Of a stretch of 47,953 bases of DNA, positions 1 through 47,953 are shown one piece after another. Origin of the DNA: Gemmataceae bacterium (GTDB lineage: Bacteria > Planctomycetota > Planctomycetia > Gemmatales > Gemmataceae); the NCBI GenBank assembly GCA_009692065.1, contig SHZY01000030.1, forward strand, positions 1 to 47,953. Reading direction: 5' to 3'. Made by a program: the position numbers and the translations under genes. The stretch's first letter is position 1; the number at the start of each line of letters is the position of its first letter. The notes beneath the pieces were generated by a model. The model ran no database searches, was not told where the DNA came from, and worked only from the letters and a program-made list of their open reading frames with translations.

Positions 1-1
1 G

Positions 2-229
2 ACCTCCGACAACGCGGTCAAGACGCAGGTTTGGATTGCGATCAGCGTCTACGTGTTGGTCGCCATCATCAAGAAGGAACACAAGCTCGATCGGAGCATG
101 AACGAAATTCTGCAAATATTGAGCCTCAACCTTTTCGAGAAAACCCCGCCTTTTTCGGCATTATCGGGTAGAATCGACCCGGATCAGGAAGGGCCTCGAC
201 ATAACCAGTTGTCGCTATTCGACTTTTAA
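2..229 (+). CDS. IS4-family transposase, C-terminal fragment (cut by window edge)
   Basis: The reading frame is open from the first base to the TAA at 227-229 and gives 75 residues. It begins TSDNAVKTQVWIAISVYVLV and ends NQLSLFDF. The run 'NAVKTQ.WIA..VYVLVAIIKK' followed by 'ILQILSLNLFEKTP' and a terminal 'LFDF' matches the end of IS4-type DDE transposases (the group with an N-terminal DUF4372). The catalytic core lies outside the window, so intactness cannot be judged. The DNA just after the stop (about 230-245, starting GGGACAGTTGTG) is where the right terminal inverted repeat of such an element would be expected, but the left end is not visible. Family assignment is from memory of the motif. 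Confidence 0.75.
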   Translation, partial: TSDNAVKTQVWIAISVYVLVAIIKKEHKLDRSMNEILQILSLNLFEKTPPFSALSGRIDPDQEGPRHNQLSLFDF

Positions 230-312
230 CGGGACAGTTGTGATTTGCCATATGAAATCGATTTTGGTGGTCCAGTTTTAGGGGCGCATTACAGCCAGCT
301 GCCCGTGAAGGG

Positions 313-1848
313 CTACTTCTTGTCGTTGGGCTGTTTTTTGGGGGGAGTCTTACCGGTCGTGGCCCCCTTGCCGCTATCTCGCGGCGGACTCGAATCGAGC
401 CTCGGCAGTGTTGTCGATCCTTTCGAATCGGTCTTCGTCCTACCTTTGCCTAGATCGGTCTTTGCCGTGTCTTTGCTCAGGTCGGTGGTCTTGGCGCCCT
501 TCGAATCGCCGCTGGGCGGGTTCTTTGTTAGGACAGAGGGACCACCGATCGGCGTGGTGGCCGGCACGCCGAGCGTGGTCGTGCGTGGCTTGGTCGTCGT
601 GCCGGGTTGGGCGATGATTGATTCGCTTTTGCGCCGATCCGCCGACAGGGCGAGTTGGTTGGCCTGCGTGGTCGCCCGCACCTGGGTCCGGGTCGCACTG
701 TCGATCTTGACGACTTTGCCTCCGCCGGCCGCCACCACAATCTTGGTCGGCGCGATCACATTCGTTACATTCGTCACATTCACATTGTTGTTAATGATCG
801 TCGTTTGCTGGACCAGCGTGCGCGGCGGCACCGGCGCCCGGCCTGCATTGCGCTCGATGACCAGCGTTATCTGAGTGTCGTGCCAGCGCGGGTTGTCGCG
901 ATGGTGCCAGCGCTGATACACAATAATAGGGTCATAGTGGCGCCGGCTATAGACCACTACCGGTTCGAACCCAATCTGTACATAGCGTGGACCATAGTAG
1001 TCGCCAAAGTAATAGGCGCCAAAGGCAGGCCGTACAAACATCGTATCCAGTACAATCGTATCGCGCACCGCATAGTAGGGAGTATAGACATAGCGAGGCC
1101 CGACAACGACAACATCGACTGTGATCGGCGCATAGAGCGTCCCGCGGCGCGCAACCACATAGTCCCAGTAGCCGGAGACGAAAACATAGCCGGTAGGGGT
1201 CCAGCGATAATGAGACTGAACATAGACATAACCAGGGCGCACGCGCGTCCAGTAGCCTGCGCGCCAGACATAGCGATCTCCGCTCCACATCCAGTGGCCT
1301 GGAATATGAAAATTATCCGCCACCGGAGGCTCACCCGGAGGCGCCACGTTCGGCGGGGCCGGCGGCTCGGGGTAATAGGTGACGCCCTGGGCCTTCTGTT
1401 CCGGCGTGTTGGTCCAGAAGCCGGCTACCCACTGCGTGTTGGGCCCGACCTCGCGCCAGTAACCGGGCACCCATTCCTTGCCGACTGGCTTCACGCGCCA
1501 GCAGCCGCTCACCCACAGGTAATCCGCGCGATCATCGTCCCAGGCAAAGTAACCGCCGATCCAGACGACGTCGCCTTCCGGCCTTTCCTCCGGCGGCATC
1601 TCCTCGATGGGCGTCGGGGGCTTCTTGGCAATCAGGGGTGTCGCCCTCGGCTCGGTGCTCGGCGAGGCAAAGGCTTCGTGGACCGGGCCACGCGTGAGCA
1701 CTTCCACTCCCTTGGGCACTTCGCCGGGATTGGCGGCTGGCTCGACGCGGATCGGCGGCGACTCCTGCGAAGTCGTCAAATCGGCGCAAACTGCGCACAT
1801 GGCGATTATGATGAAAACCGACGCAATTCGGGTAACGTGCATCAACAT
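313..1848 (-). CDS. YXWGXW-repeat exported protein
   Basis: The protein is secreted or surface-associated and of unknown function. From the ATG at 1848 it starts MLMHVTRIASVFIIIAMCAV, a clear signal peptide. GGAG lies about nine bases upstream, so this start is preferred over an ATG at 1947. Roughly residues 95-240 hold repeated aromatic motifs of the YXWGXW type, among them WIGGYFAW, WVSGCWRV, WVPGYWRE, WVAGFW, IPGHWMW, WRAGYWTR and VSGYWDY. The C-terminal third is low-complexity and rich in Thr, Lys, Ser and Pro. YXWGXW proteins are common in planctomycetes and are thought to be cell-envelope proteins. The gene lies about 220 bp downstream of the next reverse-strand gene, with a perfect palindrome between them (1960-2037). 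Confidence 0.85.
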   Translation of the reverse strand: MLMHVTRIASVFIIIAMCAVCADLTTSQESPPIRVEPAANPGEVPKGVEVLTRGPVHEAFASPSTEPRATPLIAKKPPTPIEEMPPEERPEGDVVWIGGYFAWDDDRADYLWVSGCWRVKPVGKEWVPGYWREVGPNTQWVAGFWTNTPEQKAQGVTYYPEPPAPPNVAPPGEPPVADNFHIPGHWMWSGDRYVWRAGYWTRVRPGYVYVQSHYRWTPTGYVFVSGYWDYVVARRGTLYAPITVDVVVVGPRYVYTPYYAVRDTIVLDTMFVRPAFGAYYFGDYYGPRYVQIGFEPVVVYSRRHYDPIIVYQRWHHRDNPRWHDTQITLVIERNAGRAPVPPRTLVQQTTIINNNVNVTNVTNVIAPTKIVVAAGGGKVVKIDSATRTQVRATTQANQLALSADRRKSESIIAQPGTTTKPRTTTLGVPATTPIGGPSVLTKNPPSGDSKGAKTTDLSKDTAKTDLGKGRTKTDSKGSTTLPRLDSSPPRDSGKGATTGKTPPKKQPNDKK

Positions 1849-1959
1849 CGGGAAGATCTCCAGAATAGGCAACGTGCGCCCTGAGCAGACGCCGCTCTTT
1901 CGACTTGAACTTGTAGCCTGACGGGCCGGGATTTTCCAGAGCAACAACCCAGGAGAGCC

Positions 1960-2037
1960 TCACGCAAAGGCGCAAAGGACTATTGGATTGAATTCGAAGT
2001 CGGTGAGCTTGCTATTCCTGTTTGCGCCTTTGCGTGA
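1960..2037. repeat. Intergenic palindrome, 17-bp perfect arms
   Basis: Arms TCACGCAAAGGCGCAAA (1960-1976) and its exact complement (2021-2037) flank a 44-base loop. The element sits between two reverse-strand genes. The long loop and lack of a U-run make it a poor intrinsic terminator. It is one of many palindromes in the window. Confidence 0.8.
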
Positions 2038-2068
2038 GATTTTGAGAACCGGCGTTGCGGCTGAACTT

Positions 2069-4873
2069 TCACTTCCGCGTGGTGAATTTCCAGGTCTGGC
2101 GCCATTCGGTGCCGTTGACGATCGCCCGTATGGTGATGGAATATTCGTGTTCGGATCGCAAGGGCGTCAGCGGATACAGGCCCACCGCGTTCGGCGCCAG
2201 CTTTTCCGCAACGGCGAGCCTGATCTCGACGTTTTTTCCGGCGCCATCCAGAAGTACACCCTGCACATTCCGGAGGACGGCTCCCGGCGGAAACTGAGCA
2301 CTGATCAGAAAACCAACTTCGCCCTTCGCTTCGTCGATGCCTTCGAAGCCCACGGTTGGTACTCCCGTTTGCTTCGGCCCAGGATAAACGACGACCGGCC
2401 CGTTGCCTCGCCCGCTGATGACATTCAATACACAGCGCCAGCCGCGGCCAATGTCGTGCGAGCAGCCGAAACCGATGCGCTGAAGCGTCGGATCGAGCAC
2501 GTACACCCGGCTCGAGAAGGAGGCCATCAGATCGTCGATTTGCAAAACTGGGATCGGGGCATTGGTGAACACCAGCGATTGCTGGGCAGCGCGCGCACCT
2601 TCGATCGTGTACCACGGCAACTGTGCATCCTCGTCGTTGACCGGCGCATTCATCTTGATCAACACGTCGGCGTTTTTAACGAGATACTCCGCGTGTCGCT
2701 GGCAGCCGCGCGAGAGGTTCTCGTCCAGCACGACCGCGCTCAAGCCCGCCCGGGCGCGATTCGCGTTGAGCCGATCGACGACCGATTGCGTGGCGTTCTG
2801 CACGCTCAGCCCCGTGTCGGCGGTGGTAAACTTCCACTTCTTCGCCCATGGTTTGCGGGCGAGCGTGCCTTGGATCTCGACGTGGTAGGTACTATTGGGT
2901 GTCAGCGGACTCTTGGCGATCAGACAAATGGTATTGCCCTGGAACTTGGCGAACTTCGGGTTGGCAGGATTCTCCGGCGTCGACAACCAGCACGGCACCG
3001 CCTCACCCTTGGCGTTGGTCAAGCTGGCCGTGGCCTTCTGGAGGGGTTCACGATCGGCAAAAAACGCGGTGACGGGATAGCCGGCCCGGCCGGTCTTGCT
3101 CTCGGGAATCGGGTTCGGCTCCTCGCCGCCGTTGGGGAAGTTCAGCGGGATGCCGACCTGATCAGGGACCGGATAGAACACCGCATGCGGGCGCGGCCCT
3201 TTTTCGCGCCCCGTGCCGACGTTGAGTACCGTCACCCAACCTTGCCGTCGGCCGCGGGCACAGCCGAACCCGATTGACCTGAGGTTAGGCTCCAGAATCG
3301 GCACGCGGTGATACAGCGTTGCCATCCAGCCGTCGAAACCGTCGATCGGCTCGTAGTCACCGATGGCGATGTCGGATGCCTTGCCGGCGACGCGCCCCGC
3401 CTCGCTGAAGCCGGGCAGTTTGGGGTCTTCGTCATGCGCGCTGAGTCCCTCCAGCGCGGGATGCCCCTCGTTGATGACCAGGTAGCGCGCATGCGCCAGG
3501 CACCCCTTGCTAAGCTGATCGTCGAGCACGACCGGCTTCAGGCCTGCAAAATCGCGGTAAGCGTTGACCTTGTCGAGCGCTTTTTTCGCCCAGATGCCCT
3601 TACCATCGCTGTCGTCTTCCGTGGTGAACGACCAGGCGAGGTTCCACGCCCGTCCATCGACCTGGGCCGTCGCCTTTACCTGGTAAACCTTGGTGCTTTG
3701 CAGCAGGCCCTTTGGGATAAGTGCGATGGTGTTCTGGGTTCGGCCCGGGCGCAGCGGCTTGTCCGGCGTCCAGGTCCAGCCGTCGATGGCCTTGCCCTGG
3801 GCGTCGCGCAACTCGATTTGGGCGCCGGTCACCTTCTTGCCCGGCAGAAACGTCACCGTGATCGGGAAGCCAGCGGCCGCCTTGGGGTCGGGGATGTCGC
3901 TGCTGCCGGAGAAGGAGATTGGCACGTCGGTCTGCTTCGGCGTCGGAAAGACGACGATCGGCTCGCCGCGGCCGCGCTGTATATCGATGACGGTGACACA
4001 CTCGCCGCGCGCGTTCTGGTCGATGCCGATGCCAATGCTCTGTAAATCGGGATTCAAGAGGCGGGTTCGGCTGGCGAGTCGCCCCATCCAGGGTTCCAGA
4101 GCGAGCAGCGGTTCGTGGGGGGCAACTTCGTAGCCGTCGGCGGGATCAGCGCGCTTGGCGGAATCCTTCGTTAACCGATCGCAAGCCTTGCTCAATTCCG
4201 CGTTGAGTGTGACGATGCCCAGGCCGGCCTCCTGGCGATGCTGATTGAGGCGCTCGACAAACTGCGCCGCCCACAGTTCGCGCGGCGGTTCCTTCGGCTT
4301 CTTATCATCGGGCGGCTTCTTCTTGTCCTCCGGCGTGACCTTCTTGGGCAGATCGTCGTCCTTTTTTGGCGCGTCGGTGGTAGGCTTGTCTTTCTTCTCC
4401 TCGACAACGCGATCCGGGTTAACGTGTTCGATTTCACGCGGCTTCCGGGGCAGGACAAACAGGTAGACCGCGACGACGCAAAGTGCGATCAAGGCGCTGG
4501 CGCCGCTACCGGCCAAACCCGCAAGCAGCCACGGAAATGATCGCCGCGTCGCGTTGACCGCGTTGCTCTTTGGCCTCGAAGGCGCCGCCCCAGCAAACAG
4601 GCCCGGTACCGTATCGGCACGGACCCACTGTTTCGTTCCTTCGCGCAGCAGCATATCGTCGGGCCGCACCTCGCCGCGCTGGGCCATGGTCAAGAGCTGT
4701 TGCCAGGCGTAGGGGCCGTATTTCTTCTTGTTGCGGGCATAGAACCAGCGCGAGCCCTGAGTCGCCGGCACCTCGACCTCGCCTTGACAATGGGGACACT
4801 GTACGCGCGCCGCCGCAGCCCCGGCGGATGCGGTGAACGCTTGCTGGCAATGAGGGCAGGTGTAGCGCGGCAT
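2069..4873 (-). CDS. Zinc ribbon-GYF-TM protein with three CAP/SCP-like modules
   Basis: This 934-residue single-pass membrane protein has its N-terminus predicted inside. Residues 1-35 form a zinc ribbon (C6, C9, C26, C29 as CPHC pairs). Residues about 42-94 are a GYF_2-like domain (WFYARNKKKYGPY...). Residues about 113-137 are a transmembrane helix, followed by a Lys/Asp/Pro-rich linker. The rest is three copies of a CAP (SCP/PR1)-like unit, near 205, 455 and 715, each opening with a variant of 'LN.HR..AGL..V.L...LS.GC..HA.Y' and followed by a beta-rich segment with 'V.YP.P.Q..VP..F'. CAP modules are usually extracellular; ligand and activity are unknown. The start codon is the only one that gives the intact zinc ribbon. 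Confidence 0.85.
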   Translation of the reverse strand: MPRYTCPHCQQAFTASAGAAAARVQCPHCQGEVEVPATQGSRWFYARNKKKYGPYAWQQLLTMAQRGEVRPDDMLLREGTKQWVRADTVPGLFAGAAPSRPKSNAVNATRRSFPWLLAGLAGSGASALIALCVVAVYLFVLPRKPREIEHVNPDRVVEEKKDKPTTDAPKKDDDLPKKVTPEDKKKPPDDKKPKEPPRELWAAQFVERLNQHRQEAGLGIVTLNAELSKACDRLTKDSAKRADPADGYEVAPHEPLLALEPWMGRLASRTRLLNPDLQSIGIGIDQNARGECVTVIDIQRGRGEPIVVFPTPKQTDVPISFSGSSDIPDPKAAAGFPITVTFLPGKKVTGAQIELRDAQGKAIDGWTWTPDKPLRPGRTQNTIALIPKGLLQSTKVYQVKATAQVDGRAWNLAWSFTTEDDSDGKGIWAKKALDKVNAYRDFAGLKPVVLDDQLSKGCLAHARYLVINEGHPALEGLSAHDEDPKLPGFSEAGRVAGKASDIAIGDYEPIDGFDGWMATLYHRVPILEPNLRSIGFGCARGRRQGWVTVLNVGTGREKGPRPHAVFYPVPDQVGIPLNFPNGGEEPNPIPESKTGRAGYPVTAFFADREPLQKATASLTNAKGEAVPCWLSTPENPANPKFAKFQGNTICLIAKSPLTPNSTYHVEIQGTLARKPWAKKWKFTTADTGLSVQNATQSVVDRLNANRARAGLSAVVLDENLSRGCQRHAEYLVKNADVLIKMNAPVNDEDAQLPWYTIEGARAAQQSLVFTNAPIPVLQIDDLMASFSSRVYVLDPTLQRIGFGCSHDIGRGWRCVLNVISGRGNGPVVVYPGPKQTGVPTVGFEGIDEAKGEVGFLISAQFPPGAVLRNVQGVLLDGAGKNVEIRLAVAEKLAPNAVGLYPLTPLRSEHEYSITIRAIVNGTEWRQTWKFTTRK

Positions 4874-4997
4874 GGATCAAATACACGGCGAGCAAGCTCG
4901 CCGGCTAAACCTCGATTTAGATTCGATGCGAAATCACCCACCGAATATACTGATAAAGCCAAAAAGATGCAAACCCCAGGTCGGTGCAGGAGTCTCC

Positions 4998-5843
4998 ATG
5001 CAAATTTGTAAAGTGCAACTGCCCAGCGGTCAATCGGCGGCCGGCTGGGTCGACGGCAAACTGGTCCGCCTCTTGACGTCCAACGTGCTTACGGATTATC
5101 TGCACGCCGACGCGCCGGCGCAGGCAATCCAGGAGGGCATCGATCCCCATCAGACAGGGCTCATCCTCCAGCAAACCAAACTCCTCGCGCCTATCGAGCG
5201 GCAGGAGGTCTGGGCCGCCGGAGTCACCTACAAGCGCAGCCAGGAGGCGCGCGAGCGCGAGTCGGCTGGGGCGGCGCGCTTTTACGACCTCGTCTACTCG
5301 GCACCCCGGCCCGAGCTGTTTTTCAAGGCACCGGCCTATCGCGTCAGCGGGCCTGGCGAGCGCGTCCACATTCGCCGCGACAGCAAGTGGAACGTACCGG
5401 AGCCGGAATTGGCGCTGGTCATCTCGCCCCAATTGAAGCTGGTCGGTTTCACGATTGGCAACGACATGAGCTCGCGCGACATCGAAGGCGAGAACCCGCT
5501 CTACTTGCCGCAAGCGAAATTCTACGATGGCGCCTGCGCTCTTGGCCCGTGCATCACGTTGGTGGATGCGATGCCGAAAGCGGATGATACGACGATTCGC
5601 TTGACCATCGAGCGCGCTGGCAAGCCGGCGTTTGAAGGCTCGACAAAAGTGTCGGCGATGAAGCGGACGTTTCAAGAGTTGATCGATTGGCTCGGCAAGG
5701 AAACGAGCTTCCCGAACGGGGCGATCCTGCTGACCGGCACCGGCGTGGTGCCGCCGGACGACTTCACGCTGGCCGTCGGCGATGTGGTGCATATTGACAT
5801 TGCGGGGATCGGACGGCTCACCAATACCGTACACACGCGCTGA
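4998..5843 (+). CDS. Fumarylacetoacetate hydrolase-fold protein, 2-keto-3-deoxyarabonate dehydratase-like
   Basis: The 281-residue protein starts MQICKVQLPSG; GGAG nine bases before the ATG at 4998 supports this start over an in-frame ATG at 4872. The FAH-fold core is visible: KWNVPEPELALVI carries two of the acidic metal ligands, then GFTIGNDMSSRDIEGENPLY and LPQAKFYDGACALGP, and near the C-terminus LTGTGVVPP. Family members use Mg2+ or Mn2+ to cleave or dehydrate 2-keto acids. The 'SSRDIEGENPLYLPQAK' block is most familiar from AraD1-type 2-dehydro-3-deoxyarabonate dehydratases, so oxidative pentose degradation is the best guess. No other sugar-pathway gene is adjacent. A general FAH-family hydrolase is the alternative. 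Confidence 0.85.
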   Translation: MQICKVQLPSGQSAAGWVDGKLVRLLTSNVLTDYLHADAPAQAIQEGIDPHQTGLILQQTKLLAPIERQEVWAAGVTYKRSQEARERESAGAARFYDLVYSAPRPELFFKAPAYRVSGPGERVHIRRDSKWNVPEPELALVISPQLKLVGFTIGNDMSSRDIEGENPLYLPQAKFYDGACALGPCITLVDAMPKADDTTIRLTIERAGKPAFEGSTKVSAMKRTFQELIDWLGKETSFPNGAILLTGTGVVPPDDFTLAVGDVVHIDIAGIGRLTNTVHTR

Positions 5844-5850
5844 GGCGCGC

Positions 5851-5867
5851 GCTCGCCAGAGGCGAGC
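5851..5867. terminator. Short GC hairpin between convergent genes
   Basis: GCTCGCC-AGA-GGCGAGC forms a 7-bp perfect stem with a 3-base loop. It lies in the 26 bases between the convergent ends of the FAH-fold gene and the TIGR02996 gene, so a bidirectional transcription end is plausible. There is no T-run on either side. Confidence 0.4.
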
Positions 5868-5869
5868 GG

Positions 5870-6604
5870 CTACACGAACACCGTTCCGCGCATGCCGCGC
5901 TGGAGGGCGTCGATGCCTTCCTGACTGACCTGCGTGAATCGCATATCGAGGACCTCCAGGCGCTCGACGATCGGCGCCATCACCAGGCGGCGTACGCCGT
6001 CGTCGGTGACTGGGTTATCGCTGACATACAGTTCGCGCAGATTGCCGGCGTGTGGCGAATCGTAGATCGCTTCAAGTCCTTCGTCTTCCAGCAGATTACT
6101 GCTGAGGTTCAAGCCGTGGACTTGCGCCAAGAGCGGCGCTTCGGCCAGGCGTTCGATGGCGCCGTTGCCTAGCCCCTGCGAGGAAAGGTCCAGGAACAGG
6201 GTGTGTTGAACGCCGGGCAACTCCGGCAGCCTATCGAGCCGAACTCCTGTCCACTCCAGGTGAAGGTCAAGCACCGGCGCATAACGAAACAGCTCGGCCG
6301 CGTGCTCGACCAGTTGGCGATCGGTGAGCGCGATCTCCTCGATGAAGCCGCGGCGAAAGCTGCACCACTCGATGCGCCCGGACAAGGCATGCGACCAGAA
6401 GCACTGGTGTTGCGCCAGCAGTTCCTGCGCCCGGCGTTCGTGGCGCGGCTGCGGCTGCGGGTTCTGGGCCAAGAGGCACTGCAAGCGGATGAATTCTCCG
6501 AGCGGATTGCCGCAGCCGTCGAGCCAGTTGGCGTAGTGGAGACGTGGCAGGTCGTCGTCGGGGCGGTCGAGAATGGTTTGCAAGAAACGCGTCGGGTGGG
6601 TCAT
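5870..6604 (-). CDS. TIGR02996-domain protein with leucine-rich repeats
   Basis: This 244-residue protein probably mediates protein-protein contacts. The N-terminus (MTHPTRFLQTILDRPDDDLP and the following RLHYANWLD..GNPLGEFIRLQ) is the TIGR02996 'repeat-companion' domain, abundant in Gemmata-like planctomycetes. It is followed by LRR units, for example LNLSSNLLEDEGLEAI, LRELYVSDNPVTDDGVRRL and LEVLDMRFTQVSQEGIDAL. The ATG at 6604 is chosen because AAGGA stands seven bases upstream; a GTG at 6619 would add five residues. No signal peptide is seen, so it is likely cytoplasmic. Partner unknown. Confidence 0.85.
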   Translation of the reverse strand: MTHPTRFLQTILDRPDDDLPRLHYANWLDGCGNPLGEFIRLQCLLAQNPQPQPRHERRAQELLAQHQCFWSHALSGRIEWCSFRRGFIEEIALTDRQLVEHAAELFRYAPVLDLHLEWTGVRLDRLPELPGVQHTLFLDLSSQGLGNGAIERLAEAPLLAQVHGLNLSSNLLEDEGLEAIYDSPHAGNLRELYVSDNPVTDDGVRRLVMAPIVERLEVLDMRFTQVSQEGIDALQRGMRGTVFV

Positions 6605-6931
6605 GGGAGGTCCTTTCACGAAAGAGTGCCTCCCTTCACTCGCGACATCCTGGCTTCCAGCTGCAATCCCTAGAAGGTAATTTCAAAATGCTAAATGTCA
6701 AGCATAATCTGGCGTCAAACGAAATCTAATTGGACCACGGGGGAAAACAGGGAGCACGGGGGAGGAATTGACAAGGACAGAATTGCCCACGATGCGACCG
6801 CGAGACAGAACGTAACCGACCTCTGCATTCTCCCCGTGTTCCCCCGTGGTTCATTTCTTTTGCATTGCTCACGCCGGGGCACTATAAGATAGCTTCCGTG
6901 TCAACCTCTCAATCACCCACGAGGCGGCGGT
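6605..6931. other. Divergent intergenic region with a long imperfect palindrome
   Basis: These 327 bases lie between the divergently transcribed TIGR02996 gene and the cytochrome b-like gene. Outer arms ACCACGGGGG (6734-6743) and CCCCCGTGGT (6841-6850) enclose inner arms CACGGGG (from 6755) and CCCCGTG (ending 6838). A second copy of the outer arms is at 18637-18726. As this is a promoter region for both genes, the palindrome is not a terminator. No convincing ORF is present. Confidence 0.6.
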
Positions 6932-7768
6932 TTGATCCTCTACAACGATCCGCGGCATCTGTTTCGCTGGGGCGGGATCACCTGCGGCCTCGCGCTCGTT
7001 GCCATCGGCGTGCGGCTGTGGTGCGAGCCAGGACTGACCGGCGGCAGCCGCATCGGCCTCACTTATGGAATCATCGGCGGGTTGATCATCGTGTTCGCCT
7101 GGCTCCTGTCGGCGCTGCGCTTCGTACCGAGCTGGTGGTTCCTCGGCTCGCGGGCATTTTGGCTCAAGGGGCACATCTGGCTCGGCCTGTTGAGCTTCGT
7201 CTTGATCCTGTGCCACAGCGGCATGCGCTTCGGCGGGCTGTTCGAGCAGATTCTCTATCTGGTTTTCTTTCTGGTGCTCGTGACGGGCGTTTTCGGGGTC
7301 ATCTTGCAACAGTTTTTGCCGCGCTGGATGACCATCGAGGTGCCGTGCGAAGTTCCCTATGAGCAGATCCCGAACGTGTGCGCCGTGCTGCGTGAAAAGG
7401 CCGACCTGGCGATGGACAGCCAGAACGTCTGCCCGGCGGCCGCGACCTGCGAGCGCATCAAGCAATGGTACGCGGCCGTGGTGCGGCCATTCCTTGGCTG
7501 GCCGGCGGCGAATCAACTCTTCAGCGACGCGAGCAAGACGGCCCAGGTTTTCGCCCAGATGCGCGGGCTGCCAGGCGTCGATCAGCCGAATGCGAAGGTA
7601 TCGGAATTACTCGCCCGGCTCGAAGGGTATTGCAACGAACGCCGGCGGCTGGCCCGGCAAGAGAGCCTGCATCGGCTCTTGCACGGGTGGTTGTATTTGC
7701 ACGTACCGCTGTCCGCGGCGATGATGGTGATGATGATCGTGCATGCGGTGGTGACGCTGTATTTCTAG
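6932..7768 (+). CDS. Cytochrome b-like integral membrane protein
   Basis: The 278-residue protein has about five membrane segments (residues ~11-29, 42-60, 78-98, 102-124, 254-276) and a soluble domain between segments four and five. Histidines sit inside the helices (GHIWLGLLSFVLILCHSG; and LHRLLHGWLYLHVP with a later IVHAV), as in di-heme cytochrome b or ferric-reductase-like proteins. The soluble part, residues about 135-245, has a few Cys but no CxxCH. The frame has no ATG in a sensible place; the TTG at 6932 is used, with GAGG upstream. The next genes encode a multiheme cytochrome c and an Fe-S protein, so a quinone-linked electron-transfer subunit is the likely role. Exact function is inferred from context. 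Confidence 0.75.
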   Translation: MILYNDPRHLFRWGGITCGLALVAIGVRLWCEPGLTGGSRIGLTYGIIGGLIIVFAWLLSALRFVPSWWFLGSRAFWLKGHIWLGLLSFVLILCHSGMRFGGLFEQILYLVFFLVLVTGVFGVILQQFLPRWMTIEVPCEVPYEQIPNVCAVLREKADLAMDSQNVCPAAATCERIKQWYAAVVRPFLGWPAANQLFSDASKTAQVFAQMRGLPGVDQPNAKVSELLARLEGYCNERRRLARQESLHRLLHGWLYLHVPLSAAMMVMMIVHAVVTLYF

Positions 7769-7771
7769 TTT

Positions 7772-7815
7772 CTTCGTTTAGCGCCCGCTTGGCGCCATAC
7801 GGGCGCTAAACGAAG
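7772..7815. repeat. Intergenic palindrome, 16-bp perfect arms (TTTAGCGCCCG family)
   Basis: Arms CTTCGTTTAGCGCCCG (7772-7787) and the exact complement (7800-7815) surround a 12-base loop. The element starts three bases after the stop of the cytochrome b-like gene, inside a probable operon. It shares the TTAGCGCCCG core with 20026-20057. Confidence 0.8.
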
Positions 7816-7830
7816 ACCAGGATTGGCCCC

Positions 7831-9195
7831 ATGCTTTCCGTGCAACGTCGGGAATTTGACGAGAAGAAGAAGGACGAAACGCCCTACCCGCGCGATTTCG
7901 CCCGCTGGTACGCACTCGACTACTTCCGCCGGCCGCGCTCGCTTCGTTCACGGCGATTCTACGTTACCCTTGCCACGACGATCGCTTTCTTGCTGTTGAG
8001 TCTCGCCACCCTCGCCCCTGCCCTACACAAGACGCATCAGGCCGCGCCTGTGTCCAGGGCACATGCGATGCTCAACCAGGACTGCGCAAGCTGCCACGAC
8101 CAGATGTTCCAGCCGGTGCTGCGGCTCTTCGGCTGCGGGCAGGCATCGGTTTCAGACAAGCGCTGCAACGAATGCCACCACGGCGCCCCGCATCACGGCA
8201 AGGAACCGGCGTGTGCGAGCTGCCATGCCGAGCATCGCGGCTATGACGTGCTGGCGACGCATGTGGCGGATCGCAATTGCGTCGAGTGTCATGGCCACCA
8301 AGGGGGTTATGTGCATCCCATGGACACGAAGGGGCCCTTTCCCATCACGCACTTCAACCGCGATCATCCAGCATTTCTGCCATCGGTAAAGGGAGCAGCG
8401 GATCCTGCCAAGATCAAGTTCAACCACAAGGCCCATCTCGATCTCGATCTTGACGACCTGCGAATCGCCAACAAGAAGGCGGGCCGGGATGATCTCAAGG
8501 GGCTCGGCTCAAAGATGGCATGTGCCGACTGTCATCAGATTGACGATGAGCGAAAATACGTCAAGCCGATCGTTTACGAGAATCATTGTGCCCGCTGCCA
8601 TGCCCTGAATATCGGGCTGGTGGGCGATTTCACGCCGGAACTGCGCGAGGCCGTGGTCTCGTTCAGCAAGACCCCGTTGCCGCACCGGGAGCCGGCGGTG
8701 GTGCGCGCGGTCTTGCGTGATCGGCTCGCCGAGTTCGCGCAAAGGAACGCCGTGGTCGCGGCGAAAGGAGCGCCGAGAGTGCCGCGGCCATTGCCGTGGA
8801 AGCCGGTGACCGACGAGCAATGGAGTTGGGCGAAGGTGCAAGCGCAGAAAACGGAAGAGTTGCTGTTCATGAACAAGCAATGGCAAAAGCACGAAAGCCT
8901 GACGCAGTGTGCCCATTGCCACATCGAGAAGGAACGGCCGGCCGGCGTGCCGATCTATCACAAGACCGAGATCCCGTCGCGCTGGTACACGCACAGCGTC
9001 TTCAACCACGGCAGCCACCGCACGATGAGCTGCACCGCTTGCCACGACAAGAACGCCGCGGGCATCAAGGTCGCCGATAGCCAGACCGCGGCGGACATCC
9101 TGATGCCGACGCTGCAATCGTGCCAGGAGTGCCACAAGGGGAGCGGCGGCGCGCGCAATGCGTGCGTGGAGTGCCATCGGTATCATGCGCGTTAA
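7831..9195 (+). CDS. Membrane-anchored decaheme-type cytochrome c
   Basis: In this 454-residue protein a cytoplasmic N-terminus of about 42 residues is followed by one transmembrane helix (43-65). The rest should be extracytoplasmic, as covalent haem attachment requires. Ten CxxCH motifs are readable: CASCH, CNECH, CASCH, CVECH, CADCH, CARCH, CAHCH, CTACH, CQECH and CVECH. Extra His residues are frequent, which suggests bis-His ligation as in the cytochrome c3/c7 and NrfH-like families. It probably passes electrons between the neighbouring membrane cytochrome b and the Fe-S protein or an external acceptor. A region without haem motifs (residues ~275-355) separates haems six and seven. The family call is strong; the partner assignment is inferred from gene order. 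Confidence 0.88.
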   Translation: MLSVQRREFDEKKKDETPYPRDFARWYALDYFRRPRSLRSRRFYVTLATTIAFLLLSLATLAPALHKTHQAAPVSRAHAMLNQDCASCHDQMFQPVLRLFGCGQASVSDKRCNECHHGAPHHGKEPACASCHAEHRGYDVLATHVADRNCVECHGHQGGYVHPMDTKGPFPITHFNRDHPAFLPSVKGAADPAKIKFNHKAHLDLDLDDLRIANKKAGRDDLKGLGSKMACADCHQIDDERKYVKPIVYENHCARCHALNIGLVGDFTPELREAVVSFSKTPLPHREPAVVRAVLRDRLAEFAQRNAVVAAKGAPRVPRPLPWKPVTDEQWSWAKVQAQKTEELLFMNKQWQKHESLTQCAHCHIEKERPAGVPIYHKTEIPSRWYTHSVFNHGSHRTMSCTACHDKNAAGIKVADSQTAADILMPTLQSCQECHKGSGGARNACVECHRYHAR

Positions 9196-9196
9196 T

Positions 9197-9252
9197 GCCG
9201 CTTGCGGCTTAGCGCTCGCGCGGCGAAACACGAGCGCTAAGTCACAAGCGGC
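9197..9252. repeat. Intergenic palindrome (GCCGCTTGCGGCTTAGC family)
   Basis: GCCGCTTG plus TTAGCGCTCG on the left pairs with CGAGCGCTAA plus CAAGCGGC on the right, with a 4-base internal mismatch on each arm. It lies between the decaheme cytochrome and the Fe-S protein genes. The left arm matches the perfect palindrome at 36165-36209. Confidence 0.75.
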
Positions 9253-9274
9253 AAAATGAAACGGAATCGAATCC

Positions 9275-11743
9275 ATGCCCACCCGCGTCGTCAAACCCCC
9301 TGCCCACCTGGAGCCGCGCAACGTACAAGAGCGTCGCGTCTCCGATGCGCACCTCGGCAACGAGCAAGAGATCACCTACGAGCAGCTCAAGACCATCTCC
9401 ATCTTCACGGACGTCAAGTACGAGCGCGTCGATCTGCGGGCGCTGCCGGGCACCATCGTCTTGCGCTATTACGCGGCCGGCGAAGACATCTGCGTCGAGG
9501 ACGATCCGGGTTACACCGCGTTTTACATTCTGACAGCCAAGGAGAGCGTCGATTTGAATCTGCCAGCGCTGACGGCAGGGGCTAGCGATCGTGTTGTATC
9601 CGTGGCGCGCGGTGGACAGCGCGATCGCGTCTTCATGGGCGAAGGCGAGCTATTCGGCGAGATGAGCTGTCTGTATCGGGTGCCTCGCTCGGCGACGGTG
9701 CGGGCGGAGCGCGATTGCTTTGTGCTGGAGTTCTTGCGCAACGTGCTCGACAAGATCAACACGGGGCCGATTCGCAAACAGCTCGACGAAATCTATCGCA
9801 AGCGGTTTCTGGAGCTGCACCTGCGCAACCTCGAACTCTTTCGCCATCTGCCGGACGCGGCTTATGCGGAGCTGAAGGAAGGCGTGGAGCTGCGCAGCGT
9901 GATGCCGGGCGAGATGATCATTGACGAACATGATCGGCCCGACGGGCTGTACATCATCCGCAGCGGGTTCGTGAAGATCGTCAAGAATCAATCGGCCCTG
10001 CTCGACAAGAGTGCGATCCCGGATTGGCCGGCGTTCTTGGCGGCATTACTTACACATTTGAAGTTGGCCGCGCTCCTCGTGGGACAGGATTCCAATTCTG
10101 TCCTTATTGCCACAAGGACAAAATTGGAATCCTGTCCCACGGAAAAACAACAAGACCTCCTTTATTCGATCAACGACCTCCTCAAGAAGAAGGACTTCGC
10201 CGTGCAAATCGGCTTCGAGTTCAGCGGGCAGTCGGCAGCGTGGGCTGACGAAGCGAAGCAGCTTGCCGCGACGAAGAAAGAGGACCCCGATCGTATCCGC
10301 CGCTTCAATCGGCAACTGCTCGAAGCGCTCCTCCCGAAGTTGATCGTCACCCATGGCGTCGAGCCGGCGCGCGTGGTCGCGTATCGCTCGGCACCGGAGT
10401 GGGGGGCGCTGGCAGCGGCGTCGGACGCCGAGTCGTCCTTGATCGGCGAGATCGGCATGTACGACGACGCGCCGCGCACCGCGACCTGCGTCGCCTATGG
10501 CCAATCGGACGACCGCTACGGCGGCGTGCGCCTCGTCTTCGTCAGCAAAGCACTTTATCAGAAGGTGGTCGAAGCCGCGGGGCCGTCAACGCAGGCGCGC
10601 ATCAAGGAAGTCGCCGAGGAGCGCAAGGCGGCCACGACGTCGCGCATGAGCCTGCCTGCCTGGCAGGAGCAAGCGATCAACGCCCAGTTCGATGAACTGG
10701 GGCTGATCCAGGGCCAAAAGCTGATGCTGATCGACCTCGATAAATGCACGCGCTGCGACAAATGCGTCGAGGCGTGCGTCGAAAGCCATACGCCGAGCTG
10801 GTTCGACTGGCTGCCGATCCTTGGCAACACCGGCCCGCGCGATGGCCGCAGCCGTCTTTTTCTTGATGGGCCACGCATGCAGGTGTTCGAAGACAATCAC
10901 ATCAAGAACTACCTGGTGCCATCCACGTGCCGGCAATGCAAGGACCCGGTGTGCCTGATCGGCTGCCCGGTCGGCTCGATCCACAAGGGGGGCAATGGGC
11001 AGATCGTCATCGAGGATTGGTGCATCGGCTGCACGCGCTGCGCCGTCAACTGCCCGTACAACGCGATCCAGATGCACCCGATCGGCGTCATCCCTCGCGC
11101 CGCGTTCGGCTGGCGGCACAACCAAGCTGGAAGCGTTAGCGTCGGAACTGCTGTCGGCGCCACCCCCTTCCGCCACAATCGCGATTTCCAGGCGTGGTAC
11201 GACCAAGAGCAGCCGATCGCGTTCGCTTATTCCTTCGATCTTTCCGCCGCGGAAACGAACAAGAGCAAGACGTTTCTCTTGCAAATCGATTCGTCGGCCA
11301 CCGACGTGACCGCGACGATCAACGGCCAGGCGATCGAGCTGCGCCAGCTCGACGCGAAGGAGGCCAAGCAGAAGGGCTGGAAGTACGAGGCGATGCTGGC
11401 CCATGTCAACGAGAAGGCGCCAGATATGCTGCCCGGCGAAGCGCTGCCGCAGCCGAAATTGCGCTCCGGCGGCAACGAGATTGCGATCACAATGGCGCTG
11501 GCAAAGTCGGAGTATGGCGAGGTGCTGCTCGATGCGGGCTTGACCGGTTACGTGCCGCCGGTGGTGGACAAATCGGTGGCGGGCGACGAGTACAAGCAAG
11601 ACTGGGTGATGAACCTGGCGGTGGTTTGCGACATGTGCAGTGGCCAGTTCGGCCAAAAGCCTGCCTGCGTCAACGCGTGCCCACATGAGGCGGCTGAGCG
11701 GCGGTTTATCACGTATGACACGTTCTTGCCGGTGAAGAAGTAA
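9275..11743 (+). CDS. Cyclic nucleotide-binding domain / four-[4Fe-4S] ferredoxin-type protein
   Basis: This 822-residue cytoplasmic redox protein joins nucleotide-binding and Fe-S modules. The first CNB-like domain is at about 46-156, including FMGEGELFGEMSCLYRVPRS. A second begins near 185 (LFRHLPDAAYAELKEGVELR) and appears split: its final strands (SLIGEIGMYDDAPRTATCVA) come only after an insert of about 140 residues. Fe-S ligands fall in four sets: C491/494/497/501, C552/555/560/564, C583/586/589/593 and C785/788/798/802, the arrangement of DmsB/HycB-like electron-transfer subunits. A palindromic element (10079-10140) encodes residues ~269-289 inside the insert. The gene follows the cytochrome b and c genes and probably exchanges electrons with them under control of a bound nucleotide or redox signal. 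There is no signal peptide. Confidence 0.88.
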   Translation: MPTRVVKPPAHLEPRNVQERRVSDAHLGNEQEITYEQLKTISIFTDVKYERVDLRALPGTIVLRYYAAGEDICVEDDPGYTAFYILTAKESVDLNLPALTAGASDRVVSVARGGQRDRVFMGEGELFGEMSCLYRVPRSATVRAERDCFVLEFLRNVLDKINTGPIRKQLDEIYRKRFLELHLRNLELFRHLPDAAYAELKEGVELRSVMPGEMIIDEHDRPDGLYIIRSGFVKIVKNQSALLDKSAIPDWPAFLAALLTHLKLAALLVGQDSNSVLIATRTKLESCPTEKQQDLLYSINDLLKKKDFAVQIGFEFSGQSAAWADEAKQLAATKKEDPDRIRRFNRQLLEALLPKLIVTHGVEPARVVAYRSAPEWGALAAASDAESSLIGEIGMYDDAPRTATCVAYGQSDDRYGGVRLVFVSKALYQKVVEAAGPSTQARIKEVAEERKAATTSRMSLPAWQEQAINAQFDELGLIQGQKLMLIDLDKCTRCDKCVEACVESHTPSWFDWLPILGNTGPRDGRSRLFLDGPRMQVFEDNHIKNYLVPSTCRQCKDPVCLIGCPVGSIHKGGNGQIVIEDWCIGCTRCAVNCPYNAIQMHPIGVIPRAAFGWRHNQAGSVSVGTAVGATPFRHNRDFQAWYDQEQPIAFAYSFDLSAAETNKSKTFLLQIDSSATDVTATINGQAIELRQLDAKEAKQKGWKYEAMLAHVNEKAPDMLPGEALPQPKLRSGGNEIAITMALAKSEYGEVLLDAGLTGYVPPVVDKSVAGDEYKQDWVMNLAVVCDMCSGQFGQKPACVNACPHEAAERRFITYDTFLPVKK
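10079..10140. repeat. 62-bp palindromic element inside the CNB/Fe-S coding sequence
   Basis: Arms 10079-10097 and 10122-10140 are exact 19-bp complements (GTGGGACAGGATTCCAATT on the left). After one mismatch the stem continues for seven more pairs (10099-10105 with 10114-10120), closing on an 8-base loop. The reading frame stays open through it. It encodes LVGQDSNSVLIATRTKLESC, a sequence unlike the rest of the protein. Confidence 0.85.
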
Positions 11744-11752
11744 CCCGGCGAG

Positions 11753-11823
11753 CCGAGCGCCGTGAGGGGCCGGGTTATGCCCACACTTGCTGAATGCGCA
11801 ACCCGGCCCCTCACGGCGCTCGG
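11753..11823. repeat. Intergenic palindrome, 24-bp perfect arms, between convergent genes
   Basis: The 24-base arm at 11753-11776 (beginning CCGAGCGCCGTGAGGGG) is an exact complement of 11800-11823, with a 23-base loop. It lies between the convergent Fe-S protein and c554-type genes. It could act as a terminator in both directions, though it has no T-tract. The GCCGTGAGGG core recurs at 41683-41740. Confidence 0.8.
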
Positions 11824-11831
11824 GTCGCCGA

Positions 11832-13133
11832 TCAGTTTTTCCCTTTCACTTGGCGTGGGCTGTTGAACCCAGGCGCAAGCGTCACTTCGGCACGCAACTT
11901 CGCGATCTGCCGTTCCAGGTCCGCGTCCGGCGGTTGATTGTTGTCTTTGCCCTGCTGTCGCAAGGACAATAGCGCGAGGTAGTGTTTCGTCGCCTGATCC
12001 CAGCTTGCTCCGGCTTCGAGTTGTCCCGGGCCGCCCGACAACCAGGGACTGGTGACAGCCAATCTTAGGTTGGCTGCGGCATGGCGGGCCTCTTTGGCCA
12101 ACTCGGCGCGCGCACGCGTTTTTGGGCGGAAGTCGTGGAATACGGGCGGATCAAGTAGTACGTGTGGAGGCGTCGTCTGGATGCTATCATCGGACACGAT
12201 GGCGAAGTACCAGGAATTCCAGACGAGGCTGCCGGGCCGACGCGCGCCGACGCGTTGCTTTGTCTGCCGCCAAGCTCCGTTTTGCAAATCGTGATGGCAC
12301 GCAAAGCAATCGAACTCGGCCAACTCCGGCCAGGGCTTGGCGCTGGCGGGATCAGCACGGTGCGCCAACAGATTAAGCGCACTCTCCGCGGCGGCAAGTT
12401 GCCCGATGACCCACGCGCGCGCCTCGAAATCGATGGCCTTCGCGCCGTTGGTCGAATTCGCCCGCTTGTCCTTCGCCACATCCCAGTGCGGCGGCAGATT
12501 GGCGAAATAGGTCGCGAACTCGAAGCGCAGCGCCGGATGGCCCGCCGCGATCAGGTCGTGATCGACGTTCGCGTCCGGCGTGCCGACATGGCACTTCACG
12601 CACACGTTGGCCCGGCCCGCCAAGCTCTTCGTGTGCGCCAGGCCCAGGGCTTGCTTGTCCGCGTCCTTCCAGTTCGCGCGGTAGTGCGGCGTCAGCCAAT
12701 CCTGGGCGGCGCCGTGGCAGCTTTCGCAGCCGACGCCGTCCTGCTTGCGGAAGTTAGGTCGAGCGCGATCGTATTCGGGATGCACATGGCACTTGAGGCA
12801 CAGCGGCGCCTCGTGCGCTGGCATCTTGTCGCGCCACAGATGCTTGGCGATGGTCTGCGATTCCTGGGTGAGCAGAGTGTCGTAAGCGCGGGCGTGCGGA
12901 TCGAGCGACCGCCAGGTGGTCGCTTCGCTGAACGGCTTGCCGAGATCGCTGCCGCCGTGGCAGACGGAGGCGGAGCAGGAGGTCGTGCCGATCAGCTTTT
13001 TCGCCGGCGCCAGGCCGGGCTTCGCTTCGACGGGCTGCGCTTGCAGTTGGCCGGGGCGATGGCGCACCACCGCCATCACAAGCAGTGCGGCGCTGATAAG
13101 CAAACCTACGGTGATAGCGGTGCGTCGATTCAC
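11832..13133 (-). CDS. Cytochrome c554-type multiheme cytochrome
   Basis: This 433-residue protein has an N-terminal signal or anchor helix (residues 5-23, after MNRR). Haem-binding motifs are CLKCH, CESCH, CVKCH and CFACH, plus an unusual CSASVCH (C53-C58-H59, a CX4CH spacing). Segments such as YDTLLTQESQTIAKHL and AGHPALRFEF resemble the cytochrome c554/hydroxylamine-oxidoreductase-related family found in many planctomycete genomes. It would sit in the periplasm or on the membrane. It converges on the cytochrome b/decaheme/Fe-S cluster and may be an electron partner, although it is not in the same operon. No hydroxylamine-type P460 Tyr or octaheme set is seen, so nitrogen chemistry is not claimed. 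Confidence 0.85.
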   Translation of the reverse strand: MNRRTAITVGLLISAALLVMAVVRHRPGQLQAQPVEAKPGLAPAKKLIGTTSCSASVCHGGSDLGKPFSEATTWRSLDPHARAYDTLLTQESQTIAKHLWRDKMPAHEAPLCLKCHVHPEYDRARPNFRKQDGVGCESCHGAAQDWLTPHYRANWKDADKQALGLAHTKSLAGRANVCVKCHVGTPDANVDHDLIAAGHPALRFEFATYFANLPPHWDVAKDKRANSTNGAKAIDFEARAWVIGQLAAAESALNLLAHRADPASAKPWPELAEFDCFACHHDLQNGAWRQTKQRVGARRPGSLVWNSWYFAIVSDDSIQTTPPHVLLDPPVFHDFRPKTRARAELAKEARHAAANLRLAVTSPWLSGGPGQLEAGASWDQATKHYLALLSLRQQGKDNNQPPDADLERQIAKLRAEVTLAPGFNSPRQVKGKN

Positions 13134-13184
13134 TCCTGTATTCTGACAAGCTTTTCCGCAACTGCAAGACTGAACCTGTGGACG

Positions 13185-13237
13185 CCCAGGAGTGAGGTAC
13201 TCCGAACCTCTGGGATTCGGCGTACCTCATCCCAGGG
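13185..13237. repeat. Intergenic palindrome (GAGGTACTCCGAA family)
   Basis: TGAGGTACTCCGAA (13193-13206) pairs with 13216-13229 with one mismatch, flanked by weaker CCCAGG arms. It sits in the 134-base divergent region between the c554-type and cyclase genes. A longer relative is at 40284-40343. Confidence 0.7.
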
Positions 13238-13267
13238 CTTGCCACGAATCCACAAACCTGGCGTACA

Positions 13268-15085
13268 ATGAATGCCATGACAAACGACCGCTGGCAACTG
13301 CGCGTCTACGATAGCGGCCATCTTTACGTCGCTGACCTGACCGGCAGCGCCGAGATTGGCCGGCAGCAAACCAACGACGAAGTCCAGCCGTCGCACACCC
13401 TCCAGCACGACGGCTGGCGCGTAGTCATCGCGCCGGTCGAGGACATGTCAATCTCGCGCCAGCATCTGGAAGTCGAGCCGCTCACCGATGGCCACTTCCT
13501 GCTCTCCAACAAAAGCAACAAATTGCTCGTTGGACTGCCCGGCAACCAGAATCTGGAGCCCGGCGCGACCTCCAAGGTGTTACTGCCGATCGTGCTGCGC
13601 CTTGGCCGCAAGATGCTGCGCCTGCAACTCCCGCAGGCAGACGAGGATCTGAAGAACCTGCCGATGGCAACCTTGGCCCCCGGGGCGTCCTTGCTGCCGG
13701 GGCTGCGGGCGACCTTTGGCCAAGCGCAGGGCCAGGCGATGGATACCGACCAGTTGATGGCCTGGATCCAGGCGTTCCTTGGCTTGCTTCAAAGCGCGGC
13801 CGGCTCCGAGGACTTTTACGTCAAGGCCGCCTGTGCCCTCGTGGACCTCATCAAGCTCGATGCCGGCCGGGTGCTGTTTCGCACGGGATCGCAGTGGGAA
13901 GAAAAAGCGATGCACCTGAGTGCGCGACAGAAACCGCAACCGGAATGGCGCCCCAGCAGCCGTGTCTTGAGCAACGTGCTGCGCGACAAGAAGACGTTTT
14001 GGCAAGTGCCGGAGATGAGTTCATCGACCTATGGCCTCGACGCGGTGGTCGCCGCCCCGATTCTCGATCGCAAGGGAGACGTGATCGGGGCACTCTACGG
14101 CGAGCGGCGCTTAACCGGCAATGAATCGGGCGACCCGATCTCGCAGCTCGAAGCGATGCTTGTCGAAGTCCTCGCCAGCGGCGTGGCGGCAGGCCTGGCG
14201 CGCGTCGAGCAGGAACAGGCCGCCCTGCGCTCCCGCTTGCAAATGGAGCAATTCTTCACGCCCCGCCTCGCCGCCAAGCTGGAGGGTCATCCGGAGTTGC
14301 TCGTCGGACGCGACACCGAAGTCAGCGTCCTCTTCTGCGACATCCGCGGCTTCAGTCGCATCACCGAGAAGCTTGGCCCCGCCAAGACGGTGGAGCTGAT
14401 GTCGGATGTGATGAGCGTGCTGACGCAGTGCGTGCTGGATCGCGAAGGCGTCGTCGTCGATTACGTCGGCGATGAAGTGATGGCCATGTGGGGCGCGCCA
14501 GAGGATCAGCCCGATCACGCCGCCCGCGCCTGCCGCACCGCCTTGTCCATGTTCGAGGCCTTGCCGACCATCAACGAACGCTGGCAGTCGGTCGTCACCG
14601 AACCGCTCACCTTCGGCATCGGCATTTCGAGCGGCACCGCCCGGGTCGGCAATGTCGGGTCGCGGATCAAATTCAAATACGGAGCGCTCGGCAACACCGT
14701 CAACCTCGGCAGCCGGGTGCAGGGGGCGACCAAGTTCCTGAAAGCGTCGCTTCTGATCGCCGACGCCACCCGCGCCGGCCTCGACGACAGCTTCCACGTG
14801 CGCTGCTTGTGCCAGGTCCGCGTCGTCAACATCGCCAAGCCGGTGACGTTGTTCGAAATGGTCCCCCCCAACAAGCCCGGCTGGGACGGCCTGAAGCTCG
14901 GCTACGAACAGGGGCTCGCCGAGTTCATCAAAGGCGAATTCCGTCAGGCCTGCCGCATCCTTGGCCGAATGATCCTCGATCACCCCAACGACGGCCCCAC
15001 CTTGATCTTGCTGTCCCGCGCTGTCGCCTGTCTGGTCGAAAAGCCGGCCTCCTTCGATCCCGTGATGGTGCTAGACGGGAAGTGA
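13268..15085 (+). CDS. FHA-GAF-class III nucleotide cyclase
   Basis: This 605-residue cytoplasmic signalling enzyme has an FHA domain at about 5-115 (phosphothreonine binding; GSAEIGRQQ, DMSISRQHLEVEPL), a GAF domain at about 155-320, a class III cyclase catalytic domain at about 347-530 and a short TPR-like tail. Metal-binding Asp residues are D358 (VLFCDIRGFS) and D402 (VDYVGDEVMAMWG). The catalytic Asn/Arg block is conserved (GNTVNLGSR). The positions that normally recognise the purine do not carry the usual Lys and Asp/Thr: D398 and a Gly stand there instead, so ATP versus GTP specificity cannot be read off. Start is ATG 13268, with an alternative at 13277. The FHA suggests control by Ser/Thr kinases such as the one encoded next. 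Confidence 0.88.
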   Translation: MNAMTNDRWQLRVYDSGHLYVADLTGSAEIGRQQTNDEVQPSHTLQHDGWRVVIAPVEDMSISRQHLEVEPLTDGHFLLSNKSNKLLVGLPGNQNLEPGATSKVLLPIVLRLGRKMLRLQLPQADEDLKNLPMATLAPGASLLPGLRATFGQAQGQAMDTDQLMAWIQAFLGLLQSAAGSEDFYVKAACALVDLIKLDAGRVLFRTGSQWEEKAMHLSARQKPQPEWRPSSRVLSNVLRDKKTFWQVPEMSSSTYGLDAVVAAPILDRKGDVIGALYGERRLTGNESGDPISQLEAMLVEVLASGVAAGLARVEQEQAALRSRLQMEQFFTPRLAAKLEGHPELLVGRDTEVSVLFCDIRGFSRITEKLGPAKTVELMSDVMSVLTQCVLDREGVVVDYVGDEVMAMWGAPEDQPDHAARACRTALSMFEALPTINERWQSVVTEPLTFGIGISSGTARVGNVGSRIKFKYGALGNTVNLGSRVQGATKFLKASLLIADATRAGLDDSFHVRCLCQVRVVNIAKPVTLFEMVPPNKPGWDGLKLGYEQGLAEFIKGEFRQACRILGRMILDHPNDGPTLILLSRAVACLVEKPASFDPVMVLDGK

Positions 15086-15432
15086 AGCCCCAAGCCCCGG
15101 GATGAGCGCAGCGTTTCGCGGGGATCACACAGTCAACGAGGCGCTGCGAGCGCTGATCAAGTTCGCCCGCAAGAACTGCAGCAAAGACTCCGCGTAAGCC
15201 GCTGCCGGCGGTTCAGCGCTGAGCGATATGAATATAGTGCCCCCGGACCAGGACCCAAAAAAGTCCGTGTTTTTGACGATTTCTGGGGATTTGACCTGCT
15301 CATCGACCGCTGAGCACCTGCTCGCCACGGATCTCTGATTGTACAAATCTTGCCCCGATCGGCGCCCGCCCTTGCATATGATAATCGTAGTAGATCGCTC
15401 ACTCTCCCACGTCGCGACAAAAGGACCAAACC
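15086..15432. other. Intergenic region upstream of the kinase gene
   Basis: These 347 bases contain no recognisable RNA. A 31-codon ORF at 15102-15197 (MSAAFRGDHTVNEALRALIK...) could be a tiny protein or the tail of a lost gene; there is no good ribosome site. Just upstream of the kinase, TTGCATATGATAATC (around 15373-15387) is AT-rich and promoter-like, but no consensus for this phylum was applied. Confidence 0.35.
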
Positions 15433-18400
15433 ATGCCGCAACCGACCACGGATCGCAACCTATTGTTCGGCATCCTCGCGATGCAGCTGGATATCATTAC
15501 GCGCGAACAGCTCCTGGCCGCCATGCAGGCGTGGGTGTTCGATAAGGCCAAATCGCTGGGTGAGATACTGCAAACACAGAAAGCCCTCGATCAGGATAAT
15601 CGCCAACTGCTCGACACCTTCGTGCTCAAGCATCTTGCCAAACACGATAACAACTCGGAGAAGAGCCTGGCGGCCATCAGTTCGGTCGGCAACGTTCGCA
15701 AGGAACTGGAGCGCATCACGGATCCGGACCTGCAGGCGAGCCTGGTCCATGTCGCCGCGGCTCGACCGAAGGAGCAAGACCCGTGGGCCACCGTCGCGCC
15801 GACGCCCGTCTTGCTGGCCAAGGAACTGGAGCGCATCACGGATCCGGACCTGCAGGCGAGCCTGGTCCATGGCGCCGTGGCTCGACCGAAGGAGCAAGAC
15901 CCGTGGGCCACCGTCGCGCCGACGCCCGCCTTGCTGGCCGCGGCCGGCATGCGCTTCCGCATCGTGCGGCCCCACGCCCGCGGCGGGCTCGGCGAAGTCT
16001 TCGTCGCCCTCGATGAGGAACTGCACCGCGAGGTCGCCCTCAAGGAAATCCAGGAGGCGCATGCCGACAACCCGGAGAGCCGCACGCGCTTCCTGCTCGA
16101 GGCGAAAATCACCGGTGGCCTGGAACATCCGGGCATCGTGCCGGTGTATGGCCTCGGCACTTACGCCGACGGTCGGCCATATTATGCCATGCGTTTTATC
16201 CGCGGCGACAACCTCAAGGACGCGATCGAGCGCTTTCATCGCGCGGACAAGGCCGGCATCGAACCGGGCGAGCGTGCCCTGGCGGTACGCGGGCTGTTGC
16301 GCCGCTTCGTCGATGTCTGCGATGCGATCGCCTACGCCCATAGCCGCGGGGTGCTACATCGCGATCTGAAGCCAGCCAACATCATGCTCGGAAAGTACGG
16401 CGAGACTCTTGTCGTTGACTGGGGTCTGGCCAAGCCACTGGGAGCGCCGGCCAAGGGCACCGAGCCGACCGAGCCGGGCGAAGGCTTGCTGATGCCCACC
16501 TGGAAAAACTCAGCGTCGCAAACACTGGCCGGCTCCACGGTCGGCACGCCGCAGTACATGAGCCCGGAGCAGGCCGGCGGTCGGCTCGAACTGCTCGGCC
16601 CTGCCAGCGACGTTTATAGCCTCGGCGCCACGCTCTTTTGCATCCTCACCGGGCAGTCCCCCTTCAACGAAACCAATGTCGGCACTGTCCTGCAACTGGT
16701 CCAGCGTGGCGATTTCCCGAAGGCGCGTGAGATCAAGGCAAGCATCCCCGCCTCGCTGGAAGCCGTCTGCATGAAGGCGATGGCACTCAAGCCCGACGAT
16801 CGCTATCAATCGCCGCGCGGGCTGGCGGATGACATCGAGCACTGGCTCGCCGACGAGCCGACCTCTGCCTGGAAGGAACCGTTTAGCGTCAAGGCAAAAC
16901 GCTGGATGAACCGGCACACCGCGCTGGTGACCGGCGTCGCGTCCGCTGTTATCATCGCCCTCGTCAGCTTGGTCCTAGCAACCGTGCTGTTGACGGCCGC
17001 CAATGAGCGCGAACGCCAGACGAAGGAGTACGCGCAAGAGCAAGAACGGGAGGCGGTCAAGCAGAAGAACCTGGCAGTGGAAAACTTCAAGAAGGCCGAC
17101 GCGAACTTCAAGCTCGCCCGCAGCGCCGTCGATAGCTACCACACCCACGTCAGCCAAGAAGTTCTCCTCGACCGGGAGGGCATGCATGCTCTGCGCAAGA
17201 AGCTGCTCGAAGCCGCTCAAGAGTTTTACAAGAAGTTCGTCGAGGAGCGCGGCAATGACCCGGCCATGCGCGGCGAGCTGGGCAAGGCGACCTTTCGGCT
17301 CGCCCAGATCACCGGCGATATCGGTACGAAGGACGCCGCGATCAAGCTGCACGAAGACGCCGCCAAGATCTTCGAGGCCCTGCCGACCGACAAAACGGCT
17401 GTTGATTTCCAGGCTGACCAAGCCGCGGGCTATCACCACCTCGGCCGGCTCAATCGGTTGGTCGACAAGAACGACAAGTCCGAGGAATGGTACAGGAAGG
17501 CGCTGACGCTGTGGGAGCAGCTCGTGAAGGACCATGGCCAAGAGAACGTCTACCACGCCGGCCTGGCGCGGACGCAGATGGGCCTGGGGAATCTCGAGCA
17601 AAACAAGAAGAAAGACAGCGTGCTCGCGCAGCAATACTACCAGAAGGCCCTCGCTGGCTGGCAGAAACTGGCCGATGCGCACGGCGACGTGCCAGCGTAT
17701 CGCCGCGACATGGCGACGTGCCAAAGTAATATCGGCTTGCTGCTGAGCGGCGCGGGTAAGGAGAAGGACGCCGAAACCGCGTTTCGTGCCGCCATCGCCG
17801 TCCAGAAGAAGCTGACCGACGACGCTCCGAATATCAGCCAGTACCAGGATGATTTGGGCCGCAGCTATTTCAACCTTGGCGACTACCTGTGGAAGACTGC
17901 CGGCCCCAAGTCGGACGCCGAAGCGTGCTACCACGATGCCGTCAATCGCTGGAAGAGCGTGTCGGACCGCTATCCAGATGAGACGATCCTGCAGGTGCAT
18001 TTGGCCTTTGGTTATGTCGCTCTGTCGAACGTCTATCGTCTGAAACCTGATTTCGCTGAGGCCGAGGATTATTGCTACAAGGCCCTGGCGATTCGCCGCC
18101 GGCTGGCCGAGGCCAACAAGGCCGATCCAGTACGCCAGAGTGACCTGGCCAACAGCTACTATGCGCTGGGCGAAGTGTGCCGATCGAGCTTGAAGACCGA
18201 CAAGGCAGCAGAGTCCTACGAAACTGCGGCGCCGATCCAGCATAAGCTGGCCCGTGAGAACCCCAAGGCTCCGCACTACCGAAGCCAGCTGGCCCGCACC
18301 TATGACCGGCTGGGCTTCATGTATGCGCTTGCCAAAAAGAAAGTCGAGGCGGAAGGCGAGTACAAGAAAGCCTTGGACGTCTGGAACCAATTAACGCGGG

Positions 18401-18627
18401 ACCATGCGGACGAGCTGGAATACGCGGTGGGGCTCTCCACGACCTACCTCAACCGCGGCGATCTGGCGAAGGCCGGCAAGGACCTGAAGGACGCCGTCGA
18501 GTGGTACAAGCGCGGCGGCGCCTGCCTGGCCAAATTCCAGCAACCGGACAGCAAGGTACTCAAGGAGGCCCGGAAAAACGCCGAGCAGGCGCTCGCAGAA
18601 GCTCGCAAGGAGGCGGGCAAGCCTTAA
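15433..18627 (+). CDS. Membrane Ser/Thr protein kinase with C-terminal TPR sensor
   Basis: This 1064-residue protein has the N-terminal helical region typical of planctomycete kinases (NLLFGILAMQLDIITREQLL) at about 1-90. It is followed by two nearly identical 40-residue units (residues 90-129 and 130-169), then the kinase domain at about 175-470. The P-loop is GGLGEV and the catalytic Lys is in VALKEI. HRDLKPANIML is at 309-319, DWG replaces DFG at 329-331, and MSPEQAGG is the APE region. All residues for catalysis are present. A transmembrane helix at about 497-520 is followed by a coiled segment and about 500 residues of TPR-like repeats, likely outside the membrane. It is a probable receptor kinase; the ligand is unknown. 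It may phosphorylate targets of the FHA-cyclase upstream. Confidence 0.92.
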   Translation: MPQPTTDRNLLFGILAMQLDIITREQLLAAMQAWVFDKAKSLGEILQTQKALDQDNRQLLDTFVLKHLAKHDNNSEKSLAAISSVGNVRKELERITDPDLQASLVHVAAARPKEQDPWATVAPTPVLLAKELERITDPDLQASLVHGAVARPKEQDPWATVAPTPALLAAAGMRFRIVRPHARGGLGEVFVALDEELHREVALKEIQEAHADNPESRTRFLLEAKITGGLEHPGIVPVYGLGTYADGRPYYAMRFIRGDNLKDAIERFHRADKAGIEPGERALAVRGLLRRFVDVCDAIAYAHSRGVLHRDLKPANIMLGKYGETLVVDWGLAKPLGAPAKGTEPTEPGEGLLMPTWKNSASQTLAGSTVGTPQYMSPEQAGGRLELLGPASDVYSLGATLFCILTGQSPFNETNVGTVLQLVQRGDFPKAREIKASIPASLEAVCMKAMALKPDDRYQSPRGLADDIEHWLADEPTSAWKEPFSVKAKRWMNRHTALVTGVASAVIIALVSLVLATVLLTAANERERQTKEYAQEQEREAVKQKNLAVENFKKADANFKLARSAVDSYHTHVSQEVLLDREGMHALRKKLLEAAQEFYKKFVEERGNDPAMRGELGKATFRLAQITGDIGTKDAAIKLHEDAAKIFEALPTDKTAVDFQADQAAGYHHLGRLNRLVDKNDKSEEWYRKALTLWEQLVKDHGQENVYHAGLARTQMGLGNLEQNKKKDSVLAQQYYQKALAGWQKLADAHGDVPAYRRDMATCQSNIGLLLSGAGKEKDAETAFRAAIAVQKKLTDDAPNISQYQDDLGRSYFNLGDYLWKTAGPKSDAEACYHDAVNRWKSVSDRYPDETILQVHLAFGYVALSNVYRLKPDFAEAEDYCYKALAIRRRLAEANKADPVRQSDLANSYYALGEVCRSSLKTDKAAESYETAAPIQHKLARENPKAPHYRSQLARTYDRLGFMYALAKKKVEAEGEYKKALDVWNQLTRDHADELEYAVGLSTTYLNRGDLAKAGKDLKDAVEWYKRGGACLAKFQQPDSKVLKEARKNAEQALAEARKEAGKP
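15700..15939 (+). repeat. 120-bp tandem duplication inside the kinase gene
   Basis: Copies 15700-15819 and 15820-15939 differ at only about three bases. Each encodes 40 residues starting KELERITDPDLQASLVH and containing ARPKEQDPWATVAPTP. The period is a multiple of three, so the frame is kept. The near identity implies a recent duplication. Confidence 0.9.
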
Positions 18628-18636
18628 TTCATACAC

Positions 18637-18726
18637 GAACCACGGGGGAAGAATCAGAGGCAAGGTCGCGCAGATGACGATTCCAGGCCTTTCTCTTCCC
18701 CTTGCTCCCCGTGCCCCCCGTGGTTC
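18637..18726. repeat. Intergenic palindrome (ACCACGGGGG family) between convergent genes
   Basis: GAACCACGGGGG (18637-18648) and CCCCCGTGGTTC (18715-18726) are exact complements. The right arm overlaps the last stop-codon base of the TIGR03067-like gene. The same arm sequence occurs at 6734-6850 in a divergent region. Confidence 0.7.
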
Positions 18727-19178
18727 TATTTCTGCAGGCGCCGGAACTGGTACAGCGCGGTATTCGGCGTGTCGGTGCGCGAAGCATACTCCGCTGGCCG
18801 TTCGCCGCTGACTGCTCGGGTAAAGCATAGCGTCAGCGTGTCGGCTTCGATCTTGAAGATGCCGGGGTAGTTGGTCTTGGGTTCAGCGCTGCCGGCGAGA
18901 AAGTCGATGAACGCCGGCGTTCGCGTCGTGTCGAGCGTGATGCCGAACGAAACCGGCGCGGGCTGTTTGGGATTTCGCGTGAGCAGTCGATCGCGGGTGA
19001 AGGTGTAGACGGCCCCGTTGCCCATGGTGAAGTCCTTGGAGACGCCGCCGAGGACCGAGTTGACCATCAGCCACTCCCCCTGAAGCTGCTCGGCAAGCGG
19101 CCGAGTATCGTTGGGGTTGCGGTCGGGGCGATCGGGGACTGCGATCACCAGCACGCCTACCATTAAAAGACTGCGCAT
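18726..19178 (-). CDS. TIGR03067-type exported protein (second gene of pair)
   Basis: This 150-residue protein of unknown function starts MRSLLMVGVLVIAVPDRPDR, a short signal-like N-terminus. The body has the TIGR03067 pattern: L.GEW.MV.S...G, a TFT/FTRDRL strand, TLDTTRTPAFIDF, YPGIFKIEADTLTLCFT and a final RPAEYASR. This is a lipocalin-like beta-barrel family frequent in planctomycetes. The ATG at 19178 has AGGA eight bases upstream. An alternative ATG at 19193 overlaps the upstream stop as ATGA. Either way it is translationally coupled to the paralogous gene upstream. Confidence 0.8.
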   Translation of the reverse strand: MRSLLMVGVLVIAVPDRPDRNPNDTRPLAEQLQGEWLMVNSVLGGVSKDFTMGNGAVYTFTRDRLLTRNPKQPAPVSFGITLDTTRTPAFIDFLAGSAEPKTNYPGIFKIEADTLTLCFTRAVSGERPAEYASRTDTPNTALYQFRRLQK

Positions 19179-19189
19179 CGGGCGGTTCC

Positions 19190-19636
19190 TCATTTCTTGA
19201 TGCGCCGTAGTTGCATCAGGGCAATCACTTTTTCCCCCCTCGTGGTGAATTCGGTCGGGCGCGGGCCGTCCAGCGTGAAGCAAATCGTCAGTTGATCGCC
19301 TTCCAGCTTGAGGATGCCTTCGATCTTCCGTTCGTTGCCGCGCTTGGGCGTGATGTCGATCGCCACCGGTTTCTTGGTCAGGTCGAGGGTGTAAACGGCA
19401 TCGTCGCGGTCCTGGCGTTTGCCATTTTCAGTGATCTGGATTTCGCCCGCGGTAAAGGTGAGCACGGCATCCATGGCGTCCTTTTGGTGGTCCGGACGGC
19501 CGCCGCGAACGGACTGGACGAGCTGCCAATCGCAGAGGATTTGCTGCTGGATCGGCTTGGCCTTCTCCTTGGGCGTCTGGTCCTCCCGATCGGGAACGAC
19601 GACGGCGAGCATCGAGAGGATGAGAAGTGCGCGCAT
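19190..19636 (-). CDS. TIGR03067-type exported protein (first gene of pair)
   Basis: This 148-residue paralogue of the following gene starts MRALLILSMLAVVVPDRED, with GGAG eight bases before the ATG. Matching family features are ILCDWQLVQSVRGG, AVLTFTAGEIQI, LDLTKKPVAIDITP, IEGILKLEGDQLTICFT and RPTEFTTR. The stop TGA at 19190-19192 overlaps the possible start of the next gene, so the two form a tight operon. The two proteins align over their whole length and probably arose by tandem duplication. Function unknown; an exported small-molecule-binding barrel is the usual guess. Confidence 0.8.
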   Translation of the reverse strand: MRALLILSMLAVVVPDREDQTPKEKAKPIQQQILCDWQLVQSVRGGRPDHQKDAMDAVLTFTAGEIQITENGKRQDRDDAVYTLDLTKKPVAIDITPKRGNERKIEGILKLEGDQLTICFTLDGPRPTEFTTRGEKVIALMQLRRIKK

Positions 19637-20131
19637 GATGAGGCTCCGAAGGGTGTGAGTTTAAGATAACCGCGGCGGGCGTCAGATGCCAGGAATAAAA
19701 TCAAGAATTCTAGCGTGCCCGTCCGCGTGCGAAACTGCCGAGCGAGCAGTTCGGCTGGTCGCGATTGTTCTCACTTCGGCGCCGCCCGCCATTACGAATT
19801 TTTACTGATCGTCAGCAATCGCGCGATCGGCAAATCTTGGCAGATCAAAAGTTGTTCCTTCGAAAAAATTGACATTTCGAGAGTATCCCCACTAGGGTGC
19901 ATCTGTACAATACTCGCGGCGGGCACGATGCCGAGAATTGGAACGGACCTCCCCCAGCGCGATTTCCGCGCTGGCATTTCGCAACTAATCGTCACTGTTG
20001 AGCACTCATGCACTCCGCTTGCCGGTTAGCGCCCGCTAGTCGCCACGCGGGCGCTAAACGGTATTTGGGCAAATCGGATTTGCTTGCGCACTCGGCATGA
20101 GCTATGGTTTCGTCAGAATCGGTACAACGCT
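19637..20131. other. Divergent intergenic region upstream of the riboswitch
   Basis: These 495 bases have no convincing ORF. They contain an 8-bp perfect hairpin CCAGCGCG-ATTTC-CGCGCTGG at 19954-19974 and the 11-bp palindrome at 20026-20057. TTGACA occurs near 19870 and TACAAT about 33 bases further on, too far apart for a standard promoter pair. The transcription start for the riboswitch leader should lie here. Confidence 0.45.
20026..20057. repeat. Intergenic palindrome (TTAGCGCCCG family)
   Basis: TTAGCGCCCGC (20026-20036) pairs exactly with 20047-20057 across a 10-base loop. The core equals that of the 7772-7815 element. It lies about 75 bases before the riboswitch. Confidence 0.7.
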
Positions 20132-20238
20132 GATTCCCGATACCGCAAACCCACGGTGACGTGGGGACGCAAAGCCATGGACCAACAGCTGCCGCACCCC
20201 GTCGCGGCGCTGGTGGTCGCCAGGTTGCCGAAGGAATC
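20132..20238 (+). promoter_or_regulatory. Cyclic-di-GMP-I (GEMM-I) riboswitch in the subtilase leader
   Basis: Structure read directly: P1 is GATTCC (20132-20137) with GGAATC (20233-20238). The first internal hairpin is CCCACG-GTGA-CGTGGG (20150-20165) with a GNRA loop, preceded by CGCAAA and followed by GACGCAAAGCC (20166-20176). The second hairpin is GACCAACAGC (20180-20189) with GCTGGTGGTC (20209-20218), extended by GCCGC/GCGGC. The conserved tail is AGGTTGCCGAAGG. Compared with the Vc2 RNA of Vibrio cholerae, the ligand-contacting G20, A47 and C92 correspond to G20145, A20172 and C20228, and the 27-base G20-A47 spacing is identical. G at the first position favours c-di-GMP over 3',3'-cGAMP. 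The AAGGAA Shine-Dalgarno (20231-20236) overlaps the 3' P1 strand, six bases before the ATG spacer ends, which predicts an OFF switch on translation. Confidence 0.9.
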
Positions 20239-20243
20239 TTCTC

Positions 20244-22886
20244 ATGATTTTGTCCGAGCTTTGGCCATGGCACGGGTTCCGCGCCAAGAAAGTCCCTACA
20301 CGCCGCAATCCCACCGCCGCCCAGATGGCTGTCGAGCAGCTGGAAGATCGACTGGTCCCCACGCTGGTCGGGCCCTCCGATGCGGCCTATCAACTCTGGC
20401 GCAATCAAACGTTCAAGATTGACGATGCCAGCGTCGCCAGCTCGGTGATCCAGATGGCGAAGCCCACCGTGCAAGCGGCCGCTGCGCCGGCGAACGCCAG
20501 CTTCGGCGCCATGATCGGCTTGCCAGCGGTGTTTGCCAATTATCCGTATCGCGGCAACGGCTACAGCGTGGCGGTCATCGACACCGGTATCGATTACACC
20601 AACCCGAGCCTGGGCGGCGGCTTCGGCCCGGGGCATCGCGTCATCGCCGGCTGGGACTTCGCCAACAACGACGCCAATCCGATGGATGACAACGGCCACG
20701 GCACGCACGTCGCCGGCATCATCGGCAGCTCGAACATGACCTACTCCGGCGTGGCCCCCAACGTCAACCTCATCGCACTCAAGGTGCTCGCCGCCAACGG
20801 GACCGGCTCGTTCGGCAACGTCCAAAATGCGCTCGACTGGGTCGTCGCCAACCGCACCAAGTACAACATCGTGGCCGTCAACCTGTCGCTTGGCTCCGGC
20901 AACTACACGACGAATCCCTACACCTTCCTCGACCCCGAGTTCAGCAACCTGACGTCGAACGGCGTGTTCATCTCGGTCGCGGCAGGCAACAGTTTCTACA
21001 CCTACAACAGCGCCGTCGGCCTCGATTATCCGGCGGTCAATCCCTACGTCGTGTCGGTCGGTGCGGTTTACGACGGCAATTTCGGCCAGATCGCCTGGGG
21101 CTCCGGCGCTCGGGATTACACCACCGCTCAGGATCGCGTCGCCAGTTTCTCACAGCGCGGCTCCGCCCTCAGCATCATGGCGCCCGGCGCCATGATCACC
21201 AGCACCTACTTGAACAACACGTTCCAGGCGATGGCCGGCACGTCGATGGCCGCCCCGGTCATCGCCGGCGCTGCGGCCATCCTGCACCAGGCAATGGATG
21301 CCCAGCACCTCGCCGCCAACCAAACCACGATTCTGAGCGTCATGCGCTCGACCGGCGTCACCGTCGTCGATGGCGACGACGAGAACGACAACGTCACTAA
21401 CACTGGCCTGTCGTTCAAACGCATCCACCTGGCGGCGGCCCTTGGCTCTCTCGGCAATGGCAACCTGGCGCCGACCGTGCAGCCGATTGCGAACCAGAAG
21501 GTCGCGCCCGGCGGCACCCGCGTCATCACCCTCATTGGCAGCGACCCCGAGGGGAACCCGCTGTCCTGGTCGGCGAACGTCATCAACGCCTCGCAGACGC
21601 AGGCATACCAGCTCAAGCAGCAACTCGGCCTGACCTATGCCGGCTCGTACTACACCAACATCTGGGGCCAAAACGAGAAGTGGATGTCAAGCACGAGCGG
21701 CGCCTGGTACTGCATTGTGCCGAGCGGCGACCTGCGCCGCTGGACCGGCTCGATGACGACGACGATGCAAGCAGCCAATCTGGTCGCCACCCTCGGCGCC
21801 AGCTGCTACGCCGACCCAAGTCTGCTCTGGAACGCCCAGGAAGGCGGCGCGGGGCTGAGCGTGTCGGTGTCTGGCAATCAACTGACGATTCAGACCCCCG
21901 CCGGCGTGGAGGACAACTTCCAGATCCAGGTGACGGCCAGCGACGGCAAGCTGTCGGCCAGCCAGACCTTCACCCTCTCGACACTTTCCAACACCGCGCC
22001 GCAGATTGGCGCGATTGCAAACCAGGCGATGGCCACCGTGCGGGGCCGCACCATCACGCTGACTGCGACGGATGCCGAGAACAACGCGATTACCTACAAC
22101 GCGCGGATTGTCGGCGCCTATGCCAAGACGCCGGGCTGGCTCTTCGTCAAGGGCAATCAACTGACCATCTACACCTCGGCCAGGTACGTCGGCAGCTTCA
22201 CGGTGCAGGTGACGGCTTCGGATGGTTCGCTGACATCCAGCACAACGTTTGCCGTCAACGTGACGGCAGCACCGGTGGTGGCTTCCTACAAAGGCGATTT
22301 CAACGGCGACGGCACGCAGGATGCCGCCTACTTCCATCAAAACGGCGAGTGGTGGGTCAGCCTGAAACTGGCCGACGGGTCACGCACCAACAAAAACTGG
22401 TCCAACTGGGCGCCGGCTTCCAGCTGGAAGTTCACGGGCGTCGGCGACTTCAATGGCGACGGCAAGACCGATATCGTCGGCTTTGCCATCAGCGGCAGCT
22501 GGTGGGTCGGCCACTCCACGGGAACCGCCCTTTCGGCTCAGCTCTTGACCAGGTGGGCCGCGGCTTCCGCCTTTACCTTTATCCAGGTCGGCGATTTCAA
22601 CGGCGATGGCAAGACCGACATCGCCGGCTTCACAACCGGCGGCAGCTGGCTGGTGGGTCTCACCACCAGCAGCACCGTTCCCACCAAGCTGTGGGCCCAG
22701 TGGTCCGCCGCCTCCAACTGGCCTTCGCTCAGCGCCGACGACGTGAACGGCGACGGTAAACTCGACCTCATGGCTCGGGACAGTTTTGGGAAATGGTACG
22801 TCGCCTACTCCACCGGCACCGCATTCCGCATCGCGAGGTGGACCGCCGCCACGCCTCCCACTGCCGCCAAGACCGGCAGCGCCTAA
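20244..22886 (+). CDS. Secreted subtilisin-like (S8) protease with FG-GAP repeats
   Basis: In this 880-residue protein the N-terminus carries the planctomycete 'VEQLEDRLVPT' motif (30-40), seen on many large exported proteins of this group in place of a classical signal peptide. The peptidase S8 domain spans about 88-400: catalytic D113 (VAVIDTGID), H152 (NGHGTHVAG), oxyanion N249 (AAGNS) and S334 (AGTSMAAPV). Two cadherin/Ig-like modules follow (about 410-670). Four calcium-binding FG-GAP/VCBS-type repeats close the protein (GDFNGDGTQD, GDFNGDGKTD twice, DDVNGDGKLD). All catalytic residues are present, so an active extracellular or surface protease is likely. Its leader is a c-di-GMP riboswitch that covers the ribosome site. 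Confidence 0.93.
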   Translation: MILSELWPWHGFRAKKVPTRRNPTAAQMAVEQLEDRLVPTLVGPSDAAYQLWRNQTFKIDDASVASSVIQMAKPTVQAAAAPANASFGAMIGLPAVFANYPYRGNGYSVAVIDTGIDYTNPSLGGGFGPGHRVIAGWDFANNDANPMDDNGHGTHVAGIIGSSNMTYSGVAPNVNLIALKVLAANGTGSFGNVQNALDWVVANRTKYNIVAVNLSLGSGNYTTNPYTFLDPEFSNLTSNGVFISVAAGNSFYTYNSAVGLDYPAVNPYVVSVGAVYDGNFGQIAWGSGARDYTTAQDRVASFSQRGSALSIMAPGAMITSTYLNNTFQAMAGTSMAAPVIAGAAAILHQAMDAQHLAANQTTILSVMRSTGVTVVDGDDENDNVTNTGLSFKRIHLAAALGSLGNGNLAPTVQPIANQKVAPGGTRVITLIGSDPEGNPLSWSANVINASQTQAYQLKQQLGLTYAGSYYTNIWGQNEKWMSSTSGAWYCIVPSGDLRRWTGSMTTTMQAANLVATLGASCYADPSLLWNAQEGGAGLSVSVSGNQLTIQTPAGVEDNFQIQVTASDGKLSASQTFTLSTLSNTAPQIGAIANQAMATVRGRTITLTATDAENNAITYNARIVGAYAKTPGWLFVKGNQLTIYTSARYVGSFTVQVTASDGSLTSSTTFAVNVTAAPVVASYKGDFNGDGTQDAAYFHQNGEWWVSLKLADGSRTNKNWSNWAPASSWKFTGVGDFNGDGKTDIVGFAISGSWWVGHSTGTALSAQLLTRWAAASAFTFIQVGDFNGDGKTDIAGFTTGGSWLVGLTTSSTVPTKLWAQWSAASNWPSLSADDVNGDGKLDLMARDSFGKWYVAYSTGTAFRIARWTAATPPTAAKTGSA

Positions 22887-22969
22887 ATGACGTTTAGCCG
22901 CTCGCCTCGGGCGAGCCACTCGTTCGCGAGATCACCGATCACCCGTTCAACGCCGTCCTGTTCGGCGGC

Positions 22970-23470
22970 ATGCAGACGCATGTTGAACATCCCGATCTCT
23001 TCCTGGACATGGCAAAACGGACTCTCGACTACCGGCGCAGCAACCGGCTGTTTCTGCTGCCCATCTGGATGTCCGAGCCGAACCATACGACCCACATGCC
23101 GATCGATTATCAGCACTATCCGCCCGGCGACACGCTCACGAAGATCTCCTGCTGGCAGGTCGTTGTCGAGATACGGCCCGACCGCACCCTGGCCTTGCAC
23201 GAAACACGTCTGGCGTATGAGGTCCTCCCAGGAGATCGCCATGCAGACTGGCGACGTCCGCGGCTTCGGGGTGTTTCGCTCAAGCCCCGCCTTCCACTTT
23301 TATCTCTTGCAGGCAGCAGCGTTTGCCTACAACGCTTATTGTTGAGTCCGTGCGCTGCGCCGATATCGTTCCGAGCCGCGCACGAAGCGAAGCGAAGTAA
23401 GCGGCAGACCCGCGAAAGGCCACCGCTTACTTCGCTTCGCTTCGTGCGCGGCTCGGACAATTATTCTTGA
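22970..23470 (+). pseudogene. Unrecognised gene remnant, 5'-truncated
   Basis: The frame is open from 22896 (after a TAG at 22893-22895). It reads PLASGEPLVREITDHPFNAV into MQTHVEHPDLFLDMAKRTL, PIWMSEPNHTTHMPIDYQHY and RPDRTLALHETRLAYEVLPG. Third codon positions are about 78% G or C up to near 23250, as in neighbouring genes, which favours this strand over a reverse-strand ORF at 22883-23242. There is no credible start with a ribosome site. After about 23250 the frame runs into a palindrome and loses coding character. It starts ten bases after the subtilase stop. Possibly the tail of a deleted gene; no family recognised. Another ATG at 23240 with GGAG opens a 34-codon ORF ending at 23345 in a different frame. 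Confidence 0.35.
23371..23456. repeat. Intergenic palindrome, 34-bp perfect arms with CGAAG repeats
   Basis: The arm 23371-23404 (CCGAGCCGCGCACGAAG, two further CGAAG units, then TAAGCGG) is an exact complement of 23423-23456, with an 18-base loop. A shorter relative with a single CGAAG unit is at 31566-31625. It lies before the convergent TIGR03009 gene. Confidence 0.85.
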
Positions 23471-23472
23471 CG

Positions 23473-24231
23473 CTAATTCCGAATCACCGGCTGTCCCTGC
23501 ACGCCCGGCTTCGCCGGCACGCGCTCGACGCGCCAATCCTTCGGGTGATCGGGCTCGAAATACTTGTTGATCGGAATCTGCACGTTGATTTGCACGTCCT
23601 TGAAGTTCCAGGTGATCTCGTTCTTGTTCGGCTGCAAGTACCAGATCTGGGCCGGTAGATTGTTCGAGCGGAACAGCGTCAGCCGGGCCTCGCTGAAATC
23701 GCTCTTGTCTTGATCCTGCTTCGGCTTGATGAGAATGTAGTGGTAGTGCTTGTCCGGCGGGTTCGCCAGCACGTGGGTCATGTGGTAGCGCTGCTTCGCC
23801 TCGGCCGCACCCATGCCGAAGAGGAACGAGAGGAAGCTCTCCTGCTGCATGCCGGCCTTGTTGTTCTGCGGCATGTTGTGGATGCGAACGGTGCTGTTGG
23901 CGTGGACGTATTCGTAAAGGAACGTGCCGGTGCAGATATACTTCTCGAAGATCTTGGGATTGGCGACTTTGTACATCTCGAGGCGGGCCCGGCTGCCGTC
24001 ATCCTTGTCGACCGGCTTCATGAACATCGCGTAGCCCTTGTGCTCATCGCGGGCGTTGAGGGCTTTGTCGAGCGTGGTGCGTTCGACGACCGAGACGAAG
24101 CTCTTCAGGTCGGTCATCGCCTTCTCCCAACCACGCAAGACCGTGTCGAGATTCTCCTGCGCCGGCGGCTGCGCGAGCGCAACCAAGGACACCGCTAAAA
24201 TACCGATCACCGAAATACCTGCGATACGCAT
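23473..24231 (-). CDS. TIGR03009-type exported protein
   Basis: This 252-residue protein of unknown function has a signal peptide (MRIAGISVIGILAVSLVALA). The body matches the planctomycete TIGR03009 family, with elements such as VLRGWEKAMTDLKSFVSVVE, GYAMFMKPVD, RARLEMYK, YICTGTFLYEY, FLFGMGAAEAKQRY, PAQIWYLQPNKNEITWNF and FEPDHPKDWRVERVP. The pattern of antiparallel strands and the family's length resemble the LolA/LolB half-barrel, so binding of a lipid or other hydrophobic ligand is a reasonable but unproven guess. AGGAG seven bases before the ATG at 24231 supports the start. It is monocistronic as far as can be seen. Confidence 0.85.
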   Translation of the reverse strand: MRIAGISVIGILAVSLVALAQPPAQENLDTVLRGWEKAMTDLKSFVSVVERTTLDKALNARDEHKGYAMFMKPVDKDDGSRARLEMYKVANPKIFEKYICTGTFLYEYVHANSTVRIHNMPQNNKAGMQQESFLSFLFGMGAAEAKQRYHMTHVLANPPDKHYHYILIKPKQDQDKSDFSEARLTLFRSNNLPAQIWYLQPNKNEITWNFKDVQINVQIPINKYFEPDHPKDWRVERVPAKPGVQGQPVIRN

Positions 24232-24746
24232 GTTCGATCTCCTCTGATTGGCCGACGCGTTTATTCGCGCCGAACACCTTTCCTTATAACATCTTCCCTC
24301 GGCAGCGCGAAGTGCGGTCTGGGGGCGTCCCCGTTAGCTGCTTTCAATTGCTCCCGACGTCAAGGTTGGTCGAGATACCCCCTGTCGCTTTGCAACGCGC
24401 TGCGCACACGGGAGCCATCTGTGCAGAGCTTGGCATTCGCGGCAAGGCTGGAAGATTGTCGCAACTTATTCCACTGCCTAACCTTATGATTCCAATCAGA
24501 TCGGACAGGGGAGGGGTGGCGAGATTGCACCAATGATGAACTGAAACTGCGTTGCAAAGCATGCGATTAGGCAGGAAGAGGCAGAACGGCAAGCCAGGTA
24601 AGTAATCCCCGCGAGCTTCGTTCACGAAATCGCCCGCAAAATCGATCCGACCCGCATTTCTGGTCAATTTTACCTGGCGAAAAATTCGATGAGATTTAAC
24701 AGCGGCCGATCGTCGGCCGACGCGCAACGTTTCACCAGGGCCTCCC
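24232..24746. other. Long divergent intergenic region
   Basis: These 515 bases between the TIGR03009 and TolC-like genes hold no convincing ORF; the reverse-strand frame covering most of it has no coding character. One short palindrome, CGGCCGATCGTCGGCCG, lies at about 24704-24720. Promoters for both flanking genes must be here. No known riboswitch pattern was found. Confidence 0.4.
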
Positions 24747-26231
24747 ATGTCACACGTGGATGCTCATCGGCGCCTTCGCTGGCCGATGTGGTGCTTGGGC
24801 TTCTTGTTCTTGACGGCAGGATGTCATTCGATCCCGCCCGCAGAGATGCTCCATCGTTCGCGCCCGCCCGAGGTCATCCACGCCCAGCACCAACTCCCGG
24901 TGGTCCCGACCGCGCCTGCCAAGGCCAAACCCGTTCCGATTGCCCTCGACACCGTCTTACGCCTGGCGCAGGATCAGAACGGTCAAGTCCGTCTCGCCCG
25001 CATGCGGCTCGACGACGCCACCGACGACCACGAATGGGCCCGCAAGCACTGGATGCCCGATCTCTCCATCGGTTTCGGCGCCGCGCGCCACGACGGCGGC
25101 ATACAGGACTTCGAAGGCAACCTCCTCCGATCCCACTACAGCAATGCGATCGCCGGACTCGAACTGACCGGCAAGTACGATTGGAAGGAAATCCTCTACC
25201 GCCGTGTCGAGGCCGAGCGCCGCGTCTGGCAACAGATGGGCGAGCTCAGCAAGCTCACCAGCGAGAACCTGCTCGACGCCGCCAGCACCTATGTTGGCAT
25301 GCTGGCGGCTCGTTCCGGCGTTGCCGTCTCCATCGAAACGGAGATCCGCCTGCGCGACTTGCTCGAACAGACCAACAAGCTTGCCAAGATTGAGCCCGGT
25401 CTGCAGGTCGAGGTGAGCCGCACCGAAACCGAACTGATGGCCCAGACCGTACTGACCGTCAAGCTGCGCGAAGCCGGCAAGTCGTCGGCCGCCAAGCTGG
25501 CCTATTTGCTCGGACTCGATCCGTGCTGCGAATTCATCGTCGTGGACAAGCACCTTGCGCCGATTTCTCTCGTCGATGAAAAGCAACCGGTACAAATCCT
25601 CGTGGAGCAAGCGCTGGCGCGTGGCCCCGGCGTGCGCGAGCTCGAAGGGCTGTTGCACACCGTCGAGGCCGCACGCAACACCAACTACGGGCTTGTGCAC
25701 TGGATGCCGTCGATTGAGATCGCCGTCAGCGACGGCGGCTTTGGCGCCGGGCCAGGCCGCTCGATGGACTGGACCAACCGTTTCGACTCGGCCGTCCGCT
25801 TGCGCTGGAACCTCAACGAATTCTCCCAGTCCAGGCACAAGCGCCGCCAGGCCGATGCGAATATCCAGCAAGTCCAGCTCAGCTACCAGGACCTCAAGGC
25901 CAAGCTCACCATGGGCGTTCAGGAAGCGCGCGACGCCACCCACTCCGGTCACGAGCAAATCCGCCTCGCCCAGCAGCACATCCGCTTTGCCGAGGAGTCG
26001 TTCAAACTGAGCGATCAACGTCTGAAGCAAAACATCAAGGGCCGCTCGTCAAGCGAGGTGCTCTTGGCCTTACGCACACTCGGCGGCGCCCGGCTCGAGT
26101 ACATCCAGGCGGTGCGAGATCTCAACCGCGCCCAGTTGCGGCTGTTTGTGCTGGTAGGGGCATCGGAAGCCAAGAATGCGGAACCCGAGGTGCGAAGTGA
26201 ACACCGGCGCACACCCCTCCCGCGCGAGTGA
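24747..26231 (+). CDS. TolC-family outer-membrane efflux lipoprotein
   Basis: The 494-residue protein starts MSHVDAHRRLRWPMWCLGFL and has a lipobox LTAGC at about 23-27, so the mature protein should be lipid-anchored. The sequence shows the two alpha-helical hairpin repeats of the family (for example LRLAQDQNGQVRLARMRLDD, LAYLLGL, RRQADANIQQVQLSYQDLKA, HIRFAEESFKLSDQRLKQNI and SSSEVLLALRTLGGARLEYI). It would form the outer-membrane/periplasmic duct of a tripartite exporter. No RND, ABC or adaptor gene is next to it. A GTG-initiated frame beginning at 26197 and overlapping its 3' end is cut short at about 26290, perhaps the remnant of a lost adaptor gene. Confidence 0.85.
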   Translation: MSHVDAHRRLRWPMWCLGFLFLTAGCHSIPPAEMLHRSRPPEVIHAQHQLPVVPTAPAKAKPVPIALDTVLRLAQDQNGQVRLARMRLDDATDDHEWARKHWMPDLSIGFGAARHDGGIQDFEGNLLRSHYSNAIAGLELTGKYDWKEILYRRVEAERRVWQQMGELSKLTSENLLDAASTYVGMLAARSGVAVSIETEIRLRDLLEQTNKLAKIEPGLQVEVSRTETELMAQTVLTVKLREAGKSSAAKLAYLLGLDPCCEFIVVDKHLAPISLVDEKQPVQILVEQALARGPGVRELEGLLHTVEAARNTNYGLVHWMPSIEIAVSDGGFGAGPGRSMDWTNRFDSAVRLRWNLNEFSQSRHKRRQADANIQQVQLSYQDLKAKLTMGVQEARDATHSGHEQIRLAQQHIRFAEESFKLSDQRLKQNIKGRSSSEVLLALRTLGGARLEYIQAVRDLNRAQLRLFVLVGASEAKNAEPEVRSEHRRTPLPRE

Positions 26232-26242
26232 CCAGTCGCCTT

Positions 26243-26641
26243 TCACGTCTCGAGCGCGAACTCATTTGCGTTCCCAAAATTGCCATAGGTGAAGCGGTTG
26301 AGGAAGCGGAAGCAGGCGATGCCGTCGAAGCCAGCGGGAGGGGCGGCGACACCGACGGCGAAGAGACTGTCACGGAAGCCGAGGCTGGGGATCCCGATGG
26401 GAATAACGTAGATGGGATGCGTGCCACTGTATGAGCCGCCGAGGGGGACCATTTTTGACGGTTTCCCACCGCACATCAAACAGTCGACTTCATCCAGGAC
26501 GATGTCAAATGGATCATGCATTGCACCCGCACCGGTGTCGGCTAACAGCCTGCGTGTCACCTTTTGTGCGCCTTGCGCCAGAGTGAGAACAATCTCGATA
26601 ATCGGCCGGCCGTGCTGCAATGGCCACTGGGCGCGTGCCAT
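26243..26641 (-). CDS. Retropepsin-like aspartic protease domain protein
   Basis: This 132-residue protein begins MARAQWPLQHGRPIIEIVLT and contains RRLLADTGAG at about 35-44, the DTGA active-site motif of single-domain retropepsin-like (clan AA) proteases, with a hydrophobic-hydrophobic-Gly region later (FDGIACFRFLNRFTYGNFG). It should act as a homodimer. The ATG at 26641 overlaps the upstream stop as TGATG, and GGAGGA stands eight bases before it, so the pair is translationally coupled. The same small upstream gene/protease arrangement occurs in other bacteria and archaea as far as recalled. There is no signal peptide. Substrate unknown. Confidence 0.75.
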   Translation of the reverse strand: MARAQWPLQHGRPIIEIVLTLAQGAQKVTRRLLADTGAGAMHDPFDIVLDEVDCLMCGGKPSKMVPLGGSYSGTHPIYVIPIGIPSLGFRDSLFAVGVAAPPAGFDGIACFRFLNRFTYGNFGNANEFALET

Positions 26642-26898
26642 CACGAAATCCTCCAGATTTCGCACACCTTGGTGTAATCACGTCCGGGTTCAACAACAAA
26701 GGTCCTGCTCGGGTCGGGTTCCGCACGCTCCAGTTGGCTAACGATCTCGTCCAAATCGTCGCTGACCACGATGACGTGCCCGTTGGCGATGCCGACAAAC
26801 TTGCCCAGCGGCCAGGATGGCAGATCGAGCTTCGCTTCCTCGACGAGCTTGTCGGCGAGGTCGCGGTTGAGTTGCTGGATGCTGGTTGCAGTTGCCAT
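26641..26898 (-). CDS. DUF5678-like small protein, partner of the retropepsin
   Basis: This 85-residue protein starts MATATSIQQLNRDLADKLVE. The middle reads GKFVGIANGHVIVVSDDLDE then IVSQLERAEPDPSRTFVVEP, the shape of DUF5678 proteins (a short strand pair 'GK.V.I..G.V...DDL.E', a helix, then a 'T.V.P' strand). GGAGA is six bases upstream of the ATG. It overlaps the retropepsin gene by one base at the stop. The role is unknown; a cis partner or regulator of the protease is inferred only from gene coupling. Confidence 0.65.
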   Translation of the reverse strand: MATATSIQQLNRDLADKLVEEAKLDLPSWPLGKFVGIANGHVIVVSDDLDEIVSQLERAEPDPSRTFVVEPGRDYTKVCEIWRIS

Positions 26899-27070
26899 CG
26901 GGGTCTCCTTTCACATGTGGATTTCTCCCATCAATTATAACCGAAAAACCAGAACCGCCAGCGCACAAGTTGAGGTCAGTTGGAATTGGTTCTTGCTTGC
27001 GGCGATCTTCGCAGTCCCGTACAATTCACTTCACTTTTCAACCCCTGACTGGCAGACGCTACGGACCTTG

Positions 27071-28013
27071 ATGAACATGATTGACCTGACGTGTTCGTTT
27101 TGTGGCAAGTCACTCCGTGCGAATGATGCGGACGCGGGAAAAAAGACACGATGCACAGGTTGCAAAGCAGTTCTCGCCATTCCGACGCCCGAGCAACCGC
27201 AAGCCCCTCTTCCTGAGCCAGCGCTCAATGACCACATTCAAACGTCGGCCCGGCCCTTCCCCAACCTCACCCCGCCGAATACCGTTACTTGCCCGCATTG
27301 TGCGGGGCCGATCATAGATGAACCAGAAGTTGCGGGTCGATGGGTGCAGTGCCCGCATTGTCAAGGCACGATGCAGATGCCTGGCACACCCGTTGACGTC
27401 GAGTTGGTTCCCATATCGAATTCTGGTCCGATGGTAACGTTTCGTTGTCCGCATTGTCAGTCGGTGCAGACCTTCGCGATGGAATTTGCTGGGTCAGTGG
27501 CAAAGTGCCCTAAATGTAGTTATCCAGTGCAGATCCCTGTCCCACAGGGCCAGCCCGTGGGAAGCAGCACGGATTCCTCAAAGGCTTCGCCCCGAAAGCC
27601 CGGAAACGAGTTTGATTTTGACGCGGTCTTAGACGCCGAAGGGCGCCGTGAAGCCGAGGAATGGGCGAATCAAATAGGAAAATCGCGGCAATGGAATCGT
27701 TGCGATGATTCTGGGGCTCATCGGATTTCTTTTCATTCTGGTTGTCGGACCGGCGATGGCGATTCTCGACCGATTCGAGCGATTTTCCTACGCCATCGCC
27801 GTGGTCGGCCTTTTGGGAGCAACCCTCGGAGTGATTGCGTTACTCACTGGCTGGAAGGGCCTCGAAGACGATCCTACCGATGGTTGCGCGAAAACGGGAT
27901 ATATCCTGGGTTGGATTTGTTCTACCATCGTGATACTTGAAATTGTCTTGGTTGTCGCCATTTTCGGCTTGTTTTTTTCATCCTGGAGAATACTACCGGG
28001 GCCATTAAACTAG
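27071..28013 (+). pseudogene. Zinc-ribbon/DUF4190-like membrane protein gene, frameshifted
   Basis: From ATG 27071 the frame encodes MNMIDLTCSFCGKSLRANDA and three zinc ribbons (CSFC/CTGC, CPHC/CPHC, CPHC/CPKC) up to REAEEWANQIG near 27680. It then loses sense and stops at 27938-27940. One frame over, from about 27690, the text continues sensibly as ENRGNGIVAMILGLIGFLFI with three hydrophobic segments to LPGPLN and a stop at 28011-28013, a DUF4190-like pair of helices. One extra base in the run ATAGGAAAATC (about 27680) would explain this. An ATG at 27705 could start the membrane part separately. Either a genuine frameshift, a sequencing error or two overlapping genes. Confidence 0.7.
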
Positions 28014-28036
28014 CCAAGTGGACTGCAGGAGGTGAA

Positions 28037-29431
<1,395 letters not shown>

Positions 29432-29455
29432 ACCAACGCACGGAAAGGAAAAACC

Positions 29456-29884
29456 ATGCCTCAGCTCGTCGTCGTTATTGCTGCGTGTCTGTTTGCCCAC
29501 TCCACGCTCCTCGCCCAGGAATCGGCCAAGGTGAACATCACCGTACAGATTCCGGCCAAGGCCGATTCATTCAAGGATCAACAGCTCGAAGTTCTACTCT
29601 TCGAGTACGATCCTCGCATCGCCGACAAGGCGGCGACGCAGCTCGACAAACACCTCCTGAAAACATTCGCGCACACCACGGGCAAGGAAACGAGACAGGA
29701 GATCACCCTCGGCGAAAAAACGAAAGTTGACGCCAAGATGCGCTACTACGTCACCGTCTTCGTGCTCGATTCCACGGGCAAGCGCACGCACATCGGCGAA
29801 AAGGACGGCAAGAGCGGTCTTTGCAACGTGCTCACCAACGGCAATCCGAGTAAAGTAACCTCCATCGTTCGTAGTGTGAAGTAG
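29456..29884 (+). CDS. Small exported protein of unknown function
   Basis: This 142-residue protein has a signal peptide (MPQLVVVIAACLFAHSTLLA, cleavage probably after AQ). The mature part is predicted beta-rich (VNITVQIPAKADSF, LEVLLFEYDPRI, RYYVTVFVLDSTG) and Lys/Thr-rich. No family recognised. GGAAAGG precedes the ATG by about nine bases. It lies 24 bases after the DUF1501 gene and 28 before the AlkD-like gene, all on the same strand, so the three may be co-transcribed. Confidence 0.7.
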   Translation: MPQLVVVIAACLFAHSTLLAQESAKVNITVQIPAKADSFKDQQLEVLLFEYDPRIADKAATQLDKHLLKTFAHTTGKETRQEITLGEKTKVDAKMRYYVTVFVLDSTGKRTHIGEKDGKSGLCNVLTNGNPSKVTSIVRSVK

Positions 29885-29912
29885 CGGCACGGGAACAACC
29901 GAGAGAATTCAC

Positions 29913-30617
29913 ATGACCGCCAAAGAAATCGTCGCCGAACTCAAGAAGCTCGGCAACGAAAAAACCAAGAAGATGTGGATGACCCACGGCGCCCAGGAGC
30001 CATGCCTCGGCGTCAAGGTCGAGGACATGAAGAAGATCCAGAAGCGCGTCAAGATGGACTACGCGGTTGCGCTGGATCTCTACGACACCGGCATCGCCGA
30101 CGCGATGTATCTCGCCGGACTGATCGCCGATGACGCGAAGATGACCAAGAAAGACCTGCAAAAGTGGGTCGAAGGCGCCAGCAGCCGCTGGGTCGTCGAA
30201 CACACGGTCCCGTGGGTCGCCTCCAGTGGTCCGCATGGCCGCGAGATGGCCTTGAAGTGGATCGAATCCAAGGACGAAGCCATCGCCTCGTCCGGTTGGG
30301 GAACTTACAGCAGCCTCGTTGCCATCAAGGAAGACGCGGACCTTGACCTTGCCGAGATCAAGACGCTACTGCAGCGCGTGGCGAAGTCGATCCACCAGCA
30401 GCCCAATCGCGTCAAGTATGTCATGAACGGCTTCGTCATTGCCGTCGCCTGCTACGTAAAGCCGCTGCACAAACTCGCGATGGACACCGCCAAGGGCATC
30501 GGCAAAGTCGCCGTGGACCTGGTCGGGGGGTGCAAGATTCCTTATGCGCCCGACTACATCAAGAAGGTCGAAGCGCGGCGTGCCATCGGCAAGAAGCGCA
30601 AATCGCCGAAGTGTTAA
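29913..30617 (+). CDS. DNA alkylation repair protein (AlkD-like HEAT-repeat family)
   Basis: This 234-residue protein has the all-helical ALK repeat pattern of the PF08713 family: AKEIVAELKKLGNEKTKKMW near the start, GVKVEDMKKIQKRV, AMYLAGLIADDAKM, LQKWVEGASSRWVVEHTVPW, ALKWIESKDEAIASSGWGTY and the C-terminal VNGFVIAVACYVKPL-like helix (here MNGFVIAVACYVKPL). Family members such as AlkD recognise alkylated or otherwise damaged bases. This group lacks the whole 'WDLVD' type motif of classical AlkD; WVVEHTVPW is in that place, so glycosylase activity is not certain. No signal peptide; cytoplasmic. Confidence 0.8.
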   Translation: MTAKEIVAELKKLGNEKTKKMWMTHGAQEPCLGVKVEDMKKIQKRVKMDYAVALDLYDTGIADAMYLAGLIADDAKMTKKDLQKWVEGASSRWVVEHTVPWVASSGPHGREMALKWIESKDEAIASSGWGTYSSLVAIKEDADLDLAEIKTLLQRVAKSIHQQPNRVKYVMNGFVIAVACYVKPLHKLAMDTAKGIGKVAVDLVGGCKIPYAPDYIKKVEARRAIGKKRKSPKC

Positions 30618-30622
30618 GATGG

Positions 30623-31315
30623 TCACCGTATCGTCAGCGGCTTGCCGTTGTCGCGCGAATTGAGGGCGAGGATGTACGGCACCGCCTTCGCAACCCACTT
30701 CTGTGGCGACGGATAGCGGCTCGCCGTGCCGCCGAAGCAACTGCGCAACATATCGGTATCGATGACACCTGGATTGAGCGGAATGGCGCCCATGCCGCGC
30801 GGCAATTCCTCGGCGAGCGCGAGCGTCAGGCCTTCGATCGCCCACTTGCTGGCGCAATACGGCGCGACCTCGGCAGCGACGGAACGTCCCCAGCCGGAGC
30901 TGAGATTGATGATGAGGCCCGACTTGTGCGCGATCATCGCGGGAACGAAGTGGCGGATGACGTTGGCGACGCCCTTGACATTGACGTCGATCAACCGGTC
31001 GAACTCGTCGGCAGGAACTTGCCAGAGCGGGGCGTTCTGATTGATCATGCCAGCGTTGTTGATCAACAGGTCCGGCACGCCATGGCTGGAGAGCAAGCGC
31101 GCAGCCCACGGCTCAACCTGGCTTTCGAGCGTGACATCCAGGGCGGCGAAATCGTGTGGAGGGCGGAAGCGCATCCGCAGGTTTTCAATTGATTCGCGCG
31201 AGCGGCCGCAGCCGAGCACGGTGTGGCCGAGTTCGATGAATTTTTCCGCCATCGCCAGGCCGAGACCACGAGTGACCCCGGTCAAGACGATGACCTTCGG
31301 TTGGTTCCGCGCCAC
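30623..31315 (-). CDS. Short-chain dehydrogenase/reductase
   Basis: This 230-residue protein uses a GTG at 31315 (VARNQPKVIVLTGVTRGLGL); AGG six bases upstream supports it. An in-frame ATG at 31396 would add 27 residues without family similarity. The SDR fold is complete: cofactor loop TGVTRGLG, GRSRE after strand two (Arg there favours NADPH), NNAG, the catalytic Ser in NLSSG, YxxxK as YCASK, and a PGVIDTDM loop. It is likely a cytoplasmic NADP-dependent oxidoreductase of unknown substrate. It ends five bases from the convergent AlkD-like gene, with no terminator seen. Confidence 0.88.
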   Translation of the reverse strand: MARNQPKVIVLTGVTRGLGLAMAEKFIELGHTVLGCGRSRESIENLRMRFRPPHDFAALDVTLESQVEPWAARLLSSHGVPDLLINNAGMINQNAPLWQVPADEFDRLIDVNVKGVANVIRHFVPAMIAHKSGLIINLSSGWGRSVAAEVAPYCASKWAIEGLTLALAEELPRGMGAIPLNPGVIDTDMLRSCFGGTASRYPSPQKWVAKAVPYILALNSRDNGKPLTIR

Positions 31316-31628
31316 GTTGACCTGCCTTTGGACTAAGGTGGGATAGAAGGCGTCGCGCTGGGGACGGAGGCGCTGGGTTCGTCCGTGGTATTTCAAAGAG
31401 CCGCTGGACCTGCTTGTCCACGTAGATTTCTTTATATAAGAAAACTGGCCTATCGCTGCGAATCAAGACCAGTAGCCGCGTCGTAAGTGCATATGTAATT
31501 TGGTGTTGTGCGAATAAATTGAATTGAGAGAGATCGCCATCCCGTGCAGGAGGCTCCGACGCTTATCAGAGCCGCGCACGAAGTAAGCGGCCCCTGCGAA
31601 CCGCTTACTTCGTGCGCGGCTCTGAGAA
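31316..31628. other. Intergenic region with CGAAG-type palindrome
   Basis: These 313 bases lie between the SDR start and the end of the TPR gene. At 31566-31625 the 25-base arms (TCAGAGCCGCGCACGAAG then TAAGCGG) are exact complements around a 10-base loop. The element is the shorter sibling of 23371-23456. Nothing else recognisable; an AT-rich stretch at 31430-31530 may hold the SDR promoter. Confidence 0.6.
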
Positions 31629-32645
31629 TTACTCTTGCCGATACGGCGTCTTAGCGTTGTAAAGCAGCAAGCGAGCGCGAGCGCGAGCACTCGCCCGGCC
31701 CTCGGCGGGGTGCGCTTCGATGGCGCGCTCCTGCCAGCGGATCGCCTCGGGGAAGTTGCCGGCTTCGGCATGGGCGGCGGCGATGATCTCCAGGGCGTCT
31801 GGTCCGGGGTACTTGTCCAGCTTGAGCGAGGTCTTCACCTCGGCGACGGCTTTCTTGCCGTCGCAGTACTTCTTGGCGCCGGCAGTCGCCAGCAGACGAG
31901 CGCGGTTGAGGTGGGCGGCGGCGCTGGACGGCTCAAGTTTTTGGGCCGTATCGAAATCGTCGAGGGCGTCGTCGTAATCCTTGTTCAGAAACCGCGCCAA
32001 GCCGCGCTGGTTGTAGGGGTACGCCAGGCGTGGATCGCGGCGCAGGGCGGCGTTGTAATCGTTAACCGCCTTGCCGTACTCTTTCTTGGCGAGAAACACA
32101 TTGCCCCGGTTGCAGTAGCCTGCGGGATGGGTCGGATCGTAGCGGATCGCCAGGCTGAAGTCGCGCAGGGCCTGGTCGTACTCTTTCTTCGCGGTGTAGA
32201 CGATGCCGCGGCTGTTATAGCCGGCCATGTCGTAGAACTCCAGATGGATGGCGTCGGTGAGATCGCGCAGGGCGCTGTCAAACTTTCCTTCCAGCTCGAA
32301 TGCGTACGCGCGCTTCTGATAGGCGCCGGCATCCTTGGGATTGGCGACGATGGCCTCGGTGAAATGCTTGACGGCGTCTTCGGGCCGAACGGCATCGTTT
32401 TTGTCCATCCAACCTTCGACGCCTTGCGTGGTGACGACCTTGATCTGGGCGCCCTTGTCGGCGAGAACGCGGTAGTGGATGCTGTCGTCAAGCGGCGCAG
32501 GGTTGACTTGCTTCCCCTTGGCGTCGAACTGGATGAGCTTGGCGTCGAGCCTCTTGGTGATGATCGTCTTGCCCACCCAGGAATCTTCCTGAGCAAAACC
32601 AGTTCCGACGGACAGGAGCAGCACGAGACAAGCGAGATGGCGCAT
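31629..32645 (-). CDS. Exported TPR-repeat protein
   Basis: This 338-residue protein starts MRHLACLVLLLSVGTGFAQE, a signal peptide, at the ATG at 32645 with AGGGG upstream; an ATG at 32738 would overlap the previous gene. A small SH3-like stretch (WVGKTIITKRLDAKLIQFDA, YRVLADKGAQIKVVT, EGWMDKNDAV) occupies about 25-90. It is followed by about six TPR units of the form A..Y..RG......Y..A..DF..AI..DP. It probably serves as an extracytoplasmic scaffold. The gene begins 13 bases after the alpha/beta hydrolase gene, so they form an operon. Confidence 0.82.
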   Translation of the reverse strand: MRHLACLVLLLSVGTGFAQEDSWVGKTIITKRLDAKLIQFDAKGKQVNPAPLDDSIHYRVLADKGAQIKVVTTQGVEGWMDKNDAVRPEDAVKHFTEAIVANPKDAGAYQKRAYAFELEGKFDSALRDLTDAIHLEFYDMAGYNSRGIVYTAKKEYDQALRDFSLAIRYDPTHPAGYCNRGNVFLAKKEYGKAVNDYNAALRRDPRLAYPYNQRGLARFLNKDYDDALDDFDTAQKLEPSSAAAHLNRARLLATAGAKKYCDGKKAVAEVKTSLKLDKYPGPDALEIIAAAHAEAGNFPEAIRWQERAIEAHPAEGRASARARARLLLYNAKTPYRQE

Positions 32646-32658
32646 GGGGCACCCCTGG

Positions 32659-33774
32659 CTATTGTGCAATGAACTTTTCGTAAGCGTCGAAGTGGAGGTT
32701 CGGCAGCCCCTTCTTGTGGGCAGGGTAAAAAGGCCCAAAATTCCCCAGCTTCCACATGTGGAAATTTTCCTTGGAGTCGCGTTTACCCCACTCGTTGCCC
32801 CTGTTCAAAATGACCTTGTCCAGGTATTCCACAATCGCTTCATCGAGCTTGAGGGCCGGCTGGAGCAGCTTCGCGCCGGTCAAGGCCGTATTGAGTTCAT
32901 AGGTGCCGATGAAGACATGCTTCTTGCTATTCTTGACGAAGAGGTTGGACTCCAGGTTTTGGGCGATTGGCTTGCCCTTCGTGTCCTCCTTGCCGTAGAC
33001 GAAGGTCACCGCCATGCCCTGATCCTTGGAGGGAACCTTGAGCGTCTTGGTGATGTTAACCGGCCTGGTGCCAAGCTTGGTCTGGATGGTAAGGAATACC
33101 GCTGCGACGATATTCTCCGCCTCCGAGTTGGCACTGAATCCGCCTTTTAGGATCACTGCCGGAGTAATCGGGTTGGGCGTAAATTTGTAGCGGTAGCATT
33201 CGGAGTTAATCCAGATGGCTCCCAGCGTTGCGCCCGTGTCCGCGCCGATCACGATGGTGTTGGCGGTGTTGCACTCGCCAGCATCGTTCCTGAGTTCGAG
33301 GTAGGCCTTCACCGCCGCGATGTCGTTGATCAGGGCCGGCAGATATTGGTTGTTCTTGATGTAATCGTCCAGCATAATCGTCTCTTTGGCCTTAACCTTG
33401 ACCAGGTTGTTTAATCCATGCTCTTTCTTGTAGAAGAGCTTGGGATCGAAGGTGGTGCTGTCGCCGTGGCCGCGGAAATCGAAGGTAATCACGGAGTAGT
33501 TGGCTTTTTGCAGAGTCTCGGCAAGGCGCTTCCAATCGGCGCCTTTGGAGCTCTTGTTTTCGCCGATCGGATGGAGCAGGATCACGGCCGGCGAGTTTTT
33601 CTTTGGGTTTGGGCTCGGATAGAACGCGGCGTTGAGGGAAACGCCGTCCACCGTGACGATGCGCGGCGGCGGATTGATTTCTTGAGCCGCGACTGGTGTG
33701 TTACTGACGACCGCCCCCGCCAGAAAAATACCGGCGGCCAGCAGCAAGAAGAACGAAAATGACGATCGAGACAT
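32659..33774 (-). CDS. Exported alpha/beta hydrolase-fold protein
   Basis: This 371-residue protein starts at ATG 33774 (MSRSSFSFFLLLAAGIFLAG, signal peptide) with GGAGA seven bases upstream. The alpha/beta hydrolase core is visible: PAVILLHPIGENK (oxyanion region), YSVITFDFRGHGDS, LINDIAAVKAYLEL and the nucleophile elbow VIGADTGATLG. The elbow normally reads GxSxG; here it is G-A-D-T-G, so the Ser is replaced by Asp. VTFVYGKEDTKG is the usual place of the acid. It may be a non-serine hydrolase or an inactive relative. It is the first gene of a two-gene operon with the TPR protein. Confidence 0.8.
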   Translation of the reverse strand: MSRSSFSFFLLLAAGIFLAGAVVSNTPVAAQEINPPPRIVTVDGVSLNAAFYPSPNPKKNSPAVILLHPIGENKSSKGADWKRLAETLQKANYSVITFDFRGHGDSTTFDPKLFYKKEHGLNNLVKVKAKETIMLDDYIKNNQYLPALINDIAAVKAYLELRNDAGECNTANTIVIGADTGATLGAIWINSECYRYKFTPNPITPAVILKGGFSANSEAENIVAAVFLTIQTKLGTRPVNITKTLKVPSKDQGMAVTFVYGKEDTKGKPIAQNLESNLFVKNSKKHVFIGTYELNTALTGAKLLQPALKLDEAIVEYLDKVILNRGNEWGKRDSKENFHMWKLGNFGPFYPAHKKGLPNLHFDAYEKFIAQ

Positions 33775-33876
33775 GAAGTTTCTCCTGTGCAGATTTGGCA
33801 CACTAACTACTACGATCTTAAAGCGAAACGGAACGCAGGTCAAGTTACGTAAAATTAATTGAGACAGGAATTGTGA

Positions 33877-34089
33877 GTGGCCAAGAGGAGCAACAAGAAA
33901 ACTCGACGCACACCGCCTGCCGGGGGCCGAGCAGCGGTATGCGTCGAGTGGAGCGCAAGTTTCCCAGACTCGCGCGAACGGTCAGCCTGGCACAAGTTTC
34001 TCCGAGCGTTGACTCAAGCTCCCGGTATCCGGAAGTTAATCGCTCCTTGCCGTGCCGACCGTGCATGGTGGAAAGCCGACCCTGAGTAG
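33877..34089 (+). CDS. Possible small basic protein
   Basis: A 70-codon frame from GTG 33877 has AGGA seven bases upstream. It begins MAKRSNKKTRRTPP and continues AAVCVEWSASFPDSRERSAW, then HKFLRALTQAPGIRKLIAPC. The sequence is basic, has Trp and Cys, and ends TGA at 34087-34089. No family recognised; an overlapping frame one base away is also open. The divergent position relative to the hydrolase gene and the ribosome site make it plausible. Confidence 0.35.
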   Translation: MAKRSNKKTRRTPPAGGRAAVCVEWSASFPDSRERSAWHKFLRALTQAPGIRKLIAPCRADRAWWKADPE

Positions 34090-34569
34090 AGGGCTGACCG
34101 GCCGACAACCAAGGGCGCCCCGTGTCGTCCGCTGCAGGCTCTCCTGACACCGACAACGTTCATCACCACCTTTCTGTTTGGACTAATGGATGCGGCGCCG
34201 CAGCTCACGCTGAACCTCGACGCGACTCGATCACTCTATGAGGCCCACGGGCCCGGCAACTACTGTTCAAAAGGGCAAACGCGACTCGTTCGGATGAGCA
34301 AACATACAGTGCTCCGCGCGCCGGCACGGAAAACTCGCGGCTACTGACGTTGACGCAAGCGCGCTCATCAGGAGATTCACCGCGTCGAAGGAAATGGGAA
34401 AAAATTCCGGATTGGGGAGCGATTTCAGGGAGCGAATTCAGCTGCTGTCCCCCAACGCGGGCCCGTATATAGCTTCCCTGTTTACCCAAATTATCTATTT
34501 CTTTCGTGTATCACCCTCCGCAAAAGTTCTTCACTCATCACTCACCACGCACCACACTACAATTCCCGC
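34090..34569. other. Intergenic region upstream of tgt
   Basis: These 480 bases contain no recognised RNA or long ORF. AT-rich DNA at 34470-34510 (TTTACCCAAATTATCTATTT) could hold the tgt promoter. No palindrome comparable to the others in the window is seen here. Confidence 0.35.
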
Positions 34570-35685
34570 ATGGCATTTCGCTTCGAATTATTGCAAACCG
34601 ACGGCAAAGCCCGACTCGGCCGGCTCCACACCGCCCACGGCGCCGTCGAGACCCCTGTGTTCATGGCGGTCGGCACCCAGGCGACCGTCAAAGGGCTGAC
34701 CCCGATCCAGCTGGAAGACGCCGGCGTTCAGATCGTGCTGGGCAACACGTACCACCTCACCTTGCGGCCCGGCGACGAACTCATCGCCGAATTGGGCGGG
34801 CTGCACAAGTTCATGAACTGGCCGCGGCCCATCCTCACCGACAGCGGCGGCTATCAGATCTACAGCCTGGCCGCCAACCTCAAGATCGACGATCGCGCTG
34901 CCGTCTTTCGCTCGCATATCGATGGCGATTTGCTGGAACTGACGCCGGAGAAGGCGGTGCGCATCCAGGAAAACCTCGGCTCCGACATCGCGATGTGCCT
35001 GGACGAGTGCCCGCCGGCCGATACCCCTGCCGATTATCGCCGGATCGCCGTGGAGCGGACGCTGCTGTGGGCCAAGCGCTGCCAGGCGGCGCATCGCCGA
35101 CCCGATCAGGCGCTCTTTGCGATCGTGCAAGGCGGCACCGATGTCGATTTGCGTGTGCGCTGTGCGGAGACGTTGGCAAAGCTCGATTTCCCCGGCTACG
35201 CGCTGGGCGGCTTCAGCGTTGGCGAGACCACGCAGCAGATGGCCGCCGCGCTGGAACCGTCCGCGGACGCCCTGCCCCAGCACAAGCCACGCTACCTCAT
35301 GGGGGTCGGCAAGCCGCTCGATCTGTTGCTTGGCATCGCCCGCGGCATCGACATGTTCGATTGCGTGATGCCGACGCGCAATGGCCGCAACGCCACCGCC
35401 TTCACCCAGAGCGGGCAAGTCAAGCTGCGGAATTCTTGCCACAAGCGAGATTCGGCGCCGTTGGAGTCCGATTGCGGCTGTCCGACGTGTCGGCAATTCA
35501 GCCGGGCGTACCTGCATCACCTGTTTTTGGCCGACGAGATGCTCGGGCCCACGCTGTTGTCGCTGCACAACCTGGCGTTTTACAATCGGCTGATGGCGGA
35601 CGTTCGGCACGCGATCGCCGAGCGCCGTTTCGCTGAAGTTTACGCGGATCGGCTTGCCCGCTGGGGGGGAGATTTTCTATCATAA
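34570..35685 (+). CDS. tgt: Queuine tRNA-ribosyltransferase
   Basis: This 371-residue cytoplasmic enzyme exchanges guanine-34 of GUN-anticodon tRNAs for preQ1. Key residues: D91 in LTDSGGYQIYSL (general acid region), nucleophile D264 in DMFDCVMPTRNGR, and the GGFSVGE loop for substrate recognition. The zinc site is C302, C304, C307 and H333, the same numbers as in the E. coli enzyme. Length is as expected for bacterial Tgt (about 370-385). It is followed after a palindrome by yajC and secDF, the classical tgt-yajC-secD-secF order. Confidence 0.96.
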   Translation: MAFRFELLQTDGKARLGRLHTAHGAVETPVFMAVGTQATVKGLTPIQLEDAGVQIVLGNTYHLTLRPGDELIAELGGLHKFMNWPRPILTDSGGYQIYSLAANLKIDDRAAVFRSHIDGDLLELTPEKAVRIQENLGSDIAMCLDECPPADTPADYRRIAVERTLLWAKRCQAAHRRPDQALFAIVQGGTDVDLRVRCAETLAKLDFPGYALGGFSVGETTQQMAAALEPSADALPQHKPRYLMGVGKPLDLLLGIARGIDMFDCVMPTRNGRNATAFTQSGQVKLRNSCHKRDSAPLESDCGCPTCRQFSRAYLHHLFLADEMLGPTLLSLHNLAFYNRLMADVRHAIAERRFAEVYADRLARWGGDFLS

Positions 35686-35692
35686 CCCCTTT

Positions 35693-35739
35693 CCAGCCGC
35701 TCGCGGCGTAGCCGATGATGCTACACCGCGAGCGGCTGG
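35693..35739. repeat. Intergenic palindrome between tgt and yajC
   Basis: CCAGCCGCTCGCGG (35693-35706) is an exact complement of 35726-35739, and GTAGC/GCTAC extends the stem. It lies inside a conserved operon, where a full terminator would be unexpected. Confidence 0.7.
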
Positions 35740-35756
35740 GCGAAGGATATTGCCAC

Positions 35757-36161
35757 ATGCTCAACACGATGATCCTTTTTGCGCAAGACGCCGCCAAGCC
35801 GGCCAACGGCGACGGCGCGGGAAGCATCTTCTCCAATCCGATCATTCTGTTGCCGATCCTGTTCATGCTCTTTTACTTCGTCGTGATCCTGCCGCAGCAG
35901 CGGAAGCAGCGCAAAGAACAAGAAAACTTGATGACCGGGCTGAAAAAGAACGACGAGGTCGTCACCGCGGCGGGCATCATCGGCATCGTGGCGAACATCA
36001 AGGAAGGCGAAGACGAGATCACGCTCAAGATCGACGATAACGCCCGCATCCGGGTCCTGAAAAGCAGCATCGTGCGCATCAAGAAGAAGGAAACACCGGG
36101 GGCGGCGCCGGCTAGTCCTGCCGCTGCTCCCGTCGACACGAATATCAAGCCGGCGAATTGA
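35757..36161 (+). CDS. yajC: Preprotein translocase subunit YajC
   Basis: This 134-residue protein starts at ATG 35757 (MLNTMILFAQDAAK), with AAGGA nine bases before it. One transmembrane helix (about 28-46, PIILLPILFMLFYFVVIL) is followed by PQQRKQRKEQ and the YajC-domain block LKKNDEVVTAAGIIGIV. The C-terminus is an Ala/Pro-rich tail. YajC binds SecDF and the translocon. Its position between tgt and secDF is the common bacterial arrangement. Confidence 0.95.
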   Translation: MLNTMILFAQDAAKPANGDGAGSIFSNPIILLPILFMLFYFVVILPQQRKQRKEQENLMTGLKKNDEVVTAAGIIGIVANIKEGEDEITLKIDDNARIRVLKSSIVRIKKKETPGAAPASPAAAPVDTNIKPAN

Positions 36162-36164
36162 CTC

Positions 36165-36209
36165 GCCGCTTGCGGCTTAGCATTCGCAAGGTGCTAAGCC
36201 GCAAGCGGC
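36165..36209. repeat. Intergenic palindrome, 18-bp perfect arms (GCCGCTTGCGGCTTAGC family)
   Basis: GCCGCTTGCGGCTTAGCA (36165-36182) pairs exactly with 36192-36209 around a 9-base loop. It begins four bases after the yajC stop and lies about 30 bases before secDF. The same arm sequence is in the element at 9197-9252. Confidence 0.8.
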
Positions 36210-36238
36210 CGTAACCAAGGATTGGATATCATCCTGCC

Positions 36239-39200
36239 ATGAAACCATTCATCTGGAAGTTTCTGATTTGCCTGGTGCCCTGCCTGCTGGCGGGCTGGGC
36301 CACCACCGACGCCACCGTCAAGTACTACAACGGCGACGCCGGCGGATTCAAGTTCGGCGTCGATCTGGTCGGCGGTACGATCGTCGTCTACGAAATCGAT
36401 CTGCGCAAGAACCAGCAGGATGCAGAGAACAAATTCGACCCGGTCCGCGACATCGCCGTCCTGGCCGAATCGCTCAAGCGCCGCATCGATCCCAACGATC
36501 TTTACAACATCATCATCCGGCCCGCCGGCGGCGAAGGCCGTATCGAGATCATCCTCCCCACCGGCGGCAAGCGCCGCGCTGAGAAGGCCGACAAGACCTG
36601 GAATGACTTGCTCGAAAAGCTCAAGGGCGAGTTCTTCAAGGGCGACGACGCCAAGCTGGAAGTGGGCCGCGGCAAGATTCTCGAGTTGGCCGATCAGATC
36701 CAGTCGCACCAATCCGAGTCGCTCTGGAAGAAGCAGCTATTCACCGACAAGGACGCCTGGAAACGCCTGCAAGACCGCGCTCTCGACGATTGGGCCTACA
36801 TCGATTTGAACCCCGATTACAAGAAGGAGCTGCTCGCCATCCAGCCGGGCGATTTGACGCCGGAGGTGGCCAAACCGAAAGTGGTGAACTTCACCGATTT
36901 CATGCTCGCCAAGCTGCAGAACACCCAGTACGCCACCAGCCGCAAGGCGATCCAGGCCTTCATCAAACGGCAGGCCTGGGAAGAGACGATGACGCGAGCG
37001 CGCCTCAAATGGACGTACCTTGAGAATTACAAGGAGGACATGGAGCGCATCAACCCCGACAGCGTCGATCAGCTCACCACCTTCATCCTGGCCAAGGGCT
37101 CGGTCATTGGACAGTCAGCCCTTTCGCTCCTGCAGCCCCTCGTCGGCGACAATCTCAAGAAGGTCTTCCTCGACGACCCGGCCGACCCCGACAGCAAGGA
37201 GATCCGCGATTTCATCGATGAACACTACGGTTCCTCCGTGCAGAGGATTCTCGACCGGATCAACGTGCTCACGAAGAAGAAAGACGGCGAAAACAAGGAC
37301 CTGTCGGTCGAGGAAGTCGGCCGCATCAAGAACCTGGTCCAGCAAGTCGGCAGCCTGGAGTTCCGCATCCTGGCAAACGCCAACGACGACAAGGCCGCCA
37401 TCGACGACATGAAGAAGATGATCAACCTCGATCGCGCCGCCGATGCCGAATTGAAGGAAACTCGCGAAAAGGGCCTGCCGCCCCCAACGCTGCGCGACGG
37501 CAAAGAACCGCGCCGCTACACGATCGTCACGGCCCGCACCGAGAAGAGCACCGTGACCTATAGCTGGGTGGAATTGGGCCGGCAGGAGCGCAAGGCCCTC
37601 AATCTCGACAACGCCGCCCGCACCGATTCATCGCGCAGCGTGGCCTGGCACAAGGCTGCCGGCGCCCGCGATCGCGTCGCCGAATTGCCCGACTTAGGCG
37701 GCGAGACCAGCATGCTGCAAGGGGCCCTCTTCTTCAGCCGCAAGTGCGAAGACCGCAACCTCCCCGATGACGAACGCCGCAAGAAGGAGTTCGAATACTT
37801 CGTCCTGACTCGCGATCCCGAGTTCGACCCGACCGATCCGAATCGCCGTACTCCCAAGATCGACGGCAGCTACCTGACCAACGCCTACGGCGCCCCGGGC
37901 CAGGACCTGCGCCCGACCGTGCACTTCGCCTTCAACACGGCCGGCGGCGATCTGTTCGGCAACATCACGCGCAAAAATGTTTCCGAAGGGGCCGGCGGCC
38001 CCAAGGGGACCCAGAAACTTCGCCATCTCGCCATCATCCTCGACGGCGCCGTCATGTCGGCCCCGACCATCAACTCGGAAATTCGCCAGCAAGGCCAGAT
38101 CAGCGGCAACTTCACCCAGAAGGAAGTCGATTCGCTGGTCAATATCCTCCGCGCTGGCCGCTTGCCGGCAACCTTGAACCCGCTCCCGGTCAGCGAAAGC
38201 ACTATTGCCGCCACTCTGGGCGAAGACACAATCAGGTCCGGCGTACTGGCGATTCTGCTCGCGTTCGGGGCCGTCTTGGCCTTCATGGTCGTCTACTACC
38301 GTTTCGCCGGCCTCGTCGCCAGCGTCGCTTTGACGGCCAACTTGCTCTTGACGGTCGGTTTCATGGTCGCGGTGCAAGCGACTTTCACTCTCTCCGGCCT
38401 AGCGGGCATCGTCCTCACGCTCGGCATGGCCGTCGATGCCAACGTCCTCATCTACGAACGTCTGCGTGAAGAAAGGGAGCGCGGCGCCAGCCTCTTGCAA
38501 GCCATCCGCAACGGCTACGATCGAGCCTTGCCGACCATCATCGATACCCACTTATCGAGCATCTTCACGGCCATCGTCCTCTACGTGGTGGGCAACGATA
38601 ACCTCAAGGGCTTCGCCGTCAGTATGACGGTCGGCCTCATCATCAGCCTCTTCACCTCGCTCTACATGACCCGCGTCATGTTCGACTTCTGGCAATCGAA
38701 GGGTTGGCTGACGAAACTGACCATGATGCGGCTCTTCGCCAAGCCCGACATCGACTTCATGAGCATCCGCTACGTGATGTTCGCCATCACGCTCGGCCTG
38801 TCGATCCTCGGCCTCGCCCTCTTCATTGGCCGCATCCCCAATGACCTCAACATCGACTTCGTCGGCGGCACCGCCTATGGCGGCAAGCTGACCAAGGGAC
38901 TGCTCATTGAAACACTCAGACCCATGGTGGATGAGAAACACCAGAAGAAGGTTCTGGGCGGCGTGATCGTCACCGAAGTTCCGCAAACCGACGGCCGCGG
39001 CTACGACCTTAAGTTCCCCAATGGCGACAACAAGACGCACACAGTCTCGTTCAGTAAGGTCCCTGACGGCAGAACCCCTGAGGAACGTATCGCCAACGTC
39101 ACGAATCGCGCCAGCCATCTGCCCGAACCGTCCGTCGAGCTGCTTTACAACACCACCAAGGATGAGGTTATCCTCAAGGAGCAACTGGACGGCAAGAGCC

Positions 39201-40276
39201 GTAATTTCGTCATTCGCACCACGGAGAAGGAGCCCGATCTGGTCCAAACCTGTCTCGACCAGCTGCTGCGCGAAGGCAGCGAACAGCTGCTGGCAAAGGT
39301 CTACGTGCACGCCGACAAGATGGAAAACCGCGAGATGCGGCTGCACTTCTTTGCCAAAGAGGAGGATGCCGGCGAGAAGAAACTCGAAACGGCGACGGCG
39401 GCGCCGAGCTTTCTCAAGTCGCTCTTGAATCGCGAACTGCGCCGCCAGTTTGCCAGCGTGCTCACGGACGACAAGGTGCCGCTCCCCTTCCTCTACGAGA
39501 TCATCGCCGAAGGCTCGAGCGATTCGGATGGAAAATTCAAGGTGATGAAGGTGGTGTTCGGCCCCGAACTCAAGGATGAAGACATCGGCAAGGTCGAGGC
39601 AGCCATCGTCGCCACCGTCAACGCCTTTTCCGCCCGGCCCGCGCCCGATCGACTGGAGAACTTCGACAGCGCCCTGGCCAACGAGACGCGCCTGCGCGCC
39701 ATGTGGGCTGTCCTCGCAAGCTGGACAGCGATCCTCATGTATCTCTGGTTCCGCTTCGGCAACTGGACGTTCGGGCTCGCCGCCGTCCTCTGCCTGATCC
39801 ATGATCTCTTCTTCACGCTCGGCGCCATCGCCGCGTGTTATTTCGTCCACGGCACCTTTGTCGGCGATCTCCTCAAGATCGATGACTTCAAGCTAGATCT
39901 TGCGTCGGTAGCTGCGCTCTTGACGCTCGTGGGCTACTCCGTCAACGACACCATCGTCGTCTTTGACCGTATCCGCGAAGTGCGCGGCAAAAATTCGGAC
40001 CTGACGCCGAAGATGATTAACGACAGCATCAACCAGACCTTGAGCCGAACGGTGCTTGCATCGTTGACGGTTTGGCTGGTGGTAGTGGTGCTCTACTGGT
40101 TCGGCGGTCCGGGCGTGCATCTGTTCGCGTTCGTCATGGTAATCGGCGTGCTCGTGGGCACCTACAGCTCGATCTACATTGCCAGCCCGCTCTTGCTGAT
40201 GTTCGGCGAAGGCAAGCACGACGAGCCGGCCCAGCAAATCGCCAAGCAGCCGGCCCCGCAAGGGGCGGCAGTGTGA
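36239..40276 (+). CDS. secDF: Fused SecD-SecF protein-export subunit
   Basis: This 1345-residue inner-membrane protein uses the proton gradient to pull secreted proteins through SecYEG. TM1 is at about 5-22. The SecD half shows FGVDLVGGT, a very long periplasmic part (about 60-660) and the five-helix block at about 665-820 with GMAVDANVLIYER (proton-path Asp near 731). The SecF half starts near 840 with a new TM1 and IDFVGGTAYGG. It has its own periplasmic domain and a final helix bundle with GYSVNDTIVVFDRIRE near 1230-1246. Fusions are known in several phyla. This one is longer than usual, mostly through charged helical insertions in the first periplasmic domain. Start is ATG 36239. Confidence 0.95.
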   Translation: MKPFIWKFLICLVPCLLAGWATTDATVKYYNGDAGGFKFGVDLVGGTIVVYEIDLRKNQQDAENKFDPVRDIAVLAESLKRRIDPNDLYNIIIRPAGGEGRIEIILPTGGKRRAEKADKTWNDLLEKLKGEFFKGDDAKLEVGRGKILELADQIQSHQSESLWKKQLFTDKDAWKRLQDRALDDWAYIDLNPDYKKELLAIQPGDLTPEVAKPKVVNFTDFMLAKLQNTQYATSRKAIQAFIKRQAWEETMTRARLKWTYLENYKEDMERINPDSVDQLTTFILAKGSVIGQSALSLLQPLVGDNLKKVFLDDPADPDSKEIRDFIDEHYGSSVQRILDRINVLTKKKDGENKDLSVEEVGRIKNLVQQVGSLEFRILANANDDKAAIDDMKKMINLDRAADAELKETREKGLPPPTLRDGKEPRRYTIVTARTEKSTVTYSWVELGRQERKALNLDNAARTDSSRSVAWHKAAGARDRVAELPDLGGETSMLQGALFFSRKCEDRNLPDDERRKKEFEYFVLTRDPEFDPTDPNRRTPKIDGSYLTNAYGAPGQDLRPTVHFAFNTAGGDLFGNITRKNVSEGAGGPKGTQKLRHLAIILDGAVMSAPTINSEIRQQGQISGNFTQKEVDSLVNILRAGRLPATLNPLPVSESTIAATLGEDTIRSGVLAILLAFGAVLAFMVVYYRFAGLVASVALTANLLLTVGFMVAVQATFTLSGLAGIVLTLGMAVDANVLIYERLREERERGASLLQAIRNGYDRALPTIIDTHLSSIFTAIVLYVVGNDNLKGFAVSMTVGLIISLFTSLYMTRVMFDFWQSKGWLTKLTMMRLFAKPDIDFMSIRYVMFAITLGLSILGLALFIGRIPNDLNIDFVGGTAYGGKLTKGLLIETLRPMVDEKHQKKVLGGVIVTEVPQTDGRGYDLKFPNGDNKTHTVSFSKVPDGRTPEERIANVTNRASHLPEPSVELLYNTTKDEVILKEQLDGKSRNFVIRTTEKEPDLVQTCLDQLLREGSEQLLAKVYVHADKMENREMRLHFFAKEEDAGEKKLETATAAPSFLKSLLNRELRRQFASVLTDDKVPLPFLYEIIAEGSSDSDGKFKVMKVVFGPELKDEDIGKVEAAIVATVNAFSARPAPDRLENFDSALANETRLRAMWAVLASWTAILMYLWFRFGNWTFGLAAVLCLIHDLFFTLGAIAACYFVHGTFVGDLLKIDDFKLDLASVAALLTLVGYSVNDTIVVFDRIREVRGKNSDLTPKMINDSINQTLSRTVLASLTVWLVVVVLYWFGGPGVHLFAFVMVIGVLVGTYSSIYIASPLLLMFGEGKHDEPAQQIAKQPAPQGAAV

Positions 40277-40283
40277 AGTAAAT

Positions 40284-40343
40284 GAAGCCCCAGGGCGAGG
40301 TACTCCGAACCCTGGGGTTCGGAGTACCTCACCCCAGGGCTTC
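40284..40343. repeat. Intergenic palindrome (GAGGTACTCCGAA family) between convergent genes
   Basis: GAAGCCC and GAGGTACTCCGAACCC on the left pair with GGGTTCGGAGTACCTC and GGGCTTC on the right, leaving a short unpaired CAGGGC/CACCCCA patch. It lies between secDF and the convergent beta-lactamase-family gene. It is related to 13185-13237. Confidence 0.8.
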
Positions 40344-40354
40344 TCTCGTTGTGA

Positions 40355-41617
40355 TCACAGTCCCTTATCAAACAAATCTCGCTGCGGCCACCGCTTCACC
40401 TTGTCCGCCGCCTGGTGTACCGCCCCATCGATTAGCGAGCCGAGGTACGCCCCCTTCGCATTGCTGCGCGTGTTGAAGAGCACCGCCCACGCCAGGCCAT
40501 CGACGCGGCGAACGAGAATCGTCGCCGTGCCGTCGAGCGCCCCGTTGTGCCAGGTGTTGATCTTGTCCTCCGATCCGAGTGTCCGCACCTGCCAGCCGCA
40601 GCCGTAGAAGACGTCTTTCTTCTTGCCGTCCTTGTCGTGCCCCGCCAACTCTTCTGGCCGAGCGAACATCGTCTTGATGCTGGCTGGCTTCAGAATCTTG
40701 CACTTCTCTGGCTGATTGAACGCCGACGCGAACCGCACGAGATCCGGCGCCGAGCTGATCCAGCCACCGTGCGCATCCATCGCTTCCAGATGCCATGCCC
40801 CATAAGGCAACGGCACCGGCTTGCCGAAGTCCGGCCCCATGATCGCGTTCGCCTTGCGGTTCTTCTCGTCGAAGTAGTGCGTCTCGTTTTTCGCGGCCAT
40901 CAGCGTGTGGCCAAGCTGCGTGTGCTTGACGCCGATCGGATCGAAGAGATGTTTCTGCACCGCCGCCTCGTACGACTGGCTGGTCACCTTCTCGATCACC
41001 CGGCCGAGGATGCAGTAACCGAAGTTCGAATAGGCGTAGCGCTCGCCCGGTTCGAAGTCGAGCTTCTGGTGCATCATGTAGCGAATGATGTCGATCGGCT
41101 TGGCCGGCGGCTTCACTTTCTGATCGTTGGCGATCAACACGGGCCGAAACATCGGGTCGAACGACTTGGCCCGATCGTAGCCGGCCGTGTGGTGCAAGAG
41201 CTGCCGGATCGTGATCTTCTTCAAGCGTGGATCGGCGCCGTCCGGCAGCATGATCTTCAACACGACAAACGGGTTGTCGTCCATCTTGACCAGACCAAGC
41301 TCAATGAGCCGTAGAATCATGGCGCCGGTGATCGGCTTGGAGATGCTGGCGATGCGGAATCGCATCCCTGGCTGAACCGGCAACCCGAGCTGCTGATCGG
41401 CATGCCCGAAGCCGCGCGCGTAGACGAGCTTGCCGTCCTTCGCCACGGCAAGGGCGGCGCCAGGCACGTGATTGTCGGCCATGAACTTCAGCATCATCTC
41501 GTCGAAGCTGGCGAGGTCCGGGTCGGCGAGGCCGGTGATGGGGGTTTTCTTGTCCTGCGCGAACGCGATTGGTACCAACACGAACAAGAAAATGACACTG
41601 AGCAATCGTCTCGTCAT
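40355..41617 (-). CDS. Serine hydrolase of the beta-lactamase/PBP class C family
   Basis: This 420-residue exported protein has a signal peptide (MTRRLLSVIFLFVLVPIAFA). Active-site motifs of the penicillin-recognising fold: S91-I-S-K94 (SxxK), Y196-S-N198 (YxN) in ERYAYSNFGY, and WHNGALDG as the HTG-like third motif. Such proteins act as esterases, D-aminopeptidases or carboxypeptidases; antibiotic resistance is not implied. LLHHTAGY and FEPGERYAYSN are typical of the family. It is transcribed divergently from mqnE, with a palindrome between them. Confidence 0.9.
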   Translation of the reverse strand: MTRRLLSVIFLFVLVPIAFAQDKKTPITGLADPDLASFDEMMLKFMADNHVPGAALAVAKDGKLVYARGFGHADQQLGLPVQPGMRFRIASISKPITGAMILRLIELGLVKMDDNPFVVLKIMLPDGADPRLKKITIRQLLHHTAGYDRAKSFDPMFRPVLIANDQKVKPPAKPIDIIRYMMHQKLDFEPGERYAYSNFGYCILGRVIEKVTSQSYEAAVQKHLFDPIGVKHTQLGHTLMAAKNETHYFDEKNRKANAIMGPDFGKPVPLPYGAWHLEAMDAHGGWISSAPDLVRFASAFNQPEKCKILKPASIKTMFARPEELAGHDKDGKKKDVFYGCGWQVRTLGSEDKINTWHNGALDGTATILVRRVDGLAWAVLFNTRSNAKGAYLGSLIDGAVHQAADKVKRWPQRDLFDKGL

Positions 41618-41682
41618 GGTTAACTCCTCAAGTTTGGTGCGGTTATCGTATGGAAAGCATCCATCGCTTTTCGCACAATAAC

Positions 41683-41740
41683 ACGAGCCGCGACCGTGAG
41701 GGCGCGGTGTATGCCCTCCTCCCTCACGGCCGCGGCTCGT
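41683..41740. repeat. Palindrome in the divergent promoter region of mqnE
   Basis: ACGAGCCGCGACCGTGAGGG (41683-41702) pairs with 41721-41740 with one mismatch. It ends 18 bases before the mqnE ATG and lies between divergent genes, so it cannot be a terminator for either. It shares CCGTGAGGG with 11753-11823. Confidence 0.75.
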
Positions 41741-41757
41741 AGCCCCCGAGGCATCCT

Positions 41758-42891
41758 ATGACCCTCCACGATATTCGCACCAAAGTCGAAGCCGGCCGCC
41801 GGCTCTCCTTCGATGACGGCCTGTTCCTCGAAGAACACGTCGATCTCTTCACGCTCGGCGAACTAGCCAACACCGTGCGCGAGCGCAAGAACGGCAACGT
41901 CGCGTACTACAACGTCAATACACATTTGAATGCGACCAACGTCTGCGTCTATCGCTGCGTCTTCTGCGCTTTCCGCGCCGACCTGAAGAGCGAGAAGGGC
42001 TATGTGATGCCGGACGAGCAAATTCTGCATCGGGCCGAGGAAGCGCAAAGCCGCGGTGCGACCGAGTTGCACATCGTCGGCGGCTTGCACCATCAGTTGC
42101 CGTATGAATGGTATCTCAACGTCGTCCGCATCATCCATCAGCACTATCCGCGGCTGCACCTGAAGGCGTACACCGCCGTCGAGTGGGACTGGTTCGCGAG
42201 GTTGACGGGCCGGCCGACCAAGGACATTCTCGCCGAGTTCAAGGACGCGGGGCTCGGCAGTCTGCCCGGCGGCGGGGCGGAGATCTTTCATCCCGAGGTG
42301 CGCGATATCATCTGCGAGCACAAGGCCGACACCGACTCCTGGCTGCGCATCCACCGCGAAGCCCATCAGCTCGGCCTGCGCTCCAACGCGACGATGCTCT
42401 ATGGCCACATCGAGAAGCCGTTGCACCGCATCGATCATTTGTGCAAGCTGCGCGAGCTGCAAGACGAGACGGGCGGCTTCCAGACGCTGATCCCGCTCGC
42501 GTTCCATCCCGACAACACCAAGCTCGGCGTCGATCACAAGATTCAAAAGGCGAGCGCCATCATGGACCTTCGCATGATCGCCATCAGCCGGCTCATGCTC
42601 GACAACTTCCAGCACATCAAGGCGTACTGGATCATGCTCGGCATCCCCACCGCCCAGCTCGCCCTCAGCTACGGCGCCGACGACATCGACGGCACGGTGG
42701 TCCACGAAAAGATCTACCACGACGCCGGCAGCGACACGCCGCAAGGGCTGACCGTCGCCCAGTTGCGCCGCCTGATCGAAGAAGCCGGCCGCGTGCCGGT
42801 GGAGCGCGATACGCTCTACAACGAAGTCATCCGCGAACGCGGCGATTGGCAGACGGGACGGCAGTTGGCGTTGCCGCTGGTGGCGGTGTGA
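41758..42891 (+). CDS. mqnE: Aminofutalosine synthase (radical SAM)
   Basis: This 377-residue enzyme belongs to the futalosine route to menaquinone. It joins a bicarbonate-releasing radical adduct of 3-[(1-carboxyvinyl)oxy]benzoate with S-adenosylmethionine. The [4Fe-4S] ligands are C63, C67 and C70 in NVCVYRCVFCAF. Family blocks include YYNVNTHLNATN, HIVGGLHHQLPYEWYL, KAYTAVEWDWFA, GLGSLPGGGAEIF, SNATMLYGHIE and TLIPLAFHPDNTKLG. These fit MqnE better than MqnC. The other mqn genes are not in the window. The final residues TGRQLALPLVAV recur as TGRALGLPVVAV at about 43541-43580. Confidence 0.93.
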   Translation: MTLHDIRTKVEAGRRLSFDDGLFLEEHVDLFTLGELANTVRERKNGNVAYYNVNTHLNATNVCVYRCVFCAFRADLKSEKGYVMPDEQILHRAEEAQSRGATELHIVGGLHHQLPYEWYLNVVRIIHQHYPRLHLKAYTAVEWDWFARLTGRPTKDILAEFKDAGLGSLPGGGAEIFHPEVRDIICEHKADTDSWLRIHREAHQLGLRSNATMLYGHIEKPLHRIDHLCKLRELQDETGGFQTLIPLAFHPDNTKLGVDHKIQKASAIMDLRMIAISRLMLDNFQHIKAYWIMLGIPTAQLALSYGADDIDGTVVHEKIYHDAGSDTPQGLTVAQLRRLIEEAGRVPVERDTLYNEVIRERGDWQTGRQLALPLVAV

Positions 42892-43583
42892 AAAAAAACC
42901 TTCCGCTGCTTCGTGATTCAGGCTAGAATCTCCAACATGTCCTCAGCCGAACGAATCCTGTTGACGCCGCAAGAATATTTGGCCCGCGAGCGCAAAGCGG
43001 AGTTCAAGAGCGAATACTATCGCGGCGAGACGTTCGCGATGGCCGGCGCGAGCTGGGAGCACGCGCTCGTCAAGGATAACACGGCTCACTATGCCCGAAT
43101 CGAGCTCGATGACGTCCCTTGCCGCGTTGTTACGAGCGACCTGCGCGTCCTCGTCGACAAGACCGGCCTTTACACCTATCCCGACATTATCGTCGTTTGC
43201 GATGAGCCACAGTTCGAAGACAAGATGTTCGACACGTTGCTCAATCCGCGTGTTCTCATGGAGGTCTTGTCCGACTCCACCAAAGGATACGATCGCGGCG
43301 ACAAATTCGTGCACTATCGCAAGGTGCCGTCGCTGCAAGAATATGTGCTGATTGCTCAAGATGAGCCGCTGGTGGAACGGCATGTCCGCCAGCCCAACGG
43401 CGACTGGCTGATGACCGAGTTCCGTGGGTTGGAGCAGGCGCTCGCGTTGACAAGCGTTCCCGCCAAGATCGCGCTGGCGGACATCTATCGCGGCGTGGAG
43501 TTTCCGGAGAACGTGGGGCGATAACGAGCGGTGATGGGCGGACGGGGCGGGCGCTGGGTTTGCCGGTGGTGGCGGTGTGAAAA
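42852..43583 (+). repeat. 43-bp imperfect direct repeat of the mqnE 3' end flanking the Uma2 gene
   Basis: Copy one is 42852-42894 and copy two is 43541-43583. They align without gaps and match at 36 of 43 positions, each ending with the stop codon and GTGTGAAAA. In the mqnE frame, copy two still reads TGRALGLPVVAV and a stop. The Uma2-family gene lies exactly between the copies. Confidence 0.8.
42937..43524 (+). CDS. Uma2-family (DUF820) putative endonuclease
   Basis: This 195-residue protein starts MSSAERILLTPQEYLARERK. It is a PD-(D/E)XK-like fold: YYRGETFAMAGASWEHALV, the first acidic residue in VTSDLRVLVD, YPDIIVVCDEP, the core PRVLMEVLSDSTKGYDRGDK and VHYRKVPSLQEYVLIAQ. This family is hugely expanded in cyanobacteria and planctomycetes, often as lone genes with no known function. 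An in-frame ATG at 42913 lies too close to mqnE. The gene is bracketed by two copies of the mqnE 3' end. Confidence 0.88.
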   Translation: MSSAERILLTPQEYLARERKAEFKSEYYRGETFAMAGASWEHALVKDNTAHYARIELDDVPCRVVTSDLRVLVDKTGLYTYPDIIVVCDEPQFEDKMFDTLLNPRVLMEVLSDSTKGYDRGDKFVHYRKVPSLQEYVLIAQDEPLVERHVRQPNGDWLMTEFRGLEQALALTSVPAKIALADIYRGVEFPENVGR

Positions 43584-44269
43584 TGAGTTCCAATCCATGG
43601 ACAGAATTACCGCTTGGCCCACCGTTCGTCCTTCCAAGTGACGAAGCGTTGGTGAAAAAAGCGAATGCCCGTTGGGGCGCTAGCCACCGTTTCTTCGTTC
43701 ATGACGCATTTCTACCAGAGCCGTTCCAAGGGTCAACAACCGCTCCGGTCATCTGCCTGAGCAACAATGGAGGAATCGGGGCCGGGGCGGATATCAGGAA
43801 CGACGCCATCTATCGAGAAAAGTGGCGTCGGAATCTCCTGCACGAACCCTTGGATTACCCACTCGTGTTCTTGGACCCCGAACTCGCCGAGTACGGCAGA
43901 CGTTGGTGGGAACAAAAGACGAAACCACTCATTGCAGAATTCGGACGGAAGGTTGTCGCCCGCTCCATTCTCAATGTCTTGTATTATCCTTACATTTCCC
44001 AGAATTTCGACCCTTCACACCTGCGTTTGCCTTCACAGGATTACAGCTTTGGCCTTGTACGCGACGCGGTGAATCGCAATGCCCTTATTGTCCTCATGCG
44101 GACTGGTCAAGAAAAACTGTGGAAGGAGGCTGTGCCAGAATTGAATGGCTACAACCACTTTCTGCGCGTGTCAAATCCGCAGAATCCCGCCATCAGTCCT
44201 GGAAATCTAGGCCGCGACTTTCAGAGAGTTGTCGAAGCCATTGAGGAACACCGGCGCCGTTGCGGCTAA
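43583..44269 (+). CDS. Unrecognised protein, possibly uracil-DNA-glycosylase-like
   Basis: This 228-residue protein (ATG 43583; a GTG at 43577 is also possible) starts MSSNPWTELPLGPPFVLPSD. Seen: APVICLSNNGGIGAGADIRN near residue 53, a central helical part with LLHEPLDYPLVFLDPELAEY, then NALIVLMRTGQEKLWKEAVP and a final HFLRVSNPQNPAISPGNLG. The order strand-'NNGG' loop, then 'hydrophobic strand + G..K.W', then 'S-P-Q-N-P..SPGN' recalls motifs one and two of the uracil-DNA-glycosylase fold. Neither the catalytic Asp/Asn of classical UDG nor [4Fe-4S] Cys is evident. Base composition is slightly less GC-rich than its neighbours. No confident function. Confidence 0.6.
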   Translation: MSSNPWTELPLGPPFVLPSDEALVKKANARWGASHRFFVHDAFLPEPFQGSTTAPVICLSNNGGIGAGADIRNDAIYREKWRRNLLHEPLDYPLVFLDPELAEYGRRWWEQKTKPLIAEFGRKVVARSILNVLYYPYISQNFDPSHLRLPSQDYSFGLVRDAVNRNALIVLMRTGQEKLWKEAVPELNGYNHFLRVSNPQNPAISPGNLGRDFQRVVEAIEEHRRRCG

Positions 44270-44295
44270 TCAGCCGTTCTGATACCATACCCAAC

Positions 44296-45648
44296 ATGAA
44301 ACCTACCCCCTGCCCCGGCCCGCTTCTGTCGCGCCGGCACATGCTCCAAATCGGCGGCGCTGGCTTGTTCGGCTTGACGCTGCCACACTTGCTGCGCGCG
44401 CAATCCACCGGCGATGTCGGCCACGCGACGGCCGATCACCTCATCGTGATCTTCCTCAACGGGGGTCCTAGCCATCTCGATATGTGGGACATGAAGCCGT
44501 CGGCTCCGGTCGAGATTCGGGGCGAGTTTCAGCCGATCGCGACCAGCGTTCCCGGCGTGCAGTTCTCCGAACACATCCCGCGCATGGCCCGGCAGATGCA
44601 TCGCTCCTGCGTGGTCCGCTCGATGCACCACAGTGTCAACAACGCCCATGCCGCCGCGGTCTACGCTGGATTGACCGGCCACGATCGCGGCGAGATCGGC
44701 GGCGGCGCGAGGCCAACGGACCATCCGGCACTCGGCAGCGTCGCCGGCTTGATGCGTTCGGTGCCCAGCGGCGTCTTGCCCTACGTCTCGTTGCCGTTCA
44801 TCACCAAGGAAGGCGCCGGCGGTCCGCCGCAACCGGGTTTCACCGGCGGCTGGCTTGGCACCAACCAGGACCCGCTCTTCGTACTGCGCGATCCCAACGC
44901 TCAGACGTTCGACATGCCCGAACTCGGCCTCGGCGCCGACATGAATCAAGCCAGGCTCGGCCAGCGCCGCGGGTTGTCGGCCTCGCTCGGTTCGCCGGGC
45001 CAGAGCCGGTCGCTTCAGGACATGGACAACTTCCAGGCTCGTGCCTTCGATCTCCTGACGTCGCCAGCCACGCAGCGGGCATTCCAGATCAATCGCGAGC
45101 CTGGCCAATTGCGCGACAGCTATGGCCGAAACATCTACGGCCAAAGCGTGCTGCTGTCGCGTCGGTTGATCGAAGCCGGTACGCGCGTCGTTACCGTGTC
45201 CTGGGCGCCGGATGCGAACGCAACCTGGGACACTCATGGCAACAACTTCACCAAGCTGCGGAACGAACTGCTGCCGCAACTCGACCGCGCCGTCGGCACC
45301 TTGATCGCCGATCTGGAAATGCGCGGCATGTTGGAGCGCACCGTTGTTGCAGTCATGGGCGAGTTCGGACGCACGCCGCGCATCAACGGCTCGGGCGGCG
45401 GGCGCGATCACTGGAACTTCTGCTACTCCCTAATGCTGGCCGGCGGCGGCATCAAGCAAGGCTACATCCACGGCGCCTCGGACCGCATCGGCGCCCGCCC
45501 CAGCCTCAACCCGGTCACGCCCGCCGACATCATCGCCACGATCTACCGCTGCCTCGGCATTCCCGCCGACTTGGAGCTGCGTGACCGCCTCAATCGGCCC
45601 TACACGCTGGTGCCGTGGGGCAATGTGATTGGCGAGCTGCTGGCATAG
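44296..45648 (+). CDS. DUF1501 domain protein (second copy)
   Basis: This 450-residue protein starts at ATG 44296 (MKPTPCPGPLLSRRHMLQIG), with a Tat-like leader SRRHMLQIGGAGLFGLTLP. DUF1501 blocks: LIVIFLNGGPSHLDMWDMKP, SMHHSVNNAHAAAVYAGLTG, GTRVVTVSWAPDANATWDTH, VVAVMGEFGRTPRING, GGRDHWNFCYSLMLAGGGIK and GYIHGASDRIGARP. It differs from the 28037 copy by a longer middle (GFTGGWLGTNQDPL). Adjacent genes are not the usual DUF1549/DUF1553 partners. An exported hydrolase of the alkaline-phosphatase-like fold is probable. Confidence 0.88.
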   Translation: MKPTPCPGPLLSRRHMLQIGGAGLFGLTLPHLLRAQSTGDVGHATADHLIVIFLNGGPSHLDMWDMKPSAPVEIRGEFQPIATSVPGVQFSEHIPRMARQMHRSCVVRSMHHSVNNAHAAAVYAGLTGHDRGEIGGGARPTDHPALGSVAGLMRSVPSGVLPYVSLPFITKEGAGGPPQPGFTGGWLGTNQDPLFVLRDPNAQTFDMPELGLGADMNQARLGQRRGLSASLGSPGQSRSLQDMDNFQARAFDLLTSPATQRAFQINREPGQLRDSYGRNIYGQSVLLSRRLIEAGTRVVTVSWAPDANATWDTHGNNFTKLRNELLPQLDRAVGTLIADLEMRGMLERTVVAVMGEFGRTPRINGSGGGRDHWNFCYSLMLAGGGIKQGYIHGASDRIGARPSLNPVTPADIIATIYRCLGIPADLELRDRLNRPYTLVPWGNVIGELLA

Positions 45649-45660
45649 GTAAAATCTACC

Positions 45661-46680
45661 ATGGCACAAAAACTCCGCTGGGGCATCCTGGGTGTCGCGA
45701 ACATCAACCAGCGGCTGCTGCCGGGGTTTGCCAAGGCGGCCAACGCGGACCTGGTGGGCATCGCGAGCCGGTCGCTCGACAAAGCAATAGCCGCGGCGAA
45801 GGCGGCAGGCATTCCGAAAGCGTTCGGCAGCTACGAGGCGCTGCTCGACGATCCCGGCATCGACGCGATCTATAATCCGCTCCCCAACACACTGCACGAT
45901 GAATGGACGCGCAAAGCCGCCGAGCGTGGGAAGCACGTCCTTTGCGAGAAACCGCTCACGCCGACGGCGCCCGAGGCGGAGGCGTTCGTCGCCTTTTGCC
46001 ATGCGAAGAAAATCAAGCTGATGGACGGCTTCTTCTGGCCGCACCATCCGCGCACCCATGAGATCAAGAAGTACATGCTCAGCGGAAAGCTGGGGCCGGT
46101 CGAGCGCGTCAATGCGGCATTCACGTTCACGCTGCCGATGGACAAGTCGAACATTCGGCTGCAACCAGGCACGGCCGGTGGGAGCTTGCTCGATGTCGGC
46201 TGCTACTGCGTGTACGGCATCCGCTGGGCTTTCGGCGAGGAGCCGGTGAAAGTGTGGGCCGCCGCCAGGTACGAACAGGGCGTCGATGTCGCCATGAGCG
46301 CGACGCTGTTCTTCGCCGATGGCCGCATGGCGAACTTCGATTGCAGCTTCCTGCATCCCTATCGCGAATGGCTCGAAATCGTTTGCACCGAGGGGACCAT
46401 CACGGTTCCGGACATGTGGATCCCGCGCCAGGCGGGCTACTCGGTGCAGTACAACGAGGCGCTAAGCAGCGAGGAATTCGTCGTTCCCGGCCACGACCAG
46501 ATTCAGTGCATGCTCGAAAACTTCGGGCGCTATGTGCTGGAGGATAAGCCGGTGTGGCCGTCGCCGGAAGAGGCGGTCAAATCGGCGCGGGTGATGGATG
46601 CGCTGGCCCTGTCGGCACGCGAGGGGCGCATAGTCGATCTTCCTCCCTTCTTCCCTCCGGGGGAGAGAGGCCGGGGGTGA
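45661..46680 (+). CDS. Gfo/Idh/MocA-family oxidoreductase
   Basis: This 339-residue cytoplasmic NAD(P)-dependent dehydrogenase probably acts on a sugar or cyclitol. Rossmann start LRWGILGVANINQ, then ADLVGIASRS, the conserved EKP of GKHVLCEKPLTP, and GFFWPHHPRTHEIKKYM with the C-terminal domain GGSLLDVGCYCVYGIRWAFG (DVGCY..D/Y..R is the family's substrate motif). YEQGVDVAMSATLFFADGRM and VVPGHDQIQCMLENFGRYV complete it. There is no signal peptide or Tat leader, unlike many planctomycete members. It starts 12 bases after the DUF1501 stop and may be co-transcribed. The final 15 residues are unusual and encoded by GC-rich simple sequence. Confidence 0.9.
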   Translation: MAQKLRWGILGVANINQRLLPGFAKAANADLVGIASRSLDKAIAAAKAAGIPKAFGSYEALLDDPGIDAIYNPLPNTLHDEWTRKAAERGKHVLCEKPLTPTAPEAEAFVAFCHAKKIKLMDGFFWPHHPRTHEIKKYMLSGKLGPVERVNAAFTFTLPMDKSNIRLQPGTAGGSLLDVGCYCVYGIRWAFGEEPVKVWAAARYEQGVDVAMSATLFFADGRMANFDCSFLHPYREWLEIVCTEGTITVPDMWIPRQAGYSVQYNEALSSEEFVVPGHDQIQCMLENFGRYVLEDKPVWPSPEEAVKSARVMDALALSAREGRIVDLPPFFPPGERGRG

Positions 46681-46922
46681 TTGGGCGGGGTGTCAGATAA
46701 CGACGCAAATGATTTGCCTTGCACTTGCAAGTTTCACACACACGCACCGATAGCCCGGGCGAGCATCGTTTGTTTCGTTCATTTCATTCAACGCCGCACC
46801 CCTCCCAGTGAAAGCAATGAACGAAATAAATGAATGCAGGATTAGCCCTAATTTTTTTTCGCAACCAACCTTGTGATTTGGGATACTGGTAACTCGAAAG
46901 TCGTGGACAAGGGAGAGCTGTC
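46681..46922. other. Intergenic region with short inverted repeat
   Basis: TTTCGTTCATT (46773-46783) and AATGAACGAAA (46816-46826) are exact complements, followed by an AT-rich stretch up to the next gene. No ORF or RNA recognised. Confidence 0.45.
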
Positions 46923-47732
46923 ATGAATGAATCTCAACCATCCAAAGTATTCCTGTTCGACGACAGCGATCCGGCAATGCAGCAAGCCTACGAGAAGGCT
47001 CGCGCGAATTTCCGGTATTTCTGGCGCGAGGTCGCGTGGGAACGGCGGCGGATTATCCCGGCGCTGGATCTGGCTTGCGTCAAGGTCGGCTTCTGCGACG
47101 GCGAGGGGGCGCGCAACGATGGCAATCCCCACGTCGAACAGATGTGGTTGTCCGACGTCGATTTCGACGGCAAGACAGTGACCGGCACCTTGCTCAACGC
47201 TCCGAATTGGCTCACATCGGTCAAGGAGGGGGACTTCGCACGCCGGCCGCTCGATGAAATCAGTGACTGGATGTACGCCCTCAGCGGCGAAGTGTTTGGC
47301 GCCTACACTGTCAACCTCATGCGCTCGCGCATGGGGCAACAGGAGCGCCAGGAACACGACGACGCCTGGGGCCTGAATTTCGGCGACCCGGTGAAGGTCC
47401 GCGTCGCTCCCGAATCGAACAGCGGCGGCGGCATCCTGAAGCGTTGGTTCGGCAAGCGCGAGGAGGTTTCTGAAGAACATCCGATGAGCGTGGCCATGGC
47501 CGAGTCGCTCAAGGTGCAATTGGCCGAAAACCCGTCCATGCTCACGCAGACCGACGACCGCGGTTGGACCTTTCTGCATCAGGAAGCCCTCGCGGGAAGC
47601 GTACCCACCGTAAAAATCTTCGTAGAGGCGGGCGCCGATGTTCACGCGAAAACCGATCACGGCATGACGGCGATGCAACTGGCCCAATCGCTTGGCTGGA
47701 AGAACGTCATTGCGGTGCTGGCACGCAAATGA
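46923..47732 (+). CDS. DUF2314-ankyrin repeat fusion protein
   Basis: In this 269-residue protein residues about 1-150 match the DUF2314 (YegJ-like) pattern: DPAMQQAYEKARANFRYFWR, ACVKVGFCDG, HVEQMWLSDVDFDGKTVTGT, LLNAPNWLTSVKEGD and ISDWMYAL, with GAYTVNLMRSRM after it. Residues about 210-269 form two ankyrin units (DDRGWTFLHQEALAGSVPTV, then GADVHAKTDHGMTAMQLAQS). The start ATG is preceded by GGGAGAG. There is no signal peptide. DUF2314 has no assigned function; the ankyrin part suggests a binding role. Confidence 0.82.
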   Translation: MNESQPSKVFLFDDSDPAMQQAYEKARANFRYFWREVAWERRRIIPALDLACVKVGFCDGEGARNDGNPHVEQMWLSDVDFDGKTVTGTLLNAPNWLTSVKEGDFARRPLDEISDWMYALSGEVFGAYTVNLMRSRMGQQERQEHDDAWGLNFGDPVKVRVAPESNSGGGILKRWFGKREEVSEEHPMSVAMAESLKVQLAENPSMLTQTDDRGWTFLHQEALAGSVPTVKIFVEAGADVHAKTDHGMTAMQLAQSLGWKNVIAVLARK

Positions 47733-47839
47733 AATCCTTCCTCCTGCGACAATGCAGCCCGCTGAAATCGCGCCTGCCACGAGGCTTGCACACACTGCTA
47801 ACGCATGAATTGTTTCACCCGATCTGGCACAAAACAGCC

Positions 47840-47953
47840 TCAATCGGAAGCAACCTTCTCCCCCGCCTCAAACGGTAATGTTCCTTGCTCCAAGCCGAGA
47901 TTCCTTTCCCTCCGGCGGTGCCTTGCCTCCACGAGCTTGTGCCGGCGCTCGGC
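47840..47953 (-). CDS. C-terminal end of an unknown reverse-strand gene (cut by window edge)
   Basis: The reverse frame is open from the last base to TCA (47840-47842) and gives 37 residues: basic RRHKLVEARHRRRERNLG followed by LEQGTLPFEAGEKVASD. It looks like a real protein tail (basic helix, then an acidic end), and codon third positions are mostly G or C. No family recognised from so short a piece. Confidence 0.4.
   Translation of the reverse strand, partial: AERRHKLVEARHRRRERNLGLEQGTLPFEAGEKVASD

Follow-up and report, generated by a model that had tools for sequence, protein, structure and literature searches.

Riboswitches of class I for cyclic di-GMP (c-di-GMP) are known to act in either direction and by different means. 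In C. difficile, the secreted protease ZmpI/PPEP-1, which releases adhesins, is under negative control by a class I c-di-GMP riboswitch (PMC6366702). The same paper describes two class I switches of V. cholerae with opposite responses and without termination (PMC6366702). Here we analyse a leader of this type that precedes a gene for a subtilase-type protease in a Gemmataceae bacterium; the window, i.e. the whole stretch of DNA that was analysed, comprises 47,953 nucleotides of contig SHZY01000030.1.

The aptamer, the protease gene and their distribution

An Rfam covariance search identified a c-di-GMP-I match (RF01051) on the forward strand at 20134-20232 (57 bits versus a cut-off of 35, E 1.2e-8), and in the whole window nothing besides this match reached the gathering score. 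The search thus bears out the initial annotation, which had placed a GEMM-I aptamer before the ATG at 20244. The helices P1 and P2, the GNRA loop and the sequence blocks named there could also be read in the sequence, with GACGCAAAGCC at 20166-20176 and AGGTTGCCG at 20222-20230. Plain single-strand folding of the leader was unremarkable (z -1.5, with 16 of 200 shuffles equally good, which is not significant), and the evidence for the aptamer therefore comes from the covariance score and from the orthologues. The following features, all on the forward strand, were distinguished:

20080..20108, forward: promoter-like pair TTGCTT, 17 nt, TATGGT, with a putative transcript start near 20115
20116..20136, forward: 5' hairpin GAATCGGT/GCTGATTC of 8 pairs, predicted by folding, with GATTC in common with P1 (anti-P1)
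20132..20139, forward: 5' strand of P1, GATTCCCG, with GATTCC in 13 of 13 orthologues
20140..20144, forward: J1/2, ATACC, with C20144 at the place of Vc2 G20
20145..20170, forward: P2 with a GUGA (GNRA) tetraloop, its first pair G20145-C20170 corresponding to Vc2 G21-C46
20171, forward: A20171, corresponding to Vc2 A47 and conserved as A in 13 of 13 orthologues
20173..20226, forward: P3 with extended hairpin, after the structure line of the RF01051 match
20228, forward: C20228, corresponding to Vc2 C92 and conserved as C in 13 of 13 orthologues
20229..20238, forward: 3' strand of P1, CGAAGGAATC, including the Shine-Dalgarno site
20231..20236, forward: Shine-Dalgarno sequence AAGGAA, of which GGAA is paired in P1
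20244..22886, forward: gene for an 880-residue subtilase-type protease with FG-GAP repeats, by Pfam matches

P1 is composed of two pairs (G20139-C20229 and C20138-G20230), an AA bulge (20231-20232) and six pairs between GATTCC (20132-20137) and GGAATC (20233-20238). P2 runs from G20145-C20170 over C20146-G20169 into CCCACG/GUGA/CGUGGG. The five-nucleotide J1/2 was considered as an unusual trait and rejected, as 52 of 118 aptamers share this length.

The protease contains a subtilase domain (PF00082) at residues 104-360 (142.8 bits) and FG-GAP repeats (60 bits) according to Pfam, and has only matches below the cut-offs in NCBIfam. Alignment shows that the candidate residues D113, H152 and S334 are invariant in the 13 orthologues; by their position in DTG, GHGTH and GTSM motifs, we take these to be the expected catalytic triad. 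The N-terminus carries an LEDR motif, and an LEDR-type N-terminus is a mark of planctomycete extracellular proteins. A signal-peptide-like stretch was not seen at the N-terminus, and Pfam has no match in the first 52 residues; export of the protease is presumed from its sequence. The planctomycete host proposed in the initial annotation is supported, the organism being Gemmataceae-like.

When the protease alignment was searched in 95 genomes of the family at E 1e-60, matches were found in 14, and 13 of these match from the first residues. The 13 genomes with such N-terminus-complete orthologues are the ones with a riboswitch leader (13/13), and none of the three GEMM core strings occurs in the adjoining DNA examined for five other partial or paralogous protease matches.

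RF01051 is present in 40 of 59 genomes (that of the window and 58 relatives), with 118 matches, 117 of them above the cut-off. The window genome has four matches, one under the cut-off, and the 57 bits of the protease leader are among the lower scores of the set. The 118 leaders were sorted by downstream motif rules, 12 rows being reassigned by hand, into the following groups:

34 leaders: Flp-pilin-like genes
23 leaders: type F, with a conserved 3' extension
19 leaders: type E, with a conserved stretch past the aptamer
15 leaders: trypsin-like protease with PDZ domain (assignment based on Pfam for 2 of the 15)
13 leaders: orthologues of the window protease
14 leaders: others

At 16 of 19 type E loci, a T run preceded by a hairpin ends 62-83 nt past the aptamer, and the first long open reading frame beyond lies in the opposite direction in 12 of 18 cases and in the same direction in 6. 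These groups point to a c-di-GMP network in the Gemmataceae in which two families of proteases are linked with Flp-like pilins and perhaps also with stand-alone RNAs.

The ligand-contact bases and variation at position 20

Of the Vc2 pocket, G14, G21, C46 and A47 are among the residues named in PMC9049102, and for the cGAMP riboswitch PMC6274999 gives a J1/2 ending at A14, a P2 starting with C15-G40, and A41 next. The counterpart of Vc2 G20 is accordingly the base immediately in front of P2. As P2 of the window leader opens with G20145-C20170, the equivalent of Vc2 G20 is C20144 and that of A47 is A20171. The initial annotation had put both one base too far (at G20145 and A20172) and had correctly equated Vc2 C92 with C20228; the three canonical ligand contacts that it implied have to be revised, since position 20 is C and not G. 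The RF01051 alignment places C20144 in the conserved G column, and that of RF03167 has a deletion there. By its base, A20171 would fit the adenine that is stacked between the ligand bases in RF01051, and the C92 equivalent, which would pair with a ligand guanine, reads C in 117 of the 118 aptamers. The G20 typical of RF01051 members is replaced by C20144. The leader belongs to RF01051 by score but lacks the typical G20, and we regard it as a natural variant, probably with a translational OFF platform.

Position 20 varies among the 13 orthologous leaders (A in 6, C in 4 and G in 3), whereas it is G in 52 of the 55 other aptamers of the same 13 genomes (Fisher 2.4e-7, kinship ignored). Variants thus occur in 10 of 13 protease leaders versus 3 of 55 elsewhere in these genomes. 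All six A20 leaders are from one genus, which implies fewer events than these counts. Position 20 could be read in all 118 aptamers, and position 47 was unreadable by rule in 6 of them; outside the orthologous group, position 20 is G in 100 of 105 aptamers. A wider pattern scan with a fixed P2 pattern gave, among the matches listed outside the group (at least 112), 98 with G, 12 with A and 2 with C, the latter being a trypsin-type leader of the window's genus and an Armatimonadetes contig.

Position 20 bears on the cyclic dinucleotide preference of GEMM-I RNAs. According to PMC9049102, the KD of the Vc2 double mutant G20A/C92U is 4900 nM versus 0.011 nM for the wild type; PMC9262584 describes G20 as contributing to selectivity without being a hard filter. 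The base change at position 20 may have abolished binding. The G/A/C series on one orthologous leader, with a mostly fixed pocket and next to largely canonical aptamers in the same genomes, provides a natural series for the evolution of ligand choice and threshold.

P1 over the ribosome-binding site and the predicted 5' hairpin

The ATG at 20244 is located 8 nt from AAGGA. The initial annotation had assigned AAGGAA both to the Shine-Dalgarno sequence and to the 3' strand of P1; this holds for GGAA, which is paired in P1, but not for the preceding AA, which is unpaired and forms a bulge. It had also proposed that the same overlap be sought in orthologous leaders, and P1 was found to capture GGA in 13 of 13. 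In all of these the ATG lies 11-13 nt past the aptamer and P1 (GATTCC/GGAAT) covers the GGA of the Shine-Dalgarno site, as would be expected of a translational OFF switch in which this site is inside a helix closed by the bound aptamer. The seven counted P1 pairs are identical in 13 of 13 orthologues. No covariation is seen within this group of 13 leaders, as the helix never varies, and the evidence there is one of conservation. When Shine-Dalgarno strands of the group were paired with 5' strands of other groups, only 1.7% reached the group's own median helix score.

A P1 helix of 4-6 pairs over GGA was also found in 6 of the 15 trypsin-type leaders, in some cases with different letters (CATCC/GGATG, TATCCT/AGGATA); from the sequences, these changes over a constant GGA read as compensatory change around a fixed Shine-Dalgarno site. 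A further 7 of the 15 have no P1 helix in the register used and 2 have only 3 pairs, and 78% of the cross-pairings with 5' strands of other groups reach the median of the trypsin-type group itself. Given this high cross-pairing and the leaders without helix, overlap of P1 with the Shine-Dalgarno site is not established for the trypsin-type group as a whole.

In a Myxococcales contig, CTCC/GGAG was seen by eye over its Shine-Dalgarno site, so that such an overlap is not unique to planctomycetes.

The predicted 5' hairpin uses GATTC of P1, which makes hairpin and P1 mutually exclusive. A comparable hairpin is predicted in 11 of the 13 orthologous leaders and is missing in 2. At the same score it was found elsewhere in 4 of 34 pilin, 1 of 20 type F, 0 of 8 trypsin-type and 9 of 19 type E leaders, in a scan that took in 104 of the 118 rows and left out those without P1 helix or with little upstream DNA. 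Pair counts across the orthologues gave 87.5% of cells paired, and covariation in excess of shuffles was not found for this hairpin.

Folding with P1 forced left GGA never open in 13 of 13 leaders. With the hairpin forced, GGA was open at 0.06-0.54 in the 11 leaders that have it, at no more than 0.35 in 9 of these 11, and at 0.09 in the window. GGA is seldom open even then because of other pairing partners, for example the first codons, and the ligand-free state is consequently not clearly open. In the predicted ligand-free fold of the window leader, GGAATC pairs with 20246-20251. Without ligand the hairpin state is favoured over P1 by 0.6-11.5 kcal/mol in the 11 leaders (3.6 in the window); in this folding model, a preference of up to 11.5 kcal/mol is perhaps too strong for switching.

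A motif TTGCnn-17-TATRnT, defined after looking at the leaders, is present in 12 of 13, and the distance from the end of its -10 part to GATTCC is 23 nt in 10 of these 12. The 20080..20108 pair was not listed in a generic sigma-70 promoter scan. Its position would put the transcript start at about the beginning of the 5' hairpin.

Proposed mechanism, alternatives and relation to known riboswitches

We consider it rather probable that the leader is a translational OFF riboswitch of the c-di-GMP-I family, most likely responding to c-di-GMP with lowered affinity, in which the 5' hairpin competes with P1. The aptamer, the overlap of P1 with the Shine-Dalgarno site, the conservation of this overlap and the base at position 20 are observed, and the hairpin is predicted; ligand, affinity, direction and function are inferred. 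Transcription would begin near 20115, and as long as no ligand is bound, roughly the first 20 bases of the RNA would keep the 5' strand of P1 in a hairpin, leaving P1 open and the Shine-Dalgarno strand reachable. A cyclic dinucleotide in the pocket with A20171 and C20228 would then allow P1 to close by strand exchange, whereby GGA of the Shine-Dalgarno site would be locked in the helix and the protease would not be made. The ligand would most likely be c-di-GMP, bound more weakly than by canonical aptamers, since G20, which reads one guanine, is replaced by C in this leader and by A or C in most of its orthologues. Weaker binding would in turn mean that shut-off of the protease has a higher threshold than control by the other c-di-GMP-I leaders of these genomes, those of the pilin genes included. 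The changed ligand-choosing base, together with a P1 that can hide the Shine-Dalgarno site, suggests that a signal molecule shuts the protease off and does so at a threshold of its own.

The choice of c-di-GMP was compared with the enzymes encoded in the genome and the genus. In the genome itself, which is 94% complete, so that an absent Hypr GGDEF could be a miss, we found two GGDEF proteins, both carrying Asp at the canonical site, as well as three hits to HD_5 (PF13487), a family that we take to include HD-GYP domains, and no EAL phosphodiesterases. A third GGDEF hit, inside the window at 13268-15085, was rejected as a diguanylate cyclase because it scores better as a class III adenylate/guanylate cyclase (73.8 versus 27.9 bits). 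Among the seven genomes of the genus, some of them incomplete, no Hypr GGDEF and no SMODS nucleotidyltransferase was found, and the site that carries Ser in Hypr enzymes (Ser348 in PMC6456294) is occupied by Asp in 18 of 18 readable domains, the two of the window genome included. The remaining 7 of the 25 GGDEF places are cut short (2) or weak (5, at 25-32 bits), one being the window's class III cyclase. Within the GGDEF and SMODS families searched, c-di-GMP is thus the only cyclic dinucleotide for which an enzyme was found.

These data weigh against the view that the ligand itself has changed, A or C at position 20 suiting 3',3'-cGAMP or another (di)nucleotide, and that this branch has left c-di-GMP control. 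Such a change has precedents, as 3',3'-cGAMP is bound by Vc2 with G20A and is the ligand read by many GEMM-I RNAs of Geobacter (PMC6274999, PMC7288161, PMC6456294), and A is found in 6 of the 13 orthologues. Since the readable GGDEF domains of the genus carry Asp and SMODS enzymes were not found in its seven genomes, since known cGAMP riboswitches do not have C at position 20, and since G is retained in three orthologues, we regard a change of ligand as quite unlikely. It seems similarly unlikely that the aptamer is decayed or insensitive and that P1 and the 5' hairpin serve only to tune translation or the stability of the RNA, as a fixed structure of the leader. Absence of G20 in 10 of 13 leaders and the low-ranking score of the window would agree with decay; hairpins at a transcript start can protect RNA, and the 5' hairpin lies at the putative start. 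A decaying aptamer should, however, lose its other conserved elements, yet all 13 leaders have the same A47, C92, P1 and GACGCAAAGCC, and the first pair of P2 is kept in 12 of 13.

The direction of control could also be reversed, the ligand freeing the ribosome site, for instance by breaking up a helix between GGAATC and the first codons (GATTTT). This helix is present in the ligand-free fold of the window, GGA is mostly closed in the ligand-free ensembles, and both ON and OFF switches exist among class I c-di-GMP riboswitches, as the V. cholerae pair illustrates (PMC6366702). The first codons, however, vary among the orthologues, and closure of P1 uses the same GGA, which therefore stays hidden in any bound state with a closed P1; an ON switch is very improbable.

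The position-20 variants (C-A-C or A-A-C at positions 20, 47 and 92), concentrated on the one protease leader in 13 Gemmataceae genomes, may be aptamers that evolution has retuned to a different threshold or ligand, whereas nearly all pilin, trypsin-type and possibly stand-alone aptamers of the same cells have stayed canonical. If, in addition, the switching point is set by strand exchange with the 5' hairpin, one signal could act in steps, a reading that we put forward tentatively and with some doubt. If true, adhesion would respond first and shut-off of the protease would come last.

Among known systems, the leader resembles RF01051 (GEMM-I, with Vc2 and Cd1) in its score above the cut-off, its three helices, the GNRA loop and the A47 and C92 equivalents, and differs from it in C at position 20, the predicted 5' anti-P1 hairpin and P1 over the Shine-Dalgarno site as expression platform. 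The c-di-GMP-I-GGC family (RF03167) belongs to the same clan and gives the best score for 7 of the other 12 orthologous leaders; the window leader reaches 52.2 bits, below the cut-off of 59, and has neither of the G residues of the consensus at positions 20 and 47. The GEMM-Ib cGAMP riboswitches of Geobacter pilM and pgcA have A20, as do 6 of 13 orthologues, whereas the window has C; their P2 opens with C-G (C15-G40), like that of 12 of the 15 trypsin-type leaders, and no Hypr GGDEF was found in the window's genus. The pilM riboswitch acts with a terminator (PMC9262584), unlike the Shine-Dalgarno occlusion proposed here. The C. difficile zmpI (PPEP-1) gene likewise has a class I c-di-GMP riboswitch, and its product is a secreted protease under negative control (PMC6366702), so that the combination of a c-di-GMP-I element with such a gene has a precedent. 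The class I switches of C. difficile appear from PMC6366702 to use transcription termination, in contrast to the proposed occlusion, and the zmpI product is a zinc metalloprotease rather than subtilase-type. In the open-access literature searched, no paper on such riboswitches in planctomycetes was found; as far as these searches show, the leader in planctomycetes is new, and so are its 5' hairpin and the series of bases at position 20.

Leaders of pilin and protease genes

Aptamers upstream of Flp-pilin-like genes: L149 (own genome, contig C222) and 33 further loci
Aptamers upstream of trypsin-like PDZ protease genes: L119, L142 and 13 further loci (Pfam on 2 of the 15)

The presence of 34 aptamers upstream of Flp-pilin-like genes suggests that the Tad-type pilins of Gemmataceae and their relatives may be under the control of c-di-GMP-I leaders. 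In all but one of these 34 loci the pilin ATG, chosen by motif, lies 90–377 nt downstream of the aptamer. The own-genome pilin, the only one given a Pfam run, scores 31.2 bits with PF04964, slightly below the cut-off of 32.2, and its aptamer, at 31.7 bits, is also below cut-off.

Among the trypsin-like PDZ protease leaders, the first P2 pair is C-G in place of G-C in 12 of the 15; position 20 (Vc2 numbering) is G in all 12 of these. This replacement is a compensatory exchange adjoining the ligand pocket.

Pocket nucleotides and model names

A C at position 20 was also found in an aptamer on an Armatimonadetes contig (L152), the only such match outside the planctomycetes among the 112 matches listed outside the window group of orthologous leaders. 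In the predicted fold of the window leader, GGTA of the 5' hairpin (20121-20124) can pair with TACC of J1/2 (20141-20144), and this modelled pairing could be one reason why the window carries C at position 19 as well as at position 20.

Loci scoring best with Rfam c-di-GMP-I-GGC (RF03167): L017, L022, L024, L027, L030, L045, L087, L089, L102, L111 and others

RF03167 gave the best score in 17 of the 25 loci scanned. Its consensus has G at position 47, whereas nearly all leaders of the groups scoring best with it have A, where the rule could read this position; model choice alone would misname these leaders.

Window 13268-15085, + strand: protein with a class III adenylate/guanylate cyclase domain

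This protein, which automated tallies of diguanylate cyclases could wrongly include, also gives a GGDEF score of 27.9–31 bits.

Aptamers of types F and E

Type F locus, own genome: L146 (contig C34), with conserved 3' extension
Type E locus, own genome: L001:1501-1664 (contig C83); 18 further loci of the same type

The 3' extension of type F is conserved as GAGCCCGTCCGTCCCCGG ... CTTGCCTTGCTTTT, and the own-genome aptamer is followed by a gene for a metallo-beta-lactamase-fold hydrolase.

In type E, the c-di-GMP-I aptamer is followed by a conserved sequence, GGACGGGACCCGTAAGTATGCTTGGT or a near variant of it, and by a terminator-like hairpin, after which a T run ends 62–83 nt past the aptamer in 16 of the 19 loci. 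The first long ORF beyond has the opposite orientation in 12 of 18 cases, and in six loci the first ORF has a C-terminus of one kind, LGRLRxLID; the own-genome protein with this C-terminus (371 aa) matches PF03641 with 87 bits. Type E may represent a stand-alone or antisense-acting c-di-GMP RNA. It can be set beside the merRNA of Bdellovibrio, which its own authors did not find beyond that lineage (PMC3627812), and beside c-di-GMP riboswitches that act in antisense (PMC9943018).
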